DNA of 64,000 nucleotides from Pelotomaculum schinkii (GTDB lineage: Bacteria > Bacillota > Desulfotomaculia > Desulfotomaculales > Pelotomaculaceae). The translations under genes and the position numbers were made by a program. Below are positions 1-64,000 of the stretch, one piece after another (position 1 is the stretch's first letter; every line of letters starts with the position of its first letter). The notes beneath the pieces are model-generated. The model did no database searches. It had not been told where the DNA came from and saw only the letters and a program-made list of their open reading frames with translations. The stretch is taken from NCBI RefSeq assembly GCF_004369205.1, contig NZ_QFGA01000001.1, forward strand, positions 1,302,001 through 1,366,000, in the 5' to 3' direction.

Positions 1-749
1 TGGTAATCCATAAATACAACGCTCAACAGTCCGTTTTGATTGTATTTCAACCGGTAGTCAAAATAGGTTTCACACTTGTTTAGAGTGCCTGTATAACCCG
101 ACGCCACGACCTTTTCCATTTCTTCAGCATTTTTCAGGCCTTCATTCCTGGCATCCGTTGCTGATTTCTCGAAAATGGAGTTGATACTGTCCTGCACGGT
201 TTTGTCAGCCAAACCGTCAACCTGCGGATACTGTAAAGTTACTTTGATTTTATCGGTTTCAGAAGCTTCTTTCACTGTTTTAATGGAAATTGCGTTCTCT
301 ATTACGCTTTCAAGTTGAATTATCCCATTTAGCCCGTCCCATTGAACTTTAAGCCCAAAGTTGTCGGAGAAAAAGTCCGTCCTCATGTACACTCTGTCCC
401 CTATTGTGGTACCGCCGTTGAACCCCTTGCCTGAATAATCTCCACTCATATAACAAACATGATCATCTACGGTTATTTTATCGTTGTTCATATCAATCAT
501 TATGTTTTTTCCGGTCTTGGAGACGGAAACCGTCTTATCCTTCTCCGACCACTGTATTTCATAGCCGAGCGCTTCACCAACCGCCCGCAACGGCAGGTAA
601 ATGTCTCCTCCAAAAATATAGGCGCAAGCCTCAATTTTCGCATTATCCAGCACTATTGCGGCTTGCATTTTTTTTGCCGTAAAACCATACGCAGGCATAG
701 CCAGAATCAAAGAAATAATGACTCCCATCATAATAGCCTTTTTGGTCAT
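1..749 (-). CDS. Secreted stalk-domain protein with RsiV/PdaC-like domain, C-terminus beyond window
   Basis: The frame is open from an ATG at 749 to the window edge, so the end of the protein is not seen. Residues 1-25 are a hydrophobic signal peptide or anchor. Residues about 30-120 match the copper-amine-oxidase-N/stalk domain, with the typical block YLPLRAVGEALGYEIQW. From about residue 135 the pattern changes to a DUF4163-like region (VTLQYPQVDGL, VQDSINSIFEKS), the part that precedes DUF3298 in RsiV and PdaC type proteins. A GAAGGGGTG ribosome site precedes the ATG. An ECF-type promoter lies about 65 bases upstream. A cell-surface role is inferred; the ligand is unknown. Confidence 0.8.
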   Translation of the reverse strand, partial: MTKKAIMMGVIISLILAMPAYGFTAKKMQAAIVLDNAKIEACAYIFGGDIYLPLRAVGEALGYEIQWSEKDKTVSVSKTGKNIMIDMNNDKITVDDHVCYMSGDYSGKGFNGGTTIGDRVYMRTDFFSDNFGLKVQWDGLNGIIQLESVIENAISIKTVKEASETDKIKVTLQYPQVDGLADKTVQDSINSIFEKSATDARNEGLKNAEEMEKVVASGYTGTLNKCETYFDYRLKYNQNGLLSVVFMDY

Positions 750-811
750 AAATCGACACCCCTTCGCCAGCACAGCCGGAAACAACCGGTTTAAAATGTG
801 AACTCAATTTA

Positions 812-842
812 TATGACGGCGAATATAAAGAGCAGGTTCACT
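812..842 (-). promoter_or_regulatory. ECF-type promoter, copy 1 (TGAACC-N16-CGTC)
   Basis: On the minus strand the -35 TGAACC (835-840) and the -10 CGTC (815-818) are separated by exactly 16 bases. Flanks give GTGAACCTG and CCGTCATA. It points at the stalk-domain gene starting at 749. Four other sites in the window have the same boxes and spacing. Confidence 0.75.
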
Positions 843-875
843 ATATAGTCCATTTTTTGTTAACTTGCCATATAT

Positions 876-1013
876 TTAAGAAAACCTAAGATTTTCATGA
901 AGCGGTTTGCAATATTTGCCTGCCGGAGCTGAAAGTGAGAAAGGCGGTTGACTATTTTCAAGCGGCGAATGACCGGGGAAATTCCAGCCGGAAAATTGAC
1001 GGCGATTTATTCA
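876..1013 (+). pseudogene. Deletion scar of a second two-component operon
   Basis: Bases 876-975 match, with scattered changes, the leader of the response-regulator gene at 17467-17565, including the stretch AAGATTTTCATGAAG. Bases about 978-1013 then match the 3' end of the histidine kinase at about 20185-20223, including GACGGCGATTTATTCA. Everything between, about 2.6 kb in the intact operon, is missing. This is read as an internal deletion of a paralogous regulator/kinase pair. It is too short to encode anything. Confidence 0.75.
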
Positions 1014-1048
1014 GCTGCCCCAAAACTACACCATTTTGGAGCAGCTGA
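1011..1048 (-). terminator. Hairpin downstream of the DUF4179 gene
   Basis: Long stem with arms TCAGCTGC-CCAAAA and TTTTGG-GCAGCTGA around an eight-base loop, just past the stop of the minus-strand gene ending at 1062. No clean T run follows, so termination strength is uncertain. Confidence 0.55.
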
Positions 1049-1061
1049 TCTCATCCCCAAT

Positions 1062-2063
1062 CTATTTTACTTCAAAATCCGCCCGAATCTTTCGGCCTTC
1101 CTGTGATATAAGTTCAAAAGCCATATTCCCGGCAGGTTCTTTCATAGATGGAAAGTCGACCCGGCAGTTATCCACCCACTTTTCTCCCTCAGGCCTGCCT
1201 TGCCGCAGGGAGGAACCCGGCTCCAGTGCAACACCGCTGCTGTCAATCAGCTTGAAGGTGCAGTTTCCAACGGAATATCCACGGTATCTTTTTCTATCGC
1301 TGCCGGGTTGGATGAATTCATACTCCACCTCAGTTGCAGCAGGGGTAAAAAGCACCTTTTTCACCAGCAGAGTCCCCTCGCCGGTATCGATAGCTTTCAT
1401 CACCAGCGCTTCTTTTGTTTTTTCATCAACACCGGTGCGAGATACCGGTATTTTGAAACGGTAAGGGCTTCTTTTCAATTCCTCCAGGTCATCGGTTATG
1501 ACCACTTCCAGATCAAAACTATCGGGGAGGGTGAGTCCGGCGCCAGGCTGGAATTGCTCCAAACCAATATACATATTATCGATCTTGTCATGCCAGCCAC
1601 CGCCCCCGCCGGAGATGGCACGCCCATTATAGTAAAAATACGCATGGAAGTTCCTTTCGTCCGACAACTCTGCGCCGCTTACCACATAACCGACAGCAAA
1701 GCCGGTCTGGTCGTAATAGGCTTCCCTGATCGCCACAGTTATGCCTTGATCGGTGATCTGCAGATCATCAAATTTAGCTACATCCTCATCAGCTAAATTT
1801 CCCAGGCCGCTCGTGGCGAATTTTTCCCTTTCAAATACCGATCCGACAAACGGTATGTTTACCAGAACTTTGGCCATTGAAGGAGCCACAAAGCCGCTGC
1901 CAAAAATACAGGCGCAGAGCAAGAGCACCGAGGCGCCCATGATCATCCGTCTTTTCGCTTTAAGGTGCTTTTGGCCTTTGCTGACAGCCTTTTGTATGAC
2001 CAGATCCACCTGTTCAACTGGAACCACTATATTGTTGAAATCATCTTGATAAGTTTTACTCAT
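1062..2063 (-). CDS. DUF4179-type anti-sigma factor
   Basis: A 333-residue protein with a short cytoplasmic N-terminus, one membrane segment at about residues 42-62, and a large extracytoplasmic part of the DUF4179/DUF5643 kind. Its ATG shares one base with the TAA of the ECF sigma gene upstream (TAATG), so the two are translationally coupled. In known pairs the N-terminal part holds the sigma factor at the membrane until an envelope signal releases it. That role is inferred here from domain layout and coupling. A paralog with the same layout lies at 12115-13143. Confidence 0.82.
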   Translation of the reverse strand: MSKTYQDDFNNIVVPVEQVDLVIQKAVSKGQKHLKAKRRMIMGASVLLLCACIFGSGFVAPSMAKVLVNIPFVGSVFEREKFATSGLGNLADEDVAKFDDLQITDQGITVAIREAYYDQTGFAVGYVVSGAELSDERNFHAYFYYNGRAISGGGGGWHDKIDNMYIGLEQFQPGAGLTLPDSFDLEVVITDDLEELKRSPYRFKIPVSRTGVDEKTKEALVMKAIDTGEGTLLVKKVLFTPAATEVEYEFIQPGSDRKRYRGYSVGNCTFKLIDSSGVALEPGSSLRQGRPEGEKWVDNCRVDFPSMKEPAGNMAFELISQEGRKIRADFEVK

Positions 2064-2608
2064 TAATATCCCTCCTTCAGTTCTTGCCTTAAATCATGCA
2101 GTGCTTTATGAAGACGGGTTTTAACCGTACCAAGCGGACATGCCAGCACCTCCGCCACCTGGGACAGGGTCAGGTCCTGAAAGTATTTTAAGACGACAAC
2201 AGTTCGCTGTTCCAGGCTGAGTTTGTCAATGGCATTGAATAAGTCAATGTTTGAGATTAAATCCCCATAATCTTGACTATTGTCAGCAATTTGTTCCAGC
2301 ATTTCCGGATTGTCATATTTTATTTCAAAGCCGGCAATTCTCTTGCTCTTGTTTAGATGATCGATACAACAGTTTACCGTGATTCTAATCAGCCAGGTAT
2401 TAAACAACTCCGGGTTTTTAAGCTTCTTTAAGGATATACACACCTTATATACAACATCATGAAGAACAGCCAGGGCTTCCTCTCTATTCTTCACATAGGT
2501 GAATGCCAGTCTGTATATATCGTCCTTTCTCTCTTGAATAAGTTCCAGAAAAGCGCTGGAGTCACCCCGGCGCGCCTTTCCAACCTTATCCGGATCCGCA
2601 AAAATCAT
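2063..2608 (-). CDS. ECF RNA polymerase sigma factor (SigX/SigW-like)
   Basis: About 181 residues, normal for an ECF sigma. Region 2 is at about residues 25-85 (YRLAFTYVKNREEA, then FNTWLIRITVN), which binds core enzyme and the -10 element. Region 4 is at about 130-178 (LSLEQRTVVVLKYFQDLT, then PLGTVKTRLHKA), the -35 binding helix-turn-helix. The start is placed at ATG 2608 because GGGAGG lies five to six bases upstream; an in-frame ATG at 2632 has no ribosome site. It is the first gene of a two-gene operon with a DUF4179 anti-sigma. Confidence 0.88.
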   Translation of the reverse strand: MIFADPDKVGKARRGDSSAFLELIQERKDDIYRLAFTYVKNREEALAVLHDVVYKVCISLKKLKNPELFNTWLIRITVNCCIDHLNKSKRIAGFEIKYDNPEMLEQIADNSQDYGDLISNIDLFNAIDKLSLEQRTVVVLKYFQDLTLSQVAEVLACPLGTVKTRLHKALHDLRQELKEGY

Positions 2609-2827
2609 AAAAAACCTCCCGTCTTGCCGCATTTAAAGCTTTAACCGGTTAAAAGCCTACACTCTATATAGACTTGACAACACGGCAAACGGTTTTTTAT
2701 TTTTACATAAGTTAAGGGAACGGCTTTCGGCAGGATTTAATGCGGGGAAGAAAAACTGAATCTGATATGGACAAGGCTAATTTTATTGTTCTGGCCAAAA
2801 AGTTTGTCTATATACCACCTGAACACA

Positions 2828-2862
2828 GATAAACAGAGGTGACTTTCTCTCCCTCTGTGCAA
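2828..2862 (-). terminator. Hairpin downstream of the YcdB/YcdC genes
   Basis: Arms ACAGAGG and CCTCTGT with a short T-rich tail on the minus strand, about 20 bases beyond the stop of the gene ending at 2884. Confidence 0.5.
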
Positions 2863-2883
2863 GAAAAATTAAAATATCCCTTT

Positions 2884-4647
2884 CTATTTCATCTCCAAAG
2901 TCACAGTTTTTCCGGTTAGGGCGTCGATATATTGCCCGCCACCATAACTGTGGTCCTGCATGTACACCAGGAGGGGCTTGGGTGCTTTCTGGCCGAAATA
3001 CTCAGGCCGGAGGTAAACCAGACGCAACGGTTGGCTTTTTAAAAATTCGGCCTTTGCCGCTTCAGGTGTCACAACATTCCTGCTGTCCGGCAGGGTGACG
3101 GGTGGACTGCTGTTCCCGCCGGAATAAGCAGTAATACCGCCTGTAAGCCCGTCTACGGTAACGAAGCTAAAACGGTCCAAAACCGGTATGCCCTGGTGTG
3201 TATATGTGAAGGTAAATTTAAATGCCGGCCGCTGCCCGTAGTATTCCAACTTGCTTCTGTCCACCCAGTCGGGAATGCTGTCATCCTGCGTTGAATAAAC
3301 ACACATTTCCAGTTCAGCCGTGCCCTGCTCCAGATGCTTCTGCATGAATTGAATCGCTGTTTCCTGGGCGGTTTCTCTGGATATTGTCGCTTTTTTGCCG
3401 CGCTCGGACTCATCGTAAAGACTAAAGTCGGTAACCTGGCCTGTATCTGCCAGCATGATGATAGTTAACAAACGAATGCTGTAATCCGGCATGTCTTCAT
3501 TCCCCGCCCGGGATCCGGAACCCCAGTTGTACTCTATCATCTTAATCCCTGGCTTAAGGTTATCTCCACGCTCATCTTCCCTCATAAATTTCATGCCGGA
3601 AATATCTATGCCGGTTTCAGCAGCAATTAGAGCGATCGCTTCTTCAGGCGTTCCGGCAACAAGTTTTTTGCCCTCTCCTGCCAGTCTGATCAGACTGGTC
3701 GGCAGCCGCTCCTGAGATTCAGCCAGCGACTTCCCTGTTACAGCGTCTATTAACGCATATGTAGTAGGAGTATACTGCAAAACCGGCCGGGTTTCGACCT
3801 CTTCTTTGCCTGGCTCAGGATACTGCAGGAGCTTCCGCTCAACGTAGTTCAGCTTCATTTCCACCAGATTGGCATAAATCCCTTCCGCCGCCTGCTTTGT
3901 CATTGCCAACGCAGGATCAGGGAATACTGCCGGATCCTGCCCACTGTCTTTTACACTGTCGTTTCTTTTGTAATATCCTTCCGTATAATAGTCGACAACA
4001 TGCCCCGCCGCATCGACGCTTACCCGAATGCAGCTGTCCAGAAAGGGGATACCGTTGATCAGGCGTTCAAACTGCACATCCGCCGTGGCCCACGCTATCT
4101 CGTTCCCCTGTTCGTCCCGTGCGCATCCACCGCCATAGCTTATCTGATTCCTCATTTGATAGTCCTTCATTTTATCTCCCAGAACCCGCCGGGCGAATTC
4201 AGCCGCCTTTTCTTTGGCCGGCCCAGCTGCCGGAAGCTCGTCTGAAGCCCAATCCGGGTTCAGGACATGAAACCCGATCAGTTCTCCTGAATTCGTTTCA
4301 AAAACGAGTTCCGCGCGAGTATGCATAATGCCGGACGGCGCAGCTCCGTCGCTGTCGTCCAGGGTTACCGTCCAAATGGCATCCCCCTCGTCACTAAGGT
4401 TTACCACGGAGAGCCCCTCTAGCTCGGGCACGATTTGTAAGATCCTTTCCAGCGCCTGCCGCTGCGACTCATTCAACGCTTTCTTTACAACCGGCTGCCC
4501 GACAAGCCCGTCTTTCAACTCTACAGTTTCCAGACCGTCCTGTACTGCCTGCATACTCGACGCCTCTTTTCCCGCCGCCCAGGCAGTTGTGAACAACAAC
4601 ATGCCCACAGCCAGCGCCACGGCGGCTGCCCCTCTAATCTTTTTCAA
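2884..4647 (-). CDS. Secreted YcdB/YcdC-domain protein, paralog 1
   Basis: A 587-residue exported protein with a signal peptide (KKIRGAAAVALAVGML, cleavage near AWA-A) and repeated PepSY-like YcdB/YcdC modules. The motif DALTGKTV closes the protein, as in both paralogs. The start is set at TTG 4647: AAGGAG lies seven bases upstream and the product then begins MKK like the paralogs at 4818-6518 and 22054-23814. An in-frame ATG at 4785 would add 46 residues without a ribosome site. It follows paralog 2 in the same direction, 170 bases apart, probably co-transcribed. Function is unknown; related domains are often cell-envelope proteins in spore formers. Confidence 0.82.
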   Translation of the reverse strand: MKKIRGAAAVALAVGMLLFTTAWAAGKEASSMQAVQDGLETVELKDGLVGQPVVKKALNESQRQALERILQIVPELEGLSVVNLSDEGDAIWTVTLDDSDGAAPSGIMHTRAELVFETNSGELIGFHVLNPDWASDELPAAGPAKEKAAEFARRVLGDKMKDYQMRNQISYGGGCARDEQGNEIAWATADVQFERLINGIPFLDSCIRVSVDAAGHVVDYYTEGYYKRNDSVKDSGQDPAVFPDPALAMTKQAAEGIYANLVEMKLNYVERKLLQYPEPGKEEVETRPVLQYTPTTYALIDAVTGKSLAESQERLPTSLIRLAGEGKKLVAGTPEEAIALIAAETGIDISGMKFMREDERGDNLKPGIKMIEYNWGSGSRAGNEDMPDYSIRLLTIIMLADTGQVTDFSLYDESERGKKATISRETAQETAIQFMQKHLEQGTAELEMCVYSTQDDSIPDWVDRSKLEYYGQRPAFKFTFTYTHQGIPVLDRFSFVTVDGLTGGITAYSGGNSSPPVTLPDSRNVVTPEAAKAEFLKSQPLRLVYLRPEYFGQKAPKPLLVYMQDHSYGGGQYIDALTGKTVTLEMK

Positions 4648-4817
4648 CAAACTGCTCCTTTCCATTACGGGAATTCTTCCCCAAATTCCCCCCGCAACGG
4701 CCGCCGGGATGCGGACCAAGACCGGCGAACAGGTTATGGCCTGCGCCGTCATCTCCCCTTTTTTTATTTCATCTCCCCAAGTCACCGCTTTCCCGTCTTA
4801 GGCTTGTCCGGGACCTG

Positions 4818-6518
4818 TTAGTTCCTTTCCAGCACCACCGTTTTTCCGGTAAGCGCATCGATATAACCCCTTTCCCCGGAAACCGGGAGATAGACCAACT
4901 GGGGAGACGGCGCTTTTTGTTGATAATACTCCGGCCAGATGTACACCAGGCGCAGGGGATGGCGATTTAAATACTCTGCCTTCGCCACATCGGCTGTCAC
5001 CGCGTCATTGCTGTCCGGGAGGGTAACGGATGCATTGCGGGACCCGATACCAAATTCTGTTACCTTACCGGTAAGGGCATCAACCCGAACTATATGAGAA
5101 CTGTCCGCAACCGGTATGCCCTGGTAAGTCTCGCTAAATTGAATAAAGAACTGCGGCCGCTGCTGCATTTGGTCTGTCAGCTTGCTCTTATCCACCCAAG
5201 CCGGAATGTTCTCCTCACTGGGGAAAACCGTCAACTCCAGCTCGGCCGCACCCGGTTCCAGATATCTTTGAAGAAATTGAACCGCTGTTTTCTGAGCGTC
5301 TTCCTTGGATACCGTCCCCTGTTTGCCGCGTCCGGAATCATCCTGAATGCCGAAGCCTACAATTTCTCCCGTATCCGCTATAGTCTTAAGGTTTACAAAA
5401 CGCACTCCGTTCCAATCCGGCTCGCTGTCCGTCTCCTGCTGCGTTTCAGAGCCCCAGGAGTATTCTTTAAACTGGTATCCCGAGGTAACAGGCAAATCAT
5501 GAACCCTGACACTGCCAAACTCCATGCCGGCCATATCCACGCCGAACTCCTCCGCCAGCAGCCTGGCCCCTTCCTCGGGCGTCGCGGCGTAAAACTTCTT
5601 ACCCTCCCCGTTTAGGATAACACGTTGAGATTGCTGCAGGGTCCCCCCGGAATCTTCCAACGGCTCCCCTGTTTCTGCGTCTATGAAACCTGAAAAAGAC
5701 GGATAATACATCAATACCGGTATGGTTTCCTCACCGCCTTTGCAAAGCCATGAATGACTGATGTTGTAGCTCAGCTTCATTTCCACCAGCCCGGCGAAAG
5801 CCTTTTCCGCAGCATCCTTAGTCATTGCCCGGGACGGATCGGGAAACTTGGCCGGATCCGGATTGTCATCCTTCTCTTTACGGAATTCGGTAATATGGCC
5901 GGCAGAGTCAACACTTACCTGAAAGCCGCTATTTAAAAGGGGGACGCCGTTTATCAGCCGATTAAAATATACATGAGCCGAGGTCATCGTTATTATTTTG
6001 TTCCCTTTATCGTCCAGGCTACTTCCGCTGCTGTAGCTTATTGTTTCCCCCATCTCATACTCTTTCAGCCTGTCCCCGAGGAGTTTACGGGTAAATTCCG
6101 CTGCTTTCTCTTCCACCAAAGTGGCAGACGGCATCTTTTCCGCAGCCCACTCCGGGTTATAAATATCAAAATTGACCAGATCCCCCGTCTTCGCATCAAA
6201 AGCGATGCTGGCCCGAATACGCCGGTTGTCCGGGGTAACGTCCGGGGAGCCGTCGGTTAAGTATCCCCCCCAGGCTGTCTTGTCCTCATTGTATTCCACA
6301 TTCTGCAAGGACAACTCCTTGAGTTCAGGTATAATTTGATACATTTTTTCCAGGGCTTGCCGCTGTGCTTCCGTTAACTCCGCTTTTGAAAACAGTTCAA
6401 CGGCGTCCCCGCCTCTTTCCTGCACAACTGAGAGATCTTGTTCCGCCGCCCACGCAGGCGTTGTCAGCAGCATACTTGCCGCCAACACGGCGACTGCTGT
6501 TCTTTTAACCTTTTTCAA
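4818..6518 (-). CDS. Secreted YcdB/YcdC-domain protein, paralog 2
   Basis: A 566-residue exported protein starting MKKVKRTAVAVLAASMLL, with a signal peptide ending near AWA-A and two YcdB/YcdC-like halves. It aligns along its length with the genes at 2884-4647 and 22054-23814 (shared blocks PLRLVYIWPEY and DALTGKTV). The start is a TTG behind GGGGGGAG; an overlapping ATG in another frame stops after five codons. It is the upstream member of a tandem pair. Confidence 0.82.
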   Translation of the reverse strand: MKKVKRTAVAVLAASMLLTTPAWAAEQDLSVVQERGGDAVELFSKAELTEAQRQALEKMYQIIPELKELSLQNVEYNEDKTAWGGYLTDGSPDVTPDNRRIRASIAFDAKTGDLVNFDIYNPEWAAEKMPSATLVEEKAAEFTRKLLGDRLKEYEMGETISYSSGSSLDDKGNKIITMTSAHVYFNRLINGVPLLNSGFQVSVDSAGHITEFRKEKDDNPDPAKFPDPSRAMTKDAAEKAFAGLVEMKLSYNISHSWLCKGGEETIPVLMYYPSFSGFIDAETGEPLEDSGGTLQQSQRVILNGEGKKFYAATPEEGARLLAEEFGVDMAGMEFGSVRVHDLPVTSGYQFKEYSWGSETQQETDSEPDWNGVRFVNLKTIADTGEIVGFGIQDDSGRGKQGTVSKEDAQKTAVQFLQRYLEPGAAELELTVFPSEENIPAWVDKSKLTDQMQQRPQFFIQFSETYQGIPVADSSHIVRVDALTGKVTEFGIGSRNASVTLPDSNDAVTADVAKAEYLNRHPLRLVYIWPEYYQQKAPSPQLVYLPVSGERGYIDALTGKTVVLERN

Positions 6519-6554
6519 TCATTTCTCCCCCCTGTTTGATTCGAGTCGCTACCT

Positions 6555-6833
6555 TTAACTATTCTTTAATTTATAACCAAACATAATGCCTATCGGAGCT
6601 GATATCAATGCAAGAATCAAAAGATAACTCTTAGCGTATTCCAGGTCGACAAGTTGAATTATAATTATCACGATAATGAATGCTATTATTTGACAAAGGC
6701 TGAATTGTGTATATGTTTTTATGAAGTTATCCATATTTTTTATTTTGCTGACATTCCTAAAATATTTGTGTTCATGATAAACTCTAACTCGATACAAACG
6801 ATATATTTGTAATGCAATACCAATTAAGAACAA
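6555..6833 (-). CDS. Small membrane protein, 5' end damaged
   Basis: 92 residues from a TTG, with two hydrophobic segments (about 48-62 and 70-86). No ribosome site precedes this TTG. The same frame stays open upstream to about 6953 and reads like protein (RYGVEEALYLCDRIYL), giving about 130 residues, but without a start codon before the in-frame TGA. A nearby ATG at about 6961 is in another frame. This suggests a 5' frameshift in a once longer membrane protein. It is not recognised as a known family. Confidence 0.45.
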   Translation of the reverse strand: MFLIGIALQIYRLYRVRVYHEHKYFRNVSKIKNMDNFIKTYTQFSLCQIIAFIIVIIIIQLVDLEYAKSYLLILALISAPIGIMFGYKLKNS

Positions 6834-6978
6834 TAATATTATAGGAGTCTTAAAAACATCTGTGGAAAGAGTATCTATATGGCCCTTCTCCTTTCTATTC
6901 AGATAAATCCTGTCGCACAGGTACAGCGCCTCTTCAACGCCATATCGCTTTTGTTCTCATTCCCTCCATCCCCTTTCT

Positions 6979-7115
6979 ATAAGCTGTGATATCTCCTGAA
7001 CAGCTACGCGCTAGTATTTCAGATGTGATGCATTGACACTTTTATGGATTACTCATTTTTCACCCCTACCTAATATGACGCAAAAAACTACCCGAACGGA
7101 TGGTGCAGGTGTAAA
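6979..7115 (-). pseudogene. Decayed 5' end of an ECF sigma gene, copy A
   Basis: Matches the promoter region and first roughly 25 codons of the intact sigma gene at 13131-13715, for example AGGAGATATCACAGCTTAT and CACCCCTACCTAATATGA. The reading frame is broken by a stop and a shift, and the match ends at 6979 where unrelated sequence begins. Confidence 0.7.
7087..7104 (-). promoter_or_regulatory. Palindromic element upstream of sigma copy A
   Basis: Degenerate copy of the inverted repeat ACCATCCGTCCGGGTGGT, also at 9768-9785 and 13753-13770, always just upstream of the same ECF sigma 5' region. It may be an operator or part of the promoter. Confidence 0.45.
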
Positions 7116-7239
7116 TTATTTTAAATATTCCTGTAAAACACTTTTGGAGCAAACCGGCTGATTATATGCCCCCTTGCGGACGGATCGACAGGGATGTCGC
7201 TCTCTGGCAAATCCAAGGAATTGATCAGTACCTGGCTTA

Positions 7240-7300
7240 AAAACTTGAAAATAAAATGTAAAACTTTTTTGGACAGGGGGGGTATCAAAAAGACCCCCTG
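7240..7300 (+). promoter_or_regulatory. Conserved cassette leader A: AAAC...GTATC element with hairpin
   Basis: Contains AAAC, a T run, then GTATCAAAAAGACCCCCTG. The G run before GTATC and CCCCCTG after it form a hairpin. The block recurs at 9995-10045 and 10841-10884 with a 15-17 base gap between AAAC and GTATC. That resembles an ECF-like -35/-10 pair. The 3' end of a decayed HTH_16 gene (frame ending IDQYLA) lies just upstream. Confidence 0.5.
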
Positions 7301-7463
7301 TTTTCTCTTTATATGGCAAGAGGGCAAGTTAGTTTCATGAGGAGGTAAGATAATGCGCTAGACCTGACGTTTTTCTGGAGAACTTGAGGCTAATGCTTTT
7401 GCTCCGGAGGAAGCCCGGGCCATTGCCTGGTTTTCAACCGGCCTGCGCCGTGAAGCGATCAGA

Positions 7464-7805
7464 TTGACTAAAAAGTACCGGCGACTGGACAAGCATGAGC
7501 TTTTGCTCCTGAATGGTCCGGTGACTCAAAACACTGATTCCGATAAGCTGACCATGCTTGATGCCATTCCGGCTCTTGTGGATGTTCCCGGTGAAGCTGC
7601 GGATATGGTATTTAGCCAGGAAGCCCTCCTGTTGCTAACACCGCAAGAACAAAGAGTGGTCCAGGCAACTATCTTGGATGGGTTTACTGAACGGGATGCG
7701 GCAAAAGAACTGGGAGTGTCACAGCCTGTGGTTCATCGCATGAAAGAGCGTGCGTTGAAGAAGTTGCGAAAACGTTTTGTCCTGGATAAGTCGATCGGCA
7801 AGTGA
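7464..7805 (+). CDS. Sigma-70 region 4 protein, cassette A
   Basis: 113 residues from TTG 7464 with a clear region-4 helix-turn-helix at about residues 55-105 (LTPQEQRVVQATILDGFT, then VSQPVVHRMKERALKKL). It lacks region 2, like SigO of Bacillus subtilis, which needs the partner RsoA. The frame is open about 33 codons further upstream, but the ATG behind AGGAGG at about 7353 is out of frame, with a TAG and TGA soon after and one base missing relative to copy B. The 5' end is therefore damaged. It is about 90% identical to the protein at 11054-11395 and precedes two cargo genes. Confidence 0.7.
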   Translation: MTKKYRRLDKHELLLLNGPVTQNTDSDKLTMLDAIPALVDVPGEAADMVFSQEALLLLTPQEQRVVQATILDGFTERDAAKELGVSQPVVHRMKERALKKLRKRFVLDKSIGK

Positions 7806-7859
7806 TGTATACGACGCCATAACGACCAATCAAAATACTTGATTGGGGATGATAATTAA

Positions 7860-8201
7860 TTGAGTTTTGATACCAAAGTTATTGAAGTGTTTACTGATGA
7901 ACTCTCTCCAATTTGTAACCAAGTAAGAGCATTATTTACAGAGTTCTCCGTACCTTTTGTTGAAAGAAACATTGTCAAGGATCGCGAAGCTTTTAAAGAC
8001 TTCGTGAAGTTAGAATTGCGCTTGGTTCCATCTTTCATATTTGCAGGTCGTTTATATGATGGATATAACCCTGAGCTTTGGGCAGGAATTGTAAATCGGC
8101 ATTTCGATATTGTAATTCCGAAAGACCGACTACAAATAGTTTTGCCAAAGAAGCGCCCATGGATAGAAATACCAAAAAAAATAATAAGCTACAGCAAATA
8201 A
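7860..8201 (+). CDS. Glutaredoxin-like protein, monothiol variant
   Basis: 113 residues. The first 80 follow a thioredoxin/glutaredoxin fold: a beta strand (VIEVFTD), an active-site-like SPIC, the cis-proline segment (VPSFIFAG) and the final helix. Only the second cysteine of the usual CxxC is present, so it is not a normal dithiol reductase. The last 30 residues are a basic, proline-rich tail. It starts at a TTG after GGGGAT, sits between the small sigma gene and the lysozyme-like gene, and has no signal peptide. Confidence 0.6.
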   Translation: MSFDTKVIEVFTDELSPICNQVRALFTEFSVPFVERNIVKDREAFKDFVKLELRLVPSFIFAGRLYDGYNPELWAGIVNRHFDIVIPKDRLQIVLPKKRPWIEIPKKIISYSK

Positions 8202-8219
8202 AAAGGAGGAATTAAGTTT

Positions 8220-8819
8220 ATGCCATCTTGTAGCGGAACAAAACCTAATTATGCTGGTTTCGTAAGTGATTATTTGTCTTACGCTACCACTGCGGCTTCC
8301 GAACTCGGAGTGTCAATCGCTTTTATTTTATGTCAATGGTATCAGGAGTGGGGTCTTCCCGCTAATAATCCAGCTTGGCAGGGATCTACCATGGGATATA
8401 CAACATGTGGTTCGTGCGGCTCTTTCCCGATGTTTTGTAGTTTAAGTGATGGTACAGGGGCATATATTGCTCAAATGGGATACTACAATGATAATTCTTC
8501 ATGGACAAACGTCTTTGGAAACCCAGTTAGCGTGTATAACTCTTATAATTGGGGATTCAATGGTGGGCAAACAGCCTATAATGTTTCTACTGATGATGGT
8601 TACTATGTTACTGCTACTAGCCAGCACTTTTATGGTGCACTTGAAAGCGGTGGTAACGGCACAACAGGAACCTATGCTGCAAATGAAGCAATTGGTGCCT
8701 CTCCCTGGAATTATGGTCACTACATGAGTTATACCTCTGGTGACACTTATCCAGGGCGTAGACTAAATGTTATATTGAACAATTCTGGTTGGGCTCCCAC
8801 GTATTGCTATGTTCCGTAA
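8220..8819 (+). CDS. Lysozyme/glucosaminidase-like cargo protein without signal peptide
   Basis: 199 residues behind a strong AAAGGAGG site. Residues 20-45 (ASELGVSIAFILCQWYQEWG) resemble the catalytic helix of glucosaminidase-fold peptidoglycan hydrolases. The block AIGASPWNYGHY near residue 165 resembles the end of phage endolysin domains. The Glu in WYQEWG is the likely acid residue. The rest is rich in Gly, Ser, Tyr and Asn, with five cysteines, and there is no export signal. It is the last gene of cassette A before a strong terminator. Hydrolase activity is inferred from pattern only. Confidence 0.6.
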   Translation: MPSCSGTKPNYAGFVSDYLSYATTAASELGVSIAFILCQWYQEWGLPANNPAWQGSTMGYTTCGSCGSFPMFCSLSDGTGAYIAQMGYYNDNSSWTNVFGNPVSVYNSYNWGFNGGQTAYNVSTDDGYYVTATSQHFYGALESGGNGTTGTYAANEAIGASPWNYGHYMSYTSGDTYPGRRLNVILNNSGWAPTYCYVP

Positions 8820-8821
8820 AC

Positions 8822-8862
8822 AAAAAGCCGGGCGATACTAATATATCGTCCGGCTTTTTTTA
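8822..8862 (+). terminator. Rho-independent terminator of cassette A
   Basis: Stem AAAGCCGG-CGATA paired with TATCG-CCGGCTTT, followed by a run of seven T. It also works on the minus strand for the convergent lipoprotein gene. Confidence 0.9.
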
Positions 8863-8865
8863 TTG

Positions 8866-9435
8866 TTACGGACGTTGTTGCTGGTTGGTTAAAATTATCC
8901 TTGTTATTTTGTTATTTTCAAGTGAAAAGTCTAGATGGGGGTAATACAGACCATTAATTTCTTCTTTATTCGCTCCATTAATGAAAACAGACTGATATTT
9001 ACTATTAGGCTGAAAGCTATAAACTACATCATATTTTTTAGTAATATATTCCAAAGAATCCCCAAGTCCAATTCCTGTATCTGTTGTTAGCTTAGAAGGT
9101 GCAGAAATTTGTATATCAACTACGCCTCCAATAACAGGTTCATTCTCACCCCTTCTATAGAATGCAACAGATAAACCCAAATCTTCATAGTACCATCTAA
9201 CAAAAGGAGTTGTAGGAAACTTGTCTTTTTTTGTTGGCTCACCGTAAAGTTTCAACACCTGTTCTTGTGAATCACCGATATGAATTCCGGCAAGAGAAAC
9301 GTTTTCTTTCGTCAAAGGTCCTGGACCGGCTTCGCTAGCGTTATTATTGACAATTTTAATTTTTTTTGAAGAACAACCAAAAAGCGTTAACAAGAGAAGA
9401 ACCAAAACTAGACCCTTAATACCTTTTTTAAACAT
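8866..9435 (-). CDS. Lipoprotein of unknown function
   Basis: 189 residues with a lipobox (LTLFGC, lipidated Cys at residue 21). Two similar units follow: IHIGDSQEQVLKLYGEP near residue 50 and IGLGDSLEYITKKYD near 120. These are reminiscent of BamE/SmpA-like proteins, where a G-hydrophobic-S/T-turn leads a helix. The C-terminus (NNKITRIILTNQQQRP) recurs fused to a sigma fragment at 9473-9733, showing that a paralog once stood there. Function is unknown. Confidence 0.7.
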   Translation of the reverse strand: MFKKGIKGLVLVLLLLTLFGCSSKKIKIVNNNASEAGPGPLTKENVSLAGIHIGDSQEQVLKLYGEPTKKDKFPTTPFVRWYYEDLGLSVAFYRRGENEPVIGGVVDIQISAPSKLTTDTGIGLGDSLEYITKKYDVVYSFQPNSKYQSVFINGANKEEINGLYYPHLDFSLENNKITRIILTNQQQRP

Positions 9436-9472
9436 ATGTCATTACCTCATTTCATATATTAGTTGAATTTTT

Positions 9473-9733
9473 TTACGGACGATTTTGTTCGTTGGATAAC
9501 ATTATCCTTGTTATTTTGTTATGTTCAATTTCAAAGATTAGATCTGGATACGTAATTAAATTTTTTTCTTTCGCAGTTTCTTCCGCATCATGTGGGTTGC
9601 GTAAAATCAAACAGCAGGTGCGTACGGCAGTCGTCCACTGTTCCCGGACAAACTCTTCATAAGCTGTGATATCTCCTGAACAAATACGCGATACCATTTC
9701 AGAAGTGATACATTGCTCACTTTTATGGATCAC
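9473..9733 (-). pseudogene. Chimera: ECF sigma N-terminus fused to lipoprotein C-terminus
   Basis: 86 codons. Residues 1-52 copy the N-terminus of the sigma factor at 13131-13715 (ITSEMVSRICSGDITAYEEF). The last 32 copy the C-terminus of the neighbouring lipoprotein (HNKITRIMLSNEQNRP). Region 4 of the sigma and the signal peptide of the lipoprotein are both lost, so neither function can survive. It is read as a deletion that joined two adjacent genes in frame. The start is a GTG behind AGGGGTG. Confidence 0.8.
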
Positions 9734-9767
9734 TCATTTTTCACCCCTACCTAATATGACGCAAAAA

Positions 9768-9785
9768 ACCACCCGGACGGATGGT
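9768..9785 (-). promoter_or_regulatory. Palindromic element upstream of the chimera
   Basis: The inverted repeat ACCATCCGTCCGGGTGGT on the minus strand, 35-50 bases upstream of the chimera's start. Second of three copies. Confidence 0.5.
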
Positions 9786-9994
9786 GCAAGTGTGAATTTT
9801 TCAAAAATATTCCCGAAAAACCCTCTTGGAGTAGACCGGCTGATATATGCCCCTGCGGATCAACAGGGATGTCACTCTCGGATTAAGGGCTACATCCCAC
9901 AGGTTGTTGAAATCCTCCGTCTTCTTATTTCTTATGTTCAAAAGCCAGCCTTATCCAGTTTGATTTATAGCAAGGGCTGAAACGTGAAGCAAAA

Positions 9995-10045
9995 TGAAAA
10001 ACTTTTTGGACAAGGGGGTATCAAAGAGGTCCCTTTCTTTCTCTT
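9995..10045 (+). promoter_or_regulatory. Conserved cassette leader B1
   Basis: AAAC, T5, GGACAAGGGGGTATCAAAG then GGTCCCTTTC, matching the leaders at 7240-7300 and 10841-10884. It lies about 270 bases upstream of the holin-like gene. Confidence 0.45.
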
Positions 10046-10310
10046 TATACAGACAGAGAGGTTGTTTAGTGAAGTCACGTTTATGGTAGCTGACTGAAAA
10101 ATATGTAGAACTTTTTTCGTTTTTGAATCGTCTATATATTAACAAACAAGTTAAATATAGGAATAGGGAGAAAGCTATCGAAAGCTAGAGGTGAAAACCA
10201 TTGGATCTAAGATGAGTAATACATTATGACAACCTCAGCTCAGCCGTTGTTTTTTGATCTGTCCGTTTTCGTATAGTAGGTCCTTTTTTTCTTCCGGAGG
10301 TGGTGATGGA
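10046..10310 (+). other. Long untranslated leader before the holin-like gene
   Basis: No gene is seen. Short self-complementary stretches occur near 10172-10192 (AGCTATCGAAAGCT). It does not match a riboswitch class I can recognise. The length and position suggest a structured 5' leader, but this is weak. Confidence 0.25.
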
Positions 10311-10613
10311 ATGCAGGATCTGTTTACCTATGCTACTCTTGGCACCCTGGCCGGCGCGGTGGCTGCGACTGTTCTGGTGGTTGATTCCATTAAAGAGCTT
10401 GGTTTTTTGAAGCGTTTTTCCACTCGTTGTCTTGTGGTGGCGGTAGCTGAAGGAATCGTCTTTCTGGCCGATATCGCTGCAGGGAGTTTTACGATAAAAA
10501 ATGTCCCGCTTTGTATTCTGAATGGTTTGCTGGTGGCGGCTTCCGCCATGGGAAGCTGGCAGGTGATTCATGATCGGCTGCTTGGTGGTTCTGAAAAGGC
10601 AAAGGGAGGTTGA
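10311..10613 (+). CDS. Holin-like small membrane protein
   Basis: 100 residues with three predicted membrane segments (about 8-27, 38-57 and 63-80) and a short charged C-terminus (GGSEKAKGG), a holin-like layout. The start is ATG 10311 behind CCGGAGG. The stop is followed directly by the ribosome site of the HTH_16 gene, so the two are coupled. Its place beside small sigma factors and a lysozyme-like cargo recalls TcdE with TcdR and UviB with UviA. No family was identified with certainty; a plain membrane protein remains possible. Confidence 0.55.
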   Translation: MQDLFTYATLGTLAGAVAATVLVVDSIKELGFLKRFSTRCLVVAVAEGIVFLADIAAGSFTIKNVPLCILNGLLVAASAMGSWQVIHDRLLGGSEKAKGG

Positions 10614-10618
10614 GTGCC

Positions 10619-10810
10619 TTGAAGAAAAAACCGAAGTTTCATGAGTTAGTTGTCAGGGCTAAAAGCGGTGATGAGAAGGCTGTTATTCAAATAGTGTATC
10701 GGTTAAATCCGGCAGTTAAAAAATATAGCCGCCGGTCGGGGCATTATGCTGAATGTTATTCGGATCTGGTAACTTGGTTAATTGGCTCAATTAATCAGTA
10801 CCCAGCTTGA
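10619..10810 (+). CDS. HTH_16 / RsoA-like sigma region 2 protein
   Basis: 63 residues of the short helix-turn-helix type found in conjugative elements and in the co-sigma RsoA: ELVVRAKSGDEKAVIQIVYR then NPAVKKYSRR. The start is TTG 10619 because GGGAGG stands nine bases upstream; TTG 10610 touches that site and cannot use it. It precedes the region-4 protein at 11054, so the two could form a two-subunit sigma factor as SigO-RsoA does in Bacillus subtilis. The pairing is inferred from family and order. Confidence 0.65.
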   Translation: MKKKPKFHELVVRAKSGDEKAVIQIVYRLNPAVKKYSRRSGHYAECYSDLVTWLIGSINQYPA

Positions 10811-10840
10811 AAAAGTTAAAAAACACAATTTAAAAGCAAA

Positions 10841-10884
10841 ATGAAAAACTTTTTTTTGGCAGGGGGTATCAAAAAGACCCCCTG
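10841..10884 (+). promoter_or_regulatory. Conserved cassette leader B2: AAAC...GTATC element with hairpin
   Basis: AAAC, T8, GGCAGGGG, GTATCAAAAAGACCCCCTG, almost identical to the leader at 7240-7300 and followed by the same TTTTCTCTTTATATGG. It lies directly between the HTH_16 gene and the small sigma gene. Confidence 0.5.
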
Positions 10885-11053
10885 TTTTCTCTTTATATGG
10901 TAAGAGGGCAAGTTAGTTTCCATGATAGGAGGTGTGAGATAGTGAGCTATACCTGACGTTTCTTCTGGCGAACTTGAGGCTAATGCTTTTGATCCGGAGG
11001 AAGCCCGGGCGATTGCCTGGTTTTTAACCGGCCTGCGCCGTGAAGCGATCAGA

Positions 11054-11395
11054 TTGACTAAAAAGTACCGGCGACTGGATGAGCATGAGCTTCTGCTCCT
11101 GAATGGTCCGGCGACTCAAGACACTGATTCCGATAAGCTGACCATGCTTGATGCCATTCCTGCCCTTGTGGATGTTCCTGGTGAAGCCGAGGATATGGTA
11201 TTTATCCAGGAAGCTCTCTTGTTGTTAACGCCCCAAGAGCAAAGAGTGGTACAGGCAACGATCCTGGATGGATTTACCGAGCGAGAGGCGGCCAAGGAAC
11301 TGGGGATATCACAGCCCGTGGTTCATCGCACAAAAGAGCGTGCGTTGAAGAAGCTGCGGAAGCGCTTTGCCCTGGATAAATCCGCCGGCAAGTAG
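11054..11395 (+). CDS. Sigma-70 region 4 protein, cassette B
   Basis: 113 residues from TTG 11054, with region 4 at about 55-105 (LTPQEQRVVQATILDGFT, ISQPVVHRTKERALKKL). The frame is open and protein-like 33 codons further upstream (from GAC 10955: DVSSGELEANAFDPEEARA). The obvious start, GTG 10942 behind AGGAGG, reads GTG AGC TAT ACC TGA C and is one base out of that frame. A full protein of about 150 residues needs a +1 shift at ACC TGA, or the gene is broken. It is close kin to 7464-7805. Confidence 0.7.
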   Translation: MTKKYRRLDEHELLLLNGPATQDTDSDKLTMLDAIPALVDVPGEAEDMVFIQEALLLLTPQEQRVVQATILDGFTEREAAKELGISQPVVHRTKERALKKLRKRFALDKSAGK

Positions 11396-11691
11396 AGCCT
11401 CAACTGCCACAGCATCGATGTCTCACGTGAAGTGGAAGAGTCTGGTTTTAGTCCAAATCGCCCTTTAATCGTTTTCTTCTCTTTGGAGGAAAGTGATATA
11501 AGCGACTGTTCTGGAAAGCGCTACAAAAGGAGAAGCGGCTTTGAGGCCGGGAATGTCCCGGCGGTAGTCCAAAAGGTAAAGAAGCGAGTATTGAGCATAA
11601 TGCGCAAGCATTATGCAATGAGTAAGTTTACCCTAAACAAAGTTTTATAATCGCTCAACATTAAACTAAAAAATTAAGGAGGTTTTGATTT

Positions 11692-12024
11692 ATGCCATAT
11701 TTATCCTATAAATTTGATGATTTGGTTCCAGAACAGTCTATCGAAACTAAAGATACATTCACTGTATCAGAAACACAGGATGTTAATGTTGTTTTAGTGC
11801 AATGGTCGTATATTGGTGGATATCAGAATCCAGCTTGGCTTACTTACAAACTCATTGCAACAAGTGGTGGTCAATCCACTGGGGAGATACGGGTTGATGG
11901 TTTGTTTACAAGTAAAAGTATAACAATTAAGTTTGAAAATGTAGCATCAGGAACCTATAAAATGAGAATCTATAACAAAGGGGCTGGTCTTGCATACGGA
12001 AATGGCCATATATATTATCACTAA
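11692..12024 (+). CDS. Small beta-rich cargo protein of cassette B
   Basis: 110 residues behind TTAAGGAGG. It starts MPYLSYKFDD and has no signal peptide. Alternating hydrophobic and polar strands (VNVVLVQWSYIGG, SITIKFENVASGTYKMRIYN) suggest a small beta-sandwich. It follows the small sigma gene after about 300 bases with no other gene, the same position that the glutaredoxin and lysozyme-like genes hold in cassette A. Family and function are not recognised. Confidence 0.6.
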   Translation: MPYLSYKFDDLVPEQSIETKDTFTVSETQDVNVVLVQWSYIGGYQNPAWLTYKLIATSGGQSTGEIRVDGLFTSKSITIKFENVASGTYKMRIYNKGAGLAYGNGHIYYH

Positions 12025-12046
12025 AGTGACAACCGGATAATAGGCT

Positions 12047-12080
12047 GAATTACTCCACCCTGAGCAGGGTGGAGTAATTC
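12047..12080. terminator. Perfect hairpin between convergent genes
   Basis: Fifteen-base arms GAATTACTCCACCCT and AGGGTGGAGTAATTC with a GAGC loop, between the cassette B cargo and the convergent anti-sigma gene. It lacks a long T run but is well placed as a two-way terminator. Confidence 0.65.
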
Positions 12081-12114
12081 ATAAAATCTAAACACAATAC
12101 TTTAAGGATGCTCA

Positions 12115-13143
12115 TTATTTTAGTGGAATTTTTATGTTTTGCTGTTGGCTGCCGGCTACCTGAGGAACAAGAACAAGAAATTCTGGTATATTTTTGGGTG
12201 CCTCACATACTAATCGGGCAACCGTAATTTTCGTATCTCCTTTAATTTGGTGGCTCAGTCTTATCGAAGCGCATTGCGGGATATTATTTCCTTTATCGTC
12301 CATTACAGCACTAAAATAAAATTCCTCTGTAAGTGGCCGAATTGATTCATATTCGATTAGCATGCTTAACGGAGAAATCTTTACTTCTTTTACCATAACA
12401 GAGGTTTCTCCAAATGTCTCTTTTTTCATTGGTGAAAATGTCCTGGTGGCCGCATCTGTGTCTTTCCTCGACACAGGAATCGGCCCAAGCAGCCATTCTC
12501 CTTGTTCCTTTCCGATTTGATAAATCGCCACCTCCAGGTTGAATGCTTCAGGTAAATCATCACTCGGGTAGATTTCCACCAATCCAACCCGGCCGTTATC
12601 CGCTTTTTCACACGTCGCTTGCTTAGTATTCTGAATAGGCTTACCATTGGCAAAAAACTGCATTCCCGGGGATCCCAAAGGAATGATCAAATCTCCGGGA
12701 AAAGTTTCGGGACTAAGGTCAGGTCTGGAAGTCGTGACTGTATAGCCAATATCGATCCTCCCCTCGTCATACAACACACCTGTAATGGTGACAGAAATAT
12801 CTTTGTCCGTGGCCGTTAGGTTTGGTTTGGTCACGAACCCTTTATCCATTGCATTTTGAATTCCCCTGTCTTCGACAAAATTAAACACCGCATTGATAAT
12901 GGGGATTTGCTCCAGCGCCCTGGCTATGACCGGGAAAATAAAACCGGATAGGATCACAAGCCCGCCGATTACAACTACGGCAGCAAAGCTGCAACAGATT
13001 TTGCGAATTACCGCGTTCCTCTGAAAATTTGTATCCGCGGCCGTGTTGTCAAGGGCACGCTCACGAATTTTGTCCCATGGAACGGCTTGAACCGGGTAGC
13101 GGTCGCCCTCTTTATATATTTCCTGTCTGATCATTTCATCCAT
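12115..13143 (-). CDS. DUF4179-type anti-sigma factor, second copy
   Basis: 342 residues: a cytoplasmic N-terminus of about 50 residues, one membrane segment at about 52-72, then an extracytoplasmic DUF4179-like region. The start is ATG 13143, behind AAGGGGTG; it overlaps the end of the sigma gene by 13 bases. An ATG at 13167 is in frame but deeper in the sigma gene. It is a paralog of 1062-2063 and presumably holds the sigma factor encoded just upstream. Confidence 0.78.
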   Translation of the reverse strand: MDEMIRQEIYKEGDRYPVQAVPWDKIRERALDNTAADTNFQRNAVIRKICCSFAAVVVIGGLVILSGFIFPVIARALEQIPIINAVFNFVEDRGIQNAMDKGFVTKPNLTATDKDISVTITGVLYDEGRIDIGYTVTTSRPDLSPETFPGDLIIPLGSPGMQFFANGKPIQNTKQATCEKADNGRVGLVEIYPSDDLPEAFNLEVAIYQIGKEQGEWLLGPIPVSRKDTDAATRTFSPMKKETFGETSVMVKEVKISPLSMLIEYESIRPLTEEFYFSAVMDDKGNNIPQCASIRLSHQIKGDTKITVARLVCEAPKNIPEFLVLVPQVAGSQQQNIKIPLK

Positions 13144-13715
13144 GGTTCGTTCACCCCTTTGCAACATTCGTCTTGTAACGCTTGACTTTCTTTAAGCCGC
13201 CCGGCCATCTGACGGCGGGCCCTGGCGAGCCGCCACTTATATGTGCCTAGCGGCCAGCCTGCCGCAATTGAGGCTTCCCTGTCGGTTAAATCGCAAAAAT
13301 AGCATAGAACCAAGGCAATTCTCTCCGGCTTGCTTATATCATGCAAGACGTCTCTTACCGCAATTCTGGTATCAGCCTGTTCAATTTTATCGCCGGGAGC
13401 TAATATTTCCATGTCAGATACGGATAAAGCTTTCGACTGACGACGCCTCCGCCGGTGCGCCGCGTTTAATAAAATCCGGTAAAACCATACGCGAAATTTA
13501 TTTGGCTCCCTTAGCTGCCCACGAGACTTATACAGATTGACAAAAGCGTCCTGGGCAGCTTCTTCCGCATCATGCAGGTTGCCTAAAATCAAACAGCAGG
13601 TGCGTACGGCAGCCGTCCACTGCTCCCGGACAAACTCTTCATAAGCTGTGATATCTCCTGAACAAATACGCGATACCGCTTCAGAAGTGATGTATGGCCC
13701 ACTTTTATCACGCAC
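13131..13715 (-). CDS. ECF RNA polymerase sigma factor
   Basis: 194 residues. Region 2 is at about 20-95 (HDAEEAAQDAFVNLYKS, then FRVWFYRILLNAAHRRRRR), region 4 at about 130-180 (ISKPERIALVLCYFCDLTD, then PLGTYKWRLARARR). The start is taken as GTG 13715, behind AGGGGGGGTGA. Its promoter region and first codons recur as broken copies at 6979-7115 and 9473-9800, so the locus has been duplicated at least twice. It is coupled to the overlapping anti-sigma gene. Confidence 0.85.
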   Translation of the reverse strand: MRDKSGPYITSEAVSRICSGDITAYEEFVREQWTAAVRTCCLILGNLHDAEEAAQDAFVNLYKSRGQLREPNKFRVWFYRILLNAAHRRRRRQSKALSVSDMEILAPGDKIEQADTRIAVRDVLHDISKPERIALVLCYFCDLTDREASIAAGWPLGTYKWRLARARRQMAGRLKESQALQDECCKGVNEPWMK

Positions 13716-13752
13716 GCATCTTTCACCCCCCCTACCTAATATGATGCAAAAA

Positions 13753-13770
13753 ACCACCCGGACGGATGGT
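13753..13770 (-). promoter_or_regulatory. Palindromic element upstream of the intact ECF sigma gene
   Basis: The inverted repeat ACCATCCGTCCGGGTGGT followed by T6GCATCATATTAGG and then the ribosome site. Its survival in all three copies suggests a binding site or promoter element of this sigma gene. Confidence 0.5.
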
Positions 13771-13911
13771 TCAAGTGTTAATCTTTTAAAACAACCAAAT
13801 TGATTTATTATTTATTAAAATTGCAACTATTTTTTAGTTGCAATTTTAAAGGCTTTTAGGTATAATAAGAATACAAAAACAAATCAAAAGTAATTGAAAG
13901 ATTTAGAAATT

Positions 13912-14169
13912 ATGAGCAAACGGGATAAGTTGCTGGAAAGACTATTAGAAAAACCTTCCGACTTCACCTATGTTGAAGCCAGGACCTTGTTGAGCCGGTT
14001 CGGTTACAGGGAGGATAATCGGGGACGTACATCCGGTTCAAGAGTAGCATTTGTGCACGTGCAAACAAAGCATGTGATAAGGCTGCACAAACCACACTCT
14101 GGTAATGTTTTAAAGAAGTATCAATTAGACGAGTTAACGGAAGCATTAAAGACTCAGGGGGTAATTTAA
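13912..14169 (+). CDS. hicA: HicA-family mRNA interferase toxin
   Basis: 85 residues from ATG 13912 (a TTG at 13894 is also in frame). The small double-stranded-RNA-binding-like fold is recognisable from FTYVEARTLLSRFGY, the GSRVAF strand and the histidine-bearing strand VIRLHKPHSGN. HicA toxins cut mRNA and stop translation until bound by HicB. The cognate antitoxin follows after three bases, the usual order. Length is typical. Confidence 0.88.
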   Translation: MSKRDKLLERLLEKPSDFTYVEARTLLSRFGYREDNRGRTSGSRVAFVHVQTKHVIRLHKPHSGNVLKKYQLDELTEALKTQGVI

Positions 14170-14172
14170 ATC

Positions 14173-14532
14173 ATGAAGGACGTCATGTTTTACAAAGACT
14201 TTATTGGTTCAATTCACTTCAGCACAGAGGATGAAATATTCTTTGGAAAGATAGAAGGTATTGATGATTCGATTGGTTTTGAAGGCAGTAGTGTCGAAGA
14301 TTTAAAAAGTTCCTTCCGGGAAGCGGTTGAAGATTATATCGAATTATGCAAGTTAAACGGGAAAGAGCCGCAAAAAGTGTACAAAGGGACCTTTAATATA
14401 AGAATTTCACCGGAGATGCACAAACAAGCCGTACGAGAAGCTACAATAAAAGGGATTTCCTTAAATCAATTTGTTGAAAGCGCTATTGCAGAGAAGGTAT
14501 CGGCTTCAAAAACAGCAAAAAAATCACAGTAG
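14173..14532 (+). CDS. hicB: HicB-family antitoxin
   Basis: 119 residues. The N-terminal half is the partial RNase-H-like HicB fold (IGSIHFSTEDEIFFGKIEGI), the C-terminal half a ribbon-helix-helix DNA-binding domain (FNIRISPEMHKQAVREA, GISLNQFVESAI). It would neutralise HicA and repress its own operon. It begins three bases after the HicA stop. Confidence 0.9.
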   Translation: MKDVMFYKDFIGSIHFSTEDEIFFGKIEGIDDSIGFEGSSVEDLKSSFREAVEDYIELCKLNGKEPQKVYKGTFNIRISPEMHKQAVREATIKGISLNQFVESAIAEKVSASKTAKKSQ

Positions 14533-14805
14533 CAGGACTATAATTATCCACTCCCTCAAAAACATGATCCCATCAGCTAGAAGTATAAGCTTTCGTAGCC
14601 GACAAGAATCTGGTTCCTCCGATTTGCAAAACCACACCTTTTTCTGGTTTCTGTTTGGACTGCCCCCGGCAAAATGTAATTATATCAACCGCAGCAGTAC
14701 ACCAATCTGGATGTGAGCCCGCCGGTTAGCAGGCTTACCCTTTTGGTTCAAAACGGTCCTTATTTTAAATCTTACCGTACAATAGATTAGAAGGATTCCC
14801 GCATC
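14533..14805. other. Intergenic region without recognised gene
   Basis: Between HicB and the convergent glycosyltransferase. No coding frame, hairpin with T run or repeat was found. Confidence 0.4.
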
Positions 14806-16152
14806 TCATCTTGGCAAACGCTGAAAACTTATACCAACGTTAAAATTCCTTATTATTGTCTCCATACAGGCAACCGTAGCAATAATCAGAAAAAATAAGG
14901 CGGGAAAGTTATATCTCGGCTGTCCCTCGGTTACAAAAAAGACTGCCATAAGGAATATAATATTGAGGGTAACCACAGTTTCCCTGTATCCGATTGTTGA
15001 CGATCTTTGAAAAATACCGGTAAGGATATGTTTTAGATTGACAATTGCATAAAATAATCCAAAAGAACTTAAAATGTATATAATAATATCTATGATCGCC
15101 CGAAAGAATGACAGTTTTCTTAAATTCTGCGCGGAAAAATAATCTTTATCTTTTATGATTTCATTCATCGTCCATTTTTCAACATCTTGAGCTCCGTTAA
15201 AAAAAGTATTCTTAACCCTGATTACACCCAGCTTGAAAAACTCAATTGGGTGGGCAAAGATCCACTTTTTTGCTTCGTCTTTATACAGTTTTTCCGTGTT
15301 TGCAGGATGTTCGGGAAATACGGTTCCCTTTTCCACAAACTTAGCTTTAAATTCTTCAGATACTTGGAATTCATTTGGATCCATCCAGCCGCCAACATAA
15401 TTATAGTCATTGTTGTTAATATAGAGAACATATCCGCCATTGTAGGAAATGGGTATAAACGCGTTAAATACGATCCAGTTGCGATATGCCCAGGGCGCAA
15501 TACACACAGCCATGACGGATGAGACAGCCAACACAGCAATCACTGTCTCTTTTACCGACTTGCTGCGCAGCCATTCCACAACAGCAAGAATTGCCGGATA
15601 TGCGATAAAATAAGGCTTTGTAAGGGCTGCAAAGGCAATTAAAAATCCCAACAGCGGATAACGAAGCCTGTTATCGAATTCAGAGAATTGAACCAGAACG
15701 GTCAAGGCAACGAAAAACGTAAATAAAATTTCGGAACCTAAAACACTATTGTAGGCTATATAATTCGGTAATAAAGCTACAAGGAGATAAGCGGCAATTG
15801 CCGTTTTTTTAACGAACAGCTTATTAAAAATAAAAAATAACACAACCATCGTCGATACGGACAATAATAAGTTCAGATACTTTCCGGTCAAAACGTCCGT
15901 GTTGCCTGCCAGCTTAAAGAATAAACCTAAAACAAGGGGATAGCCCATTCCCTGAAAGGCAACAGGATTGCCCCATTGTGTAAAGCCGAGGTTGTTAAAA
16001 ATATTAACGGCAATGATGTAATACCCTTCAAAATCCGATTCCAGCACATTCGGAATAGTAATTATCCAATAATACCTGAGAAGTAAGCCAATTACTGTAA
16101 TGACAAGAATAGAAATAAGATATTTTTTTTCTAACTGTAAAATTTTTTTCAA
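14806..16152 (-). CDS. GT39/ArnT-like membrane glycosyltransferase
   Basis: 448 residues with about ten to eleven membrane segments. The first outer loop carries ESDFEGYY at about residues 39-46, the acidic site that GT-C/GT39 enzymes use to bind the lipid-phosphate sugar and metal. The rest (FQGMGYPLVLGLFFKLAG, then the TEGQPRYNFPALFFL block near the C-terminus) fits dolichyl/undecaprenyl-phosphate mannosyltransferase relatives. It probably moves a sugar from a lipid carrier to a surface acceptor. It is 60 bases downstream of the SH3 gene in the same direction. Confidence 0.75.
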   Translation of the reverse strand: MKKILQLEKKYLISILVITVIGLLLRYYWIITIPNVLESDFEGYYIIAVNIFNNLGFTQWGNPVAFQGMGYPLVLGLFFKLAGNTDVLTGKYLNLLLSVSTMVVLFFIFNKLFVKKTAIAAYLLVALLPNYIAYNSVLGSEILFTFFVALTVLVQFSEFDNRLRYPLLGFLIAFAALTKPYFIAYPAILAVVEWLRSKSVKETVIAVLAVSSVMAVCIAPWAYRNWIVFNAFIPISYNGGYVLYINNNDYNYVGGWMDPNEFQVSEEFKAKFVEKGTVFPEHPANTEKLYKDEAKKWIFAHPIEFFKLGVIRVKNTFFNGAQDVEKWTMNEIIKDKDYFSAQNLRKLSFFRAIIDIIIYILSSFGLFYAIVNLKHILTGIFQRSSTIGYRETVVTLNIIFLMAVFFVTEGQPRYNFPALFFLIIATVACMETIIRNFNVGISFQRLPR

Positions 16153-16211
16153 TTTCTTTCCTGCTCCTTTTTATCCAAAGCCTAATCATGTCCTGGCTTG
16201 TATTCAAGCAC

Positions 16212-16928
16212 CTAGAATGGATCGTAGACGATATCTTTTTTGTAAATCCAGGCGTTCCACCCACCGGGACCGGAAACGTAAGCCATCTCCCCTATTTCCT
16301 TATCAATGTAAACCCTTTGGTCGGCAGGGTCAACCTCCTCAGGCAAACCCGCAATTTGTTCGGCATTTGGCCCGTAATAAATCTTTGTTCCGGCAGGAAG
16401 CCTGCCTTCCATGGGAACGGCTTCTTCCCTGGTGGCCAGGTATTCCCGGGATACCCAACCCCGTTGCACCCTGGGAACATCATAGACGGCGATATGCACA
16501 TAGCGCCAGTTATACAGCTCTTTCTCTACCTTAACCACTTTCCCGGCAGCAAGGTCGGAAATTGGAGCATCCTGGCCGGGATAGAGATATACCGGCGCAT
16601 TTTCTTTGACAACCATCAGGTACGGAGCTATATCCTGCAGCAGGTCGTTGGTATCCCTGGTCAGGTACCAGGCGGGCAACCATCCTTCGGTTGTCCCCGC
16701 CTGCACCAATACCCATGGCGATCGTTCCGCCAGCGACCTGACCTTCCGGCCGGCCTCCAGCTTTCCCGGCGAAGACAACTCGTCAGGGGAAGCATCGGCA
16801 TAAAGCTCAATGGACATCCGGCAAAAAGTATTGGACATATTTCTTACCCATAAAAATGCCGATAAACTCAAGGCAGCTGCCAGAATAAAGATGAGTGACA
16901 GCCGTTTAAATATTCCAAATTTAGTCAC
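16212..16928 (-). CDS. Membrane-anchored bacterial SH3-domain protein
   Basis: 238 residues: an N-terminal membrane anchor at about 10-28, then two clear SH3b modules (first ending EGWLPAWYLT near 90, second ending QRGWVSREYL near 165) and a weaker third (GGWNAWIYKKDIVY). SH3b domains bind peptidoglycan or wall peptides. The protein probably sits outside the membrane at the wall. An ECF-type promoter lies about 310 bases upstream on the same strand. Confidence 0.75.
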   Translation of the reverse strand: MTKFGIFKRLSLIFILAAALSLSAFLWVRNMSNTFCRMSIELYADASPDELSSPGKLEAGRKVRSLAERSPWVLVQAGTTEGWLPAWYLTRDTNDLLQDIAPYLMVVKENAPVYLYPGQDAPISDLAAGKVVKVEKELYNWRYVHIAVYDVPRVQRGWVSREYLATREEAVPMEGRLPAGTKIYYGPNAEQIAGLPEEVDPADQRVYIDKEIGEMAYVSGPGGWNAWIYKKDIVYDPF

Positions 16929-17065
16929 TCAAAGATCCCCTTTAAAGCTGGTCTCACAGATACAATAAAAGTATTTCAAAACATTAAGAGCAAACCCCTT
17001 TATGATTACCCGCCATATGAGAAACTCGCAGGTGATTTAACAAGGGCTTCCTCAAGGCGGGTGAA

Positions 17066-17153
17066 CCATCAGTACCGTTTGATATTACGAAGTTTATCGG
17101 AAAGAACATATTGTGGCTGCATTATGTGTAAAACCCAGTCAGCCTTCGGGTTA
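17066..17153 (+). pseudogene. Fossil 3' end of a RelE-type toxin gene
   Basis: A frame reading YEVYRKEHIVAALC resembles the RelE-like C-terminus at 52441-52515 (YEVYQKEHVVKIISMW) but has lost the segment encoding KIISM and runs into unrelated sequence. No start and no antitoxin were seen. Confidence 0.45.
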
Positions 17154-17243
17154 ATTCTTTAAATAAATTTCCCTGGTTCCTCAAGCTTGTCCGGCAACCT
17201 GACACCTGGTTTTAGTTAAGCCTATAGTTAAGCCTAAAAGTAT

Positions 17244-17269
17244 GACGGCGCAGTAAACAAATTGGTTCA
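17244..17269 (-). promoter_or_regulatory. ECF-type promoter, copy 2
   Basis: TGAACC (17264-17269) and CGTC (17244-17247) on the minus strand with 16 bases between. It points at the SH3-domain gene. Confidence 0.7.
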
Positions 17270-17593
17270 CCATTTACCTTCAAATTGTTCGATGGCGCAG
17301 CGAAAAAAGTGCCGATACACCGACTTCGAACTGTATAGGATGGCTCCGGGTTTCACTATGTAGCCATTTTTTAGTTATTTTAAAAGAAAGCAAAAGAACC
17401 GTCCCCCTGCTTCCAGAAAAAACGGCACGGCACAAGCGTCTCGTGTCTTTCGGGTTTGCCTTATTCTTAAGAAAGCCTTAAGATTTTCATGAAGTGGTTT
17501 GTAATATTCACCTGCCAGAATATTGAAGTGGAAAGGCAGGTGGCTTTATTTGAGCGGCGGGATGATCTGATTAGGATGCAACGGAGGCGTTTT

Positions 17594-18289
17594 ATGGAAA
17601 GATTAAATGTGCTGGTGTGTGATGATGACACCGCCATCGTGGATGCGCTGGAAATCTATTTAAAACACGAAAACTACGGGGTGATCAAAGCCTATACCGG
17701 GGCGCAGGCCCTGCAAGCTCTGGCCGAACACGAAATCCACCTGATCGTATTGGATGTTATGATGCCGGAAATGGACGGGCTGTCGGCCACCATCAGGATT
17801 CGGGAGGAACGCAATATTCCTATCATCATCATCTCGGCCAAATCCGAGGATACGGATAAGATTGCCGGGCTTAATTTTGGGGCGGATGATTATGTGACCA
17901 AACCTTTTAATCCTTTGGAATTAATGGCCCGGGTCAAATCACAGATGCGCCGGTACACCACCCTGGGGAGTATCGCCCATAAAAGCGGCATTCTAAAAAC
18001 CGGCGGTCTGGAACTGGGCCGGGAGGGCAAAGAGGTGCGGGTTGACGGGGAAGTCATCCGGCTGACTCCCACCGAATACGGGATCGTAGTGTTTTTAATG
18101 GAGAACATGGGGCGCGTGTTTTCCATCGCCCAAATTTATGAGCAGGTGTGGAATGAACCGTCCTATGCGGCAGAAAATACGGTGGCCGTACACATAAGGA
18201 GGATTCGGGAAAAAATTGAAATCAATCCTAGAGAACCAAAATATTTAAAGGTGGTGTGGGGCATTGGATATAAAATCGAGAAATATTAA
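17594..18289 (+). CDS. OmpR/VanR-family response regulator
   Basis: 231 residues. The receiver domain has the acidic pocket D10/D11, phospho-acceptor D54 (LIVLDVMMPEMDG) and K103 (VTKPF). The C-terminal winged helix (residues about 130-230, LTPTEYGIVVFLMENMGRVF, then NTVAVHIRRIREKIE) binds DNA. The start is ATG 17594 with CGGAGG seven bases upstream. It overlaps the kinase gene by 26 bases. By similarity it is of the VanR type; the target genes are unknown. Confidence 0.92.
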   Translation: MERLNVLVCDDDTAIVDALEIYLKHENYGVIKAYTGAQALQALAEHEIHLIVLDVMMPEMDGLSATIRIREERNIPIIIISAKSEDTDKIAGLNFGADDYVTKPFNPLELMARVKSQMRRYTTLGSIAHKSGILKTGGLELGREGKEVRVDGEVIRLTPTEYGIVVFLMENMGRVFSIAQIYEQVWNEPSYAAENTVAVHIRRIREKIEINPREPKYLKVVWGIGYKIEKY

Positions 18290-20249
18290 CTATTCCGGCG
18301 GAGCCAAACTGGCAGCCGTGATCATAGTCTGGCTGGGCTTTCTGGGGACTATGGGCAGTTGCCTTTTTTTGTACCGGAATCACGACATCGCCAGTTCATC
18401 AAGCTATAACGAAGTTTATTCGTTCCAAAGCAAATTTGCTTCGCTGGTGCATAACGTAGTGGAATATCATGTCTTACTGAAAAACGAAGACCATATTCAG
18501 AACTCCGGCGCAGACGGGCAAACCGCAGCCGACAATCTGCAACGCCTCCACCGCATTGAAAATAAGCTTCCCGCCATGGTCAATTTCGTTTATTATGTGC
18601 GCAATACCCAAACCGGGGAAACATGGAGCAATTTGGGCTCAGAGATAGCCGATCCGGTCAGGTTTATCCAGAAGCAACCAGCCAGAGCCTTTCTTAACGG
18701 CTGGACATCTGATGCCAGCATCCCTTTCGGAAACCTTGAAGATATGATGGCCGGCCGCCCCTATGAGGTATACGCGGCAGTAGTGGACCCGCCGCAAGCC
18801 GGGGATATGTTCTATGACAACTATCTGGATTACACCCGGACCAAAGCCCTCACCGACGCCGCCACCATTTTGGCGATGATAGCCTTCGTCCTCATGGCGG
18901 CTGCCTTTGTTTATCTGATTTATACAACCGTCCGCCGGGAACCGGAGGAATACGGGACGCCGCCCCGGCCAACCTGGCTGTACGCCGATGTCCATACGGT
19001 TCTGGTGTTGCTAGCGGCAGTTCTGTCATTGACTGTCGTCGTCGGCTTTGGCCCGGATCTATCGGATACACTGATCATAGCAGCCCTGGCCGTTGTTCTC
19101 AGCCTGGATCTATTCATTGGCTTAACCTATGTTTTGTCCATAGCCCGGCAGATCAGAGACCGGTCAATTTTTACCAACACCCTGCTGTACAAGCTCGGCT
19201 CGGCTTTAAAAGCCTTCCTGCGCCTGGCTTTCCGGGGCGAGGGCTTTAAACTGTGGATACTGCCGCTGCTTTTGGGCTACGGCTTCGCAAACGGATTGTT
19301 GTTTGTGCTTTTCCGCGAAACCTACCGTGGCTATTTCGGCGGATCCGCCTTCTTTATCCTCTTCTTATTAATCGCCTTCAATGCCGGGGTTGTCTACTTT
19401 GCCGCCAGGTCGCTGGCCGCTTTGCCGCAGATCATGGAGGCGGTCAAGGAGATCTCGGCCGGGAACCTGGACTACCCCTTGGAGAGCACCGGCATTCCCG
19501 TCAGCTTTGCGGCTTTCGCCGAAGATATCCGCAGCCTCCAGGGAGGATTGCAAAAAGCGTTGGCCCAAGCGGTCAAAGGCGAGCGGATGAAAACCGATCT
19601 GATCACCAATGTCTCTCATGATCTGAAAACTCCGCTTACTTCCATCATCAATTATGTTGACTTGCTCCAGAAGGAGCAGTTGGAGAATGAAGCGGCGGCT
19701 GAGTATGTCAATATATTGGAAGAAAAATCAGCCCGCTTAAAGCAGCTCATTGAGGACCTGGTGGAAGCCAGCAAGGCCTCCAGCGGCAATCTGGCGGTGA
19801 CCGGAGAAAAAGTGGACTTGCAGGAGCTGATGATGCAGGCGTGCGGAGAATATGAGGAAAAAATCCAACAGGCAGAGCTGGATCTTCATATTCAAACTGC
19901 GGCTGAAACGGTCTGCGTATGGGCGGACGGCAAACACATGTGGCGGATAGCCGAAAACCTGTTGTCCAATGTGGTGAAATACTCCCTGCCCCATTCCCGG
20001 GTGTATATTGATATTGCCTCCAACAATGGCTATGGATCTTTCACCATTAAAAACATCTCGGCTTTTCCCCTTAATATTTCTCCCGAGCAGCTTACCGAGC
20101 GCTTCGTACGGGGGGATGAGGCCAGAAGCACCGAAGGATCGGGACTGGGCCTTTCCATTGCGCAGAGCTTAACCGGTTTGCAGGGAGGAAAATTCCGGCT
20201 GGAAATTGACGGCGATTTATTCAAAGTAACGGTAGCCATCCCTTTGTGA
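18264..20249 (+). CDS. Membrane sensor histidine kinase (VanS-like)
   Basis: 661 residues. A first membrane segment near 15-35, an outer domain to about 190, then several membrane segments (about 195-220, 240-300 and 330-385), more than in classical VanS. A HAMP-like stretch leads to HisKA with the phospho-acceptor H452 (NVSHDLKTPLTSIINY), and an ATPase domain with the N box (ENLLSNVVKYS) and G box (EGSGLGLSI). It starts at TTG 18264 inside the end of the regulator gene and is its partner. Confidence 0.88.
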   Translation: MDIKSRNINYSGGAKLAAVIIVWLGFLGTMGSCLFLYRNHDIASSSSYNEVYSFQSKFASLVHNVVEYHVLLKNEDHIQNSGADGQTAADNLQRLHRIENKLPAMVNFVYYVRNTQTGETWSNLGSEIADPVRFIQKQPARAFLNGWTSDASIPFGNLEDMMAGRPYEVYAAVVDPPQAGDMFYDNYLDYTRTKALTDAATILAMIAFVLMAAAFVYLIYTTVRREPEEYGTPPRPTWLYADVHTVLVLLAAVLSLTVVVGFGPDLSDTLIIAALAVVLSLDLFIGLTYVLSIARQIRDRSIFTNTLLYKLGSALKAFLRLAFRGEGFKLWILPLLLGYGFANGLLFVLFRETYRGYFGGSAFFILFLLIAFNAGVVYFAARSLAALPQIMEAVKEISAGNLDYPLESTGIPVSFAAFAEDIRSLQGGLQKALAQAVKGERMKTDLITNVSHDLKTPLTSIINYVDLLQKEQLENEAAAEYVNILEEKSARLKQLIEDLVEASKASSGNLAVTGEKVDLQELMMQACGEYEEKIQQAELDLHIQTAAETVCVWADGKHMWRIAENLLSNVVKYSLPHSRVYIDIASNNGYGSFTIKNISAFPLNISPEQLTERFVRGDEARSTEGSGLGLSIAQSLTGLQGGKFRLEIDGDLFKVTVAIPL

Positions 20250-20402
20250 CAGAAGAGTAAAAAGGGACATGAGACTGTATCCAAAGGTTGTTTCAATTGA
20301 TTCCGCCGTGGAGCTAAGATGGATGGGCGGTTGGTTCTGATATTGCGGCAATTCTTACCACAAGAATCCAAAACCGTTATATACTTTGTCCCGATATAAG
20401 GC

Positions 20403-20450
20403 GGACCAACCCGGTATCAAGCGTAAAACCCCATGCCGGGTTTGCGGTCC
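20403..20450. terminator. Strong inverted repeat downstream of the kinase
   Basis: Arms GGACCAACCCGG and CCGGGTTTGCGGTCC fold into a long stem about 150 bases after the kinase stop. There is no clear T run; it may be a terminator or another structured element. Confidence 0.4.
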
Positions 20451-20546
20451 GTCTTAAAAGAAAGCACCGTTAAAAAGCAGGCATAGAGCGGGTTTGCGGC
20501 GAAATTAGTATGCATTATACCAGTGGAAAAGGCAGAGGAGTCAAGC

Positions 20547-21680
20547 GTGGACGACACTGTGGCAGCAACATGTTCCGGCATGCCGGAAGCGGAGCAGATC
20601 GAAGGGCTGCGCCGGTTGGCGGAACCGATTTTAGCATGGTATGAGCAAAACGCCCGCATCCTGCCGTGGCGTGAGCAGCCTGATCCTTATAGGGTATGGA
20701 TCTCCGAAATCATGCTGCAGCAAACGCGTATAGAGGCGGTACTGCCTTATTTTTATAGATTTGTGGAGGTATTGCCGGACATTCCTGCCCTGGCGAAGGC
20801 GGAGGAAGCCACTCTGCTGAAGTTGTGGGAGGGGTTGGGCTACTATAACCGGGTGAGAAACTTGCAAAAGGCAGCCCGCATTATTGTGGAGCGCCACGGC
20901 GGGAGGCTTCCGTCTTCCTATCAGCACCTGTTGAAGCTGCCCGGGATCGGAGAGTATACCGCCGGAGCGATCGCTTCCATTGCCTATCATATCCCCGTCC
21001 CGGCAGTGGATGGCAATGCGCTCAGGGTATTGGCCCGTTTGCTGGCCTGCCGGGCCGATATAGCACAGCCGCAGGCCAGGAAAACCCTGCGCGCAGCGGC
21101 TCAAGCCATGCTGCCCCGCGAACGCGCGGGGGACTTTAACCAGGCCATGATGGATCTGGGGTCCCTGGTATGCCTGCCGGGTCCGGCTCCCCGCTGTGAC
21201 CTCTGTCCCGTGCGGACAGGCTGTGCCGCCTACCGGCAGGGCGTGGCGGACAAACTTCCCGTTAAGTCTCCCCAAAAGCCCCGCGCCATGCAGCAAAAAA
21301 CAGTGCTGGTGCTGGCTTCTCAGGGCAAGACGCTGCTCAGGCGGCGTCCCGCAGAAGGGCTGCTGGCGGGGTTATGGGAATTCCCCAATTTGGATGGCTG
21401 GCTTACTGAGAAGGAAGTGGCCGCTTTGTTGGACGAATGGGGGATCTGCCCCGCATCGGTGCGAAGGCTGGCGGACGCACGACATATTTTTACCCATATG
21501 GAGTGGCATATGCACGGGTATCTGGTGTATGCCGCAGATGCCCTGCCTGTACCAAACTGTGTTTGGGTGGATGGGGAGGCGGTGCGCCGGGAATATGCGC
21601 TGCCCAGCGCATATTCGGCTTTTACCCGGCATCTTCCCCGCTGGCTGGCAGAAACAAAAAACAACCTTGAGATTCATTAA
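20547..21680 (+). CDS. mutY: A/G-specific adenine glycosylase MutY
   Basis: About 377 residues. MutY removes adenine paired with 8-oxoguanine. Seen here: the N-terminal LPWRE, the catalytic-domain block ISEIMLQQTRIEAVLPYF, the helix-hairpin-helix LPGIGEYTAGAIASIAY and the catalytic Asp region VPAVDGNALRVLARL. An iron-sulfur loop and a C-terminal NUDIX-like domain (HIFTHMEWHMHGYLV) follow. The cluster loop reads C-x7-C-x2-C-x5-C, one residue longer than the usual C-x6-C. The start is GTG 20547 behind AGAGGAG; GTG 20523 is weaker. Confidence 0.93.
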   Translation: MDDTVAATCSGMPEAEQIEGLRRLAEPILAWYEQNARILPWREQPDPYRVWISEIMLQQTRIEAVLPYFYRFVEVLPDIPALAKAEEATLLKLWEGLGYYNRVRNLQKAARIIVERHGGRLPSSYQHLLKLPGIGEYTAGAIASIAYHIPVPAVDGNALRVLARLLACRADIAQPQARKTLRAAAQAMLPRERAGDFNQAMMDLGSLVCLPGPAPRCDLCPVRTGCAAYRQGVADKLPVKSPQKPRAMQQKTVLVLASQGKTLLRRRPAEGLLAGLWEFPNLDGWLTEKEVAALLDEWGICPASVRRLADARHIFTHMEWHMHGYLVYAADALPVPNCVWVDGEAVRREYALPSAYSAFTRHLPRWLAETKNNLEIH

Positions 21681-21802
21681 TCAGACGTTGTTTAGGATAT
21701 GAAAAACGGAAAAAAGAGTATCCCATCCAGAATTTAATGGGCATAGTAAAAGCCGCCACATTTCTGTAACGGCCTATGACATGTACTGATTCAATGTAAA
21801 TT

Positions 21803-22009
21803 TTATTCCCGCTTTCCATGCAGTACCTCTCGGACAGCGGCCTTCATCATGGAGGATACCTCGTCAATAGAATAACCGTTTTTGCCGCTCAACCGGCCTT
21901 CCTCAGCGGCAATCAGGTTTTCCCGAAGGCGCAGCATGCTCTCGCGCCTTGCAAATGCTTCAACATCCATCACCACCAGATCGCCCTCGCCGTTCTTGGT
22001 CAGGTGCAC
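21803..22009 (-). pseudogene. Phd/YefM antitoxin lacking its N-terminus
   Basis: The frame reads as a Phd antitoxin (NYNEISELCKRSGEPVHLTK, then GEGDLVVMDVEAFARRE) but begins directly at the stop codon of the YcdB/YcdC gene ending at 22054. About ten residues and the start codon of the normal protein are missing. A GTG at 22009 could give 68 residues, without the first strand of the fold. No toxin gene is recognised beside it. It is read as a recombination scar. Confidence 0.7.
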
Positions 22010-22053
22010 CGGTTCTCCCGACCGCTTGCACAGCTCAGAAATCTCATTGTAAT

Positions 22054-23814
22054 TTAATCCATCTCCGCCGTCACCGTTTTTCCGGTAAAGGCGTCGATGT
22101 ACTCCATGCCTGCACCATGGTCCGGCATGTAAACCAGGACGGGCTCGGGCGCTTTCTGGCCGTAATACTCAGGCCAGAGGTAAACCAGGCGCAACGGGTG
22201 GCTTTTCAAAAATTCGGCTTTTGCCGCCTCAGCGGTCACAACATTCTTGCTGTCCGGAAGGGTGACGGATGAACTGCTGTTCCTGTCGTGAAAAGCCGTA
22301 ATCCCGCCGGTAAGTCCGTCCACAGTGACAGAGTACCCCCGGTCCGAAACCGGGATGCCCTGGTGCGTGCACGTGAAGGCAAAATTATACTCCGGACGCT
22401 GCTCATTGCCTTCCAGCTTGCTCCTGTCCACCCAGTCGGGAATGCTTTCTTCCTGCGGCCAGGAGACGTACATTTCCATTTCGGCCGCGCCCCGATCCAG
22501 GTACCTTTGCAAAAATTGGATGGCTGTTTCCTGCGCGGCGGCCCTGGATACTGTCGCCTTCTCGCCGTGCCCGGCTTCGTCCTGCAGGTTGAACCCGACA
22601 ACCTGTCCTGTGTCCGCCAGAGTCCTGAGATACAAATAACGCATTGTGCTGTAATCCGGCGTACCGTCCTGACCCGTTTGGGGTTCGGAGTTCAAGTGGT
22701 ACGTTTTCACCTTAATTCCCGGCTGAAGGGATTCTTCCACCTCATCTTCCCCGCTAAGCTTCATGCCGGCAATATCCATGCCGGTCTCAGCGGCAAGCAG
22801 AGCGGCTGCTTCTTCGGGAGTCGCGGCGACCAGTTTCTTACCCTCCCCAGTCAGGCTTACCAGACTGATCTGCGGCGGCTGCTGAAAACCGGCCAGCGGC
22901 TCCCCCGTTACAGCGTCTATGGACGCATAGGCCGAAGGAGCGTACATCAAAACCGGACGGGTTTCGACCTCCCCGCTGCGATACTTTGGATACTGCAAAG
23001 GAAAGCTGCCAACATAGTTCAGCTTCATTTCCAGCAGCCCGGCAAAAATCTCTTCCGCAGCTTCCCCTGTTATGGCCAGGGCAGGAGATGGAAACGCGGC
23101 AAGGTCCGGTTCTTCGTATTTTATGCCGCCATTTATCTGATAAAAACCATCTGTATAATATTCGGTGACATGACCGGCTGCGTCGACATCCACCCGAATG
23201 CCGCTGTTTAACATAGGTATGCCGTTGATCAGGCGCTCAAACTGCACTCCCGCCTCGGTCCAGTTTATCTCGTTCCCCTTGCTGTCCCGCGCGCCTCCTG
23301 AACTGAAGCCTATTCCATCACTCATCCGGTAGTCCTTGATCTTATCTCCCAGAACCTGCCGGGCAAATTCATAAGCTTTTTCTTTGGCCAGTTCGGCAGG
23401 TGGGAGCTCTAAAGAAGCCCAATCCGGGTTCCGGATATCGAACCTCACCAGTTCGTTTGTACCGGTTTTAAAAGAAAGACTGGCACGAATGCACATAATA
23501 CCAGACACCGCCTCACCGGCACGATTGCTCAAGGTTACCCCCCAAGCATCCTCCCCCCCTTCATGCACTCCTTCCACGGTGAGTTCCTTTAGCTCGGGCA
23601 CGATTTGATAGATTTTTTCCATGGCTTGCTGCTGTGACTCAGTCAACTCCACTTCGTGAAGCGGGTACGTCCCGTTTGTCACCTGTACACTTTCCACACC
23701 GCCTTTTACTTCCCGCGCCACCACCGGCGCATCTTGTCCCGCCGCCAAAGCGGTCGCGGACAACAGCATACCCGCTGTCAGGACGGCAACCACTACGCCT
23801 TTAGCCTTTTTCAA
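22054..23814 (-). CDS. Secreted YcdB/YcdC-domain protein, paralog 3
   Basis: 586 residues, signal peptide MKKAKGVVVAVLTAGMLLSA followed by YcdB/YcdC modules. It is very close to paralog 1 at 2884-4647 (shared PLRLVYLWPEYYGQKAPEP pattern) and more distant from paralog 2. The start is TTG behind AAAGGAGGAGAT. An ECF-type promoter lies about 160 bases upstream, so this copy is probably induced with the other envelope genes in the set. Confidence 0.83.
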   Translation of the reverse strand: MKKAKGVVVAVLTAGMLLSATALAAGQDAPVVAREVKGGVESVQVTNGTYPLHEVELTESQQQAMEKIYQIVPELKELTVEGVHEGGEDAWGVTLSNRAGEAVSGIMCIRASLSFKTGTNELVRFDIRNPDWASLELPPAELAKEKAYEFARQVLGDKIKDYRMSDGIGFSSGGARDSKGNEINWTEAGVQFERLINGIPMLNSGIRVDVDAAGHVTEYYTDGFYQINGGIKYEEPDLAAFPSPALAITGEAAEEIFAGLLEMKLNYVGSFPLQYPKYRSGEVETRPVLMYAPSAYASIDAVTGEPLAGFQQPPQISLVSLTGEGKKLVAATPEEAAALLAAETGMDIAGMKLSGEDEVEESLQPGIKVKTYHLNSEPQTGQDGTPDYSTMRYLYLRTLADTGQVVGFNLQDEAGHGEKATVSRAAAQETAIQFLQRYLDRGAAEMEMYVSWPQEESIPDWVDRSKLEGNEQRPEYNFAFTCTHQGIPVSDRGYSVTVDGLTGGITAFHDRNSSSSVTLPDSKNVVTAEAAKAEFLKSHPLRLVYLWPEYYGQKAPEPVLVYMPDHGAGMEYIDAFTGKTVTAEMD

Positions 23815-23969
23815 AAAATATCTCCTCCTTTACCTGCGGGATTATCCGCTATGCAATTGGTATAAATGCCACACGACTTTAGAATAGTTGCCCACGCCGC
23901 CAACGGCGCCACGTATGATGAAACACCGGGCGATGCAGAGGCAATTTTAAAAATATCCCTATAAAATAT

Positions 23970-23995
23970 GACGGACAGCAAAAAAGGCAGGTTCA
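23970..23995 (-). promoter_or_regulatory. ECF-type promoter, copy 3
   Basis: TGAACC (23990-23995) and CGTC (23970-23973) on the minus strand, 16-base spacer, flanks GGGTGAACCTGCC and CCGTCATAT. It points at the YcdB/YcdC gene starting at 23814. Confidence 0.75.
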
Positions 23996-24060
23996 CCCAA
24001 ACATCTATTCTTTTCCAGGTGGCTGTCAGACCTGGTTTGAATATGTATATGCCAAAAAAG

Positions 24061-25005
24061 CTACATGCTTTCAATCAAGCTTTTTCTTTCTCTCTTTAAC
24101 CGTTCCAGCTCTTGTTCGCTTTTTGCCAGCGTATGTTTTAGAACTTCCAAAATGTTATCCACCTTGTCTCTCTGTAAAACTGCATTTGCCAGCGAGTTTT
24201 TTATTCTGGACTGAACAATCCAATCTGCTATGAGGCCGTCGAAAAAATAATCCGCAAAAGATGCAAAGCCCCCAATATCAATAGCCACTCCTGATTGTAA
24301 ATATGGATCCACATCTTTCAGCTCTCTTGAAAATATCATTAACTTTTGCTGCACTCTATGTACTGAATCTCTGGCATCATGAACTCTTGAGTGTTTTATA
24401 GCGGTTGAGAGAAGCCCTCCGCCCAGCAGATCCCAGGTTCCCCAGCCTTGTGCGCTTCTCAAGGAGCTAATAACTCCGTTTACTTCTTTTAAAACCGCAT
24501 CCCCGGCATGCATCGCTTCCTTTAACTCTCTTATATTAGATTGAATATCAGCGATCTCCTCGGAAAGCCGCAGGACTTTTTGAGAAGCGGCACTACCTTC
24601 ATGTAAGACAAAATTTTCTTTCTCTCTAAATACAGCTTCATATTGCATGTCTAAATCTTTTAACTGATCAATTTTTTGATTAATATCTGCAAACTGTTCC
24701 TCCAGAGCCGAAATCGAATCTTTACATTGATCAAACCTCAGCTTGGCGGCGAGATATTCTTGCCGTTCTTTTTCCAGCTGTTCCTCCTTGCTTCCCAATA
24801 TGCCCAGGAAAAGGCCGGTAAGACTTAATCCCTCCAGCTTTTGTACATCTTTGCCTTCTTTCTGCAAGCAGTTCGCAAGCTCATCCAGCCTTGCTTTTTC
24901 CGCATAAAGCTTTTGCTCTATATCATTATGAGCAGCCAAAAGTTTCTGCTTTATTCTCATTTTCTCTTTCACATCCATCAGCCGCCTGTTAAGCTCTTCC
25001 AGCAA
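24061..25005 (-). CDS. Coiled-coil protein of unknown function
   Basis: About 314 residues, almost all heptad-like helix: residues 1-60, 75-125 and 140-190 in the numbering from TTG 25005, and again at the C-terminus (SEQELERLKRERKSL). A glycine-rich hinge (GWGTWDLLGGGLLSTAIKH) lies near residue 200, followed by a more globular part. TTG 25005 is chosen because a GGGGGG/AAAGGA ribosome site precedes it; an ATG at 25083 would add 26 residues. No signal peptide. A small membrane protein with a helical tail is encoded just upstream and could be a partner. Confidence 0.6.
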   Translation of the reverse strand: MLEELNRRLMDVKEKMRIKQKLLAAHNDIEQKLYAEKARLDELANCLQKEGKDVQKLEGLSLTGLFLGILGSKEEQLEKERQEYLAAKLRFDQCKDSISALEEQFADINQKIDQLKDLDMQYEAVFREKENFVLHEGSAASQKVLRLSEEIADIQSNIRELKEAMHAGDAVLKEVNGVISSLRSAQGWGTWDLLGGGLLSTAIKHSRVHDARDSVHRVQQKLMIFSRELKDVDPYLQSGVAIDIGGFASFADYFFDGLIADWIVQSRIKNSLANAVLQRDKVDNILEVLKHTLAKSEQELERLKRERKSLIESM

Positions 25006-25098
25006 TCCTTTCCCCCCTTTAATATACTTTGATTGAATAATTTCAATAGGAATAAGGTATATTGACCCCGGAACATTCATCAAAAGGGGCCACCGGTT

Positions 25099-25287
25099 TT
25101 ATTGCTTTTTCTCTTCCAATAACCTTCTAATTTCTTTAAGCTCACGATCCATTGCTTCCATTTTGTTGAAAATATTCTTTTTGAAAAAACACTTTAATAC
25201 TATATGAATAATAACGGCGATAATGATAATTAGTATTAATAAATCAATAATCTGAGCAATAACGGTAGCGTTAAATTCCAGACCCAA
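25099..25287 (-). CDS. Small single-pass membrane protein with helical tail
   Basis: 62 residues: a membrane segment at about 10-33 (IDLLILIIIIAVIIHIVL), a basic stop (KCFFKK), then an amphipathic helix (MEAMDRELKEIRRLLEEKK). It lies between the propeller gene and the coiled-coil gene, same strand, short gaps. It is behind GGGAGG. Function unknown. Confidence 0.6.
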   Translation of the reverse strand: MGLEFNATVIAQIIDLLILIIIIAVIIHIVLKCFFKKNIFNKMEAMDRELKEIRRLLEEKKQ

Positions 25288-25300
25288 TTTTTCACCTCCC

Positions 25301-26668
25301 TTATTGGAATCTTACCGTACAACTGTTGGCAGCATATATGCTCTCCTTGGCGAATGACGCTTCGGCTTTATACAGAGGCGTTCCGGTCAATACTATACGT
25401 ATTTTGACCACGGGCGGTTGAGCGGGGTTTTGCGCATCGCCCGGAGATCCCGTTAGTTGTTCCAACCTGATCTCTTTGACGTATTGCGAGCCCGGGCTCT
25501 CGATAATTGTTTTTTCTTTCAAACTGTCGGCCGGTTCCACATTTAAAAAGCTGAATACCAAATCACTTGATTGTTCGTTATACCGGACCGTTGTGTACGG
25601 CAGCCTGCTGCCGCCGGCGAGCACTTCTCCCGGCGCCGCCTCGAAATCGAAAACAACTGCCGATTCCTGAATTTCAATATTAGTGAGAATTTGCTTCCAG
25701 CCGTCCTTCCCGAAAGCAATATCTTCTTGTTCGTTCAAGGGCAGGAACGGCTCCTCCCTTCTCAATTCTTCCGTGTCGGGGTTGTAAGTCAACAGGTAGG
25801 GAAATTGGTAATTGCCGGTATCGCTGCCCCCTCTGGCGGTAAACACAAGTTCTCCGTCTTTGTATTCTTTGAATTTGGCGGTTTCAATGAAGTAGACGAT
25901 GTGTTTCATACCGTTGAATGATGGGTGATCGAGGTAAAAATCATGGTCGCCGGACGTCCCCTTTTCTACCAGTATAAAGCTGTCGCCGATAGCTCTGACG
26001 TCTCTTACCTGGTTGCCGGGAAAAGGCAGGGGGTGATAAAACCCGCCAGGATACCAGGCCACTACCTCATCCCATTTATAGGCGCCGTAATAGCTCTGGG
26101 GTATATCCAATTCATCAAAAATTTGGCCAATATTTTCTCCGTCCGCTCCGGACTGCCAAATCGAGGCTTTTTCTCCCTGCACCCGCACCCACATCAGGCT
26201 CCGGCCGCTCCCGGCCCACCAGGGATGGCAGTCGGAATATCCCGGCGTCCCGTCGCCGTCGCTGATTCTTCTCGCCCCGGAACCGTCCGGCTGCGCCAGC
26301 CAGATTGCAGACGACGGCCATTCCTCGGGCTGACTAATTTCCGGCGCAGATTTCGCCCGGCTTACCGCGATGAACGCTCCTTCCGGTGACCAGGCCGGGT
26401 CGCGGTCCACATAGCCCTCGGGAGTCACCGTCACCGCCAGGTCCGGCCTGTTAACAGGCATGATCGAGAGGCGCTTGTTGGACTGCGCTTCCCTGCCGCT
26501 GCCTTCAATATACGCCACAGAGTCACCATAACAATACCAGTCGACCCAGTCGGGGTAAGCAAGCATGGTTGCCAGCTGCCGGGGAGCTTCTCCATCTATT
26601 GAGGTTACATATAAACTTACCCCGTCGGCAGTCAAGGATGCAGAGGAAGGGTATTTAAAAAAGCTCAA
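25301..26668 (-). pseudogene. TolB-like beta-propeller, C-terminal part after an in-frame TGA
   Basis: 455 codons from TTG 26668 with propeller blades (AWSPEGAFIAVSRAKSAP near residue 90). The frame continues upstream without a shift to the TGA at 26717-26719 and then into the lipoprotein fragment at 26717-27430. The bridging codons read as a normal blade (PGGLKFSPNGHDLSFF). The two pieces are therefore one protein of about 700 residues cut by a single stop. No ribosome site precedes TTG 26668. Confidence 0.7.
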
Positions 26669-26716
26669 GTCATGCCCGTTGGGAGAAAACTTGAGACCAC
26701 CCGGATAAGAAGAAAT

Positions 26717-27430
26717 TCACGGGGGATGTCCTGCCTCAGGTGAAAATTCCGGCTCCAAGGCCAGGATCGTTTCGGCTTCGCCTCCCCTGGCAGGCATAAC
26801 CTTGATGGCGGGACTTTCTTTTACATTTGGATTTTCGGCCGCCGTCGTGTAAACCAGCCTGTCGCCGGCGGGTACCCAGCAGAAATTCACTATTTTTTCA
26901 GACGCTTCCTTCAATAAAAGCGGTTCCCCGGGACCTTTGTCGCCGACATCGGCCAGTTTGAATTCGCCGCTCCTTACACTTTCACCCGGTTTTACAATAA
27001 GGTAGGCGATGCTGTTCGCCGCAGGGGACCACCGGGCGTCCAGCACCTGCCCTCCCGGCTCCAGGCCGAAAACCCCTCCGCCATCGGCGCGAGCCACCCA
27101 TAAAGAGTAATTTCTCGACCATTTTTCAGCCGGGTCATATTTGTAAAAGAGCAGCCATTGCCCGTCCGGGGACCAGGCGGGAGAACTGCTGCAGCCGTCG
27201 CCGGTCAAGCGCAACGGCTCCCTCCCGCTCTCCAGCACCCACAGGTCTCCCTGCTTGAGCACAGCCAGCCGGCCGGGAAATTCTGTATTTTCCGTTGCAT
27301 GTAACGCAACCTGCACGCCTCCGGCAAGGTCTTTCGCCCCTAGTCCCGTCCCGCAACCGGCCAAGGATAGGGAACATATCATTACAAGCAAAAAAATCAC
27401 CATTGTGCCATGCTTTTGAAATTCACCCAT
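26717..27430 (-). pseudogene. TolB-like beta-propeller lipoprotein, N-terminal part ending at TGA
   Basis: From ATG 27430 (behind GGGGG): signal peptide with lipobox LSLAGC, then propeller blades of the TolB/WD40-like kind (SPAWSPDGQWLLFYK, DARWSPAANSIAYL). It ends GHPP-TGA, and the same frame continues as propeller. A CGA-to-TGA change would explain it. The fragment itself might still be secreted, but without half its blades. Extracellular ligand binding is the usual role of the fold. Confidence 0.7.
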
Positions 27431-27460
27431 GCTTTTAACCCCCATGACCGATTTGCGCAA

Positions 27461-27670
27461 TTAAAAGAAGTTTGCCATCCCCCTATTAGTAGGTATAACT
27501 TGCCCCAGAGCGGCAATAATAGCGCAAACTGCAAGATATGATAAAATAATGACAAAAACATACCTTAGTATCTCTAAAGCGACATCTTTTTCTGCTCTTA
27601 ATAGCCTGTAAGCAAGATAAAACAAGCCGACTGCGACTGCAAATAAAATGATTAAGTATAACGACATCAT
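27461..27670 (-). CDS. Small membrane protein
   Basis: 69 residues from ATG 27670 behind AAAGGA, with two membrane segments (about 4-22 and 34-58). It lies between the CapA gene and the propeller lipoprotein on the same strand. A longer reading from 27787 would overlap the end of the CapA gene and has no ribosome site. Not recognised. Confidence 0.5.
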   Translation of the reverse strand: MMSLYLIILFAVAVGLFYLAYRLLRAEKDVALEILRYVFVIILSYLAVCAIIAALGQVIPTNRGMANFF

Positions 27671-27732
27671 TTCACCACATCCTTTAATAATTAAAAAATA
27701 ACAGGCCAAATATGATAACCAGTCAATAGCAA

Positions 27733-29382
27733 TTAAAAATCTTGCGGTTCGCCATAAGCAATCTTGCTGAACCCCCAACCGTTCCACTTCCAGAGGCCTG
27801 CATCCCTCTTAGCGGGATCGGTATAGTCTCCTTCCGTGACAATCAGCTCATTTTTGCCGTCACCGTCAAGATCTGCAAGGGCCGCCTCATAATTGGGCCG
27901 GTCCAGGTTGGATGACTGCCACACCGGTTTAAAGGAACCCGCGGCCGGTTTAAAGATAAATAGATGGTTCTTGACGTCCGGGTCGTCGCCGGCAATCCAG
28001 AAGGGCTTGTGCCGGCCGAAACTGCCTGACTTCCAGACCAGCATATTTAAATCAAATACACCGTCATTGTCAGCGTCACCCAGAAAAAAATCATCCACCC
28101 ACCAGTCATCCTGCGACTCCCAGATAATTTGGGCGCCGGTCGCGACCTTTAATTTCCCGTCCTGCAAGGTATAGTCTTCGCAGGCGCCGTCCTGATCCAG
28201 GTCAAATTGCAGGTTTTTCGCCAGCCTGCACTCCAGCAAAGGTTTCCGGGCATAGCATACATACCGCTTGGTTTCCCTGAAAACCCGGCTTTCCTGATCC
28301 CAAGCCGGGATAGCTGTATCTTCCAATCTTAATCCGGTATTTTCCAAAGCCATTTCAGCCTCTTCACCTTCCAAAGCTTGCGGCTGGTCCTGGTCATTGA
28401 TGAAAACGGGCAGTAATTCAAACTTCTCCACACCTTCGGGGGTGATGAATATTTTAGCCGCCAGCCCAACACGGGTAGCCCGAGACCACTTTTGATCGAA
28501 AACGAAATTGCCCAGGCTGTAAAAGATGTATTTTCCTTTGTATTTCTCTATTTTCTGTACCACATGGGGGTGATGCCCCAGGACGAGATCCGCCCCGGCG
28601 TCAACAGCCAGGCGGGCCAACCTGGTTTGCGCCAGGTCCGGCCGGGTCTCGTATTCCGTACCGGCGTGCATGGACACCACCACAAAATCCGCCTTTTCCC
28701 CGGCATAACGCACGGCCGCCCTCATCTTTTCCTGGTTGAGAAAGGCAACGCCGGGATGATCTGACCGGGCCGGATAGGAATCCGGGACAATGGCCGGATC
28801 GGTAAAAGCAAGGAAAGCCACTCGCAGCCCTTTTACTTCGATAAACTCCGCGGCAAAGGCCTCTTCTTCCGTTTCCCCGGCGCCTGTATGCCCAATACCC
28901 GCGTTATTCAGATATCGTACAGTATCAAGCACGCCCTGGGAGCCAAAATCCGGCAAATGGTTGTTGGCCAGGGAAAGGACCGTGAAACCGGCGTCTTTCA
29001 GGGCTATTTCCACTCCCGGATCGGCGCGCAGGGTCATCTCCGGCATCATGATCTCCCTGCCCGGCGTGATCGGGTTCTCCAGGTTGCCGAATACAATATC
29101 GCCGCTCTTTAAGTATTTTTCAATTTGTAAAAAGGGGTGGCGCGGATCATCCCCGTGTTCTTTGATTTCTCCGGCCACGCCCCGGGAGAGCATAATATCC
29201 CCTACAGCCACCAGGCAGACCGGCTCCGTCCTGATTGGCAGCTTCAGCTTTTTCGCTTTAAAAGCCGCGAAATTTTCTTCCGGTGAGCTATTGCCCCAGG
29301 CTCCCGGCAGCAAATCTTTCTTGACCAGATAGCCCAGGCAGCCAAGCACAATGATTATGGTGATTATCAAAAACCTTTTCAT
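27733..29382 (-). CDS. CapA-family protein with calcium-loop repeats
   Basis: 549 residues: an N-terminal membrane anchor (IITIIIVLGCLGYLV), then the CapA metallophosphatase-like domain at about 55-310 (VAVGDIMLSRGV, GNLENPITPG, LSLANNHLPDFG, GHHPHVVQ). The last third carries DxDxDG loops (DLDQDGACED, DADNDGVFDLN, DLDGDGKNELIV) of the FG-GAP/VCBS kind. CapA proteins act in poly-gamma-glutamate capsule work in Bacillus; no capBC genes are near, so the substrate here is unknown. Its ATG directly follows the TAA of the DUF3160 gene. Confidence 0.85.
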   Translation of the reverse strand: MKRFLIITIIIVLGCLGYLVKKDLLPGAWGNSSPEENFAAFKAKKLKLPIRTEPVCLVAVGDIMLSRGVAGEIKEHGDDPRHPFLQIEKYLKSGDIVFGNLENPITPGREIMMPEMTLRADPGVEIALKDAGFTVLSLANNHLPDFGSQGVLDTVRYLNNAGIGHTGAGETEEEAFAAEFIEVKGLRVAFLAFTDPAIVPDSYPARSDHPGVAFLNQEKMRAAVRYAGEKADFVVVSMHAGTEYETRPDLAQTRLARLAVDAGADLVLGHHPHVVQKIEKYKGKYIFYSLGNFVFDQKWSRATRVGLAAKIFITPEGVEKFELLPVFINDQDQPQALEGEEAEMALENTGLRLEDTAIPAWDQESRVFRETKRYVCYARKPLLECRLAKNLQFDLDQDGACEDYTLQDGKLKVATGAQIIWESQDDWWVDDFFLGDADNDGVFDLNMLVWKSGSFGRHKPFWIAGDDPDVKNHLFIFKPAAGSFKPVWQSSNLDRPNYEAALADLDGDGKNELIVTEGDYTDPAKRDAGLWKWNGWGFSKIAYGEPQDF

Positions 29383-31515
29383 TTACTGCGCAATGAAGTC
29401 GCTGGTCCAACCTGGCAGCGGGGGAGCCTGGCCGTCATTGATCATCTTGTGCCACTTGGAATCGGTCAAGCGGTCATTCAGTGACCAGGGAAATTCATAA
29501 TAAGAATATACGCCGCCGATGGCGATCCTTAATTTGCCGTCCACCGGAACAACAGCATAGATCTCGAATACGTTGCCTGTCGCTTCTTCCAACACCTGTC
29601 CGCCGCCGGGATTGGTGGCCACGTCCGCCACCAGCGCGGCCGGCCGGTCAAATATCGCGGAGCGGTGGTCGATGCCCTCGTCACGCAGGGCCTCCAGCCA
29701 GAAGTGCTCCAACTGACCGCCATAAGAGCGGATTAAGTCATATTCCTCATCGGTCAAAGGGGTATTGGACAATTCCTTTTCTGAAATAGTTTTTAAGGCC
29801 AGGATCAGTTCCTCCATCCTTTCCAGGCTCTCCTTATCCCTGTCGTTCAAGAGCCCGCGCGCCTGCAAGCCGCCGGCGGTCATGTTCACCAGAGAGGCCA
29901 GGCGGGCGTAAACATCAGGGTTGGGCTCGACATAACCGCGGTCGTCAATAATCTCCCCGCCGCCTCCGGCCTCAGCGTAAACCGGCTTGGCGTAAAGAAT
30001 GGTGTCATGCTTCAACTCCACCCAACTGCCCAGATAGGTATTGAGGTCTTTTCTTTCCCAGGCCTGATTGCGCATGAAGGAGGGATACCCCGCAGGTTTT
30101 TCCCAGGTCAGAGGCATAAGCGTATACAGCCAGTTCCAGTAGAGGTTTTCGGTCCAGGTCTCCTTGCTCAAATCCGCGGTATATGCTTTCATTTTGGCCA
30201 TATTTTCCTGGTAGTTCCGGTAATCTGTCTCCCCTGTCGATTCTAAAATATCATAAGCCTGGGCTGAACCCATGGCGGCGGGAATATCCATCCCCCTGGG
30301 CAGCACCCTCATTTCACCCTGGCTGTTTTCCATGACTTCCGGGTAAAGCAGCCTCTGGAAAACAGAAGCGTCTAGGGTAAATCTCTGTCCCATGAACCGA
30401 AAGCCCTTGCTCTCTTTTTCCCGTTCAGCCGGCGATGTTGCGTCAATAACGGGCATGGAGTTTATGGACGGCGGCTCCAACTCCCCGGCAGCCGCTAAGA
30501 ACTCGTTCCACTTCTCAGGACCGTCAACCACCGTCTGCAGACCGGCGTCCGTGCCGTATATTCTTTCAACCAGTTCTTTCAACTGATCATATGCGATATC
30601 GTCACTTTTACCGACAAAGAAGTTGGTGGTAGCATAGATCCTGTCCCACATCCGGCTGTTTTCCCCCTGGTTTAAGGCCAGGGTGATTAAGACAGCCGAC
30701 TTTGTTTCGTATTCGTTTGTTACGCGAAAGGTCAGCCTGCCGTACCACATCATGGATTTAAAATAAGCTTTAAGCAAATCGGTCCTCTCGTAATGTCCCC
30801 TTGGTATGTATTGTGAGTAATCCTCCCGGAGAAGGTCGCCGGAATCACCGCTCACGCCTATGTTCATTAACGGTGAAACTGCAATGCCCTGGTGGTTTTC
30901 AATCAAGGCCAGCTCGTTTTCCACTTCACTCTTTACTACCACCGGCGCCGGCACGCCCGGGTCTAAAAGTTTCCCGGCCACTGCAAAAAAGCCGATATTT
31001 CTCCTGGCGGCGTTTTCCCAGTCAGTGTCCTTAAGAGCTTCGTACTGCTTTTGCGCCTGGGCAAGCATCGCTTTATTGAGTTCCTTCAGCTCCGGCGCGA
31101 GTCTTTCGGTTTCAACAACTCTCAGCAGGTGATCGAAGAATAAATGGTAGTTATGCAGCACCGAATCGGTGGTGACAAACAACGGCACCGGCTCGTAGCG
31201 GTTTCTTTCATAGAGTGAAAAAAATTCTTTTTCATAGCTGGTGGGAACCACCACAAAGCCGTTTTTGATTAAAAGGTCTGTGGCTGCCGGGGATAGGCGA
31301 AACATGTCTTTGTTGGTGATATTGCCCAGGTCACGGTCAACCTTGTAAGGTTTTACAGCCGGAGTTGCGTTTACCTCGACCTCTTCATAGGTGGCAAACT
31401 TGGAGGTGATCACACCCGGTGTTTGAGATGCTTTTCCCTGGTTGAAACAGCCGCTTACAGCGGTCAGGAACAGGAGCAAAACTAAACCGCATGGAATCAA
31501 CAATAACCTTTTCAT
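29383..31515 (-). CDS. DUF3160 lipoprotein
   Basis: 710 residues. Signal peptide with lipobox (AVSGC, lipidated Cys at residue 23), then a DUF3160 domain over nearly the whole length (VTTDSVLHNYHLFFDHLLR near 115, and SWVELKHDTILYAKPVYAEA near 490). The family is extracellular and uncharacterised. It forms a tight operon with the CapA gene (TAA directly followed by ATG). Confidence 0.88.
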   Translation of the reverse strand: MKRLLLIPCGLVLLLFLTAVSGCFNQGKASQTPGVITSKFATYEEVEVNATPAVKPYKVDRDLGNITNKDMFRLSPAATDLLIKNGFVVVPTSYEKEFFSLYERNRYEPVPLFVTTDSVLHNYHLFFDHLLRVVETERLAPELKELNKAMLAQAQKQYEALKDTDWENAARRNIGFFAVAGKLLDPGVPAPVVVKSEVENELALIENHQGIAVSPLMNIGVSGDSGDLLREDYSQYIPRGHYERTDLLKAYFKSMMWYGRLTFRVTNEYETKSAVLITLALNQGENSRMWDRIYATTNFFVGKSDDIAYDQLKELVERIYGTDAGLQTVVDGPEKWNEFLAAAGELEPPSINSMPVIDATSPAEREKESKGFRFMGQRFTLDASVFQRLLYPEVMENSQGEMRVLPRGMDIPAAMGSAQAYDILESTGETDYRNYQENMAKMKAYTADLSKETWTENLYWNWLYTLMPLTWEKPAGYPSFMRNQAWERKDLNTYLGSWVELKHDTILYAKPVYAEAGGGGEIIDDRGYVEPNPDVYARLASLVNMTAGGLQARGLLNDRDKESLERMEELILALKTISEKELSNTPLTDEEYDLIRSYGGQLEHFWLEALRDEGIDHRSAIFDRPAALVADVATNPGGGQVLEEATGNVFEIYAVVPVDGKLRIAIGGVYSYYEFPWSLNDRLTDSKWHKMINDGQAPPLPGWTSDFIAQ

Positions 31516-31604
31516 TGATCACACCTCATCTCTAATATTTACTTCGGGCGCCCAATCATCCCTTATGCCATAAACTGATAAATGCTCTTTCCTTTATATA
31601 TATG

Positions 31605-31766
31605 TATATATATATTTTTGACGTTGCAGGGAACAGACAGGTTCATAAATAGTATTAGATAACCAGCCTGCTTGGACAAAATATTCAGTGAGTCAAGGCC
31701 CCCCCTGACTCACTGATCTAACTAAAACAGTTACCACTGTCAAATGGTTTTAAGAATCGTTTGTTA
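31605..31766. repeat. Inverted-repeat element, left copy
   Basis: About 160 bases that reappear in reverse complement at 41266-41430 with few changes. It contains a hairpin with eleven-base arms TCAGTGAGTCA (31685-31695) and TGACTCACTGA (31706-31716) around a C-rich loop. It encodes no protein; it may be a MITE-like element or an old recombination boundary. Confidence 0.8.
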
Positions 31767-31852
31767 CAGGTAACTTATCCCTAAAAACGCTTATGCGTTT
31801 TCATAGGATTATTCATTACCGGTCATGTGAAATCAGTTCATAACAACGCCGA

Positions 31853-32563
31853 TCAAATTTTTTCTTTCACAGGCTTTGCATGTTCAAAGTATAATTCACC
31901 CATATAAGCAGGTATCGCAACTTCTTCTTTTCCCTCTATTTCAATCGAAATACCGGACTCTCTTAAAATATCGACAAGGCTTCCTCTCAACTCCAGTCTG
32001 CTCTTTAAAGCGGAGGCGTCGCCAATAGCGGAAATATGGTAAGGAGCTGATAATGGGGTCCCGTTGACGTTGATGTGGTTGCCGGCCAGTCGTATCTCGC
32101 TGATAGCCGTGATCCGCTGGCCATTTATGGCGACAGCTTCCGAGCCGGCGCTGTATAACTCGTTAACCATTTTTAAAAGCTGTTCGTCAGCGATAATGGG
32201 GACATCGGCGGCGCCAAGTCCGGCCTTCTCCATGCGGCTTTTCACAACCAGCTCAACTCCAGGCCCGGACACCGGTGATAAGCCGGCAAACCGTTTTATT
32301 TTGTCAAGTTCTCTTTCCAGCGCCTCATCCGCCTCTCTTTGTCCTATCCCGGCCTGCTCCAGTTTGGTCGATAGCTCCGAAATCTCCACCTGCAGCTTAT
32401 ACAAATCCTCTACCAGATTTTTTTTCTCCAGGGCTAATTCCTGTTCCCTGTCCCGGGGAACAACGTTATCGCCGGCGCTGCTGGTAGTACGAAATTGAAC
32501 GCCCAGCATCATCCCCAGTACAATGGTTACAAAGCTGATAGAAAACATAAAAGCCCTGTTCAA
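31853..32563 (-). CDS. DUF881 protein
   Basis: 236 residues: a membrane anchor at about 5-22 (AFMFSISFVTIVLGMMLG), a coiled coil at about 40-85, then the DUF881 fold (SPVSGPGVELVVKS, LLKMVNELYSAGSEAVAINGQ). Paralogs in Bacillus (YlxW/YlxX) lie beside division genes; the function is unknown. It is the second of two tandem DUF881 genes, 32 bases apart. Confidence 0.85.
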   Translation of the reverse strand: MNRAFMFSISFVTIVLGMMLGVQFRTTSSAGDNVVPRDREQELALEKKNLVEDLYKLQVEISELSTKLEQAGIGQREADEALERELDKIKRFAGLSPVSGPGVELVVKSRMEKAGLGAADVPIIADEQLLKMVNELYSAGSEAVAINGQRITAISEIRLAGNHINVNGTPLSAPYHISAIGDASALKSRLELRGSLVDILRESGISIEIEGKEEVAIPAYMGELYFEHAKPVKEKI

Positions 32564-32595
32564 ATTAAGCCCTCTCTTTTACGCTATTCTAAAAT

Positions 32596-33348
32596 TTATT
32601 GCGCCAAGCTGGTATCAGCATCCGCTTCAATAATATAATCTGTTTTGATGCTTCCGGAATAAGCGGGAATTGTAAGCTGCTCCAGCTTTTTAACTGAAAA
32701 CTGGATGCCAAAAAACTGCAGGTACTCAGCCACCCCGCCCCTCATTTTCAAGGCGCCTTCCATTGTTTCAGGGCTGCCTATGGCGGTTATGACAAAAGGA
32801 GGAACAAGAGCTTTTTTGTTGATCCTGATGGCGGGACCACTGCAGACGATCTCGGTGCTGGCTACCAGGCGTTGACCATTTATCGCGATAGCCTCGGCCC
32901 CTGCCGCTTTGAGTTCGTTAACTACTTTTAATATGTCTTCATCATGTATGATATACAGGTTGGGATTGTCGGTGAGTTTCTGTGAGACATTGCTGTCTTT
33001 TAAGGTCACTTCCACGCCTTTGCCGGTAAGTTCGGTTAAACCGGAAAAAATTGTCGCGAGTTCCATTTCTGCTTTAATTTGAGTCGCAAGGGGTCCCGTG
33101 GACAAACTTTCAAGCTGCTCGCGCATCCTTGTTAATTGCGGTTGAAGAACATCGTGCTCCTTTTTTAGCTGGTCCACCTGTTCTGCTAATTCCTGCGTTC
33201 TCCGGATAGCTTCATTGTGCTGTATGTCCCTGGTCATGCGGAATTGCACAGCTAGAATTACTCCAATAGCAAGGCTTACCAGGGCCACCGACCAGTAGAA
33301 ATTTTTTCTCTTCACTGCGCTCACCCGCTGCCCCCTTATCTTTGCCAA
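32596..33348 (-). CDS. DUF881 protein, upstream paralog
   Basis: 250 residues with the same plan: anchor at about 15-33, coiled coil at about 40-80, DUF881 domain after about 95 (LTGKGVEVTLKDSN, ILKVVNELKAAGAEAIAINGQ). Two ECF-type promoters lie 100-210 bases upstream, so the pair may belong to the same envelope regulon as the SH3 and YcdB/YcdC genes. Confidence 0.85.
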   Translation of the reverse strand: MAKIRGQRVSAVKRKNFYWSVALVSLAIGVILAVQFRMTRDIQHNEAIRRTQELAEQVDQLKKEHDVLQPQLTRMREQLESLSTGPLATQIKAEMELATIFSGLTELTGKGVEVTLKDSNVSQKLTDNPNLYIIHDEDILKVVNELKAAGAEAIAINGQRLVASTEIVCSGPAIRINKKALVPPFVITAIGSPETMEGALKMRGGVAEYLQFFGIQFSVKKLEQLTIPAYSGSIKTDYIIEADADTSLAQ

Positions 33349-33449
33349 CCTACAAGGATTATTCTTTTAGGAATTGAAGAATCCTTTGGTTTAGTAAAAA
33401 ATAATACCGTCATACTCCAGCAGATCAAAGAATTCGACCCTGAAAGTAT

Positions 33450-33475
33450 GACGGTTAAACAGCAAGGCAGGTTCA
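33450..33475 (-). promoter_or_regulatory. ECF-type promoter, copy 4
   Basis: TGAACC (33470-33475) and CGTC (33450-33453), 16-base spacer, flanks GGTGAACCTGCC and ACCGTCATAC. Nearest to the DUF881 pair. Confidence 0.75.
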
Positions 33476-33534
33476 CCAAAAACAACCAAAAAGTTCTATA
33501 AGGGTTATATTTTTTTATCCTCCCTAAAAACTAT

Positions 33535-33560
33535 GACGGTATGAGAAGCAAACAGGTTCA
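33535..33560 (-). promoter_or_regulatory. ECF-type promoter, copy 5
   Basis: TGAACC (33555-33560) and CGTC (33535-33538), 16-base spacer, 85 bases upstream of copy 4 and in the same direction. It makes a tandem pair in front of the DUF881 genes. Confidence 0.75.
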
Positions 33561-33645
33561 CCAAAAGTAACCAATAATGGATTATTCCGCCGAACTTATT
33601 CGACCCTTAGAGGGATAAGTCGTTTCTTTGTAGAATCTATAATTT
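33555..33645. repeat. 90-base repeat, copy 1
   Basis: Nearly identical to 35312-35402. It runs from the -35 box of ECF promoter copy 5 to just before the riboswitch position in the other copy. It contains CTTATTCGACCCTTAGAGGG-ATAAG, a possible hairpin. It is a mark of a segment duplication. Confidence 0.8.
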
Positions 33646-33893
33646 TTTCTTTGTTATTTGCAATTACAATAGCAGGGTTTTTAATTTTTAACGAGATAAA
33701 CGGGGCCTACACACATGCTTACTATTCCGCCCTGCTCTTTATACCCACATTTGCCGGTATCGTATATGGATTTTAGAGACAAAGAATATTTCGGCATTGG
33801 AAACAAAAGATGAGGGCTGTTCTAAACAAGAAAGTCCTCACCGTCTGATTAGATTATGCCCGACAACTGGTCGGCCAAAAAGATCTTTCATGT
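33646..33893 (+). other. Possible remnant of a small membrane protein
   Basis: An open plus-strand frame ending at about 33778 reads as two membrane segments (LLFAITIAGFLIFNEINGAY, then SALLFIPTFAGIVYGF) but has no start codon with a ribosome site. The rest of the gap up to the HepT gene shows nothing. Confidence 0.3.
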
Positions 33894-34340
33894 TCATTTT
33901 TTCTTGGGATTGCTCTTCATAAACTTGCGGTTATACTCGGAAACATACTTAACATATTGGTAATATAATTCAATAGCCTCTGATATGCTTTCAAAAACAA
34001 TTGTATCATCAATACTTTCATAATCATGGACAATAATGTTTCTCTCCCCTGTGGATGGAGCGATCTCTTTTGCAAATATCTTTGGATAAAGTCCAATCTC
34101 TGCTGCTTCCAGAAAAGAGTTGAATGCATCCGCAGGGGGAGGTTTCCCGGCATCGACTATCGTGTGAGTGTTAATATCTACTGCTACATCTACAATGAGT
34201 TGAATTAAGCGCTCTACAGTCCGGCGATGCCGAAAATCGCTCCGGTACTCTTCTAATGTAATTTCTTTCATTTTCTCTAGCTCTATTAGATAGCCGGTCA
34301 GCTTCTGCAGCTTACGGTTGACAACTAAGGGATCAACCAC
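33894..34340 (-). CDS. HepT-type HEPN ribonuclease toxin
   Basis: 148 residues, all-helical HEPN (DUF86) fold with the RNase motif R-x4-H-x-Y (RNIIVHDY near residue 115). The start is GTG 34340 behind AGGAGAGG; it overlaps the MNT gene end by eight bases. In HEPN-MNT systems the nucleotidyltransferase silences HepT by adding AMP to its tyrosine. Both partners look intact. Confidence 0.87.
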   Translation of the reverse strand: MVDPLVVNRKLQKLTGYLIELEKMKEITLEEYRSDFRHRRTVERLIQLIVDVAVDINTHTIVDAGKPPPADAFNSFLEAAEIGLYPKIFAKEIAPSTGERNIIVHDYESIDDTIVFESISEAIELYYQYVKYVSEYNRKFMKSNPKKK

Positions 34341-34770
34341 CTTTTCCTCTCCTTTTAATTGCTTTCTGTAGATATTCTTCGGTTGCCCGATAAAAAATAC
34401 GGGCATCATTATGTTCTCTCAAGGCACGGGAGCAGAAACCGGCGAATATTCCAGCTTCCTTTTGGTAAACCGGCTTACCGTTTCTGGCTACCTGAAATTT
34501 AAGTATAGGGGAAGCATGATTTAAAATGACCAGATCAATATTTCCTGTTCCAAGATAATTAATGAAATCCCGCAACATATGCCTTCTAGCACGGGAAACC
34601 TCGGGCGAACCTGATAACAAATCAGGCTTTTCAAGCCAGACCGCCAGGTCAAGATCACTTCCCTCGATTGCCTTTCCAGTAGCCTGTGAGCCAAAGAGTA
34701 TGGCCATAGAAATACCGTGATCCTGACAAATTTTTTTAAAGCCAGGCCTATAGAGCGTATCCAAGTCCAT
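34333..34770 (-). CDS. MntA-type nucleotidyltransferase antitoxin
   Basis: About 145 residues with the minimal nucleotidyltransferase signature G-S-x10-D-x-D (GSQATGKAIEGSDLDL near residue 30) and a third acidic strand (NIDLVIL). It starts at ATG 34770 (a TTG nine bases upstream is also in frame). It is the first gene of the HEPN-MNT pair and likely AMPylates HepT. Confidence 0.85.
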   Translation of the reverse strand: MDLDTLYRPGFKKICQDHGISMAILFGSQATGKAIEGSDLDLAVWLEKPDLLSGSPEVSRARRHMLRDFINYLGTGNIDLVILNHASPILKFQVARNGKPVYQKEAGIFAGFCSRALREHNDARIFYRATEEYLQKAIKRRGKGG

Positions 34771-34852
34771 TACTATCAATCGCTTTCTTTTGCTCCAAAC
34801 TTAATACTAAAGTTATTATACCAGATCATGGAATTAATGGACAAGCGTTTGG

Positions 34853-35308
34853 CTAAATCAGCGAAGCGCCGCAACAGGGGTAAGTAAACTGTTTTCCACA
34901 TACGCCTTCCGACCGACGCAGCGCTCCCCACCAATTTGACCAATGCATTGACAAAACCGGATAAGCTTCCCCCTGACCAGGCGGAAGATACATGAGCCTG
35001 CGTTGATCAGATACATACAGCACCCCTCCCCGGAAACCACAAGGATTACGCCCGTCCGCCAGCTTCAATAGCTGTCCCTTTCCAGAAAGATCCACTGACC
35101 AGATTTCATTATTTCCAGGTTCCTTCACTGTTGTAGCAAAGGCCCTGCTCAATGCGTTTTTCTCCTGGATCTTACCGGTAATAAGAAGCATACTGGCAAA
35201 ATCCACGGATAACACTTCGGAGTTAACCTTGATTTGCATTTCAATGGGGAAAGTTTTTACCCAACTCAAAACCTTCCCCCGTTTTTTTTCATAATGGGCA
35301 TAGAGCAA
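34853..35308 (-). pseudogene. Internal fragment of the beta-propeller gene found at 52542-54185
   Basis: Bases 34952-35304 match 53312-53666 almost perfectly, so they encode residues about 175-290 of that protein. Both ends are replaced: the 3' side by unrelated sequence, the 5' side by the 90-base repeat carrying half an ECF promoter. No start, no signal anchor and no propeller end remain. Confidence 0.85.
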
Positions 35309-35311
35309 ACA

Positions 35312-35402
35312 GGTTCACCAAAAACAGCCAATAATGGATTATTCCGCCGAACTTATTCGACCCTTAGAGGGATAAGTCGTTTCTTTGTAGAATCCATAAT
35401 CA
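35312..35402. repeat. 90-base repeat, copy 2, with broken ECF promoter
   Basis: Matches 33555-33645. The -35 box TGAACC (minus strand, 35312-35317) is present, but the base positions that should hold CGTC read ATTA because the duplication junction falls there. It leads directly into the riboswitch. Confidence 0.75.
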
Positions 35403-35404
35403 AC

Positions 35405-35495
35405 AAGAAAAGGCAAACCCGTACGAAAGTCGGGGACGCAAAGCCATGGGTCTAAAGCCGCAGGGAGACTATGATCGCCAGGCTGCCGTCCGGAT
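35405..35495 (+). ncRNA. Cyclic-di-GMP-I (GEMM) riboswitch
   Basis: Contains the class I core in order: AAGGCAAACC, a GAAA tetraloop (ACGAAAGT), GGGGACGCAAAGCC, then GGGTCTAAAGCC and a 3' arm with GGCTGCCG. The conserved GGCAAAC...GGGACGCAAAGCC...CTAAA pattern is diagnostic. It lies about 50 bases upstream of an ECF sigma gene on the same strand. An eight-pair stem (CCTTCCCT at 35503-35510 with AGGGAGGG at 35525-35532) can hide that gene's ribosome site, so control of translation is likely. Whether c-di-GMP turns it on or off is not decided. Confidence 0.9.
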
Positions 35496-35502
35496 AAAGC
35501 AG

Positions 35503-35532
35503 CCTTCCCTGCCCGGAAAAGCCTAGGGAGGG
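35503..35532 (+). promoter_or_regulatory. Ribosome-site sequestering hairpin after the riboswitch
   Basis: CCTTCCCT pairs with AGGGAGGG; the latter is the ribosome site of the sigma gene whose TTG is at 35543. A T4 run follows but is short, so translational control is more likely than termination. Confidence 0.6.
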
Positions 35533-35542
35533 GTTTTGGAAT

Positions 35543-36127
35543 TTGAAAGAAGAAACAATTGTGCAAAAACTAAAAAACGGTGATATGCAAATTTTACGGC
35601 TGGTCTACGAGCTTTTCTATAAATCAGTCTATCAGGCAGCTTTTTTTATCACCAGCGACCCAAGCCTGGCTGAAGACGCCGTCCATGAAGTCTTTTTTAA
35701 ACTTCCAAGCAGGATTGAACAGCTTGAAGACCCCTCAAAACTGGAAGCCTGGCTATGCCGTATGGCTTCCAACACGGCCAGGGATATCATCCGCCGCCAC
35801 TCCAGGAGCGGTCTTTTCGCCGGGGCCAGGGATGTTTGCCCGGACAATCAGGCGGGCTCCCCGGAAACAACCCTACTGGCTAATGAAGATAAGACAACTA
35901 TCAAACAGTATATCGAGCGCCTTCAACCAGATTATAAAATAGTTATTTATTTTAAATATTATCAGGACCTGAAAATTGAAGAAATAAGTAAAATCCTCGG
36001 TATACCGCTAGGTACTGTTAAATCCCGCCTGATTAGAGCAAGGGCGGAATTAAGGAAAATAATAGAGACGGAAAATCTTAATCGCCAAAATGTAAGCAGT
36101 TTACCAGACCGGAAAGGGGTGAAGTAG
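35543..36127 (+). CDS. ECF sigma factor under c-di-GMP riboswitch
   Basis: 194 residues from TTG 35543. Region 2 is at about 15-85 (DPSLAEDAVHEVFFKLPSR, LEAWLCRMASNTARDIIRR), region 4 at about 125-175 (QPDYKIVIYFKYYQDLK, then PLGTVKSRLIRARAEL). It is preceded by a class I c-di-GMP riboswitch and followed after two bases by its likely anti-sigma factor. Target genes are unknown; the convergent DUF6147 secreted protein and the secreted peptide at 37650 are candidates by position only. Confidence 0.88.
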   Translation: MKEETIVQKLKNGDMQILRLVYELFYKSVYQAAFFITSDPSLAEDAVHEVFFKLPSRIEQLEDPSKLEAWLCRMASNTARDIIRRHSRSGLFAGARDVCPDNQAGSPETTLLANEDKTTIKQYIERLQPDYKIVIYFKYYQDLKIEEISKILGIPLGTVKSRLIRARAELRKIIETENLNRQNVSSLPDRKGVK

Positions 36128-36129
36128 GC

Positions 36130-36915
36130 ATGAAGCAGCCTTCCGGCATTGAATTGGAAAAACTAATTCAAGACAGCGTACGGGAAATGGTTGAATCGGC
36201 TGCTCCTCCCCCGCTGGAAGAATCCTGGGCGCGTTTTGAAAAAAAGCTGCACGAGCAGCAGTCCGATATCCTAAAGCATCCCGCAGGAAAAAGCAAAAAT
36301 CTATTACCTATACGCCTGGCCATAGCGGCAGGTATTATGCTGCTATTAGCCGGAACCCTTTCCGTCTCTTTCCCAACAAAGGCCAGAGCGTTAGGCGTAA
36401 AAATAGTGAATATTGTTGAGACCCTGCTCAGCGGCACCCAGATGAATGTCAGGACTGAATACAAACATAATGAACCCGGCCAGACCCCGCCCGGTGAGGA
36501 AATCAGGGAAGTTGAGATTGGACAGGAAATTACCGTTTCAATAGATGAAGCAAGGGCAGTTTCTCCTTACCCCTTAGCGATTCCTGAATATTTGCCTCCC
36601 GGCTTTACCCTTGATACGGTCAAATTTCAGGAAATGGTAAAACCAATTGCAAAAGTTACGATGCGTTTTACCGGCTCTGATGCAAGTTACTTCTTGTTTA
36701 CGCAGGTTAACTCACCCGGTGGATACGCCCAAGGGTACGGCTACGACCTGGAAGACACCACCGTAGAAGATTTTATTGCCGGGGAAAACAACGGCAAGCT
36801 TGTCACTTTTAAAAATAATTCGATAAAACTTTTTTGGATAAAACAGGGTGTAATTTATACGCTGGAGGGAGCTATCCCGAAAGAAGATGCCTTGAAAATA
36901 ATCGAATCCATGTGA
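36130..36915 (+). CDS. DUF4367 membrane anti-sigma factor
   Basis: 261 residues: a cytoplasmic N-terminus of about 55 residues, one membrane segment at about 58-77 (RLAIAAGIMLLLAGTLSV), then an outer domain with a DUF4367 module at about 150-260 (IPEYLPPGFTLDTVKFQE, ending PKEDALKIIESM). It is coupled to the sigma gene. Its last codons recur at 54205-54245 as a relic. It likely binds the sigma factor and senses an outer signal. Confidence 0.82.
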   Translation: MKQPSGIELEKLIQDSVREMVESAAPPPLEESWARFEKKLHEQQSDILKHPAGKSKNLLPIRLAIAAGIMLLLAGTLSVSFPTKARALGVKIVNIVETLLSGTQMNVRTEYKHNEPGQTPPGEEIREVEIGQEITVSIDEARAVSPYPLAIPEYLPPGFTLDTVKFQEMVKPIAKVTMRFTGSDASYFLFTQVNSPGGYAQGYGYDLEDTTVEDFIAGENNGKLVTFKNNSIKLFWIKQGVIYTLEGAIPKEDALKIIESM

Positions 36916-36940
36916 AAGGGCGCTTAACGCGCCCTTATTT
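36916..36940. terminator. Terminator between the sigma operon and DUF6147 gene
   Basis: Stem AAGGGCGC / GCGCCCTT with a TTAAC loop and short T run, directly after the anti-sigma stop; it can serve both convergent transcripts. Confidence 0.75.
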
Positions 36941-37400
36941 AATTCGCATAAATATATCCGGAATAAGATGACGCCGACTCGTTATAACCATTTTCGGTCA
37001 AGCCATGCGTGGCCTTTGTCCTGTAATAATATCCTTTTGTCACCTGCAGATCTTTGGCCCCGGCTACATATGAGCCTGAATACCGCTCAAAGGGCCAACT
37101 CGCCATATCGACCCAATTGCTGCCGTCCCAGCGCTGTAGATACAGCCTGACCATGATGTAATCCACTGTCTGATAAGCCTGGGTGAAACCGTTAATATTC
37201 AGGTAACCGTCACCCGCATAATTTATGTCGCACCCCCAATCCTGCAGGTAAAGCAAGGACTCAATGCCTGCTTCTTTAAATGGCTCGTTTGCTCCCGGAG
37301 GCGCTTTAGTTTCGGGATCAGCAGCAAAGGCAACGCTGGTTGCCGCAAGTAAAACACCCACCAGCAGTACAAAAAAAGCACACTTCTTAAACCTCATCAA
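36939..37400 (-). CDS. DUF6147-like secreted protein
   Basis: 153 residues with a signal peptide cleaved near AFA-A. The mature part is small and beta-rich, with aromatic residues (WDGSNWVDMASWPFE). Such proteins in Firmicutes are exported and of unknown role. A copy at 54255-54437 is cut after residue 60. It faces the sigma/anti-sigma operon. Confidence 0.7.
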   Translation of the reverse strand: MMRFKKCAFFVLLVGVLLAATSVAFAADPETKAPPGANEPFKEAGIESLLYLQDWGCDINYAGDGYLNINGFTQAYQTVDYIMVRLYLQRWDGSNWVDMASWPFERYSGSYVAGAKDLQVTKGYYYRTKATHGLTENGYNESASSYSGYIYAN

Positions 37401-37649
37401 ACCATTCTCCCCCCTTAAAACAATTTACTACATTAGTGACGTCTAAAAGTTTGTTTAGGATCCTTGTATAGAAAAAAATTTTTTTAATTTTTTTCCAATC
37501 TATGGATCCAAAAGCCGTTTTCATTCGTCTTAATGTGAATGCATTTTCCAGGCATGCAAAGCAATACGTTTGTAGGGGGTGTAAGCAGTGGTTTAGTTTT
37601 TTTCTCGATTAATATTAAAAACATCTTAAAAGGAAGGGGTAATTAAATA

Positions 37650-37985
37650 ATGAAAAGAACTTTAATGCTGTTTTTTTTAATATTAATGTTTCTAATAATT
37701 TCTTTGCCCGCAGTTGCTGCTGAAACTAAAGACAAGAATACTGCAACTTTAAGTGCCAGCGAGGCGTTAGATCAACTTGAAGCAGATATGAATAGACCTA
37801 CCGAAATCAGCATATTAGCGTCTAATCCAACACAGGTCAACATTGGGACAAATAAAACTTTCACTTGGGCTAACCACGGCGCGAGTATTTCTCCTGTGCC
37901 AGGTGGTTGTGCTGTTGGTTGGGGGTATGCAAATGAACCTGGTTGGGCTGCTCTCACGGCTTCTTGCGATTATAACATTTTTTAG
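37650..37985 (+). CDS. Small secreted peptide with C-terminal cysteine pair
   Basis: 111 residues behind AGGAAGGGG. Signal peptide (LMLFFLILMFLIISLPAVAA), a charged middle part and a compact C-terminus rich in Gly, Trp and Ala with two cysteines (GCAVGWGYANEP, then TASCDYNIF). The layout resembles a secreted peptide or bacteriocin precursor, but no processing or transport gene is adjacent. Not recognised. Confidence 0.55.
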   Translation: MKRTLMLFFLILMFLIISLPAVAAETKDKNTATLSASEALDQLEADMNRPTEISILASNPTQVNIGTNKTFTWANHGASISPVPGGCAVGWGYANEPGWAALTASCDYNIF

Positions 37986-38050
37986 TCTGTTTTTAATTTT
38001 CTTTAATGTTATTTGTAAATAGAATACCTTAAGTATGATGGAGAATAATC

Positions 38051-38449
38051 ATGGTTATCGGCTGGGTTATTATTACATTTATCTTTTATATATTTATCTT
38101 CTTAATACCTCTAATATTTATAATAGTTGAGATGTTTTGCGTTTTCAAGGGGGATTCATTAGACTATATTGCTTTTATAATGCTGTTGTTGGCTACCATT
38201 TTGGGGGCAAAAATTTTTTTCCCCAGATTATCTGATTTGATAGCACTAGTTAAAGGAAAAACAAAAATTGTCGAGGGGAAAGTGATACACGTAAATTGGC
38301 CATATTGGATTAACGGTTTTTCTATAAACGTAGAAGGATATGATTTCTCCTTAAATACTCTATGCAAGCCAAAGATAGGAGTTTACTACCAAATAAAATA
38401 CTTACCTTATACGAAATTTGTATTAGAGATTACCCCTCGTAAAGAATGA
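38051..38449 (+). CDS. Membrane protein of unknown function
   Basis: 132 residues: two membrane segments (about 3-28 and 38-56) then a soluble domain of about 70 residues (VEGKVIHVNWPYWINGF, then YYQIKYLPYTKFVLEI) of the small beta kind. AT-rich compared with neighbours. Possible partner of the secreted peptide just upstream (65 bases away). Confidence 0.5.
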   Translation: MVIGWVIITFIFYIFIFLIPLIFIIVEMFCVFKGDSLDYIAFIMLLLATILGAKIFFPRLSDLIALVKGKTKIVEGKVIHVNWPYWINGFSINVEGYDFSLNTLCKPKIGVYYQIKYLPYTKFVLEITPRKE

Positions 38450-38520
38450 AGTAGAAGACGAGCTGGCCTTGATTGAAAACACCAGGGCATCGCAATCTCA
38501 CAGCTTACGAACATAGATTA

Positions 38521-38670
38521 TAATATTCCACCCTGGCTCGGGCAGACTTCATGCTCAAACTCTGTCCGACTCAATAGCCGGCAAAGCACCGGGCGCAGCT
38601 CAATCGGTATAGCGGCTATCTTCGTGTAGTGTCCTTTGATTTTCACCCGCTCGATAAAAATCAGGCAGCG
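38521..38670. repeat. 150-base repeat, copy 1
   Basis: About 90% like 43958-44106. On the minus strand both copies can encode a 42-43 residue peptide containing AAIPIELRPVLCRLLSRTE. Here it is isolated between genes; in the other copy it overlaps the stop of an upstream gene. Confidence 0.8.
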
Positions 38671-38744
38671 GCACCAGTATATTTTTAGTGTTCAATTTTT
38701 TTGTTTGATCTCTACCTTGCAACCGTTATCCAAAGGGGTCCAGA

Positions 38745-38927
38745 TTATAACTCCTCATCACTGATTGTCCTAACGGGAGGTTTCCTATATGCGCTACTCC
38801 GATTGAGCCCCAGCAACTCAGCCTGACGCTTTACCGTGATATTTTTATGGCCAAGCTCAACAAAGGCCTTACGGTCGTTTACGGTTGAGGATTTCGTCAG
38901 ATTTTTTTTTAAGCCAGTCAACTTCAT
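38745..38927 (-). pseudogene. IS3-family transposase orfB, 5' fragment
   Basis: Frame reading KNITVKRQAELLGLNRSSAYRK after the end of orfA, in the -1 frame behind an A-run as in IS3 elements. Only about 50 codons of orfB remain; the DDE catalytic region is gone. Confidence 0.8.
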
Positions 38928-39180
38928 ATGTTAACTGACCAACTTTACGCTCCAGTTCTGCCACATGTTGTTGCTCTTTTTCAAGAGCCTTTTCGGCTTC
39001 TGAGAGGCCTTTCTTGAACACCTCCGAAGCTCGGTCTACAAATTCCTGCTTCCAGCGATTGACCATCACAGGATGAATGCCATATTTAGACGCTATCTCA
39101 TTGACAGTGGCTTCTTCCCGGAGAACTTCCAGGACTACCTTGGCTTTAAACTCGGCTGAATACTGATTACGCTTTTTCAT
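38869..39180 (-). mobile_element. IS3-family transposase orfA
   Basis: 103 residues from ATG 39180: helix-turn-helix (YSAEFKAKVVLEVLREEAT, then YGIHPVMVNRWKQEF) and leucine-zipper part (LEKEQQHVAELERKV). Its end overlaps orfB at an A9 run, the usual frameshift signal. With orfB truncated the element cannot move. Confidence 0.85.
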
Positions 39181-39331
39181 GCTCCCATTGTAACTTATTT
39201 TTCTTATCCTGTGTCTCACCTCTTGGGAGCATTATAGTTTGTTCTGCTCCCAAATTAATAATTTAATAACTTTTTAATTAAGAAAATTATTTAAAGAATA
39301 TCGAAGTATATTAAGAGGGTCGTGTTTTATT

Positions 39332-39973
39332 TTGCCTAAAAAGTTAATTATATTTTTAATAGTTATGGTGGCTGGAGGTATATGGGTTGGATTAGAAAAA
39401 CTACCAATTAATATTTCAGACCAATTACTAACGGAATTGGCAATTGACTACTTAACAAAGAACAACTCACCAGGAACTGCTCTTAGCATAAGATACAACC
39501 TTAAGATTGAAAAGCTTGCCGAGTCACCAATTGGAAGGGGGGGAATAATATATGCACGTACCCAACTTGATGCAGTTACTAGTAATCTCTATCTAGTATC
39601 AAATCGGATTAATCCTTCGATTAAGGAAGTAATTAGTTGTCGTCCTCATCAAAATTCAGCAACCCCCATAATAGCCACTGCTCAAAAAATTTTTTTTAAC
39701 AATCAAGCATATATTATTCTATATGGTGACGTATACTCTGATTTTATGAATCCAGACCAAACTGAATCTTCTCGAATTAGTATAGAACCGGCAAAACTTG
39801 AGGTAACAACAATTGACGGGAGGAAGAAAATTATTAATCTAGAGAACATAAATAATTTTATTATGGTAATTCAAGGTGATACAAAGGTGACAGAACTGGA
39901 TCTCTTTGGATATAAGGATAATTTTATTGGAAATACAAAAAATGGATACAGAATTGATTTCGAGCAGTATTAA
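39332..39973 (+). CDS. Membrane-anchored protein of unknown function
   Basis: 213 residues from TTG: a membrane anchor at about 3-20 (KLIIFLIVMVAGGIWVGL) and an exported domain of alternating strands. AT-rich and flanked by IS remnants, so possibly acquired. No family recognised. Confidence 0.5.
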   Translation: MPKKLIIFLIVMVAGGIWVGLEKLPINISDQLLTELAIDYLTKNNSPGTALSIRYNLKIEKLAESPIGRGGIIYARTQLDAVTSNLYLVSNRINPSIKEVISCRPHQNSATPIIATAQKIFFNNQAYIILYGDVYSDFMNPDQTESSRISIEPAKLEVTTIDGRKKIINLENINNFIMVIQGDTKVTELDLFGYKDNFIGNTKNGYRIDFEQY

Positions 39974-40116
39974 AACCCAGCGTAAAATGTCAACCTCAAT
40001 AGTTATCTGTCCGATATCCATTACTGGAATGTTAGGACAATAAATGATTCTAGTGGTATGAAGAGATTGCGGGAAATTGTGTTTTTGATGTTGGTGATTG
40101 TTTTTTTTGAAGTAGT

Positions 40117-40400
40117 TTGTGCCATTTATGCGGTGCCGGCAGGTCCGAAAGCGCTGACGAAAATCTAATTCCGAAAAAGTTTGTCAAAATCAGGCATTAT
40201 GGGCTCCTGGTCAACCGGAACAAAAAAACCAAACTTAAGCTGTGCAGAAAGCTAACCGGCAGCCCTGTTTACACACCCAAATTTGAAGGTCTCAAAACTA
40301 TTGATATTCTTTGACTTCTTGCGGACAGGGATGTAACGGTTTATCCGGTATGCGGGGGAGGTAAAATCCCGACAGTGCACTCGTTATCCCCATGTGCTTC
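40117..40400 (+). pseudogene. IS91-type transposase, C-terminal remnant
   Basis: Reads PKKFVKIRHYGLLVNRNKK and then LTGSPVYTPKFEGLKTIDIL, the conserved tail of Y2/IS91-like transposases, followed after a stop by a zinc-ribbon-like end (RDVTVYPVCGGGKIPT). The N-terminal two thirds are absent. Confidence 0.7.
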
Positions 40401-40573
40401 ACCATGATACTGTATCTACTGGGTATATTACTTATTTGTGGGGAGGGGGCAGGTGGGCCTAAATCGAGGCAATTTGATGGAAAAAGTATCCACGATATGC
40501 AAAATACATGTTATATACGGGAAAAACCAAATCTCAAAGGCCATCGCTGGAATACGGGGGCTTATTTTGGCTA

Positions 40574-41029
40574 TTACTTGAAAACGGGAAATATCTTTTT
40601 GCCATCGCTGGAATACTGAGCTATATTTTCTGAGTTACCAAGATCTACTACCCATTTTTCCCCATCGAAGATAACAGGATATTTCATCGTTAATGTCAGA
40701 TCCTTTTCGCGTATTTCTACTATTGCGGTTGCATGTTTGTTGTCAACCTTCTGTACAGATTCAATCTGGTATCCCACAAAATTATCGATCTCATTGTCAA
40801 ACTCATCGTCAAACAGTTGGCGGCGTACAGATAATGGTAGCGTATCAACACTATTGCTTACATACGCATTGAAATCTTTTTCCGATGCTGCATTTAAGAA
40901 GGCCTCAACCGCGTTACGGGCCGATTGTTCGACACGCTGTGAGACATAGGCTTGTATTGAAAAGAATAAACATATACAAATAGTAAATAGTGTTATTAAC
41001 TCCCATTTAGAGTGACTAATTTTTAACAT
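40574..41029 (-). CDS. Membrane-anchored DUF4878-like protein
   Basis: 151 residues: a membrane anchor at about 12-30, then a small alpha-beta domain beginning SARNAVEAFLNAASEKDFN and ending YPVIFDGEKWVVDLG, the pattern of NTF2-like lipoprotein or DUF4878 domains. The last residues overlap a short repeat (CCATCGCTGGAATAC also at 40542), so the C-terminus may be altered. Confidence 0.55.
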   Translation of the reverse strand: MLKISHSKWELITLFTICICLFFSIQAYVSQRVEQSARNAVEAFLNAASEKDFNAYVSNSVDTLPLSVRRQLFDDEFDNEIDNFVGYQIESVQKVDNKHATAIVEIREKDLTLTMKYPVIFDGEKWVVDLGNSENIAQYSSDGKKIFPVFK

Positions 41030-41265
41030 AACTCTCCTTCTTAATTTTAATGTTTTTTTATTGGTAATCTAAACAGAAATAATCCTTCAATTTGCTGCAG
41101 CTATGCGGTTTGAATATGTTAGATTATAGCTCTATTATTCCATCCGTTGGAAAAATGCTTTTACATTAAGACGATTGAAAACGGTTTTTGGTTCCCAAAA
41201 TTATGAAAATTTTCCGTAAGAATGTCCCCAAACCTCAAGCTCAATCGTATTAATACAGTATTTAA

Positions 41266-41430
41266 CAAACGATTCTTAAACCATTTGACAGTGGTAACTA
41301 TTTTAGTTAGATCAGTGAGTCAGGGGGGCGCTTCCTTGACTCACTGAATGTTTTATTCAAGTAGGCCGGTTATCTAATATTATTTATGAACCTGTCTGTT
41401 ACTTGCAAATCAAAAAAATATATATATTTC
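41266..41430. repeat. Inverted-repeat element, right copy
   Basis: Reverse complement of 31605-31766 with the same hairpin TCAGTGAGTCA...TGACTCACTGA. The two copies flank about 9.5 kb. The remaining gap to 41669 shows no gene beyond a weak frame. Confidence 0.8.
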
Positions 41431-41669
41431 ATTCAAAATGAAGTGCAGGAAGAAACCAAGAAAATATTGTCGAAAAAATATAAAAAGCAACAAGACCAAA
41501 AAGAAGCCATAGTAACTAAATATATCAGGGACATTAACCAGGGACAATATAGTCTGATCTTAAAATGCATAGACCAGGACGGAAATTATATATAGAACAG
41601 AAAGAGTTAAAGCCGCTTGCAAGATAATAAGACGTATTTGAACAGGCTGAAATTTTCGCAATTTTGAGT

Positions 41670-41983
41670 CTATGGCATTTGCTGTGCAAAAACTAGAGGA
41701 AAGAGCAATTGTTTAACTACCTGGGTGACAGCTTCGGAAATAGTTTGCATCCGGTAGGTCAGTTTCCGCCCATTTGCAGTAGATCATAAGGCATTTGCTC
41801 CAGGGGAACATCATTTACCTGTACCAGAAACCTTAGGCTTCGCTCCTCAAATGCCTTTCGATACCTGGATTCAAACAGGTATCGAAAGGCCACCGGGTCG
41901 CCGTACTGGATGAATTCCACTTGCCTGTCCTTTAAGGAAGACAGGAGGATTTCATCCAGCAGTAAATAATCCGGGTCCGCCAC
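41670..41983 (-). pseudogene. PglZ-like gene, N-terminal fragment with frameshift
   Basis: Begins VADPDYLLLDEILLSSL and goes on to FLVQVNDVPLEQMPYDLLQM, the N-terminal pattern of PglZ-domain proteins of BREX-like phage-defence systems. At about 41763 the frame shifts by one base and continues as GRKLTYRMQTISEAV to a stop at 41670. The phosphatase domain is missing. Confidence 0.6.
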
Positions 41984-42052
41984 CAGCGAAAGCGGTGGCG
42001 CCGGTTACTGAAAATCCATCAGTACCTGATCGCGCCACGTGCTCAAAAGGGG

Positions 42053-42475
42053 TCACCTGTCCTTTATTACCTGACTAAAACCAAGTTTTTCAAAATTAAA
42101 ATGACTGTCAAAGGCCAGTGCTTCATTGATATGCATGGCTTCCATTATTGCAAAACTCGTACAATCAGTGTAGGAAAACTCCTGATCGCTAAATTTGGCA
42201 AAGATCTCAAGTGCCCTGTCGTGATGATCCAAAGAGACAAAGATCATTTTGGCCGCCTTTTCCGTAAAAAGCTCGCGGGCCATTTCAGATGCGACGCGAT
42301 GGTTTTTTAACCGGTACCTTACCAAGGTAATGGCCTCGTCAGCAACATAATCAGATGTAAAATATAAGACCTGACCCCGCATACTGGTAAAAAAATCAAT
42401 GGCCGCCTGGTGGTGAGGATCACTTGAATCCTTTAGCGCATACCAGGCGCCAGTGTCAATGAATATTCGCCTCAT
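42053..42475 (-). CDS. PIN-domain toxin (VapC-like)
   Basis: 140 residues with the PIN acidic residues: D7 (IFIDTGAWYAL), the YVADEAITLVRYRL helix, SYTDCTSFAIM near 100 and AFDSHF near 121. VapC toxins cut tRNA or rRNA. It overlaps the ribbon-helix-helix antitoxin gene by four bases (ATGA). Confidence 0.88.
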   Translation of the reverse strand: MRRIFIDTGAWYALKDSSDPHHQAAIDFFTSMRGQVLYFTSDYVADEAITLVRYRLKNHRVASEMARELFTEKAAKMIFVSLDHHDRALEIFAKFSDQEFSYTDCTSFAIMEAMHINEALAFDSHFNFEKLGFSQVIKDR

Positions 42476-42696
42476 TTATATAAAACCTCGTCATGGTGAA
42501 CATTACCACCATCTCCAGCGACAGCACCCTTACTCATATCCACGGCTCCTTCAGCCTGGGCCAGTGAAATCTCTCTCTGCTTTTCCTCGATCAACTGCCG
42601 GATTACCTCAGATAAACTTATACCCTTCAATCTGGCAACTTCAGTTAAAAAACGGTGTTGTGATTCTTCAAGCATAATTTGTGTTCTTAACAGCAT
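42472..42696 (-). CDS. Ribbon-helix-helix antitoxin
   Basis: 74 residues. The N-terminal ribbon-helix-helix (LRTQIMLEESQHRFLTEVA, GISLSEVIRQLIEE) binds DNA and the C-terminal tail would bind the PIN toxin. It is coupled to that toxin and probably represses the operon. It starts behind GGAGGATGA. Confidence 0.85.
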   Translation of the reverse strand: MLLRTQIMLEESQHRFLTEVARLKGISLSEVIRQLIEEKQREISLAQAEGAVDMSKGAVAGDGGNVHHDEVLYK

Positions 42697-42761
42697 TGTA
42701 TCATCCTCCCTAATGATGTAATTACATCATAACACAATGCAGCAGCCAGTCAATGATATGC

Positions 42762-43309
42762 TTATAAAATGAAATCGCCGTCTTCTTGCAGGAGGCTTTC
42801 CGGCAGACGCTGGCCAATGTCTACGATAGTTTGATAATCCTTATCCTTATCTCCCCAGGCCTTCTTAAAGCCGGCCCGGATGGCCTCGGTACGGAACTGC
42901 TTTAATTTCTTCTTGCTTTTCTTCATTTCTTCCATATAGAAAGCAAATTCGCGCACGCAGTTTCTCTAAGTCAACTTGTTTTTGGGATCCGGTACATACC
43001 AGCGGTACTTGGCTTTAGCCTGTGGCCTGGGGTCTTCTTTATCTAGCTCACGAAGATCTTTAAAGTTAGTGCTTAGGTAACTTTGGATTTGGCTGGGCAC
43101 CGGACCGGTACCGTCGTACTGTATGAAGTTTTGCTGTAGTAATTCCGAAAGCTCCAGAGGCTTCTCATACTTTTGCCAGCAACTGATCTTTGTGGATGAA
43201 GCTCCTGGAAAGTCTGCGGCTTCTTGGTGAGCTGCTGTTTTAACCACTGCAGGGGGCGTCTGACATGGTAAACACCTTCGATTGTAGGGATTGCAAATAT
43301 TTCCCTCAT
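42762..43309 (-). pseudogene. DNA methylase-type defence gene (DUF1156-like), C-terminal remnant
   Basis: Pieces in three frames read in order: REIFAIPTIEGVYHV, LELSELLQQNFIQYDG with VPSQIQSYLSTNFKDLRELD, YRWYVPDPKNK, DLEKLRARIC, then FRTEAIRAGFKKAWGDKD and LPESLLQEDGDF. Together they match my memory of the tail of DUF1156-type DNA methylases, but at least two frameshifts break it and the catalytic part is absent. The family name is moderately sure; the decay is clear. Confidence 0.6.
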
Positions 43310-43690
43310 TCCTTACCCAGTATGAGCATACCGGTACCGTGGTTTACTTCCAGATACTCCCTGACTTCTTCACAACATTTCTTATATTTTTTGCCGCTTC
43401 CACAAGGGCAACGGTCATTACACCCCGCCTTTCCGAGCGTACGCCCCAGCCCGGTTTACAAAACTCTCTTCATTAAAGGGTTCCTTTTCTTTCAACGCTT
43501 TAAATATATAGGGTATCAGCAGAGAAGCTAAGGCTGCCCTGGCCGCATGACCGGAGAATCCTTCCTTTACCAATCTTTCCACCGTTTCCTTTGTTTCCGG
43601 TGGATTTTTATCCTGCAATTGTTTTTCCACAACAGCTTCCAATAAAACATGCAGTACCGGATTTATGCCGTTAATATCTATTGGAGACAT
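43306..43690 (-). pseudogene. DUF1841-like protein with SEC-C motif, frameshifted
   Basis: Residues 1-90 (INPVLHVLLEAVVEKQLQD, then GFSGHAARAALASLL) fit small DUF1841-type proteins. A one-base shift in a G-run at about 43420 separates them from CPCGSGKKYKKCCEEV, a textbook SEC-C zinc motif, which runs to a stop at 43306. As read, the SEC-C end is not translated. It overlaps the next gene by ATGA. Confidence 0.7.
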
Positions 43691-43955
43691 TAACTTATAC
43701 CGGTGCTCCGATAAGACTTTTAATTCCGGATGCTCGGATAAAATAACGTCAATATAACAGTCTTCTGTAAATTCCCTGGCAAGCAGACGCTAAATCTGTG
43801 GTTACTTCATTCTGCAATTCCTTCCCCCCAAGTGGTCTAATTTCCAAATTAATCTCGGCTGATTTATCTTTCCAACGTTTTGAGTCTGGCAACATGCTTC
43901 CAGCCTTTGCTGGTAATGTAACCGGGGACCGTGTAACATCCTGTCCCCGGCATTA

Positions 43956-44084
43956 TTACAATATTTCACCCTGGCTCGGGCAGACTTCATGCTCAACCTC
44001 TGTCCGGCTCAACAGCCGGCAAAGCACCGGGCGCAGCTCAATCGGAATGGCGGCTATCTTCGTGCAGCGTCCTTTGATTTTCAC
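43956..44084 (-). CDS. Short peptide overlapping the upstream gene, part of the 150-base repeat
   Basis: 42 residues from a GTG that shares GTGA with the stop of the gene at 44081. Contains AAIPIELRPVLCRLLSRTE. It could be the first part of a lost gene, since overlap of this kind is typical of operons. The nucleotide repeat spans 43958-44106. Confidence 0.35.
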   Translation of the reverse strand: MKIKGRCTKIAAIPIELRPVLCRLLSRTEVEHEVCPSQGEIL

Positions 44085-44106
44085 CCGCCCGATAAATCAG
44101 GCAGCT
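43958..44106. repeat. 150-base repeat, copy 2
   Basis: Matches 38521-38670. It includes the end of the gene at 44081-44485 and the short peptide frame. Confidence 0.8.
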
Positions 44107-44485
44107 GAATACTACGCGTCACGGGAGCTACGCGTGCGGAGTTTACAAATTCCGGCGCCCACCTGTAGTGTTCTTTGGGATAGGCTTTTTTCAAACCTTT
44201 ATAATTGGCCTTCACAAGCTCTACGACACCTTTCCTGTTCCGGTAGGTCATAACAAGTCCCTTTTCCTGGAGAGCATCGATTACCTTGCCCAGACCCTCG
44301 TCATCAGCGTTGATATCGCCAAAGGTCATATGCAGACCCTGGTTTACCCTGTAGTCTTCGCCCAGTATAGCCAGGACATTTTCCTTGCTGAGTGTTAATT
44401 TCTTCTCAACAGGACCGGCCGTCGGTACCGGCACACCCAGCGTTTTGCTTATAACCCGGCGAGGCATCTGCATGTCTTTAGCCAT
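44081..44485 (-). pseudogene. C-terminal part of an unrecognised protein, decayed 5' end
   Basis: 134 residues from ATG 44485, but the same frame is protein-like another 40 codons upstream (IQNIFEVAKTDFIAGGT, then RLVVFRSGLKL) to a TGA at about 44605 beside a T7 run. The C-terminus (LGKVIDALQEKGLVMTYRN, then HYRWAPEFVN) suggests a winged-helix-like end. Its place beside PglZ-like and methylase-like remnants suggests a further piece of the same defence operon. Confidence 0.45.
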
Positions 44486-44774
44486 CAGCTTGAGACCGCT
44501 TCTAAATACTACCAGCCTGCAGGCTTCCAGGGTCCCTCCTGCGATGAAATCCGTTTTGGCGACTTCAAAAATGTTTTGGATCGGGTAAAAAAACGGTTGA
44601 CCCCGTCACCACCCATAACCTGTGTGGCGTCACAGCTTGACGCAAATGTGTTTTCAGCGCCAGCGGAAATCAGGGTTCTTTCAAAGCAGGTCTCCTGGCT
44701 CCGGCTATTTCTCCTTGCGTATTCCCAAAAACAGCCCACGAATGGACTGCTTTTGAGTATGCTATGTGATTTTA

Positions 44775-45077
44775 TCAGAATTGACTTTTGGAATACCGCA
44801 CCGTCACGATAACAATCTGTTTCTTGGCCGCGTCAACACGGTAGATCACGGTGAAGTTCTTGACGAAAAGCTGGCGATAGCCTTTATTGGCATACGCACC
44901 GTTTTTTCTTGGGGCGCCCCGCTGGGGCAGTTCCTCCAAACTGAAGATTGCTTCTTCTAGCGCGTCCAGCAGTTTTTGCGCCGTACTCGGCTCCAGCAGT
45001 ATTTCGGCAATGTAGGCCTAGATGCCTTCCAAATCCCGATAGGCACGGGAAAGCAATTTTACGGCGTATTTATCCAA
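44775..45077 (-). pseudogene. ParE/RelE-family toxin with amber stop
   Basis: A 100-codon frame from TTG 45077 reads KYAVKLLSRAYRDLEGI, then TAG at codon 20 (45018-45020), then AYIAEILLEPSTAQKLLDAL and onward to VIYRVDAAKKQIVIVTVRY. This is a complete ParE/RelE toxin apart from the single stop. Its start overlaps the end of the Phd antitoxin gene, the usual order. The antitoxin is intact. Confidence 0.85.
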
Positions 45078-45333
45078 AGTGCCGCCTCTTTAATGTGGAG
45101 AGGGCTTTCCTCGCATCGAACAGCTGGCTGTCAGACGCATACTCGGCTTCGGCTTCCGCGATGGCGGTGTCAAGCTCCCGTTCTTCCAGCATGGCTTCGT
45201 AAGTTTCAATGCTCATAATTACCAGATCGCCATACCCGTTTTTTGTAATGAAAATCGGCTCTTTCTTGGCGTGGCAAATGTCCGAGATTTCGTTGGTATT
45301 TCTCAAATCCGTAATCGGTCTGATCTGCGGCAC
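45070..45333 (-). CDS. Phd/YefM-family antitoxin
   Basis: 87 residues from GTG 45333 behind GAGGAGG. Starts with the family pattern IRPITDLRNTNEISDI, then EPIFITKNGYGDLVIMSIE. The acidic C-terminus (LDTAIAEAEAEYASD) would wrap the toxin. Its partner at 44775-45077 carries a stop codon, so this antitoxin may be an orphan. Confidence 0.88.
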   Translation of the reverse strand: MPQIRPITDLRNTNEISDICHAKKEPIFITKNGYGDLVIMSIETYEAMLEERELDTAIAEAEAEYASDSQLFDARKALSTLKRRHFG

Positions 45334-45431
45334 AGAGGCACCTCCTCTCTTGTACATAATTATAGCATTATTATATTCAAACACAAGACGGTACCGTTGC
45401 GTTTTCGTCTCTTGGAGCACTGTAAAGAATC

Positions 45432-46223
45432 CTATTGATAAAAGTGCGCTATCAAACTTGCAGCGGGCGTCAGGATGATCTGCCCTAATAACGTACCTAA
45501 CAATTTTGTACCGATTAATAAAACAACCAGTGTTTTTACATCGCTGTATGGCCTATCCCCCCTAAATGCCTGATCAGTAATGATTGCGGCTTTGGGATCA
45601 ACAACCAAGGTCAGTAAAATTGTAGCTACTCCGTTGATCATTCCTGAGGACGAAGAAGCCGCCAACTGATACTCTGGAGCAACAAGCGTTGCAGAATAGA
45701 AAGCGGCCAGCACCCCGACAGTGTAAATTGCTGTAAGCAATGTGTTAAAAATTAGTAACCTTTTAGGTATATCGTGCCACCGAATACTTTCAAATGTCTG
45801 TTTGGATGGCAATATACTGTTTTTGGCAATCAGCTTTATATTGTTGATACTGAGTCCCTGGATTACGAGTAAAGGTAGTGAGCCGGTTGACTCCAGCCTG
45901 GCTACTGCGGCGTGAAAAACCCTAAGAAATGTTGGGATCAGGATTATACCGGCCAATGTGCCGCCTGTCGAAGCAAATATTACTTTGCTTATTTCGTTAA
46001 CCGGATCAACGCCTATTACAATACTTACGCCGATTAGCCCTCCAATTAGCGGGCCTTGCAGCATATTGGCTGTTCGCGAGATGAGCACAAAAACATTGAA
46101 AAGGGAGGTCGATAATGCAAACTGTCCGCTCTTAACTGCGCTTAGTCTAACCGAGTAAGAAAGTGTATCTATTAAGTGAATAATAAAAGTTAACGCTACT
46201 AAATTCCATAAATACCTCTCCAC
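45432..46223 (-). CDS. amj: Amj-family lipid II flippase
   Basis: 263 residues with about six to seven membrane segments. The family pattern is clear in HLIDTLSYSVRLSAVKSGQ and SLFNVFVLISRTANMLQGPL. Amj moves lipid II across the membrane and backs up MurJ in Bacillus subtilis. The start is GTG 46223 with GGAG seven bases before it; ATG 46241 has no such site. Confidence 0.88.
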   Translation of the reverse strand: MERYLWNLVALTFIIHLIDTLSYSVRLSAVKSGQFALSTSLFNVFVLISRTANMLQGPLIGGLIGVSIVIGVDPVNEISKVIFASTGGTLAGIILIPTFLRVFHAAVARLESTGSLPLLVIQGLSINNIKLIAKNSILPSKQTFESIRWHDIPKRLLIFNTLLTAIYTVGVLAAFYSATLVAPEYQLAASSSSGMINGVATILLTLVVDPKAAIITDQAFRGDRPYSDVKTLVVLLIGTKLLGTLLGQIILTPAASLIAHFYQ

Positions 46224-46283
46224 TCTTAAACTCCTATCCATGGTTTCTTTTCTAAAATTAATTCATATTTATATCCAGCTCGG

Positions 46284-47348
46284 CTAAAAATCAGGGGTTA
46301 GTACAATTCTATGCATCAAGCTCCCCCGGCGCGTTTCTTCATAAGCTTCTTTGATCCGGCTCATCGGTATGATCTTTATAAATGGCTCAATTTGGATTGT
46401 CCTGCTGAGCACCATGTCGAGGACTTCCGGGTAGTACTTGGGCAGGCAGGCCCAAGTGCCGGCAACATCGGCGTCAAGAGCCATCAGCCGGGATAGGGAG
46501 AGCTCGTTCTTATGCATCCCGTAGCCGGCGATCACCAGCTTGCCGATAAAAGGCAGTAGCTCCAGGGCTATTTCCTGCCCCTCCGCGACGCCTGTCCACT
46601 CTAAAATTTTCCAGCCGTAAAAGGGTGATATACCCTTGCTCATGCAGTAGGCGTTAAATTCGTTGCGCACGTCCTTGGCGGTCTTATTCAAACTACTGAT
46701 GACGTGGGTGGCGCCAAATTTAAGCGCCCTCTTGAGCTTCGCCTGGTTACGGGCAATGCCGATGACCTCCTTTGCGCCCATCGCAGCGCAGATCTGGGTA
46801 GCGTAGATACCCGCGCCCCCTGTGGCGCCGACAACAATCACCAGGTCTCCCGGCTGCACATCCGCTCTTTTTACCGCCTGATAGGTAGAAGCGACAGCGT
46901 CGGCGACCACGGCGAGGTGCGAAAGTGGTATTCCATTTTTCTCCTTGATGTAGCACAAATCTGCTGAGGGCACAGCTATGTGGCTGGAGTTGCCGCCATA
47001 GATGCCCATAGTGTAGCCGGGTATCTTCGCCGATAAGCACCGGTTCTCCCGCCCGGCCTTGCAGATAGGACAGGTATTGTCCGGCATAACCGCAGGGACG
47101 ATGACCTCTTTACCTATGAGATCGGTATCGCCGGCAACGATAGTGCCGCTAATTTCATGCCCTAATGTCCGTGGCGTCACCATCGGCATGCAGCCATAGA
47201 AGTATCTGATATCGGAGTGGCAGATGCCGCAGCCGGCTATTTCAACCAGTACCTCACCCGGTTTAAGTTCGGGAACGTCAATAGTGGCCCTCTCCATTTT
47301 ACCAGGGGCTACCATCTGCCAGGTCTCAATTTTATTTGGCGCTTTCAC
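46284..47348 (-). CDS. had: 6-hydroxycyclohex-1-ene-1-carbonyl-CoA dehydrogenase-like enzyme
   Basis: 354 residues of the zinc alcohol dehydrogenase family: GCGICHSD (catalytic zinc), LGHEISGTI, a cysteine cluster (TCPICKAGRENRC) and a Rossmann fold (VVGATGGAGIYATQICAAMG). The opening PNKIETWQMVAPGKMER and SKGISPFYGWKILEWTG are typical of Had, the NAD enzyme in the benzoyl-CoA degradation pathway of anaerobes. Start at GTG 47348 behind GGTGGGAG. The neighbouring pathway genes (dch, oah) are not in the window, so the assignment rests on sequence alone. Confidence 0.72.
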   Translation of the reverse strand: MKAPNKIETWQMVAPGKMERATIDVPELKPGEVLVEIAGCGICHSDIRYFYGCMPMVTPRTLGHEISGTIVAGDTDLIGKEVIVPAVMPDNTCPICKAGRENRCLSAKIPGYTMGIYGGNSSHIAVPSADLCYIKEKNGIPLSHLAVVADAVASTYQAVKRADVQPGDLVIVVGATGGAGIYATQICAAMGAKEVIGIARNQAKLKRALKFGATHVISSLNKTAKDVRNEFNAYCMSKGISPFYGWKILEWTGVAEGQEIALELLPFIGKLVIAGYGMHKNELSLSRLMALDADVAGTWACLPKYYPEVLDMVLSRTIQIEPFIKIIPMSRIKEAYEETRRGSLMHRIVLTPDF

Positions 47349-47403
47349 CACTTCACTCCCACCTTCTAGCCTCAATTTCGAAGAAAGACATCAAACTTAG
47401 AGT

Positions 47404-47622
47404 TTATTGTTTTTCCATCTCTTTAAATGAAGTTATAGTTAGACAAAAAGAAGGCGAGGTAATAAAGTCGATAAGGAAAAAATCATCCGGTTGTTTTTCC
47501 AGTTCTTCAACAACGCTTTGAAACTCATCGATTAAGCGTTGTTTGGGGTATATGTCATTGAGTTTAAGATTGGTCAGAAGCTTCTTCTTTTTTATCTTGA
47601 CATAAAAAGTCTTATTGTCCAT
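47404..47622 (-). CDS. Hypothetical small protein
   Basis: 72 residues, basic N-terminus (YVKIKKKKLLTNLKL) and an acidic middle (EFQSVVEELEKQPDDFFLID). No signal or membrane segment. Behind AAAGGGGATGATG. Not recognised. Confidence 0.45.
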   Translation of the reverse strand: MDNKTFYVKIKKKKLLTNLKLNDIYPKQRLIDEFQSVVEELEKQPDDFFLIDFITSPSFCLTITSFKEMEKQ

Positions 47623-47740
47623 TTAATACATCATCCCCTTTATTTAGTTCACTCATTCTCAACTAAAAAGTGTTACTTTTAATCGATTCTACAGTTTAAC
47701 CAGAGCAAGCGCCCGTATAAAGACCTTATCCTTCTCTCTC

Positions 47741-48046
47741 CTACCTGCTTAATTGGTAAGCGGTAACCTCCTCAATGACCTCAGCTCCAGAATTGTTTTT
47801 GGCAATTTTAAAACGTTTAATGACTCTTGTTTCGGGATTCATTACCCACAGGTTCTCGCCGGATGAAGACAAGATATATGGGCCATTCTTGTATTCAACT
47901 TGAGATATTGGTGTTTCCGACGGGACAGAAACATTTATCACCGGCTGACCAAGATTTAATATGGATCGCAGCATAAAAGCGTTAGATATAATCATAATTA
48001 TCAAGAGAATAATGATAAAATTATTTTTCATGTCCGCATGGTTCAA
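47741..48046 (-). CDS. Membrane-anchored small protein
   Basis: 101 residues with one N-terminal membrane segment at about 9-28 (FIIILLIIMIISNAFML) and an outer domain reading NGPYILSSSGENLWVMNPET, like a single beta-propeller blade. Start TTG behind GAGG; an ATG five codons in is possible. Function unknown. Confidence 0.5.
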   Translation of the reverse strand: MNHADMKNNFIIILLIIMIISNAFMLRSILNLGQPVINVSVPSETPISQVEYKNGPYILSSSGENLWVMNPETRVIKRFKIAKNNSGAEVIEEVTAYQLSR

Positions 48047-48242
48047 ATTAAGCGCCTCAAATCCTGTAATTAACAGGTAAATTCAGCATAATTAGCAAAT
48101 ATCCTTGCAATATTTTATCAAAATTTTCATAAAAACAAATACCGAATGCGATTTATGCATTAACCTGCGGTCCAATTTACATCTTTGAACCGGCAGGCAT
48201 GTTATTTTCCCTATAAAAATTTTTCTAAAATTTAACAGATAC

Positions 48243-48271
48243 TTGACGATTATTATTTTGCCAGTTATAGT
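48243..48271 (+). promoter_or_regulatory. SigA-type promoter upstream of the zinc lipoprotein gene
   Basis: TTGACG (48243-48248), 17-base spacer, TATAGT (48266-48271). An AT-rich stretch just downstream could hold a metal regulator site, but I cannot identify a Zur box with certainty. Confidence 0.65.
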
Positions 48272-48362
48272 AATATCAACCGGTAAATAAGTATATTATT
48301 ATTTAGGATGTAATACTATTTACAGGTGGATGACAGCAAAATACTGGAAGGAGGAAGGGCAT

Positions 48363-48404
48363 ATGTGGTCCAATCCATTCGTTATGGCAACATTTATATC
48401 CTGA
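48363..48404 (+). CDS. Possible 13-residue leader peptide
   Basis: ATG 48363 behind GGAGGAAGGG reads MWSNPFVMATFIS and stops 35 bases before the zinc lipoprotein gene. The ribosome site is strong for so short a frame. It could be a leader peptide or the start of a lost gene. Confidence 0.35.
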   Translation: MWSNPFVMATFIS

Positions 48405-48439
48405 TGGTTAATAAGTAATTATGAAAGGAAGTTAATAAA

Positions 48440-49354
48440 ATGCGCAAACCGGTATCACTGTTATTGATTGTCACTTTACTTGCAAGCGTTGCTGTTTTTT
48501 TATCAGCATGCCAGGGACAAACACCTCCGGCGGCGGAAAAAGAAGCGGAGGGTAAGCCGCTGACCATCGTCACGTCATTTTACCCTATGTACATAGCAAC
48601 CATAAATATTACCAAAGACGTACCAGGGGTAAAAGTTATCAATATGACCAAACCCGTTACGGGATGCTTGCATGACTACCAGTTCACGCCGGAAGACCTG
48701 AAAACTCTCAGCGAAGCTCAAATATTCGTGATCAACGGCGCCGGTATGGAGGCATTTATGGATAAGGTAGTCAGTCAGCTACCGGAATTGAAAATTGTTG
48801 ACGCTAGCAAAGACATACCACTGATAACAGGCGATGGTGAGGAAGGTGACAACCCTCATCTTTGGGTCAGCATATCGAATGCCATTCAACAAGAAAAGAA
48901 TATTGGGATGCAACTCGCCACGCTTGACCCGGATCATGCCGACCAGTACAGCGCCAATGCCACAACTTACGTTGGAAAACTGGAAGAACTGCGAGCGAAG
49001 ATGCACCAGGCTCTGGATGGTGTGGAGAAAAGGGACATCATCACTTTTCACGAAGCTTTCCCTTATTTTGCCAGCGAATTCAACTTAAACATCACCGCTG
49101 TGATCGAAAGGGAGCCTGGTTCCGAGCCCAGTGCCGCTGAATTGTCCGACACAATCCAAATCATTAAGAAATCCGGAATAAACGCTCTCTTCACAGAACC
49201 CCAGTATTCCGCAAGAGCCGCAGAAACCATCGCTAATGAAACCGGGGCAAAAGTGTTCATCCTGGACCCGGTAGTTTCAGGCCCCATGGAATTGGACGCA
49301 TATTTAAATATCATGGAACGCAACATGAAAACCTTAGAAGAGGCCTTGAAATAA
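48440..49354 (+). CDS. Zinc/manganese ABC transporter substrate-binding lipoprotein (ZnuA-like)
   Basis: 304 residues. Lipobox FLSAC with lipidated Cys at residue 24. Metal ligands expected of the cluster A-I family are visible: the His in CLHDYQFTPEDL, NPHLWVS, TFHEAFPYFA and the acidic EPQYS segment; there is no long His-rich loop. It would capture zinc outside the cell. The permease and ATPase genes (znuB, znuC) are not adjacent; instead a DUF318 permease and a DUF1980 protein follow. Confidence 0.88.
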   Translation: MRKPVSLLLIVTLLASVAVFLSACQGQTPPAAEKEAEGKPLTIVTSFYPMYIATINITKDVPGVKVINMTKPVTGCLHDYQFTPEDLKTLSEAQIFVINGAGMEAFMDKVVSQLPELKIVDASKDIPLITGDGEEGDNPHLWVSISNAIQQEKNIGMQLATLDPDHADQYSANATTYVGKLEELRAKMHQALDGVEKRDIITFHEAFPYFASEFNLNITAVIEREPGSEPSAAELSDTIQIIKKSGINALFTEPQYSARAAETIANETGAKVFILDPVVSGPMELDAYLNIMERNMKTLEEALK

Positions 49355-49470
49355 ATGGCTTATAAATGCAATGGAAAATTATGTTGGGAGGAGGACTCCG
49401 GCGGGTTCTCCTTTCATTTTCCCAGATCAGAGGTTGTTGACGGACGAGGCGTAATAAAGGTGGGAGGCAA

Positions 49471-50412
49471 TTGCGTATACTAACTGTTAATTTCAAAAAG
49501 ATCGCATACTCTTTCTTTTTATTCCTGTTTTGCACATACCTTACCTGGCATCTACTCAATTTTTTTACTAAGACAATATATTTTAACTCCATGATGATTA
49601 TAGAAAAAGTAAACATATCATGGTCAAATTTTTTAAATTTCAAGACAGTTTTTTTGAGTATTATTATTGAGGCTCTTCCATTTATTCTTATTGGTGTTCT
49701 TGTGTCGGCTTTTCTGCAAAACTTTGTATCTGAGGAGGCAATAAGCAAATTTTTGCCCCGAAACAGAATTCTAAACATCCTTCTGGCTTGCTTTATAGGA
49801 GTAATTTTTCCCGTTTGCGAATGCGGCATTGTACCTGTCGCCCGCAGACTGGTAAGCAAAGGCGTCCCTCTGTACAGCGCCATTACTTTTATGCTGGCAG
49901 CGCCGATCATTAACCCTGTAGTCGCTTCATCAACAGCGGTTGCGTTCAGCGGCAACCACCAAATGGTATGGTCCCGGCTGGAGTTGGCCTTTTTCGTTTC
50001 GTTCATCGCTGGATTGTTAATTAGTTGCCTGTATGATCAAAGCGCATTAAGAGCAGGTATGCTCCAAAACCACTGTGACTGTGGCTGCTCACACAATCAT
50101 CATCACTCCGGCGCTGCTTTTTTGAATAAATTGATTAGCGCCTTCCCGATTGCCTGCGATGAGTTTTTTGACATGGGCAAATATCTGATTATGGGAGCCG
50201 CCCTGGCTGCAATTGCCCAAATTTTTTTATCACGTGACATTCTACTTCATATCGGACAGGATTCACTCTCCTCCATAGCGGCAATGATGTCTTTCGCCTT
50301 TGGAGTCTCTGTTTGCTCTTCGGCAGACGCCTTTATCGCAGCATCGTTTTCAGCAAACTTCACTGCCGGTTCACTACTGGCTTTTATGGTATTCGGACCT
50401 ATAATCTTTTAA
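49471..50412 (+). CDS. DUF318/YcgR-type permease, C-terminus frameshifted
   Basis: 313 residues, eight or so membrane segments, CECGIVPVARRLVSKGVP (family motif near residue 112) and a His/Cys-rich loop (HCDCGCSHNHHHSG near 205) that may bind metal. It stops after VFGPIIF; the next frame at 50413-50522 continues as a normal last membrane segment (NLLMLLHAFRARFVVLLVSI, ending INYVTFLE). A small deletion near 50405 is likely. Paralogs pair with DUF1980 proteins, as here. Confidence 0.8.
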   Translation: MRILTVNFKKIAYSFFLFLFCTYLTWHLLNFFTKTIYFNSMMIIEKVNISWSNFLNFKTVFLSIIIEALPFILIGVLVSAFLQNFVSEEAISKFLPRNRILNILLACFIGVIFPVCECGIVPVARRLVSKGVPLYSAITFMLAAPIINPVVASSTAVAFSGNHQMVWSRLELAFFVSFIAGLLISCLYDQSALRAGMLQNHCDCGCSHNHHHSGAAFLNKLISAFPIACDEFFDMGKYLIMGAALAAIAQIFLSRDILLHIGQDSLSSIAAMMSFAFGVSVCSSADAFIAASFSANFTAGSLLAFMVFGPIIF

Positions 50413-50527
50413 TGCTGCTTCACGCCTTTAGAGCCCGTTTTGTGGTTTTGCTCGTCTCAATTGTTGTTCTGCTGGTTTTAGCCGGTACTTATCTGATCAA
50501 TTATGTAACCTTTTTGGAGTGATGTAA

Positions 50528-51352
50528 ATGAGAATCAACAAAGAGGGTTTTATTAGATCCCTAATCCTGTTGGGATTCAGCGCTTTACTGTTTTGGCTTA
50601 TGAGAAGCAATAACATTATTTTCTATATTAACCCCCGCTATGAGCGGCTTACCGAAATAGCGGCAATTATAATATTTATTATGTTTCTGGCGCAGGCCGG
50701 CAGTTCATTGCGGCGATCAGCATTTGACCATAGCCGCTCCAATTTCAGCCAGGACATAATCAAACTTGCCTATCTCCCTTTCTTGCTCACTTTGGCAATG
50801 GCTTTTCTTCTGCCCAACAGCGCCCTGGACGCTAACCTGGCCGCCAATAAAGGAATGAACCTTAGCACGCAACCGGCAACAACCGTGCAATCAGGTTCAG
50901 CAAATACCACCTATGACTCTGCAGCGCCGATTGCTCCGCAAGCGCAAAGCCCTGCGCAGGAGCAAATCGATGAAATACGTAAGGCCGGCCTGATCAAGGT
51001 GACAGAAGAAAACTTTACTATTGTAAATAAAGAGACGTATATGTTCCCCGAACAATATGCCGGCAAGGAAATAACCATGCTGGGCTTTGTCTTTAAAGAA
51101 CAGGGCATGCCGTCTAACCAGTTTGTGCTGGGCCGTTATATCATTACATGTTGTTCCGCCGACGCTTCATTGGGCGGGTTTTTATGCGAATATGGGAATA
51201 CAGCCGATTTTAAAGAAGGCAGCTGGCTGATCATCAGGGGAATAATTAAAACAGGGAAATACAATGACAGTACTGTGCCCATAATTACAATCAATTCTTT
51301 TAGCCCAGCGCAAGAGCCGCAGAATCCATACATTTATCCTGTCTTTTATTAA
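50528..51352 (+). CDS. TIGR03943/DUF1980 (YcgQ-like) protein
   Basis: 274 residues: two or three membrane segments in the first 100 residues (SLILLGFSALLFWLM, IAAIIIFIMFLAQAG, LPFLLTLAMAFLLP), a Ser/Ala/Gln-rich linker and an outer OB-like domain at about 160-274 (FVLGRYIITCCSADA, WLIIRGIIKTGKY). YcgQ and YcgR occur together in Bacillus under zinc control; the nearby zinc lipoprotein fits this. It starts six bases after the displaced permease frame ends. Confidence 0.85.
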   Translation: MRINKEGFIRSLILLGFSALLFWLMRSNNIIFYINPRYERLTEIAAIIIFIMFLAQAGSSLRRSAFDHSRSNFSQDIIKLAYLPFLLTLAMAFLLPNSALDANLAANKGMNLSTQPATTVQSGSANTTYDSAAPIAPQAQSPAQEQIDEIRKAGLIKVTEENFTIVNKETYMFPEQYAGKEITMLGFVFKEQGMPSNQFVLGRYIITCCSADASLGGFLCEYGNTADFKEGSWLIIRGIIKTGKYNDSTVPIITINSFSPAQEPQNPYIYPVFY

Positions 51353-51861
51353 TCATGTTTAGCATATGGCTATACTACCACGCCGGCGTTATTTGACACA
51401 GAGTCATACCGACCGCCGCTGACGGACAGAAATACTTCTGCCATCCGCCATAACAGAACGTATTATTGACATTCTGAAGTTACACTGTCTAGACTATTGG
51501 CAAGCAATGTAAAGTAAACCTGGCTCTTGTAATCTCTGTTGGTAGATAAAAGAGAAAAACATATTTAAAGAAAAGGATATTTACTAAATCGCTAACCCGG
51601 CAACTAAGGAGTAGCCCCCCTAATGTTGCCTACTGGAAATAAGTCGGACTAAAATCTTGTTCTGAAAATCTATTCTCCTCTTAAATTTGCTTGGCGTTCC
51701 ATAACGGAACTCGGTTAGCTGATTTATCTAGTATTTTTAGGACTTCATCACGTACATTTGAGATGTCTTCCTGCTCTTTGAGCTGAATAAACAATGAAGT
51801 GTAATCCGAAGACGGTGTTATAGAAGCCCGTTCTGGCCTTCTATTTCAAGGGCAATCAGTA
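51353..51861. other. Gap with one short gene relic
   Basis: On the minus strand about 51681-51835 a frame reads SSDYTSLFIQLKEQEDISN and ends VPLWNAKQI without a start; it is probably the tail of a lost gene. The rest, including a GTAGCCCCCC stretch near 51615, shows nothing I can name. Confidence 0.3.
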
Positions 51862-52107
51862 CTATGAATCGTTTAGCCCTTCTTTAAATTTATAATAAGT
51901 CACAATTCCTAAGCCATATAAAAATATTCCTATACCCAACATTTTAAAAGCATCTTGTGCATTTATTTCCGCCAATATTAATGTTAATACTCCTATCGCC
52001 ATAAAATCAATGGACCGTTTCATATTTACTTTATCCTTTAAGGTTAATGCTGCTTTTATTGAGAAAATTACAGGAATTACTAACAATGCTTTGAAAAAAA
52101 TGTTCAT
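51862..52107 (-). CDS. Small membrane protein
   Basis: 81 residues with two or three hydrophobic segments (FFKALLVIPVIFSIKAALTL, then FMAIGVLTLILAEI and GIGIFLYGLGIVTYY). It begins directly after the stop of the ExeA-like fragment, without a strong ribosome site. Not recognised. Confidence 0.5.
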   Translation of the reverse strand: MNIFFKALLVIPVIFSIKAALTLKDKVNMKRSIDFMAIGVLTLILAEINAQDAFKMLGIGIFLYGLGIVTYYKFKEGLNDS

Positions 52108-52108
52108 A

Positions 52109-52320
52109 TTAACCTACCTTTACTTTAGATTTATAAACTGTAGTTGGTAACCAGACTGTTGATAAGTCTTGGCAAGCCGTTGGTGAATTAATAGCCGGGA
52201 TTGACGACTCTGTAAAAATCTCTTCAACCAACCCAGCTTGCCTTAATCTGGTGGAACAATACTCCTTAATCTCCTCCATCTTAAGCCCATGCAAAATGTA
52301 TTTAACCACCAGGCGTTACC
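52109..52320 (-). pseudogene. ExeA/TniB-type AAA ATPase, C-terminal fragment with frameshift
   Basis: Reads YILHGLKMEEIKEYCSTRL, then LVEEIFTESSIPAINS; a one-base shift then restores NGLPRLINSLVTNYSL, the usual end of ExeA-like ATPases carried by insertion elements. Walker motifs are missing. It is a relic of a transposon-borne ATPase. Confidence 0.65.
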
Positions 52321-52431
52321 GAAGAGGATTATTAATATTGAGCGTCAGTTTGCTGCGAATCAAAGGTTGGCCGGCTAGAATAAGAATAAATGGATTTTGA
52401 GAGTCCATTTTAAAGTTGAAAATGAGCCGCA

Positions 52432-52515
52432 GGTCGTCAGCATCGTGTGGTCTATGAAGTTTATCAAAAAGAACATGTTGTAAAAATCATTAGTATGTGG
52501 CTGCATTATGAATAG
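52432..52515 (+). pseudogene. RelE-type toxin, 3' end only
   Basis: Frame ending HRVVYEVYQKEHVVKIISMW-LHYE, the C-terminal strand pair of RelE/YoeB-like toxins, with an in-frame stop upstream and no start. A more damaged copy lies at 17066-17153. Confidence 0.55.
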
Positions 52516-52541
52516 AATTAACCAACCTGGATTGTTATGCC

Positions 52542-54185
52542 CTATTTCGCCACATCAAACACCTTCTCAAGACCCGGTATCATCTCGGGAGGGTAGCCCT
52601 CCAGGTTTACCAGAGCAGGGCGGAAAGAAGACAGTGGTTCACCTTCCAGCCTAACAGCAAACAAGTTATTATTGTCCAAGAAAACACAGTCCTGCACACC
52701 CTTTAGATGTGATATACTTTGCCCGCTCTCACGATCAAAAATATCAACTGTAAAATACTCGGCTCCGCTCCCCTGCCCGCCCCAGTAGGCCACCTTTTTC
52801 CCGTCATCCGACCAGGCAAAGCCGCGCGGAGAGATATGCATCCTAAGTAAACGATCCTTCCCATCTCCGGCGGTTGATATGAGGTGAGGCCCATCGAGCC
52901 GCCCGTTATTGGTGTAAGCGATTGCCACCTCCCCACCATCGGGGGAAATGGACAGCAGCTTACCGTCAAGCGGCTCGTTTCTCAATGTCAATAATAAGTA
53001 GAAATACAACGGCTCCTTAAGAAGAAAGCGGCTTGCACCAGTATCTGAAAACCAGACGGCAGGCAAAGAATCACCGTTACTGCCGGTGGCAAAATATGCC
53101 AATGACTTGCCGCCATTAGACACGCTGGCGTAAGGCTGAAAAGTAACGGCTGATGGCAAGTACATTTCCAGTGGTGGGACCACCCACTTGCACTCACCGC
53201 TGACTAGGTTAACTACAGCAATATCAACACTACCGCTCTGCCCGCGCAATACTACAGCAAGAGCCGTTTTATCAGCAGACAGGTCGAAATGCAAGAAATT
53301 CCAGTCCTCTTTCAAAACCGGATAAGCTTCCCCCTGACCAGGCGGAAGATACATGAGCCTGCGTTGATCAGATACATACAGCACCCCTCCCCGGAAACCA
53401 CAAGGATTACGCCCGTCCGCCAGCTTCAATAGCTGTCCCTTTCCAGAAAGATCCACTGACCAGATTTCATTATTTCCAGGTTCCTTCACTGTTGTAGCAA
53501 AGGCCCTGCTCAATGCGTTGTCCTCCTGGATCTTACCGGTAATAAGGAGCATACTGGCAAAATCCACGGATAACACTTCGGAGTTAACCTTGATTTGCAT
53601 TTCAATGGGGAAAGTTTTTACCCAACTCAAAACCTTCCCCCATTTTTTTTCATAATGGGCATAGACCAAAACCATATTTTCTTTTCTTAGCGGCTTTTCC
53701 AGCATAGCAACATGCAGCCTGGCTGTTACCGGAAACTCCTGACCGCAATATTGAAATCCATCTGGAAAATCCAGGGAATTACGGCTTTCGTCCAGCGGAA
53801 ATATACCCAACTGCATGAGTTTGTTAACAGCAATACCTTCTGTCCTTCCGTCCGAACCGGTAAGAAATTCTTCTTCCCCTAATGGCTTCCCAGCAAACCA
53901 TCCTTTATCGAAGTCGTAAATGCCAATACCCGGCCCGTCTAAGTACGGATATACAAAATAAAAGTAATTTTCCTCAGCGCATAACGGTTTTCCTGAATGA
54001 TTATTTAGCTGTATGCTTAAATAAAAGGGGGTTAAAACATTAGGATCATTCCCTTTTTCTTGCAGGATTCCGGTCAACTCTATGCCTTCTGGTTTTATAG
54101 TTGGTTCGAGAGAAAGCCACATCCAAAAAATGCAAATAACAATGATACCGCTTATTGCTATTATAAATACTTTCTTCTTCTTCAA
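52542..54185 (-). CDS. Membrane-anchored beta-propeller protein
   Basis: 547 residues: N-terminal membrane anchor at about 6-24 (VFIIAISGIIVICIFWMWL), an outer domain to about 200, then propeller-like repeats (WSVDLSGKGQLLKLADG, LLSISPDGGEVAIAY, FAWSDDGKKVAYWGG). The role is unknown; such folds bind ligands outside the cell. An internal piece of it is duplicated at 34853-35308 next to the riboswitch-sigma operon, whereas here a relic of that operon stands upstream. Confidence 0.75.
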   Translation of the reverse strand: MKKKKVFIIAISGIIVICIFWMWLSLEPTIKPEGIELTGILQEKGNDPNVLTPFYLSIQLNNHSGKPLCAEENYFYFVYPYLDGPGIGIYDFDKGWFAGKPLGEEEFLTGSDGRTEGIAVNKLMQLGIFPLDESRNSLDFPDGFQYCGQEFPVTARLHVAMLEKPLRKENMVLVYAHYEKKWGKVLSWVKTFPIEMQIKVNSEVLSVDFASMLLITGKIQEDNALSRAFATTVKEPGNNEIWSVDLSGKGQLLKLADGRNPCGFRGGVLYVSDQRRLMYLPPGQGEAYPVLKEDWNFLHFDLSADKTALAVVLRGQSGSVDIAVVNLVSGECKWVVPPLEMYLPSAVTFQPYASVSNGGKSLAYFATGSNGDSLPAVWFSDTGASRFLLKEPLYFYLLLTLRNEPLDGKLLSISPDGGEVAIAYTNNGRLDGPHLISTAGDGKDRLLRMHISPRGFAWSDDGKKVAYWGGQGSGAEYFTVDIFDRESGQSISHLKGVQDCVFLDNNNLFAVRLEGEPLSSFRPALVNLEGYPPEMIPGLEKVFDVAK

Positions 54186-54199
54186 AATTTCACCTCGCT

Positions 54200-54250
54200 T
54201 GCTTTACCGAAAGAAGATGCTTTGAAAATAATCGAATCCATATGGAAAAG
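54200..54250 (+). pseudogene. Last codons of a DUF4367 anti-sigma gene
   Basis: PKEDALKIIESM is spelled with almost the same bases as the end of the gene at 36130-36915. The remainder of that gene, its sigma partner and the riboswitch are absent here. Confidence 0.8.
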
Positions 54251-54254
54251 GCGC

Positions 54255-54437
54255 CTAATTTATGTCGTACCCCCAATCCTGCAGATAAAGCAAGGACTCA
54301 ATGCCTGCTTCTTTGAATGGCTCGTTTGCTCCCGGAGGAGCTTTAGTTTCGGGAGCAGCTGCAAAGGCAACGCTGGTTGCCGCAAGTAAAACAACCACCA
54401 GCGGTACAAAAAAAGAACACTTCTTAAACCTCATCAA
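54255..54437 (-). pseudogene. DUF6147-like secreted protein, truncated after residue 60
   Basis: 60 residues almost identical to the start of the protein at 36939-37400, with the same signal peptide, ending LYLQDWGYDIN. About 275 bases of the 3' part are deleted and the break joins directly to the anti-sigma relic. Confidence 0.85.
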
Positions 54438-54505
54438 ACCGATCTACCCCTTTAAAAAAATTCACTACATTAGTGACGTCTAGGAATTTGTTTAGGATCC
54501 TTTTT

Positions 54506-54724
54506 TTAGAAAATTTTTAAAAGATATTTTTCTAATTTATGGATCCTAAAGCCGTGAAGGGTTGTGGCATCCATGCCAATCTTGACCTTGTCGGCGGGTA
54601 AGGCATCAGCTGCATCAACCACTTTTTCAACAAATCTTTCCGTCCCGGGGAGGTCGTTGGAGACCGTGAATCGACAGACATCTTTGCCGGTGTCATCAAG
54701 GATTTTAAAAATAAATATGACCAA
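54506..54724 (-). pseudogene. IS110-family transposase, N-terminal fragment
   Basis: Reads KILDDTGKDVCRFTVSND, then GTERFVEKVVDAADALPADK and VKIGMDATTLHG, the N-terminal DEDD nuclease region of IS110 transposases. It then runs into the DUF6147 upstream region. The serine-containing C-terminal domain is absent. Confidence 0.75.
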
Positions 54725-54768
54725 CTGGAAATTATACCGTTGGTCATATCATACAAGGAGTGAATTTT

Positions 54769-55000
54769 ATGGTAAAACTAAAAAGAAATCTTTGCAGTCT
54801 ACTAATAACCGTCCTTTTGTTGGGAGTAGTAACTATTCCGCAGCTGCTGCAGAGAATAAGTCCGATATATCAATAAAGATAACCAATGTTGAAAAATCAG
54901 GTACCCAAGAGATTCGTCAACTAATTTTTTAAACAATGCGGTGTTCGACAACAGCAATCGAAAAGATGGCAAATCTGTGACTTTCTATACTATTTTATGA
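54769..55000 (+). pseudogene. Small secreted protein with two frameshifts
   Basis: ATG 54769 behind AAGGAG gives a signal peptide (LKRNLCSLLITVLLLGVVT) and stops early. Shifting one base restores AAAAENKSDISIKITNVEKS, and another shift near 54930 gives NNAVFDNSNRKDGKSVTFYT to a stop at 54998. Together they would make a secreted protein of about 75 residues. Confidence 0.55.
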
Positions 55001-55325
55001 GGCAGTTTTTAACCTTGTCTTTAATAAACCTGCCGTCCTGGACCAGTTCCTCGGCGACAAAAACAAAGGTGAGAAAATCCTTGATTCCCGCCAGTTCCAT
55101 GGTCTTGTTGATATCTTCGGCGCTGCCCAGTTTTCTTACGGCTTCATAGAGAGACTCCTTCTTGGCGTCGATAAATACCCCCGTTTCTTCGAGGTATTTG
55201 CCGGTACGGCAGATCGTGCCCTCCATATTTTTAAAATACCCGAGCGCAATCAGCTCATCAATATCCTCGTCACCTTCGCCGGCCAGCAGCAGGCGCTTAA
55301 ACATCTTTTCTTCCAAGGTGTTCAC
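54990..55325 (-). CDS. Hypothetical helical protein
   Basis: 111 residues, soluble, with several helices (MFKRLLLAGEGDEDIDELIA, DINKTMELAGIKDFLTFVF). It starts behind GGAAAGGGTG, downstream of the large activase gene's convergent end. Not recognised. Confidence 0.5.
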   Translation of the reverse strand: MNTLEEKMFKRLLLAGEGDEDIDELIALGYFKNMEGTICRTGKYLEETGVFIDAKKESLYEAVRKLGSAEDINKTMELAGIKDFLTFVFVAEELVQDGRFIKDKVKNCLIK

Positions 55326-55522
55326 CCTTTCCCCGAAGACAAATTTTTACTCTTATTCTACAGTTATATTCGCCTGTTCCACCTTATTCCCTTTCGCACT
55401 GTTAAATTTTGGCGAAAACAGGTAAATTTCTGCCTTGAACCATTTCGAGGCAGTCCTGTACGTAATTCCGTTTTTGCCCTTCGTGGAAACTTTGTCCCTA
55501 AAAGGAAGTAAATTTCTACATT

Positions 55523-58500
55523 TTAATTAACAGTTTTAAGCCCCCTGACCTCCATAATCCGGCTGTGCAGCCTTTCCACCTGCAGGCAGAATATTTCCAG
55601 TCTGGCCTCGATGACCTGGGGAAATGCGTTCCCGTCTGTCTCCACAGCCAAAAACGGCAGTGTCGGGTACTGCTCCATAACCCTGGCCACCAGGTTTTTG
55701 TCTGTCGCGATTTCGGGTTTATGCTCATCCATTCTGGCGCCGATTATTGCTTCGGCGATCCTGCTGGGCATGCAGCCAAACGGCCCGATGGAAATAACCC
55801 CGGCCACCTCTTCCACAATTTCCGTGATGGCGGTACCTACGGTCAGAATTGTCTCCACCGTCAGGCTCGGGCTGACCAGGCCGGCGGCGTTTTTGATAAT
55901 CTTGTCGACATCGACCAGGTGGGCCTCGTAGAAGCCGGACCGGGCAAAGATACCTTTGATGGTACGCTCAAAAGAATTTTTAAAAAACCCCTCGATGTAG
56001 CTGCCGATAAGCTCTTTCTTACTGACATTGCCGCTCTTGTTGGTCTTGACCATGTAATCACAGTAATAAATCCATTCAGTTATCGGGGCTGCTTTGAGAA
56101 TTATACCCTGCTTGGCCAGCCTCTCCACCAGGTACTGCCTGGAGAAAGCGTCCCTCCTGACGTAAATCTCACCGACCAGGGCCGCTTTGGGAGTCTCCTC
56201 CATGGATTGCACTCTTTCAATGGCACTGAGAGCGCGGGCTGCCCGCCTCAGCGTTTCCTTTACACCCTTCCAGCTGTCTTTCTCAACGCTTTCAATTATT
56301 TGATCGCATACTTTATTGAAAACAGTCAGAGCCTTTTCCTTATCCCTGGCAATGGTCAGTACCGCGCTGTAGATATCGTCCAAAACGTCTGATATGATTA
56401 CCGCCTGAAAGGCCCTGGCGGAAAAGTCCGTCCCCAGGCCGGCGTAACTGTTGTCACAGGTGAGCGTTATCTGGGTTACATCTTTAAGCCGCAGCTTTTC
56501 TATCAGGCTTTTAATGAGGATGTTATATTGTCCAAACCGGCAGGGTCCATTGGAAGTCGGCATGAAGTAAACCAGGATTTCCTCTTCATTCTCCCTGCTG
56601 TCGATATAGTTGATCAGGCTGCCGACGGTCAGGATCAGGGGCAGGCACTCCTTGCAGGAGGCGTACCCTTTACCGGTTTTCGACTCCCTGGAGGCCGGCG
56701 CCGCGGCTGCTGTGGCCCTGACGCCCAAGCGCCTTAAGGTGGCGGCCAAAAGTTTTGATCCCAAATCTCCCATGGACGGGATGACCACATGGACCCTGGG
56801 GTGGGTTAAGGGGTACCTGTTTCCACACGAATCAACCACCAGGGTCTGCCCGCATTCCATAACGATCACCGCCGGGCGAAATTCTTTTGTGCGCTCCAGC
56901 ATGCTGTCGCGGTTGATTTCAATATAGCTCCTGACCACGTCCAAAAAGGCCTCAACCCTTGTGTCCAGCCCGGCGTCCGCCGAGTGGCTGTCCAGTTCCA
57001 GCGTCAGTGAAGGCTTTTGCCCCATAATGTTTCTGAAGAAAGTTACGATAAAGGAATCCGGGCCGCAGCTGAAGTTGGTAATATAGGTGGCAAACAGCTG
57101 CGGGTGTCGTTTGACAAGCCTGGCGCCTTTTAGAATGGTCTGTCCCAGCGCCCAGAACATGTCTTCAAAGGGCTCCTCACCTCCAAAGGGCAGGAAATCG
57201 TGGGGGATTACCTGGTAACCCCTGGTGGCAAACTTCTGCGGAATACCCATATTGGCCTTTCTGGTAAAGGCGTTGTAAGGCCTGCCGAACAGTACCACCG
57301 CGGTTTCCTCCGGGCGCTGTTCCAGTTCGGCCAGGAAGCTCCTGCCGGTTTCACGGCATTCATGATGAAAGTCCTCTTGAGCCTGGACAGCCAGGGTAAA
57401 AGCTTCCTTGGAAAATTTGGCCGGGATACCCAGCTGCCTTCCCACAGCCACGAACGCATTAAGCTCCTGCCGGTAGCCCTTGTCAAATTTAAGCACGGGG
57501 CACAATAGTATTTGGTTTGTCAACTCTTCAAAAGCAGCTTTGAGGTAATATGGCTCCGCCTGGACAAACGGGCAGGTAACCCTGTTGTCAATCCCGTTCT
57601 CCACCGGCATGGAACCCACATGAGGCAGGAATACGATGTCCGGGCCGGCATTGATTGAAGCGGCCAGCGCCCCGTGCGCAATCTCTACGGGGTAGCAAAA
57701 TTCCGCGCCCCTTCTCTCCATACCTGCGGCGTCGATCTCTTTACTTAACACCACCTCAAAGCCCAATGCGTAAAAAAAGTTATAGTAAAGCGGGAACAGC
57801 GTGTTGACCAGCAGCGACCGGTTGATAGACACAGTCTTACCGTTGGGGGGCAAGAGGCGCCGGCCCCGCTCCAGACTGTACTTTTCAAATACCAGCTTTT
57901 CACGCAAGCTGACAAGGTCGAGTCTACCTGCGTCAGGGTTCTTCCGGTCACTGATCAGGTTGACGTACTTATTGCATGCCCCCCCGAAGGGATACATTTT
58001 TTCTTTAATGCGGATCATGCTGATCACACATTTGCGGTCGCATTTTTCCCTGCCGCCGTTGCAGGTAAAAGGCTTGGCGTAGGTAACCTCGCGCTCCGCC
58101 AGTTCCTCCAGATCAAACTCCGCCGGCTGCAAAAGGCCCAGCGCCAGCTTATTTTTTACTTCCAGGGCCACACCGAAAGCCCCCATGAGCCCCGGCTCGG
58201 GGGGCACGATAATCTCCTTGCCGGTGAGAGCCGCCATGGCCACCGGGACGGCCCGGTTGTAGCAGACCCCTCCCTGCATGAACACCTTCTGGCCAACCGT
58301 ACGGTTGCCTTTAACCCGGTTGTTGTAATTCATGCATATAGAATAAACGAGCCCCGCCGCCAGGTCCTCGATGGCCGCTCCTTCCTGGATGGCGCTCTTG
58401 ATGTCGCTGCTGATAAACGCGGCGCACTGGTCGCTGAAGTTAAGCGGCCGCTCGCTCTTAAGGGCCACCCCGCCGATTTCCCCGGTGTCTATATCCAGGG

Positions 58501-59833
58501 ACTCCCTTGCCGCCTCTTCCAGGAATGAGCCGGTACCGGCGGAACAGGCTTCGTTCATGGCATAGTCGGAGGCGACACCGTTGGTAATATAGGTGTACTT
58601 GGCGTCCTGCCCGCCTATTTCAAAGATGGTGTCCACCTGGGGATCAAAAAAGACGGCGGCCGTGGCATGGGCAATGATTTCATTGATCACGGCCGGGGTC
58701 AGCGCGTGCAGACCTGCAATCTGCCTGCCCGAGCCGGTTACGCCCAGACCGGTGATACGCACCGGCGCGTCCAGCCGGTGGTAAACCTCCCGGTAGCAGT
58801 TGCGGGAAGCCTTAACCGGGTCCCCGTTGGTGCGAAGATAGCAGCTGGCCAGGATGGCGTTATCGTCAGACCTCATAACCACCGCTTTGGTTGTGGTGGA
58901 TCCCACGTCAAGACCTACGATACAATCATCCCCTGATCGAGCCTGTTGGCGGATAGCCTCCTTGAAGGTAACTTTAGGCAGAAAATCTCTGATTGCAGGC
59001 AGGCGGGAAAAAGACCCTTCACTGCCGCTAAACAGTTCTTCCGGATCGTGAATTGGTTTGGTTGTGGCCTCCAACGCCCACAGGGCCGCCCCCAGGGCTT
59101 CAAAACACCTGGCATGCTCCGGTATGTAAAGCCGGGGGATATCTTTACGCAGGAAATGAATCATAGCCGTGTTGGAAGAAGCTCCCCCAACGACCATGAC
59201 TCTCTCATGCCCGGTTTTCTTCAACAGTTCAGTTACCTTAAGCGCCATCATCTCGCAGAGCCCCGCGGTTACCCGCTCTTTTGGCGCGCCTTTGTTCAGG
59301 GCGTGGGTGCAGTCGCTCTTGCAGAATACCGAACACCGCCCGGCAACCTTATACGGGTTTTCCAGGTCTGGGATAGAAACCGCTTCCTCGACGCTCAAGT
59401 CCATCCTCTTAATCTGCTGCAAAAAAAACTCACCGGTTCCGGAAGCGCACTTGTTGCCGGTAAATACATCGACGACCCGGCCTGTGCCGTCCAGCTTGTA
59501 GGCCATGAAGGTTTCCCCACCGGCGCTGACAATGACGTCTGCTTCCTGACCGGAATTATGGAGGTAGCGGTAGGCGTATTCAACCGCTTCCGGTTCCGAA
59601 AGAGAGGATACGTTCAGCTTTTTTCGCAGTTTTCGCCCGGTCACGGCGATTCTATCGACCGATTGAAATAAATCCCGGTCGACCAAGCGCAAGATGGCTC
59701 CGTGCGGATTCCCTTCGTGCGGTGTCGTCTTCGTATCCAGGATCTTGATCTGGTTTGCTGCGTTATTGTCCAGCAAGACCAAACTGATGGTGGAAGCCCC
59801 TATACACAAACCCAGTGTTCTCAACCGGTTCAC
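55523..59833 (-). CDS. 2-hydroxyacyl-CoA dehydratase activase/dehydratase-like fusion
   Basis: 1436 residues. Two BcrAD/BadF-type ATPase modules come first (1: about 1-260, KCASGTGEFFLQQI and VVGGASSNTAM; 2: about 300-570, GLDVGSTTTKAV, FEIGGQDAKY, CSAGTGSFLEEA). A DUF2229 activase-linked module follows (about 600-850, YPFGGACNKYVN), then an HgdB/FldB-like dehydratase part (FSCGPDSFIVTFF near 970, TSNGPCRFGQYN near 1110). Such proteins transfer an ATP-driven electron to radical dehydratases or benzoyl-CoA reductases. The fused form is known in Firmicutes but its substrate is not. It stands alone. Confidence 0.88.
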   Translation of the reverse strand: MNRLRTLGLCIGASTISLVLLDNNAANQIKILDTKTTPHEGNPHGAILRLVDRDLFQSVDRIAVTGRKLRKKLNVSSLSEPEAVEYAYRYLHNSGQEADVIVSAGGETFMAYKLDGTGRVVDVFTGNKCASGTGEFFLQQIKRMDLSVEEAVSIPDLENPYKVAGRCSVFCKSDCTHALNKGAPKERVTAGLCEMMALKVTELLKKTGHERVMVVGGASSNTAMIHFLRKDIPRLYIPEHARCFEALGAALWALEATTKPIHDPEELFSGSEGSFSRLPAIRDFLPKVTFKEAIRQQARSGDDCIVGLDVGSTTTKAVVMRSDDNAILASCYLRTNGDPVKASRNCYREVYHRLDAPVRITGLGVTGSGRQIAGLHALTPAVINEIIAHATAAVFFDPQVDTIFEIGGQDAKYTYITNGVASDYAMNEACSAGTGSFLEEAARESLDIDTGEIGGVALKSERPLNFSDQCAAFISSDIKSAIQEGAAIEDLAAGLVYSICMNYNNRVKGNRTVGQKVFMQGGVCYNRAVPVAMAALTGKEIIVPPEPGLMGAFGVALEVKNKLALGLLQPAEFDLEELAEREVTYAKPFTCNGGREKCDRKCVISMIRIKEKMYPFGGACNKYVNLISDRKNPDAGRLDLVSLREKLVFEKYSLERGRRLLPPNGKTVSINRSLLVNTLFPLYYNFFYALGFEVVLSKEIDAAGMERRGAEFCYPVEIAHGALAASINAGPDIVFLPHVGSMPVENGIDNRVTCPFVQAEPYYLKAAFEELTNQILLCPVLKFDKGYRQELNAFVAVGRQLGIPAKFSKEAFTLAVQAQEDFHHECRETGRSFLAELEQRPEETAVVLFGRPYNAFTRKANMGIPQKFATRGYQVIPHDFLPFGGEEPFEDMFWALGQTILKGARLVKRHPQLFATYITNFSCGPDSFIVTFFRNIMGQKPSLTLELDSHSADAGLDTRVEAFLDVVRSYIEINRDSMLERTKEFRPAVIVMECGQTLVVDSCGNRYPLTHPRVHVVIPSMGDLGSKLLAATLRRLGVRATAAAAPASRESKTGKGYASCKECLPLILTVGSLINYIDSRENEEEILVYFMPTSNGPCRFGQYNILIKSLIEKLRLKDVTQITLTCDNSYAGLGTDFSARAFQAVIISDVLDDIYSAVLTIARDKEKALTVFNKVCDQIIESVEKDSWKGVKETLRRAARALSAIERVQSMEETPKAALVGEIYVRRDAFSRQYLVERLAKQGIILKAAPITEWIYYCDYMVKTNKSGNVSKKELIGSYIEGFFKNSFERTIKGIFARSGFYEAHLVDVDKIIKNAAGLVSPSLTVETILTVGTAITEIVEEVAGVISIGPFGCMPSRIAEAIIGARMDEHKPEIATDKNLVARVMEQYPTLPFLAVETDGNAFPQVIEARLEIFCLQVERLHSRIMEVRGLKTVN

Positions 59834-59980
59834 TCCTAGCTTTATCCTTAAAAGTAGATTTTTCTTTAACCACCTAATTATACCGCAGGTGGCGCCAGTA
59901 TTGTAAATAGCTTTCAGAAAGACTTAAAAGCCCCTTTAAAACTTAGTCAATTTGGAATTATTTCCATTATTAAAATAATA

Positions 59981-60016
59981 ATACCTGCCGCCCCGGATTG
60001 GCAAGACGGCAGGTAT
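59981..60016. terminator. Hairpin upstream of the activase fusion gene
   Basis: Arms ATACCTGCCG and CGGCAGGTAT with a T/A-rich tail on the minus strand. It lies 150 bases upstream of the fusion gene and may be an attenuator or the terminator of a lost gene. Confidence 0.55.
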
Positions 60017-60203
60017 TTTGTTCTGCGTCACTAGGACTTCCCTATCCAGGTCATTCCTGAGACACTTTCAGAAATCTGTCTCCGGTATTTAATCCATATA
60101 ATGCCTTCGTCATCCTTGGGCTGATAACAGCATGCCGAACACAAATACACACAAAAAAAGTACCTCTGGGGAAAATGTTAATGGTTAACATGCAAATAAA
60201 CTA

Positions 60204-60231
60204 TTGATAGCACATTTTTTTCTGGTATAAT
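60204..60231 (+). promoter_or_regulatory. SigA-type promoter upstream of the HNH gene
   Basis: TTGATA (60204-60209), 16-base spacer, TATAAT (60226-60231). It would give a leader of about 200 bases before the HNH start. Confidence 0.7.
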
Positions 60232-60267
60232 TATGTAGTGATTGGTTTAGTCCTTTTCTAGAGAGGG

Positions 60268-60366
60268 TTGAAGCCACGAATACTAGAGATAAAAAAACAA
60301 GTCCGAGAACTGGCCATTCAAGGACTTGCAGCTGAAATCAGCCCATGTGTTTGTGCAAAATCATGA
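60268..60366 (+). CDS. Possible 32-residue peptide in the HNH leader
   Basis: TTG 60268 reads MKPRILEIKKQVRELAIQGL and ends CVCAKS. A GAGAGGG stretch precedes it but at too short a distance. It may be the start of a decayed gene. Confidence 0.3.
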   Translation: MKPRILEIKKQVRELAIQGLAAEISPCVCAKS

Positions 60367-60443
60367 TATCCCAAATAACACTCCAATGCAATGGTATTTG
60401 TGGTTTGGCTGGTGGATGCGCTTTATCTCGGAAAGGAGAGCCT

Positions 60444-60761
60444 ATGACACATCAACCAAACCGCACGTTGCTGAACGAACCTTTTGATGAGTTAAAGATA
60501 CTGGCAGTCTGGAGCAAAGCAACCATCATCCCCAAACACAACCAAAACGAGCTTAGGAAAGACCAGTGCGGCGTGTGGATAAAATTCACCGATTACGGCA
60601 ACCTCAACTCTGAATACGGCTGGGAAATCGACCATGTGCAGCCGGTAGCCAAAGGCGGAACAGATGAACTAAAAAACCTCCAGCCGCTGCATTGGCGCAA
60701 CAACCGGGGCAAAGGCGACGACTGGCCGGATTGGACGTGTTCTTTTCAATCAGGGAAATAG
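60444..60761 (+). CDS. HNH endonuclease
   Basis: 105 residues from ATG 60444 behind GAAAGGAG. The HNH core is EIDHVQPVAKGGTDELKNLQ then HWRNNRGKGD near residues 65-95: DH gives the first His, the following Asn and His/Asn complete the metal site. It lies upstream of a type I restriction-modification locus and could be a defence or homing nuclease. Small stand-alone HNH proteins of this kind are common and unspecific. Confidence 0.78.
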   Translation: MTHQPNRTLLNEPFDELKILAVWSKATIIPKHNQNELRKDQCGVWIKFTDYGNLNSEYGWEIDHVQPVAKGGTDELKNLQPLHWRNNRGKGDDWPDWTCSFQSGK

Positions 60762-60904
60762 ACAGTATAAAGAAGCTATTAATATTGCAGAGAAATAGCA
60801 AGTCATCAAGACGTCAAGCTGGTGAATCACGGCGCAGCGTCGACTAAGACAAAAAGGCCGCGCCACGGTAATAATCCGTTCCCGCCAAAAGGTTAATTTG
60901 TTTA

Positions 60905-60954
60905 AATGCCAAAGCCATTCTCCCCAATGGAAGCGGCTTTGGCATACTTTTTTT
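60905..60954 (+). terminator. Rho-independent terminator after the HNH gene
   Basis: Arms ATGCCAAAGCC and GGCTTTGGCAT followed by CT7, just before the restriction-modification genes. Confidence 0.88.
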
Positions 60955-61007
60955 GGGCGGCCTGTATACATTTATTCTCCCGGTCGCCGGTTGAAAGGGA
61001 GTGAAAA

Positions 61008-61640
61008 ATGACCGCATTCAAAGATGTTAAGCTCGGAAAAATTGCCGACATATTAAACGGTATTCCTGATTCCAAGCAGCTTGAGTCGGCAAACAAAGCA
61101 AATATGATAACATACAACTTTATTCAGCCCAATCATCTGGGGATTTTCAATAATATACAAAGTGTCTCGGAAATCAAAAGGACAACTCCCGTTGATGAGA
61201 ACTACTTCATTCGGAAAAACGATATTTTGCTTAAACGCCTTAATCCGGACGCAGCAACGCTAATAAATGAGGATATATCAAATACAACCTTTTCGAGCAA
61301 CCTCTTTGTTATCCGGGTGTTCAAGGACTATTGCCCTTCCTACATAGCCTGCTTACTGGAAAACCATGGCATCACCTGGCTAAACGGTAATATTGTCGGT
61401 TCCATTGCGCCTATTAAGTCGATATCAATCAAAGCATTAGCTGAGTTGGATATACCTGTCATAGAGTATAAAAAACAAGAAGCAATTGGTCAGATGTGGC
61501 TGCTATGCAAAAAGCGAAAACAGCTGATGATCAACTTGATTGCTGAAGATCAAAGGCTTATGGCTGCCGCCATAAAAAATATTACAGAAAAAAATGTCCG
61601 GGGGGGACAGAATGATGGCGACTACCAGAAAAGATATTGA
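61008..61640 (+). CDS. Type I restriction specificity (HsdS) half subunit
   Basis: 210 residues: one target-recognition domain (VKLGKIADILNGIPDSKQLE, then DENYFIRKNDILLKRLNPDA, and PVIEYKKQEAIGQMW) followed by the helical spacer (LIAEDQRLMAAAIKNI). A full HsdS has two such halves, so this protein would act as a dimer or is a truncated S gene. Its end overlaps the HsdM start by 29 bases. Confidence 0.8.
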   Translation: MTAFKDVKLGKIADILNGIPDSKQLESANKANMITYNFIQPNHLGIFNNIQSVSEIKRTTPVDENYFIRKNDILLKRLNPDAATLINEDISNTTFSSNLFVIRVFKDYCPSYIACLLENHGITWLNGNIVGSIAPIKSISIKALAELDIPVIEYKKQEAIGQMWLLCKKRKQLMINLIAEDQRLMAAAIKNITEKNVRGGQNDGDYQKRY

Positions 61641-63198
61641 GGCCGCCCTTTGGAGAGGCGCGAATACATTCAGGGGAGCTATAGACGCGGCTAATTATAA
61701 AGATTACATATTGCCGATGCTGTTTGTTAAATATCTTAGCGACACATATTTAGAAAAGGTCGATAACTTAAAAAAAGCATACGAAAACCCCGTGAGGCTG
61801 CAAAGGGCCATCGACAGACTCCCGTTTGTGATCAAGGAAAAGCACAGTTTCGACTGGCTCTATGACAACAGATATAGCGATAATCTGGGGGAACTCATCA
61901 ATGTGGCTTTACGCGGCATAGAAGATGATAATCCCTCATTATTTGCCGGGGTATTCAGAAGTATAGACTTTAATAGTGAAGCTATGTTGGGCAATCACAA
62001 GCAAAAAAATACTCGCTTGAGGGAGCTTTTGGAGGATTTTGAGTCCCTTGATTTACGCCCTTCATCTATCCAGCCGGAGGAAGGCAAGGTCCCCGCAGAT
62101 ACCATAGGCGACGCCTACGAATATATGATCGGCGAATTTGCCGGCCAGGCCGGGAAAAAAGCCGGCTCCTTCTTCACACCGTCCGAAGTGTCGGAACTAA
62201 TGGCGCGTATTGTTGATCCCAAAATAAGCGATACCATGTACGACCCCACCTGCGGCTCCGGCTCCCTGCTCATCAAGACCGGAAAGACCGCCCAGGCCAA
62301 GGAAAACAACGCGATCAAAAAACTTACCTTATATGGTCAAGAAATGAATGGATCATCGTGGTCCATGGCGAAAATGAACATGTTTCTCCATGATATTCTG
62401 GACGCCAAGATCCTGTGGGGCGATACCCTGGCCAATCCCCTGCACCTGGATTCTGACGGCAATCTTATGCAGTTCGATGTCATTGTGGCCAACATGCCTT
62501 TTTCCCAGGACAAATGGGCGGCTGGTTTTAACACCGGCGGGGCAATGAACGGCAAAGGCAAAGAATTCAAGATGGAAGCGTCCCTTGATAAATATCATCG
62601 CTTTGATTGGGGCGTACCGCCTGCCAGTAAAGGGGACTGGGCTTTTTTGCTGCATATGATAGCCAGCCTCAAAAGCGGCGGCAGGATTGCCGCGGTAGCT
62701 CCCCATGGCGTTTTGTTCAGAGGCGCTTCGGAAGGCCGGATCAGGCAAAACGTCATCGAAAAAAATCTGCTGGACGCGGTTATCGGGCTGCCTGCCAACT
62801 TGTTTTACGGTACCAGTATTCCGGCCTGCATCATAGTTTTCAAGAAAAACCGCAATCGTGACGATGTGCTTTTCATTGACGCTTCCGGCAAGGATGAAAA
62901 TGGCGTCCTCCGCTATAGAAAAGATAAGAACCAAAACCGTCTCGAGCCAAAGCACATCGAGGATATCGTAAACGCCTATAAAAACAGGACAGATATTGAT
63001 AAATTTGCCCGCGTGGCAACCCTTGATGAGATAAAAGCCAATGGCTACAACTTGAATATTCCACGCTATGTTGATACTTTTGCAGAAGAAGCCCTGGTGG
63101 ATATTGAAGAGGTAAAAACAAATATTGCAAATATCCAAAAGGAACTTGCCGAAGTTGAAACACAGATGGCCAAATATCTAAAGGAGTTGGGATTGTGA
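61612..63198 (+). CDS. hsdM: Type I restriction-modification DNA methyltransferase (HsdM)
   Basis: 528 residues from ATG 61612 behind GGGGGG. Helical N-terminal domain (LPMLFVKYLSDTYLEKVDNL), SAM site DPTCGSGSLLIKTG near residue 210 and catalytic NMPFSQDKW near 293 (an NMPF version of the usual NPPF). It methylates adenine in the sequence set by HsdS. Unusual order: an HsdS half lies before it, a dinD relic and another HsdS after it. Confidence 0.92.
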   Translation: MMATTRKDIEAALWRGANTFRGAIDAANYKDYILPMLFVKYLSDTYLEKVDNLKKAYENPVRLQRAIDRLPFVIKEKHSFDWLYDNRYSDNLGELINVALRGIEDDNPSLFAGVFRSIDFNSEAMLGNHKQKNTRLRELLEDFESLDLRPSSIQPEEGKVPADTIGDAYEYMIGEFAGQAGKKAGSFFTPSEVSELMARIVDPKISDTMYDPTCGSGSLLIKTGKTAQAKENNAIKKLTLYGQEMNGSSWSMAKMNMFLHDILDAKILWGDTLANPLHLDSDGNLMQFDVIVANMPFSQDKWAAGFNTGGAMNGKGKEFKMEASLDKYHRFDWGVPPASKGDWAFLLHMIASLKSGGRIAAVAPHGVLFRGASEGRIRQNVIEKNLLDAVIGLPANLFYGTSIPACIIVFKKNRNRDDVLFIDASGKDENGVLRYRKDKNQNRLEPKHIEDIVNAYKNRTDIDKFARVATLDEIKANGYNLNIPRYVDTFAEEALVDIEEVKTNIANIQKELAEVETQMAKYLKELGL

Positions 63199-63465
63199 GT
63201 AATTCAAAAAATAACACAATGGCGAAATTTTGTAAGCGTAATTGAAAAAACAGTGGAATCCTGTGCCAAAAGTGGTATTAACGTCGATGATCATTTTGCT
63301 AACGTCAGCAAAATGATCGATCTCGCAAAAGGCGCCAAACGTGAGATTGAGTATATTGGGCTTTCGCGCTATGCCTGTTATTTAATTGTGCAAAATGCTG
63401 ATCCAACACTGGATGAAAATACAAAAGTCTCGCAATTAGAGAGAAAATCAGCTAACATAATATAG
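63199..63465 (+). pseudogene. DinD (DNA-damage-inducible protein D) fragment
   Basis: Directly after the HsdM stop, in the same frame, the sequence reads ITQWRNFVSVIEKTVESC, then SGINVDDHFANVSKMIDLAK and LSRYACYLIVQNADP, typical of the DinD N-terminal half. It lacks a start and the C-terminal part. It sits as debris between hsdM and hsdS. Confidence 0.8.
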
Positions 63466-63510
63466 GAAGAACTCCAAATTCAGTGACGGCATGAATCAAA
63501 GGAGACGGTT

Positions 63511-64000
63511 ATGCAAAGCGGCAACAAGCATTCTATCATAAGGAGGCATTACGCAAGTTATCCGGACGACTGGATCATAACTGAATTGGGTGAGTTGCTC
63601 GAAAGGGTGGTAAAGCCCGTAGAAGTCATTCCTGATCATGAATACCGGGAAATTGGTATCCGTTCTCATGGAAAAGGTCTGTTTCATAAAGAACCCGTTA
63701 CAGGAAGCGGCCTGGGGAATAAATCCGTTTTTTGGGTTGAGGTGGACTGTTTAATTATTAATATTGTTTTTGCCTGGGAGCAAGCCGTAGGAATTACTAC
63801 AACCCATGAAAAAGGAATGATTGCTTCGCACAGATTCCCAATGTGGCAGTCAAAAGGAAATGTGGAGTTACACTATTTACTGAGGTTTTTTTTGACACCG
63901 TTCGGCAGGCATCTTCTTGAATTGGCCTCACCTGGTGGAGCAGGGAGAAATAAGACGCTCGTCCAGGACGAATTCAATAAAACCCTGGTCTGTATACCTT
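63511..64000 (+). CDS. hsdS: Type I restriction specificity subunit (HsdS), C-terminus beyond window
   Basis: The frame is open from ATG 63511, behind AAAGGAG, to the window edge (163 residues seen). Pattern WIITELGELLERVVKPVEV, EYREIGIRSHGKGLFHKEP and TTTHEKGMIASHRFPMW is that of an HsdS target-recognition domain. It follows hsdM after the dinD relic; it is the second specificity gene in the locus. Confidence 0.85.
   Translation, partial: MQSGNKHSIIRRHYASYPDDWIITELGELLERVVKPVEVIPDHEYREIGIRSHGKGLFHKEPVTGSGLGNKSVFWVEVDCLIINIVFAWEQAVGITTTHEKGMIASHRFPMWQSKGNVELHYLLRFFLTPFGRHLLELASPGGAGRNKTLVQDEFNKTLVCIP

Follow-up and report, generated by a model that had tools for sequence, protein, structure and literature searches.

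Among bacterial genes, prfB is the main known case of conserved +1 frameshifting at an early stop; its shift site combines a CTT-T slip with an internal SD-like AGGGGG 3 nt upstream. The early stops of prfB are TGA in 98.6% and TAA in 1.4% of cases, with no TAG (PMC12421855). Among sigma factors, SigO-RsoA (YvrI-YvrHa) of Bacillus subtilis has two subunits and controls a small self-regulating regulon (PMC8103513). UviA loci combine a sigma factor, a holin, and a leaderless protein, with an amidase nearby (PMC9527704), and sigma factors of the TcdR/UviA group have an SRQ motif and the −35 element TTTACA (PMC4031146).

The locus analysed here lies in a 64,000-nt stretch of Pelotomaculum schinkii DNA, below called the window (assembly GCF_004369205.1, contig NZ_QFGA01000001.1, positions 1,302,001–1,366,000, forward strand). 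According to domains and gene order it resembles SigO-RsoA in that the region-4 and region-2 (HTH_16) proteins are separate. In contrast to SigO-RsoA, our reading of the sequence suggests that most members need a +1 frameshift to make the region-4 half. The genes stand beside a holin-like gene and, in relatives, genes for wall hydrolases, and a c-di-GMP riboswitch often precedes them there. With UviA/UviB/Bcn5 and TcdR/TcdE the locus has in common the set of sigma factor, putative holin, and leaderless protein. In Pelotomaculum and many relatives, production of one half of the sigma factor seems to require a +1 slip of the ribosome at an early stop.

Layout of the locus

The window carries two sigma cassettes with unlike cargo and an operon of holin-like and HTH_16 genes between them (window positions):

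7278..7313, +, promoter-like element 1, GGGGGTATCAAA-N12-TTTCTCTTTATA (genome-wide site search; repeat D4)
7353..7367, +, start region of sigma copy 1, broken: ATG CGC TAG ACC TGA (relatives have TAT/TAC at the TAG position)
7368..7805, +, body of sigma copy 1, with a 1-nt deletion past the shift site; 92% identical to copy 2
7860..8201, +, cargo 1a with TTG start, weak resemblance to glutaredoxin (Pfam E=2.6e-4, under the cut-off)
8220..8819, +, cargo 1b, leaderless, 199 aa, possible wall hydrolase (58% homologue after sigma in locus L136)
10014..10049, +, promoter-like element 2, upstream of the holin-HTH_16 unit
10158..10245, +, degenerate c-di-GMP-I riboswitch-like stretch (full-length match, only 14.1 bits)
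10311..10613, +, membrane protein of 100 aa, holin-like (conserved neighbour of HTH_16/sigma in about 20 loci)
10610..10810, +, HTH_16 (RsoA-like) protein, putative sigma region 1.2/2 half (PF12645, 26.1 bits, cut-off 22)
10862..10897, +, promoter-like element 3, before sigma copy 2 (site search and relatives)
10942..10956, +, frame-0 start and shift site of copy 2: GTG AGC TAT ACC TGA (C); layout recurs in 25 loci
10955..11395, +, sigma copy 2 in the +1 frame: 2.4-like helix and region 4 (predicted product P0001, 150 aa)
11692..12024, +, cargo 2, leaderless beta-sandwich, 110 aa (5 other genomes have homologues in this slot)

As an earlier note on this DNA had described, the cassettes have a common leader (59 nt, 98% identity) and sigma gene (92% across 300 nt), followed by unlike genes. 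The holin-like and HTH_16 genes that it placed in the second cassette are present, but they stand as a unit of their own between the two cassettes, preceded by a further promoter copy at 10014. Regarding conservation elsewhere, which had been named beforehand as the refutation test, holin, HTH_16, sigma, and cargo co-occur in many genomes. The initial observation on duplicated cassettes is partly confirmed and its interpretation partly supported. That reading had overlooked the putative frameshift, the c-di-GMP riboswitch, and the damage to sigma copy 1.

Putative halves of a sigma factor

HTH_16 and Sigma70_r4 are encoded by separate, adjacent genes with complementary matches to sigma models, and the RsoA-like assignment of the former stands, its Pfam match being above the cut-off. 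Sigma copy 2 matches sigma-70 region 4 and scores 54 bits with TIGR02937 over model positions 45–164. In single-chain homologues, the HTH_16 protein aligns to residues ~21–101 and the split sigma to ~87–244, the latter from its first post-shift residues onward. Since these homologues join HTH_16 to sigma in one chain, the two proteins would be halves of one sigma factor, and the idea of a two-part sigma is strongly supported by such fusions. The description of the sigma protein as region-4-only, in contrast, is a start-codon artefact: the 113-aa open reading frames begin at an internal TTG and lose the conserved region-2.4-like helix.

The proposed TcdR/UviA type of sigma does not hold either. 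In contrast to that type, the sigma factor here appears split, its region 4.2 reads GISQPVVHR with no SRQ motif, and the conserved element, whose use as promoter we infer, is GGGGTATYAAA with CTCTTTATA, the presumed −35 being other than TTTACA. Membership in group V was rejected on the SRQ motif and the −35.

Early stops and the +1 frame

In copy 2, the SD-placed start runs 4 codons to a stop, and the conserved sigma protein lies in the +1 frame relative to it, where no usable start is present; on this reading of the sequence the 150-aa product would require a +1 frameshift. The layout of start, 3–6 codons, stop, and sigma in +1 is found in 25 non-identical loci from several Bacillota families on the tree; loci L137, L139, and L147 do not match it. 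The early stop is TGA in 21 of the 25 loci, TAA in 4, and TAG in none, and the codons before it usually encode Tyr-Thr. This frame-0 Tyr-Thr is held through synonymous codons (TAT/TAC and ACC/ACT/ACA), whereas what these bases encode in the +1 frame varies. The +1 sigma frame itself is under purifying selection (core dN/dS mostly 0.1–0.3), and in distant sigma homologues an ordinary in-frame start stands at the corresponding place.

Conserved programmed +1 frameshifting is the best interpretation of this layout; it would resemble that of prfB, apart from a different slip site and the lack of an internal SD. As in prfB, the early stop is TGA or TAA and never TAG, C often follows it, and the main frame lies at +1; the prfB site CTT TGA C is present in the P. 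schinkii genome. In contrast to prfB, the slip codon is mostly ACC (9) or ACT (7), with GCT, CCC, CCT, TTC, GAT, and CTG among the others, the stop falls within the first few codons, and the product would be a sigma half rather than RF2. These slip codons re-pair less well than CUU of prfB, which counts against a frameshift. At these loci no internal SD was found 3 nt upstream of the slip codon and no clear structure in the downstream RNA, and both were rejected as stimulators.

Alternatively, no frameshift would be needed if the +1 frame had a non-standard start codon of its own, or if ribosomes reinitiated downstream of a mini-ORF of 4–7 codons that serves as a regulatory leader peptide. The mini-ORF is very short, and some loci have near-cognate ATA near the stop in the +1 frame, or ATG (the sigma copies of G075) or GTG (the g2 genomes L060 and L048, with ATT as frame-0 start). 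No start or near-cognate codon is conserved there, however (many loci read ACA-CCT), ATG, GTG, and TTG are often missing until inside the conserved core, and the conserved features are the frame-0 Tyr-Thr and the RF2-type stop. We consider this explanation improbable and favour frameshifting.

As for copy 1, given the TAG at codon 3 and the 1-nt deletion its 5′ end is probably dead, and the full protein is probably not made; dN/dS against copy 2 is 0.11. Together with visible damage in L057, L102/L131, and L124, this might suggest that the sigma genes, with their early stops, are pseudogenes in decay. The low dN/dS of the core, the 5′ layout common to 25 loci, and the conserved promoters and neighbours make such decay hardly credible as a general explanation.

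Control, cargo, and output

At 0 mismatches the promoter-like element has 3 sites in the 4.4-Mb genome, all in this locus, and no further sites were found there at up to 3 mismatches. It precedes sigma in most relatives, and GGGGTATYAAA-N12-TTTCTCTTTATA may well serve as promoter of the split sigma. The leader hairpin was also tried as a terminator and rejected, because the stem is lost in the in-frame class while the −35/−10-like blocks are kept there.

The c-di-GMP-I match in the window is below the Rfam gathering score of 35. Riboswitches of this class reach that score upstream of HTH_16/holin in 17 relatives' loci. Intact copies in relatives occupy the same place as the degenerate stretch.

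The holin assignment draws on weak PHROG matches across homologues (E=0.0005–0.007) and on a BhlA match above cut-off in locus L138. Regarding cargo, the signal peptide check agreed with the earlier note that none carries a signal peptide, and the slot is exchangeable as proposed: it is filled in relatives by Amidase_3 (L064, L142), Hydrolase_2, glucosaminidase-like, and beta-sandwich proteins, so that leaderless amidases or other wall hydrolases recur. Amidase_3 is also present in L057. Cargo 2 has an AlphaFold model with pLDDT 95.6 and jelly-roll/PPC/CBM-like folds. Cargo 1a does resemble glutaredoxin weakly, but its Pfam and YruB (E=4.5e-6) matches are below cut-off, and no homologue was found among the relatives' loci. 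The term lysozyme-like for cargo 1b could not be upheld: family searches gave no match, and a lysozyme fold was rejected, the AlphaFold model being unusable (pLDDT 36, two sequences) and no PDB relative being found. The GH25-like cargo of L054/L066 and the cargo of L063 were likewise set aside, as family searches gave no match or did not identify them.

The joint presence of holin and amidase, with the amidases of L064 and L057 matching PHROG endolysins, could point to what is left of a prophage lysis module, as opposed to a system of the host. Searches of viral contigs found no relative, however, those of phage records gave no holin match and only weak sigma matches, leaving a phage origin unsupported, and riboswitch control also speaks against this very unlikely reading.

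We consider it likely that the locus as a whole is a self-activating regulon in which a split sigma factor, made through a +1 frameshift, controls a holin-like protein and wall-acting or wall-binding cargo. The model builds on features seen in the sequence, namely the conserved layout, signs of selection, the distribution of the promoter, fused homologues, and gene neighbours. Region 2 of the sigma would come from the HTH_16 protein, region 4 and the 2.4-like helix from its partner. Translation would begin at the SD-placed codon and, after ~4–7 codons usually ending in Tyr-Thr, reach TGA (TAA in 4 of 25 loci), where some of the ribosomes would shift by +1 (ACC U to GAC) and continue in the sigma frame. 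Once assembled, the sigma factor would recognise the conserved element and, since this precedes each sigma copy and the holin-HTH_16 unit, would amplify itself and switch on the holin-like protein and cargo. In many relatives the region-2 half would be gated by the c-di-GMP-I riboswitch.

The output would most likely be holin-dependent release of cargo, which is plausible for these cassettes, or lysis by it. Programmed self-lysis (e.g., of a subpopulation or the spore mother cell) in place of non-lytic release is a possibility of some weight, if the less probable one: in several relatives the cargo is a leaderless wall hydrolase, which together with a holin makes an endolysin pair, whereas in the Pelotomaculum clade many cargo proteins are beta-sandwiches that do not look catalytic.

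More tentatively, and in our view rather unlikely, the stop codon could be a sensor: as the stops are exclusively of the kind read by RF2, slow UGA termination (low RF2 or translational stress) would turn the split sigma on, with c-di-GMP gating the other half as in an AND gate for lysis or release. RF2-type +1 frameshifting would then have a conserved use in bacteria outside prfB, in the control of a transcription factor.

No earlier report of a frameshifted sigma was found in the openly licensed literature, and the word "sigma" is absent from the text of Antonov 2013. A second conserved +1 family with another slip site and a regulatory product would make slippage rules testable by comparison. 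If the model is true, split sigma factors would be gateable at translation and by c-di-GMP, and in environmental anaerobes a split-sigma switch would be linked with cassettes for holins and wall hydrolases. Annotation easily takes frameshifted genes for truncated ones or for pseudogenes, so more may be hidden. As a minor observation, a YvrJ-family protein follows sigma in L142, a further likeness to SigO-RsoA.

Start of the sigma genes and the +1 frame

The two cassettes with a common leader and sigma gene described in the earlier note are borne out, with 92% identity over 300 nt of sigma and 98% over 59 nt of leader. Among named organisms, Pelotomaculum species are the closest to this genome.

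Main features of the locus (positions within the window)
7368-7805, sigma copy 1, with cargo genes 3'
10311, holin-like gene, between the two sigma copies
10610, HTH_16 gene (RsoA-like), between the two sigma copies
10955-11395, sigma copy 2, with cargo genes 3'
13131-13757, minus strand, intact ECF sigma gene, adjoining a possible anti-sigma gene at 12115-13167

The sigma proteins, however, are not region-4-only as that note had it: the 113-aa ORFs start at an internal TTG, and homology extends upstream through DPEEARAIAWFLTGLRREAIRLTKKYR, which is among the best conserved parts of sigma across relatives. Copy 2 has the SD GGAGG and then GTG AGC TAT ACC TGA C, and the conserved protein lies in the +1 frame, which contains no ATG, GTG or TTG from the upstream stop to the core. 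A 150-aa protein (P0001) results if ACCU is read as Thr. Copy 1 starts with ATG CGC TAG ACC TGA CGTTTTTC, the Tyr codon being replaced by TAG, and both its stops fall in the core's own frame because of a 1-nt deletion after the shift site. Its body has a dN/dS of 0.11 against copy 2. Most likely, the 5' end of copy 1 failed recently and its promoter still serves the cargo of the first cassette.

The layout is firmly established, and so is its conservation. In 25 non-identical loci, an SD-placed start precedes 3-6 more codons, a stop and then sigma in the +1 frame; among them are loci from Pelotomaculum, Desulfofundulus, Ammonifex and several other Bacillota families. The last codon before the stop is ACC (9), ACT (7), GCT (2), ACA (2) or CCC, CCT, GAT, TTC and CTG (1 each), the stop is TGA (21) or TAA (4) with TAG at 0, and the next base is C (17), A (5), T (2) or G (1); these counts are not independent, since some of the loci are close relatives. 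L060 (8001) and L048 (7009) apparently begin frame 0 with ATT, the start codon of infC, spaced as usual from the SD. Ordinary in-frame starts occur in seven or eight more distant members (L104/L140, L105/L134, L108/L143, L109/L141, L110/L142, L111/L144, L122/L132, and probably L133). Three loci (L137, L139, and L147) would need −1 rather than +1, and may represent indels or errors.

Frame 0 retains Tyr-Thr via TAT/TAC and ACC/ACT/ACA, while in +1 these bases encode varying residues (Thr-Pro, Ile-Leu, Ile-Pro, Thr-His). From the stop onward, purifying selection acts on the +1 frame, with NG86 dN/dS values of mostly 0.1-0.3. Programmed +1 frameshifting would be expected to leave such a pattern; decay would not. 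Taken on its own, programmed +1 frameshifting explains the sequences best and is very probably the correct reading; no earlier report was found in the openly licensed literature searched. In prfB the stop is TGA or TAA, never TAG, across 8,164 genomes (PMC12421855), and TAG is likewise absent at the sigma shift-site stops. The genome's own prfB retains CTT TGA C, whereas the sigma shift site has neither CTT nor an internal SD beside the slip site. Downstream of the sigma shift sites, no conspicuous structure was seen.

A proposed split sigma and its regulation

Profile comparison places the HTH_16 proteins on the N-terminal part of sigma models and the predicted frameshift product on positions 45 to 164 of TIGR02937. 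Four loci encode a single-chain protein, to which HTH_16 aligns at residues ~21-101 and sigma, from its first post-shift residues, at ~87-244. Thus, the frameshift would supply the 2.4-like helix, which is lost in the 113-aa reading. HTH_16 and the sigma product likely form a split sigma, which would follow the logic of SigO-RsoA (PMC8103513).

The motif GGGTATYAAA-N12-TTTCTCTTTATA has three sites at 0 mismatch in the whole genome (4.4 Mb, 8 contigs), located 5' of each sigma copy and of holin-HTH_16, with no further site at ≤3 mismatches. Among relatives, it lies 5' of the sigma gene in most, in-frame members included, and 5' of cargo alone in a few. We infer that it is the promoter of the split sigma. 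It precedes cargo genes without a sigma gene in L057 (13818) and L061 (2989), which means that some genomes can have a wider regulon.

A c-di-GMP-I riboswitch lies directly 5' of HTH_16 or holin-HTH_16 in 17 relatives' loci at Rfam's gathering score. Loci where none was found, such as the window, L061, L145, and L057, have sigma's own presumed promoter 5' of the holin unit instead; what is left in the window is full-length but degenerate, at 14.1 bits. Elsewhere in the window, at 35402-35490, lies a strong c-di-GMP-I riboswitch scoring 72 bits.

Cargo and possible output

The gene following sigma differs between loci.

Cargo identified by searches
L064, L142: N-acetylmuramoyl-L-alanine amidase, after sigma
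L057: N-acetylmuramoyl-L-alanine amidase, 3' of the holin unit
L051, L145: Hydrolase_2 wall hydrolase, after sigma
L052: glucosaminidase-like, after sigma, below cut-off
Pelotomaculum clade: beta-sandwich proteins, after sigma

Searches gave no identification for other post-sigma cargo proteins. 3' of sigma, L138 encodes a BhlA holin and L142 a YvrJ protein. The beta cargo is predicted with high confidence (pLDDT 95.6), and its likeness to jelly-roll, PPC, and CBM domains is only generic. That the cargo is leaderless, as proposed earlier, agrees with the absence of a signal-peptide-like hydrophobic stretch from all nine N-termini tested, from which two control proteins of the window differ. 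By analogy, a holin with a leaderless wall hydrolase is endolysin logic, and the combination of sigma, holin, and amidase is shared with UviA/UviB loci (PMC9527704). Lysis or non-lytic release, either of which fits the sequence, would be a plausible output.

Apparent duplication of the cassettes

The 5' end of the ECF sigma gene is present three times (6937-7125, 9573-9806, and, for the minus-strand gene, 13131-13791), and duplication of the cassettes seems to have carried ECF sigma fragments along at their edges. The ORF at 9473-9733 is a recombination remnant: its N-terminus is that of the ECF sigma encoded at 13131-13757, its C-terminus that of the lipoprotein from 8866-9435. Several sigma cassettes stand in tandem in L145 (genome G075) and L051 (genome G058), where some sigma copies are broken yet keep the start and the shift site.
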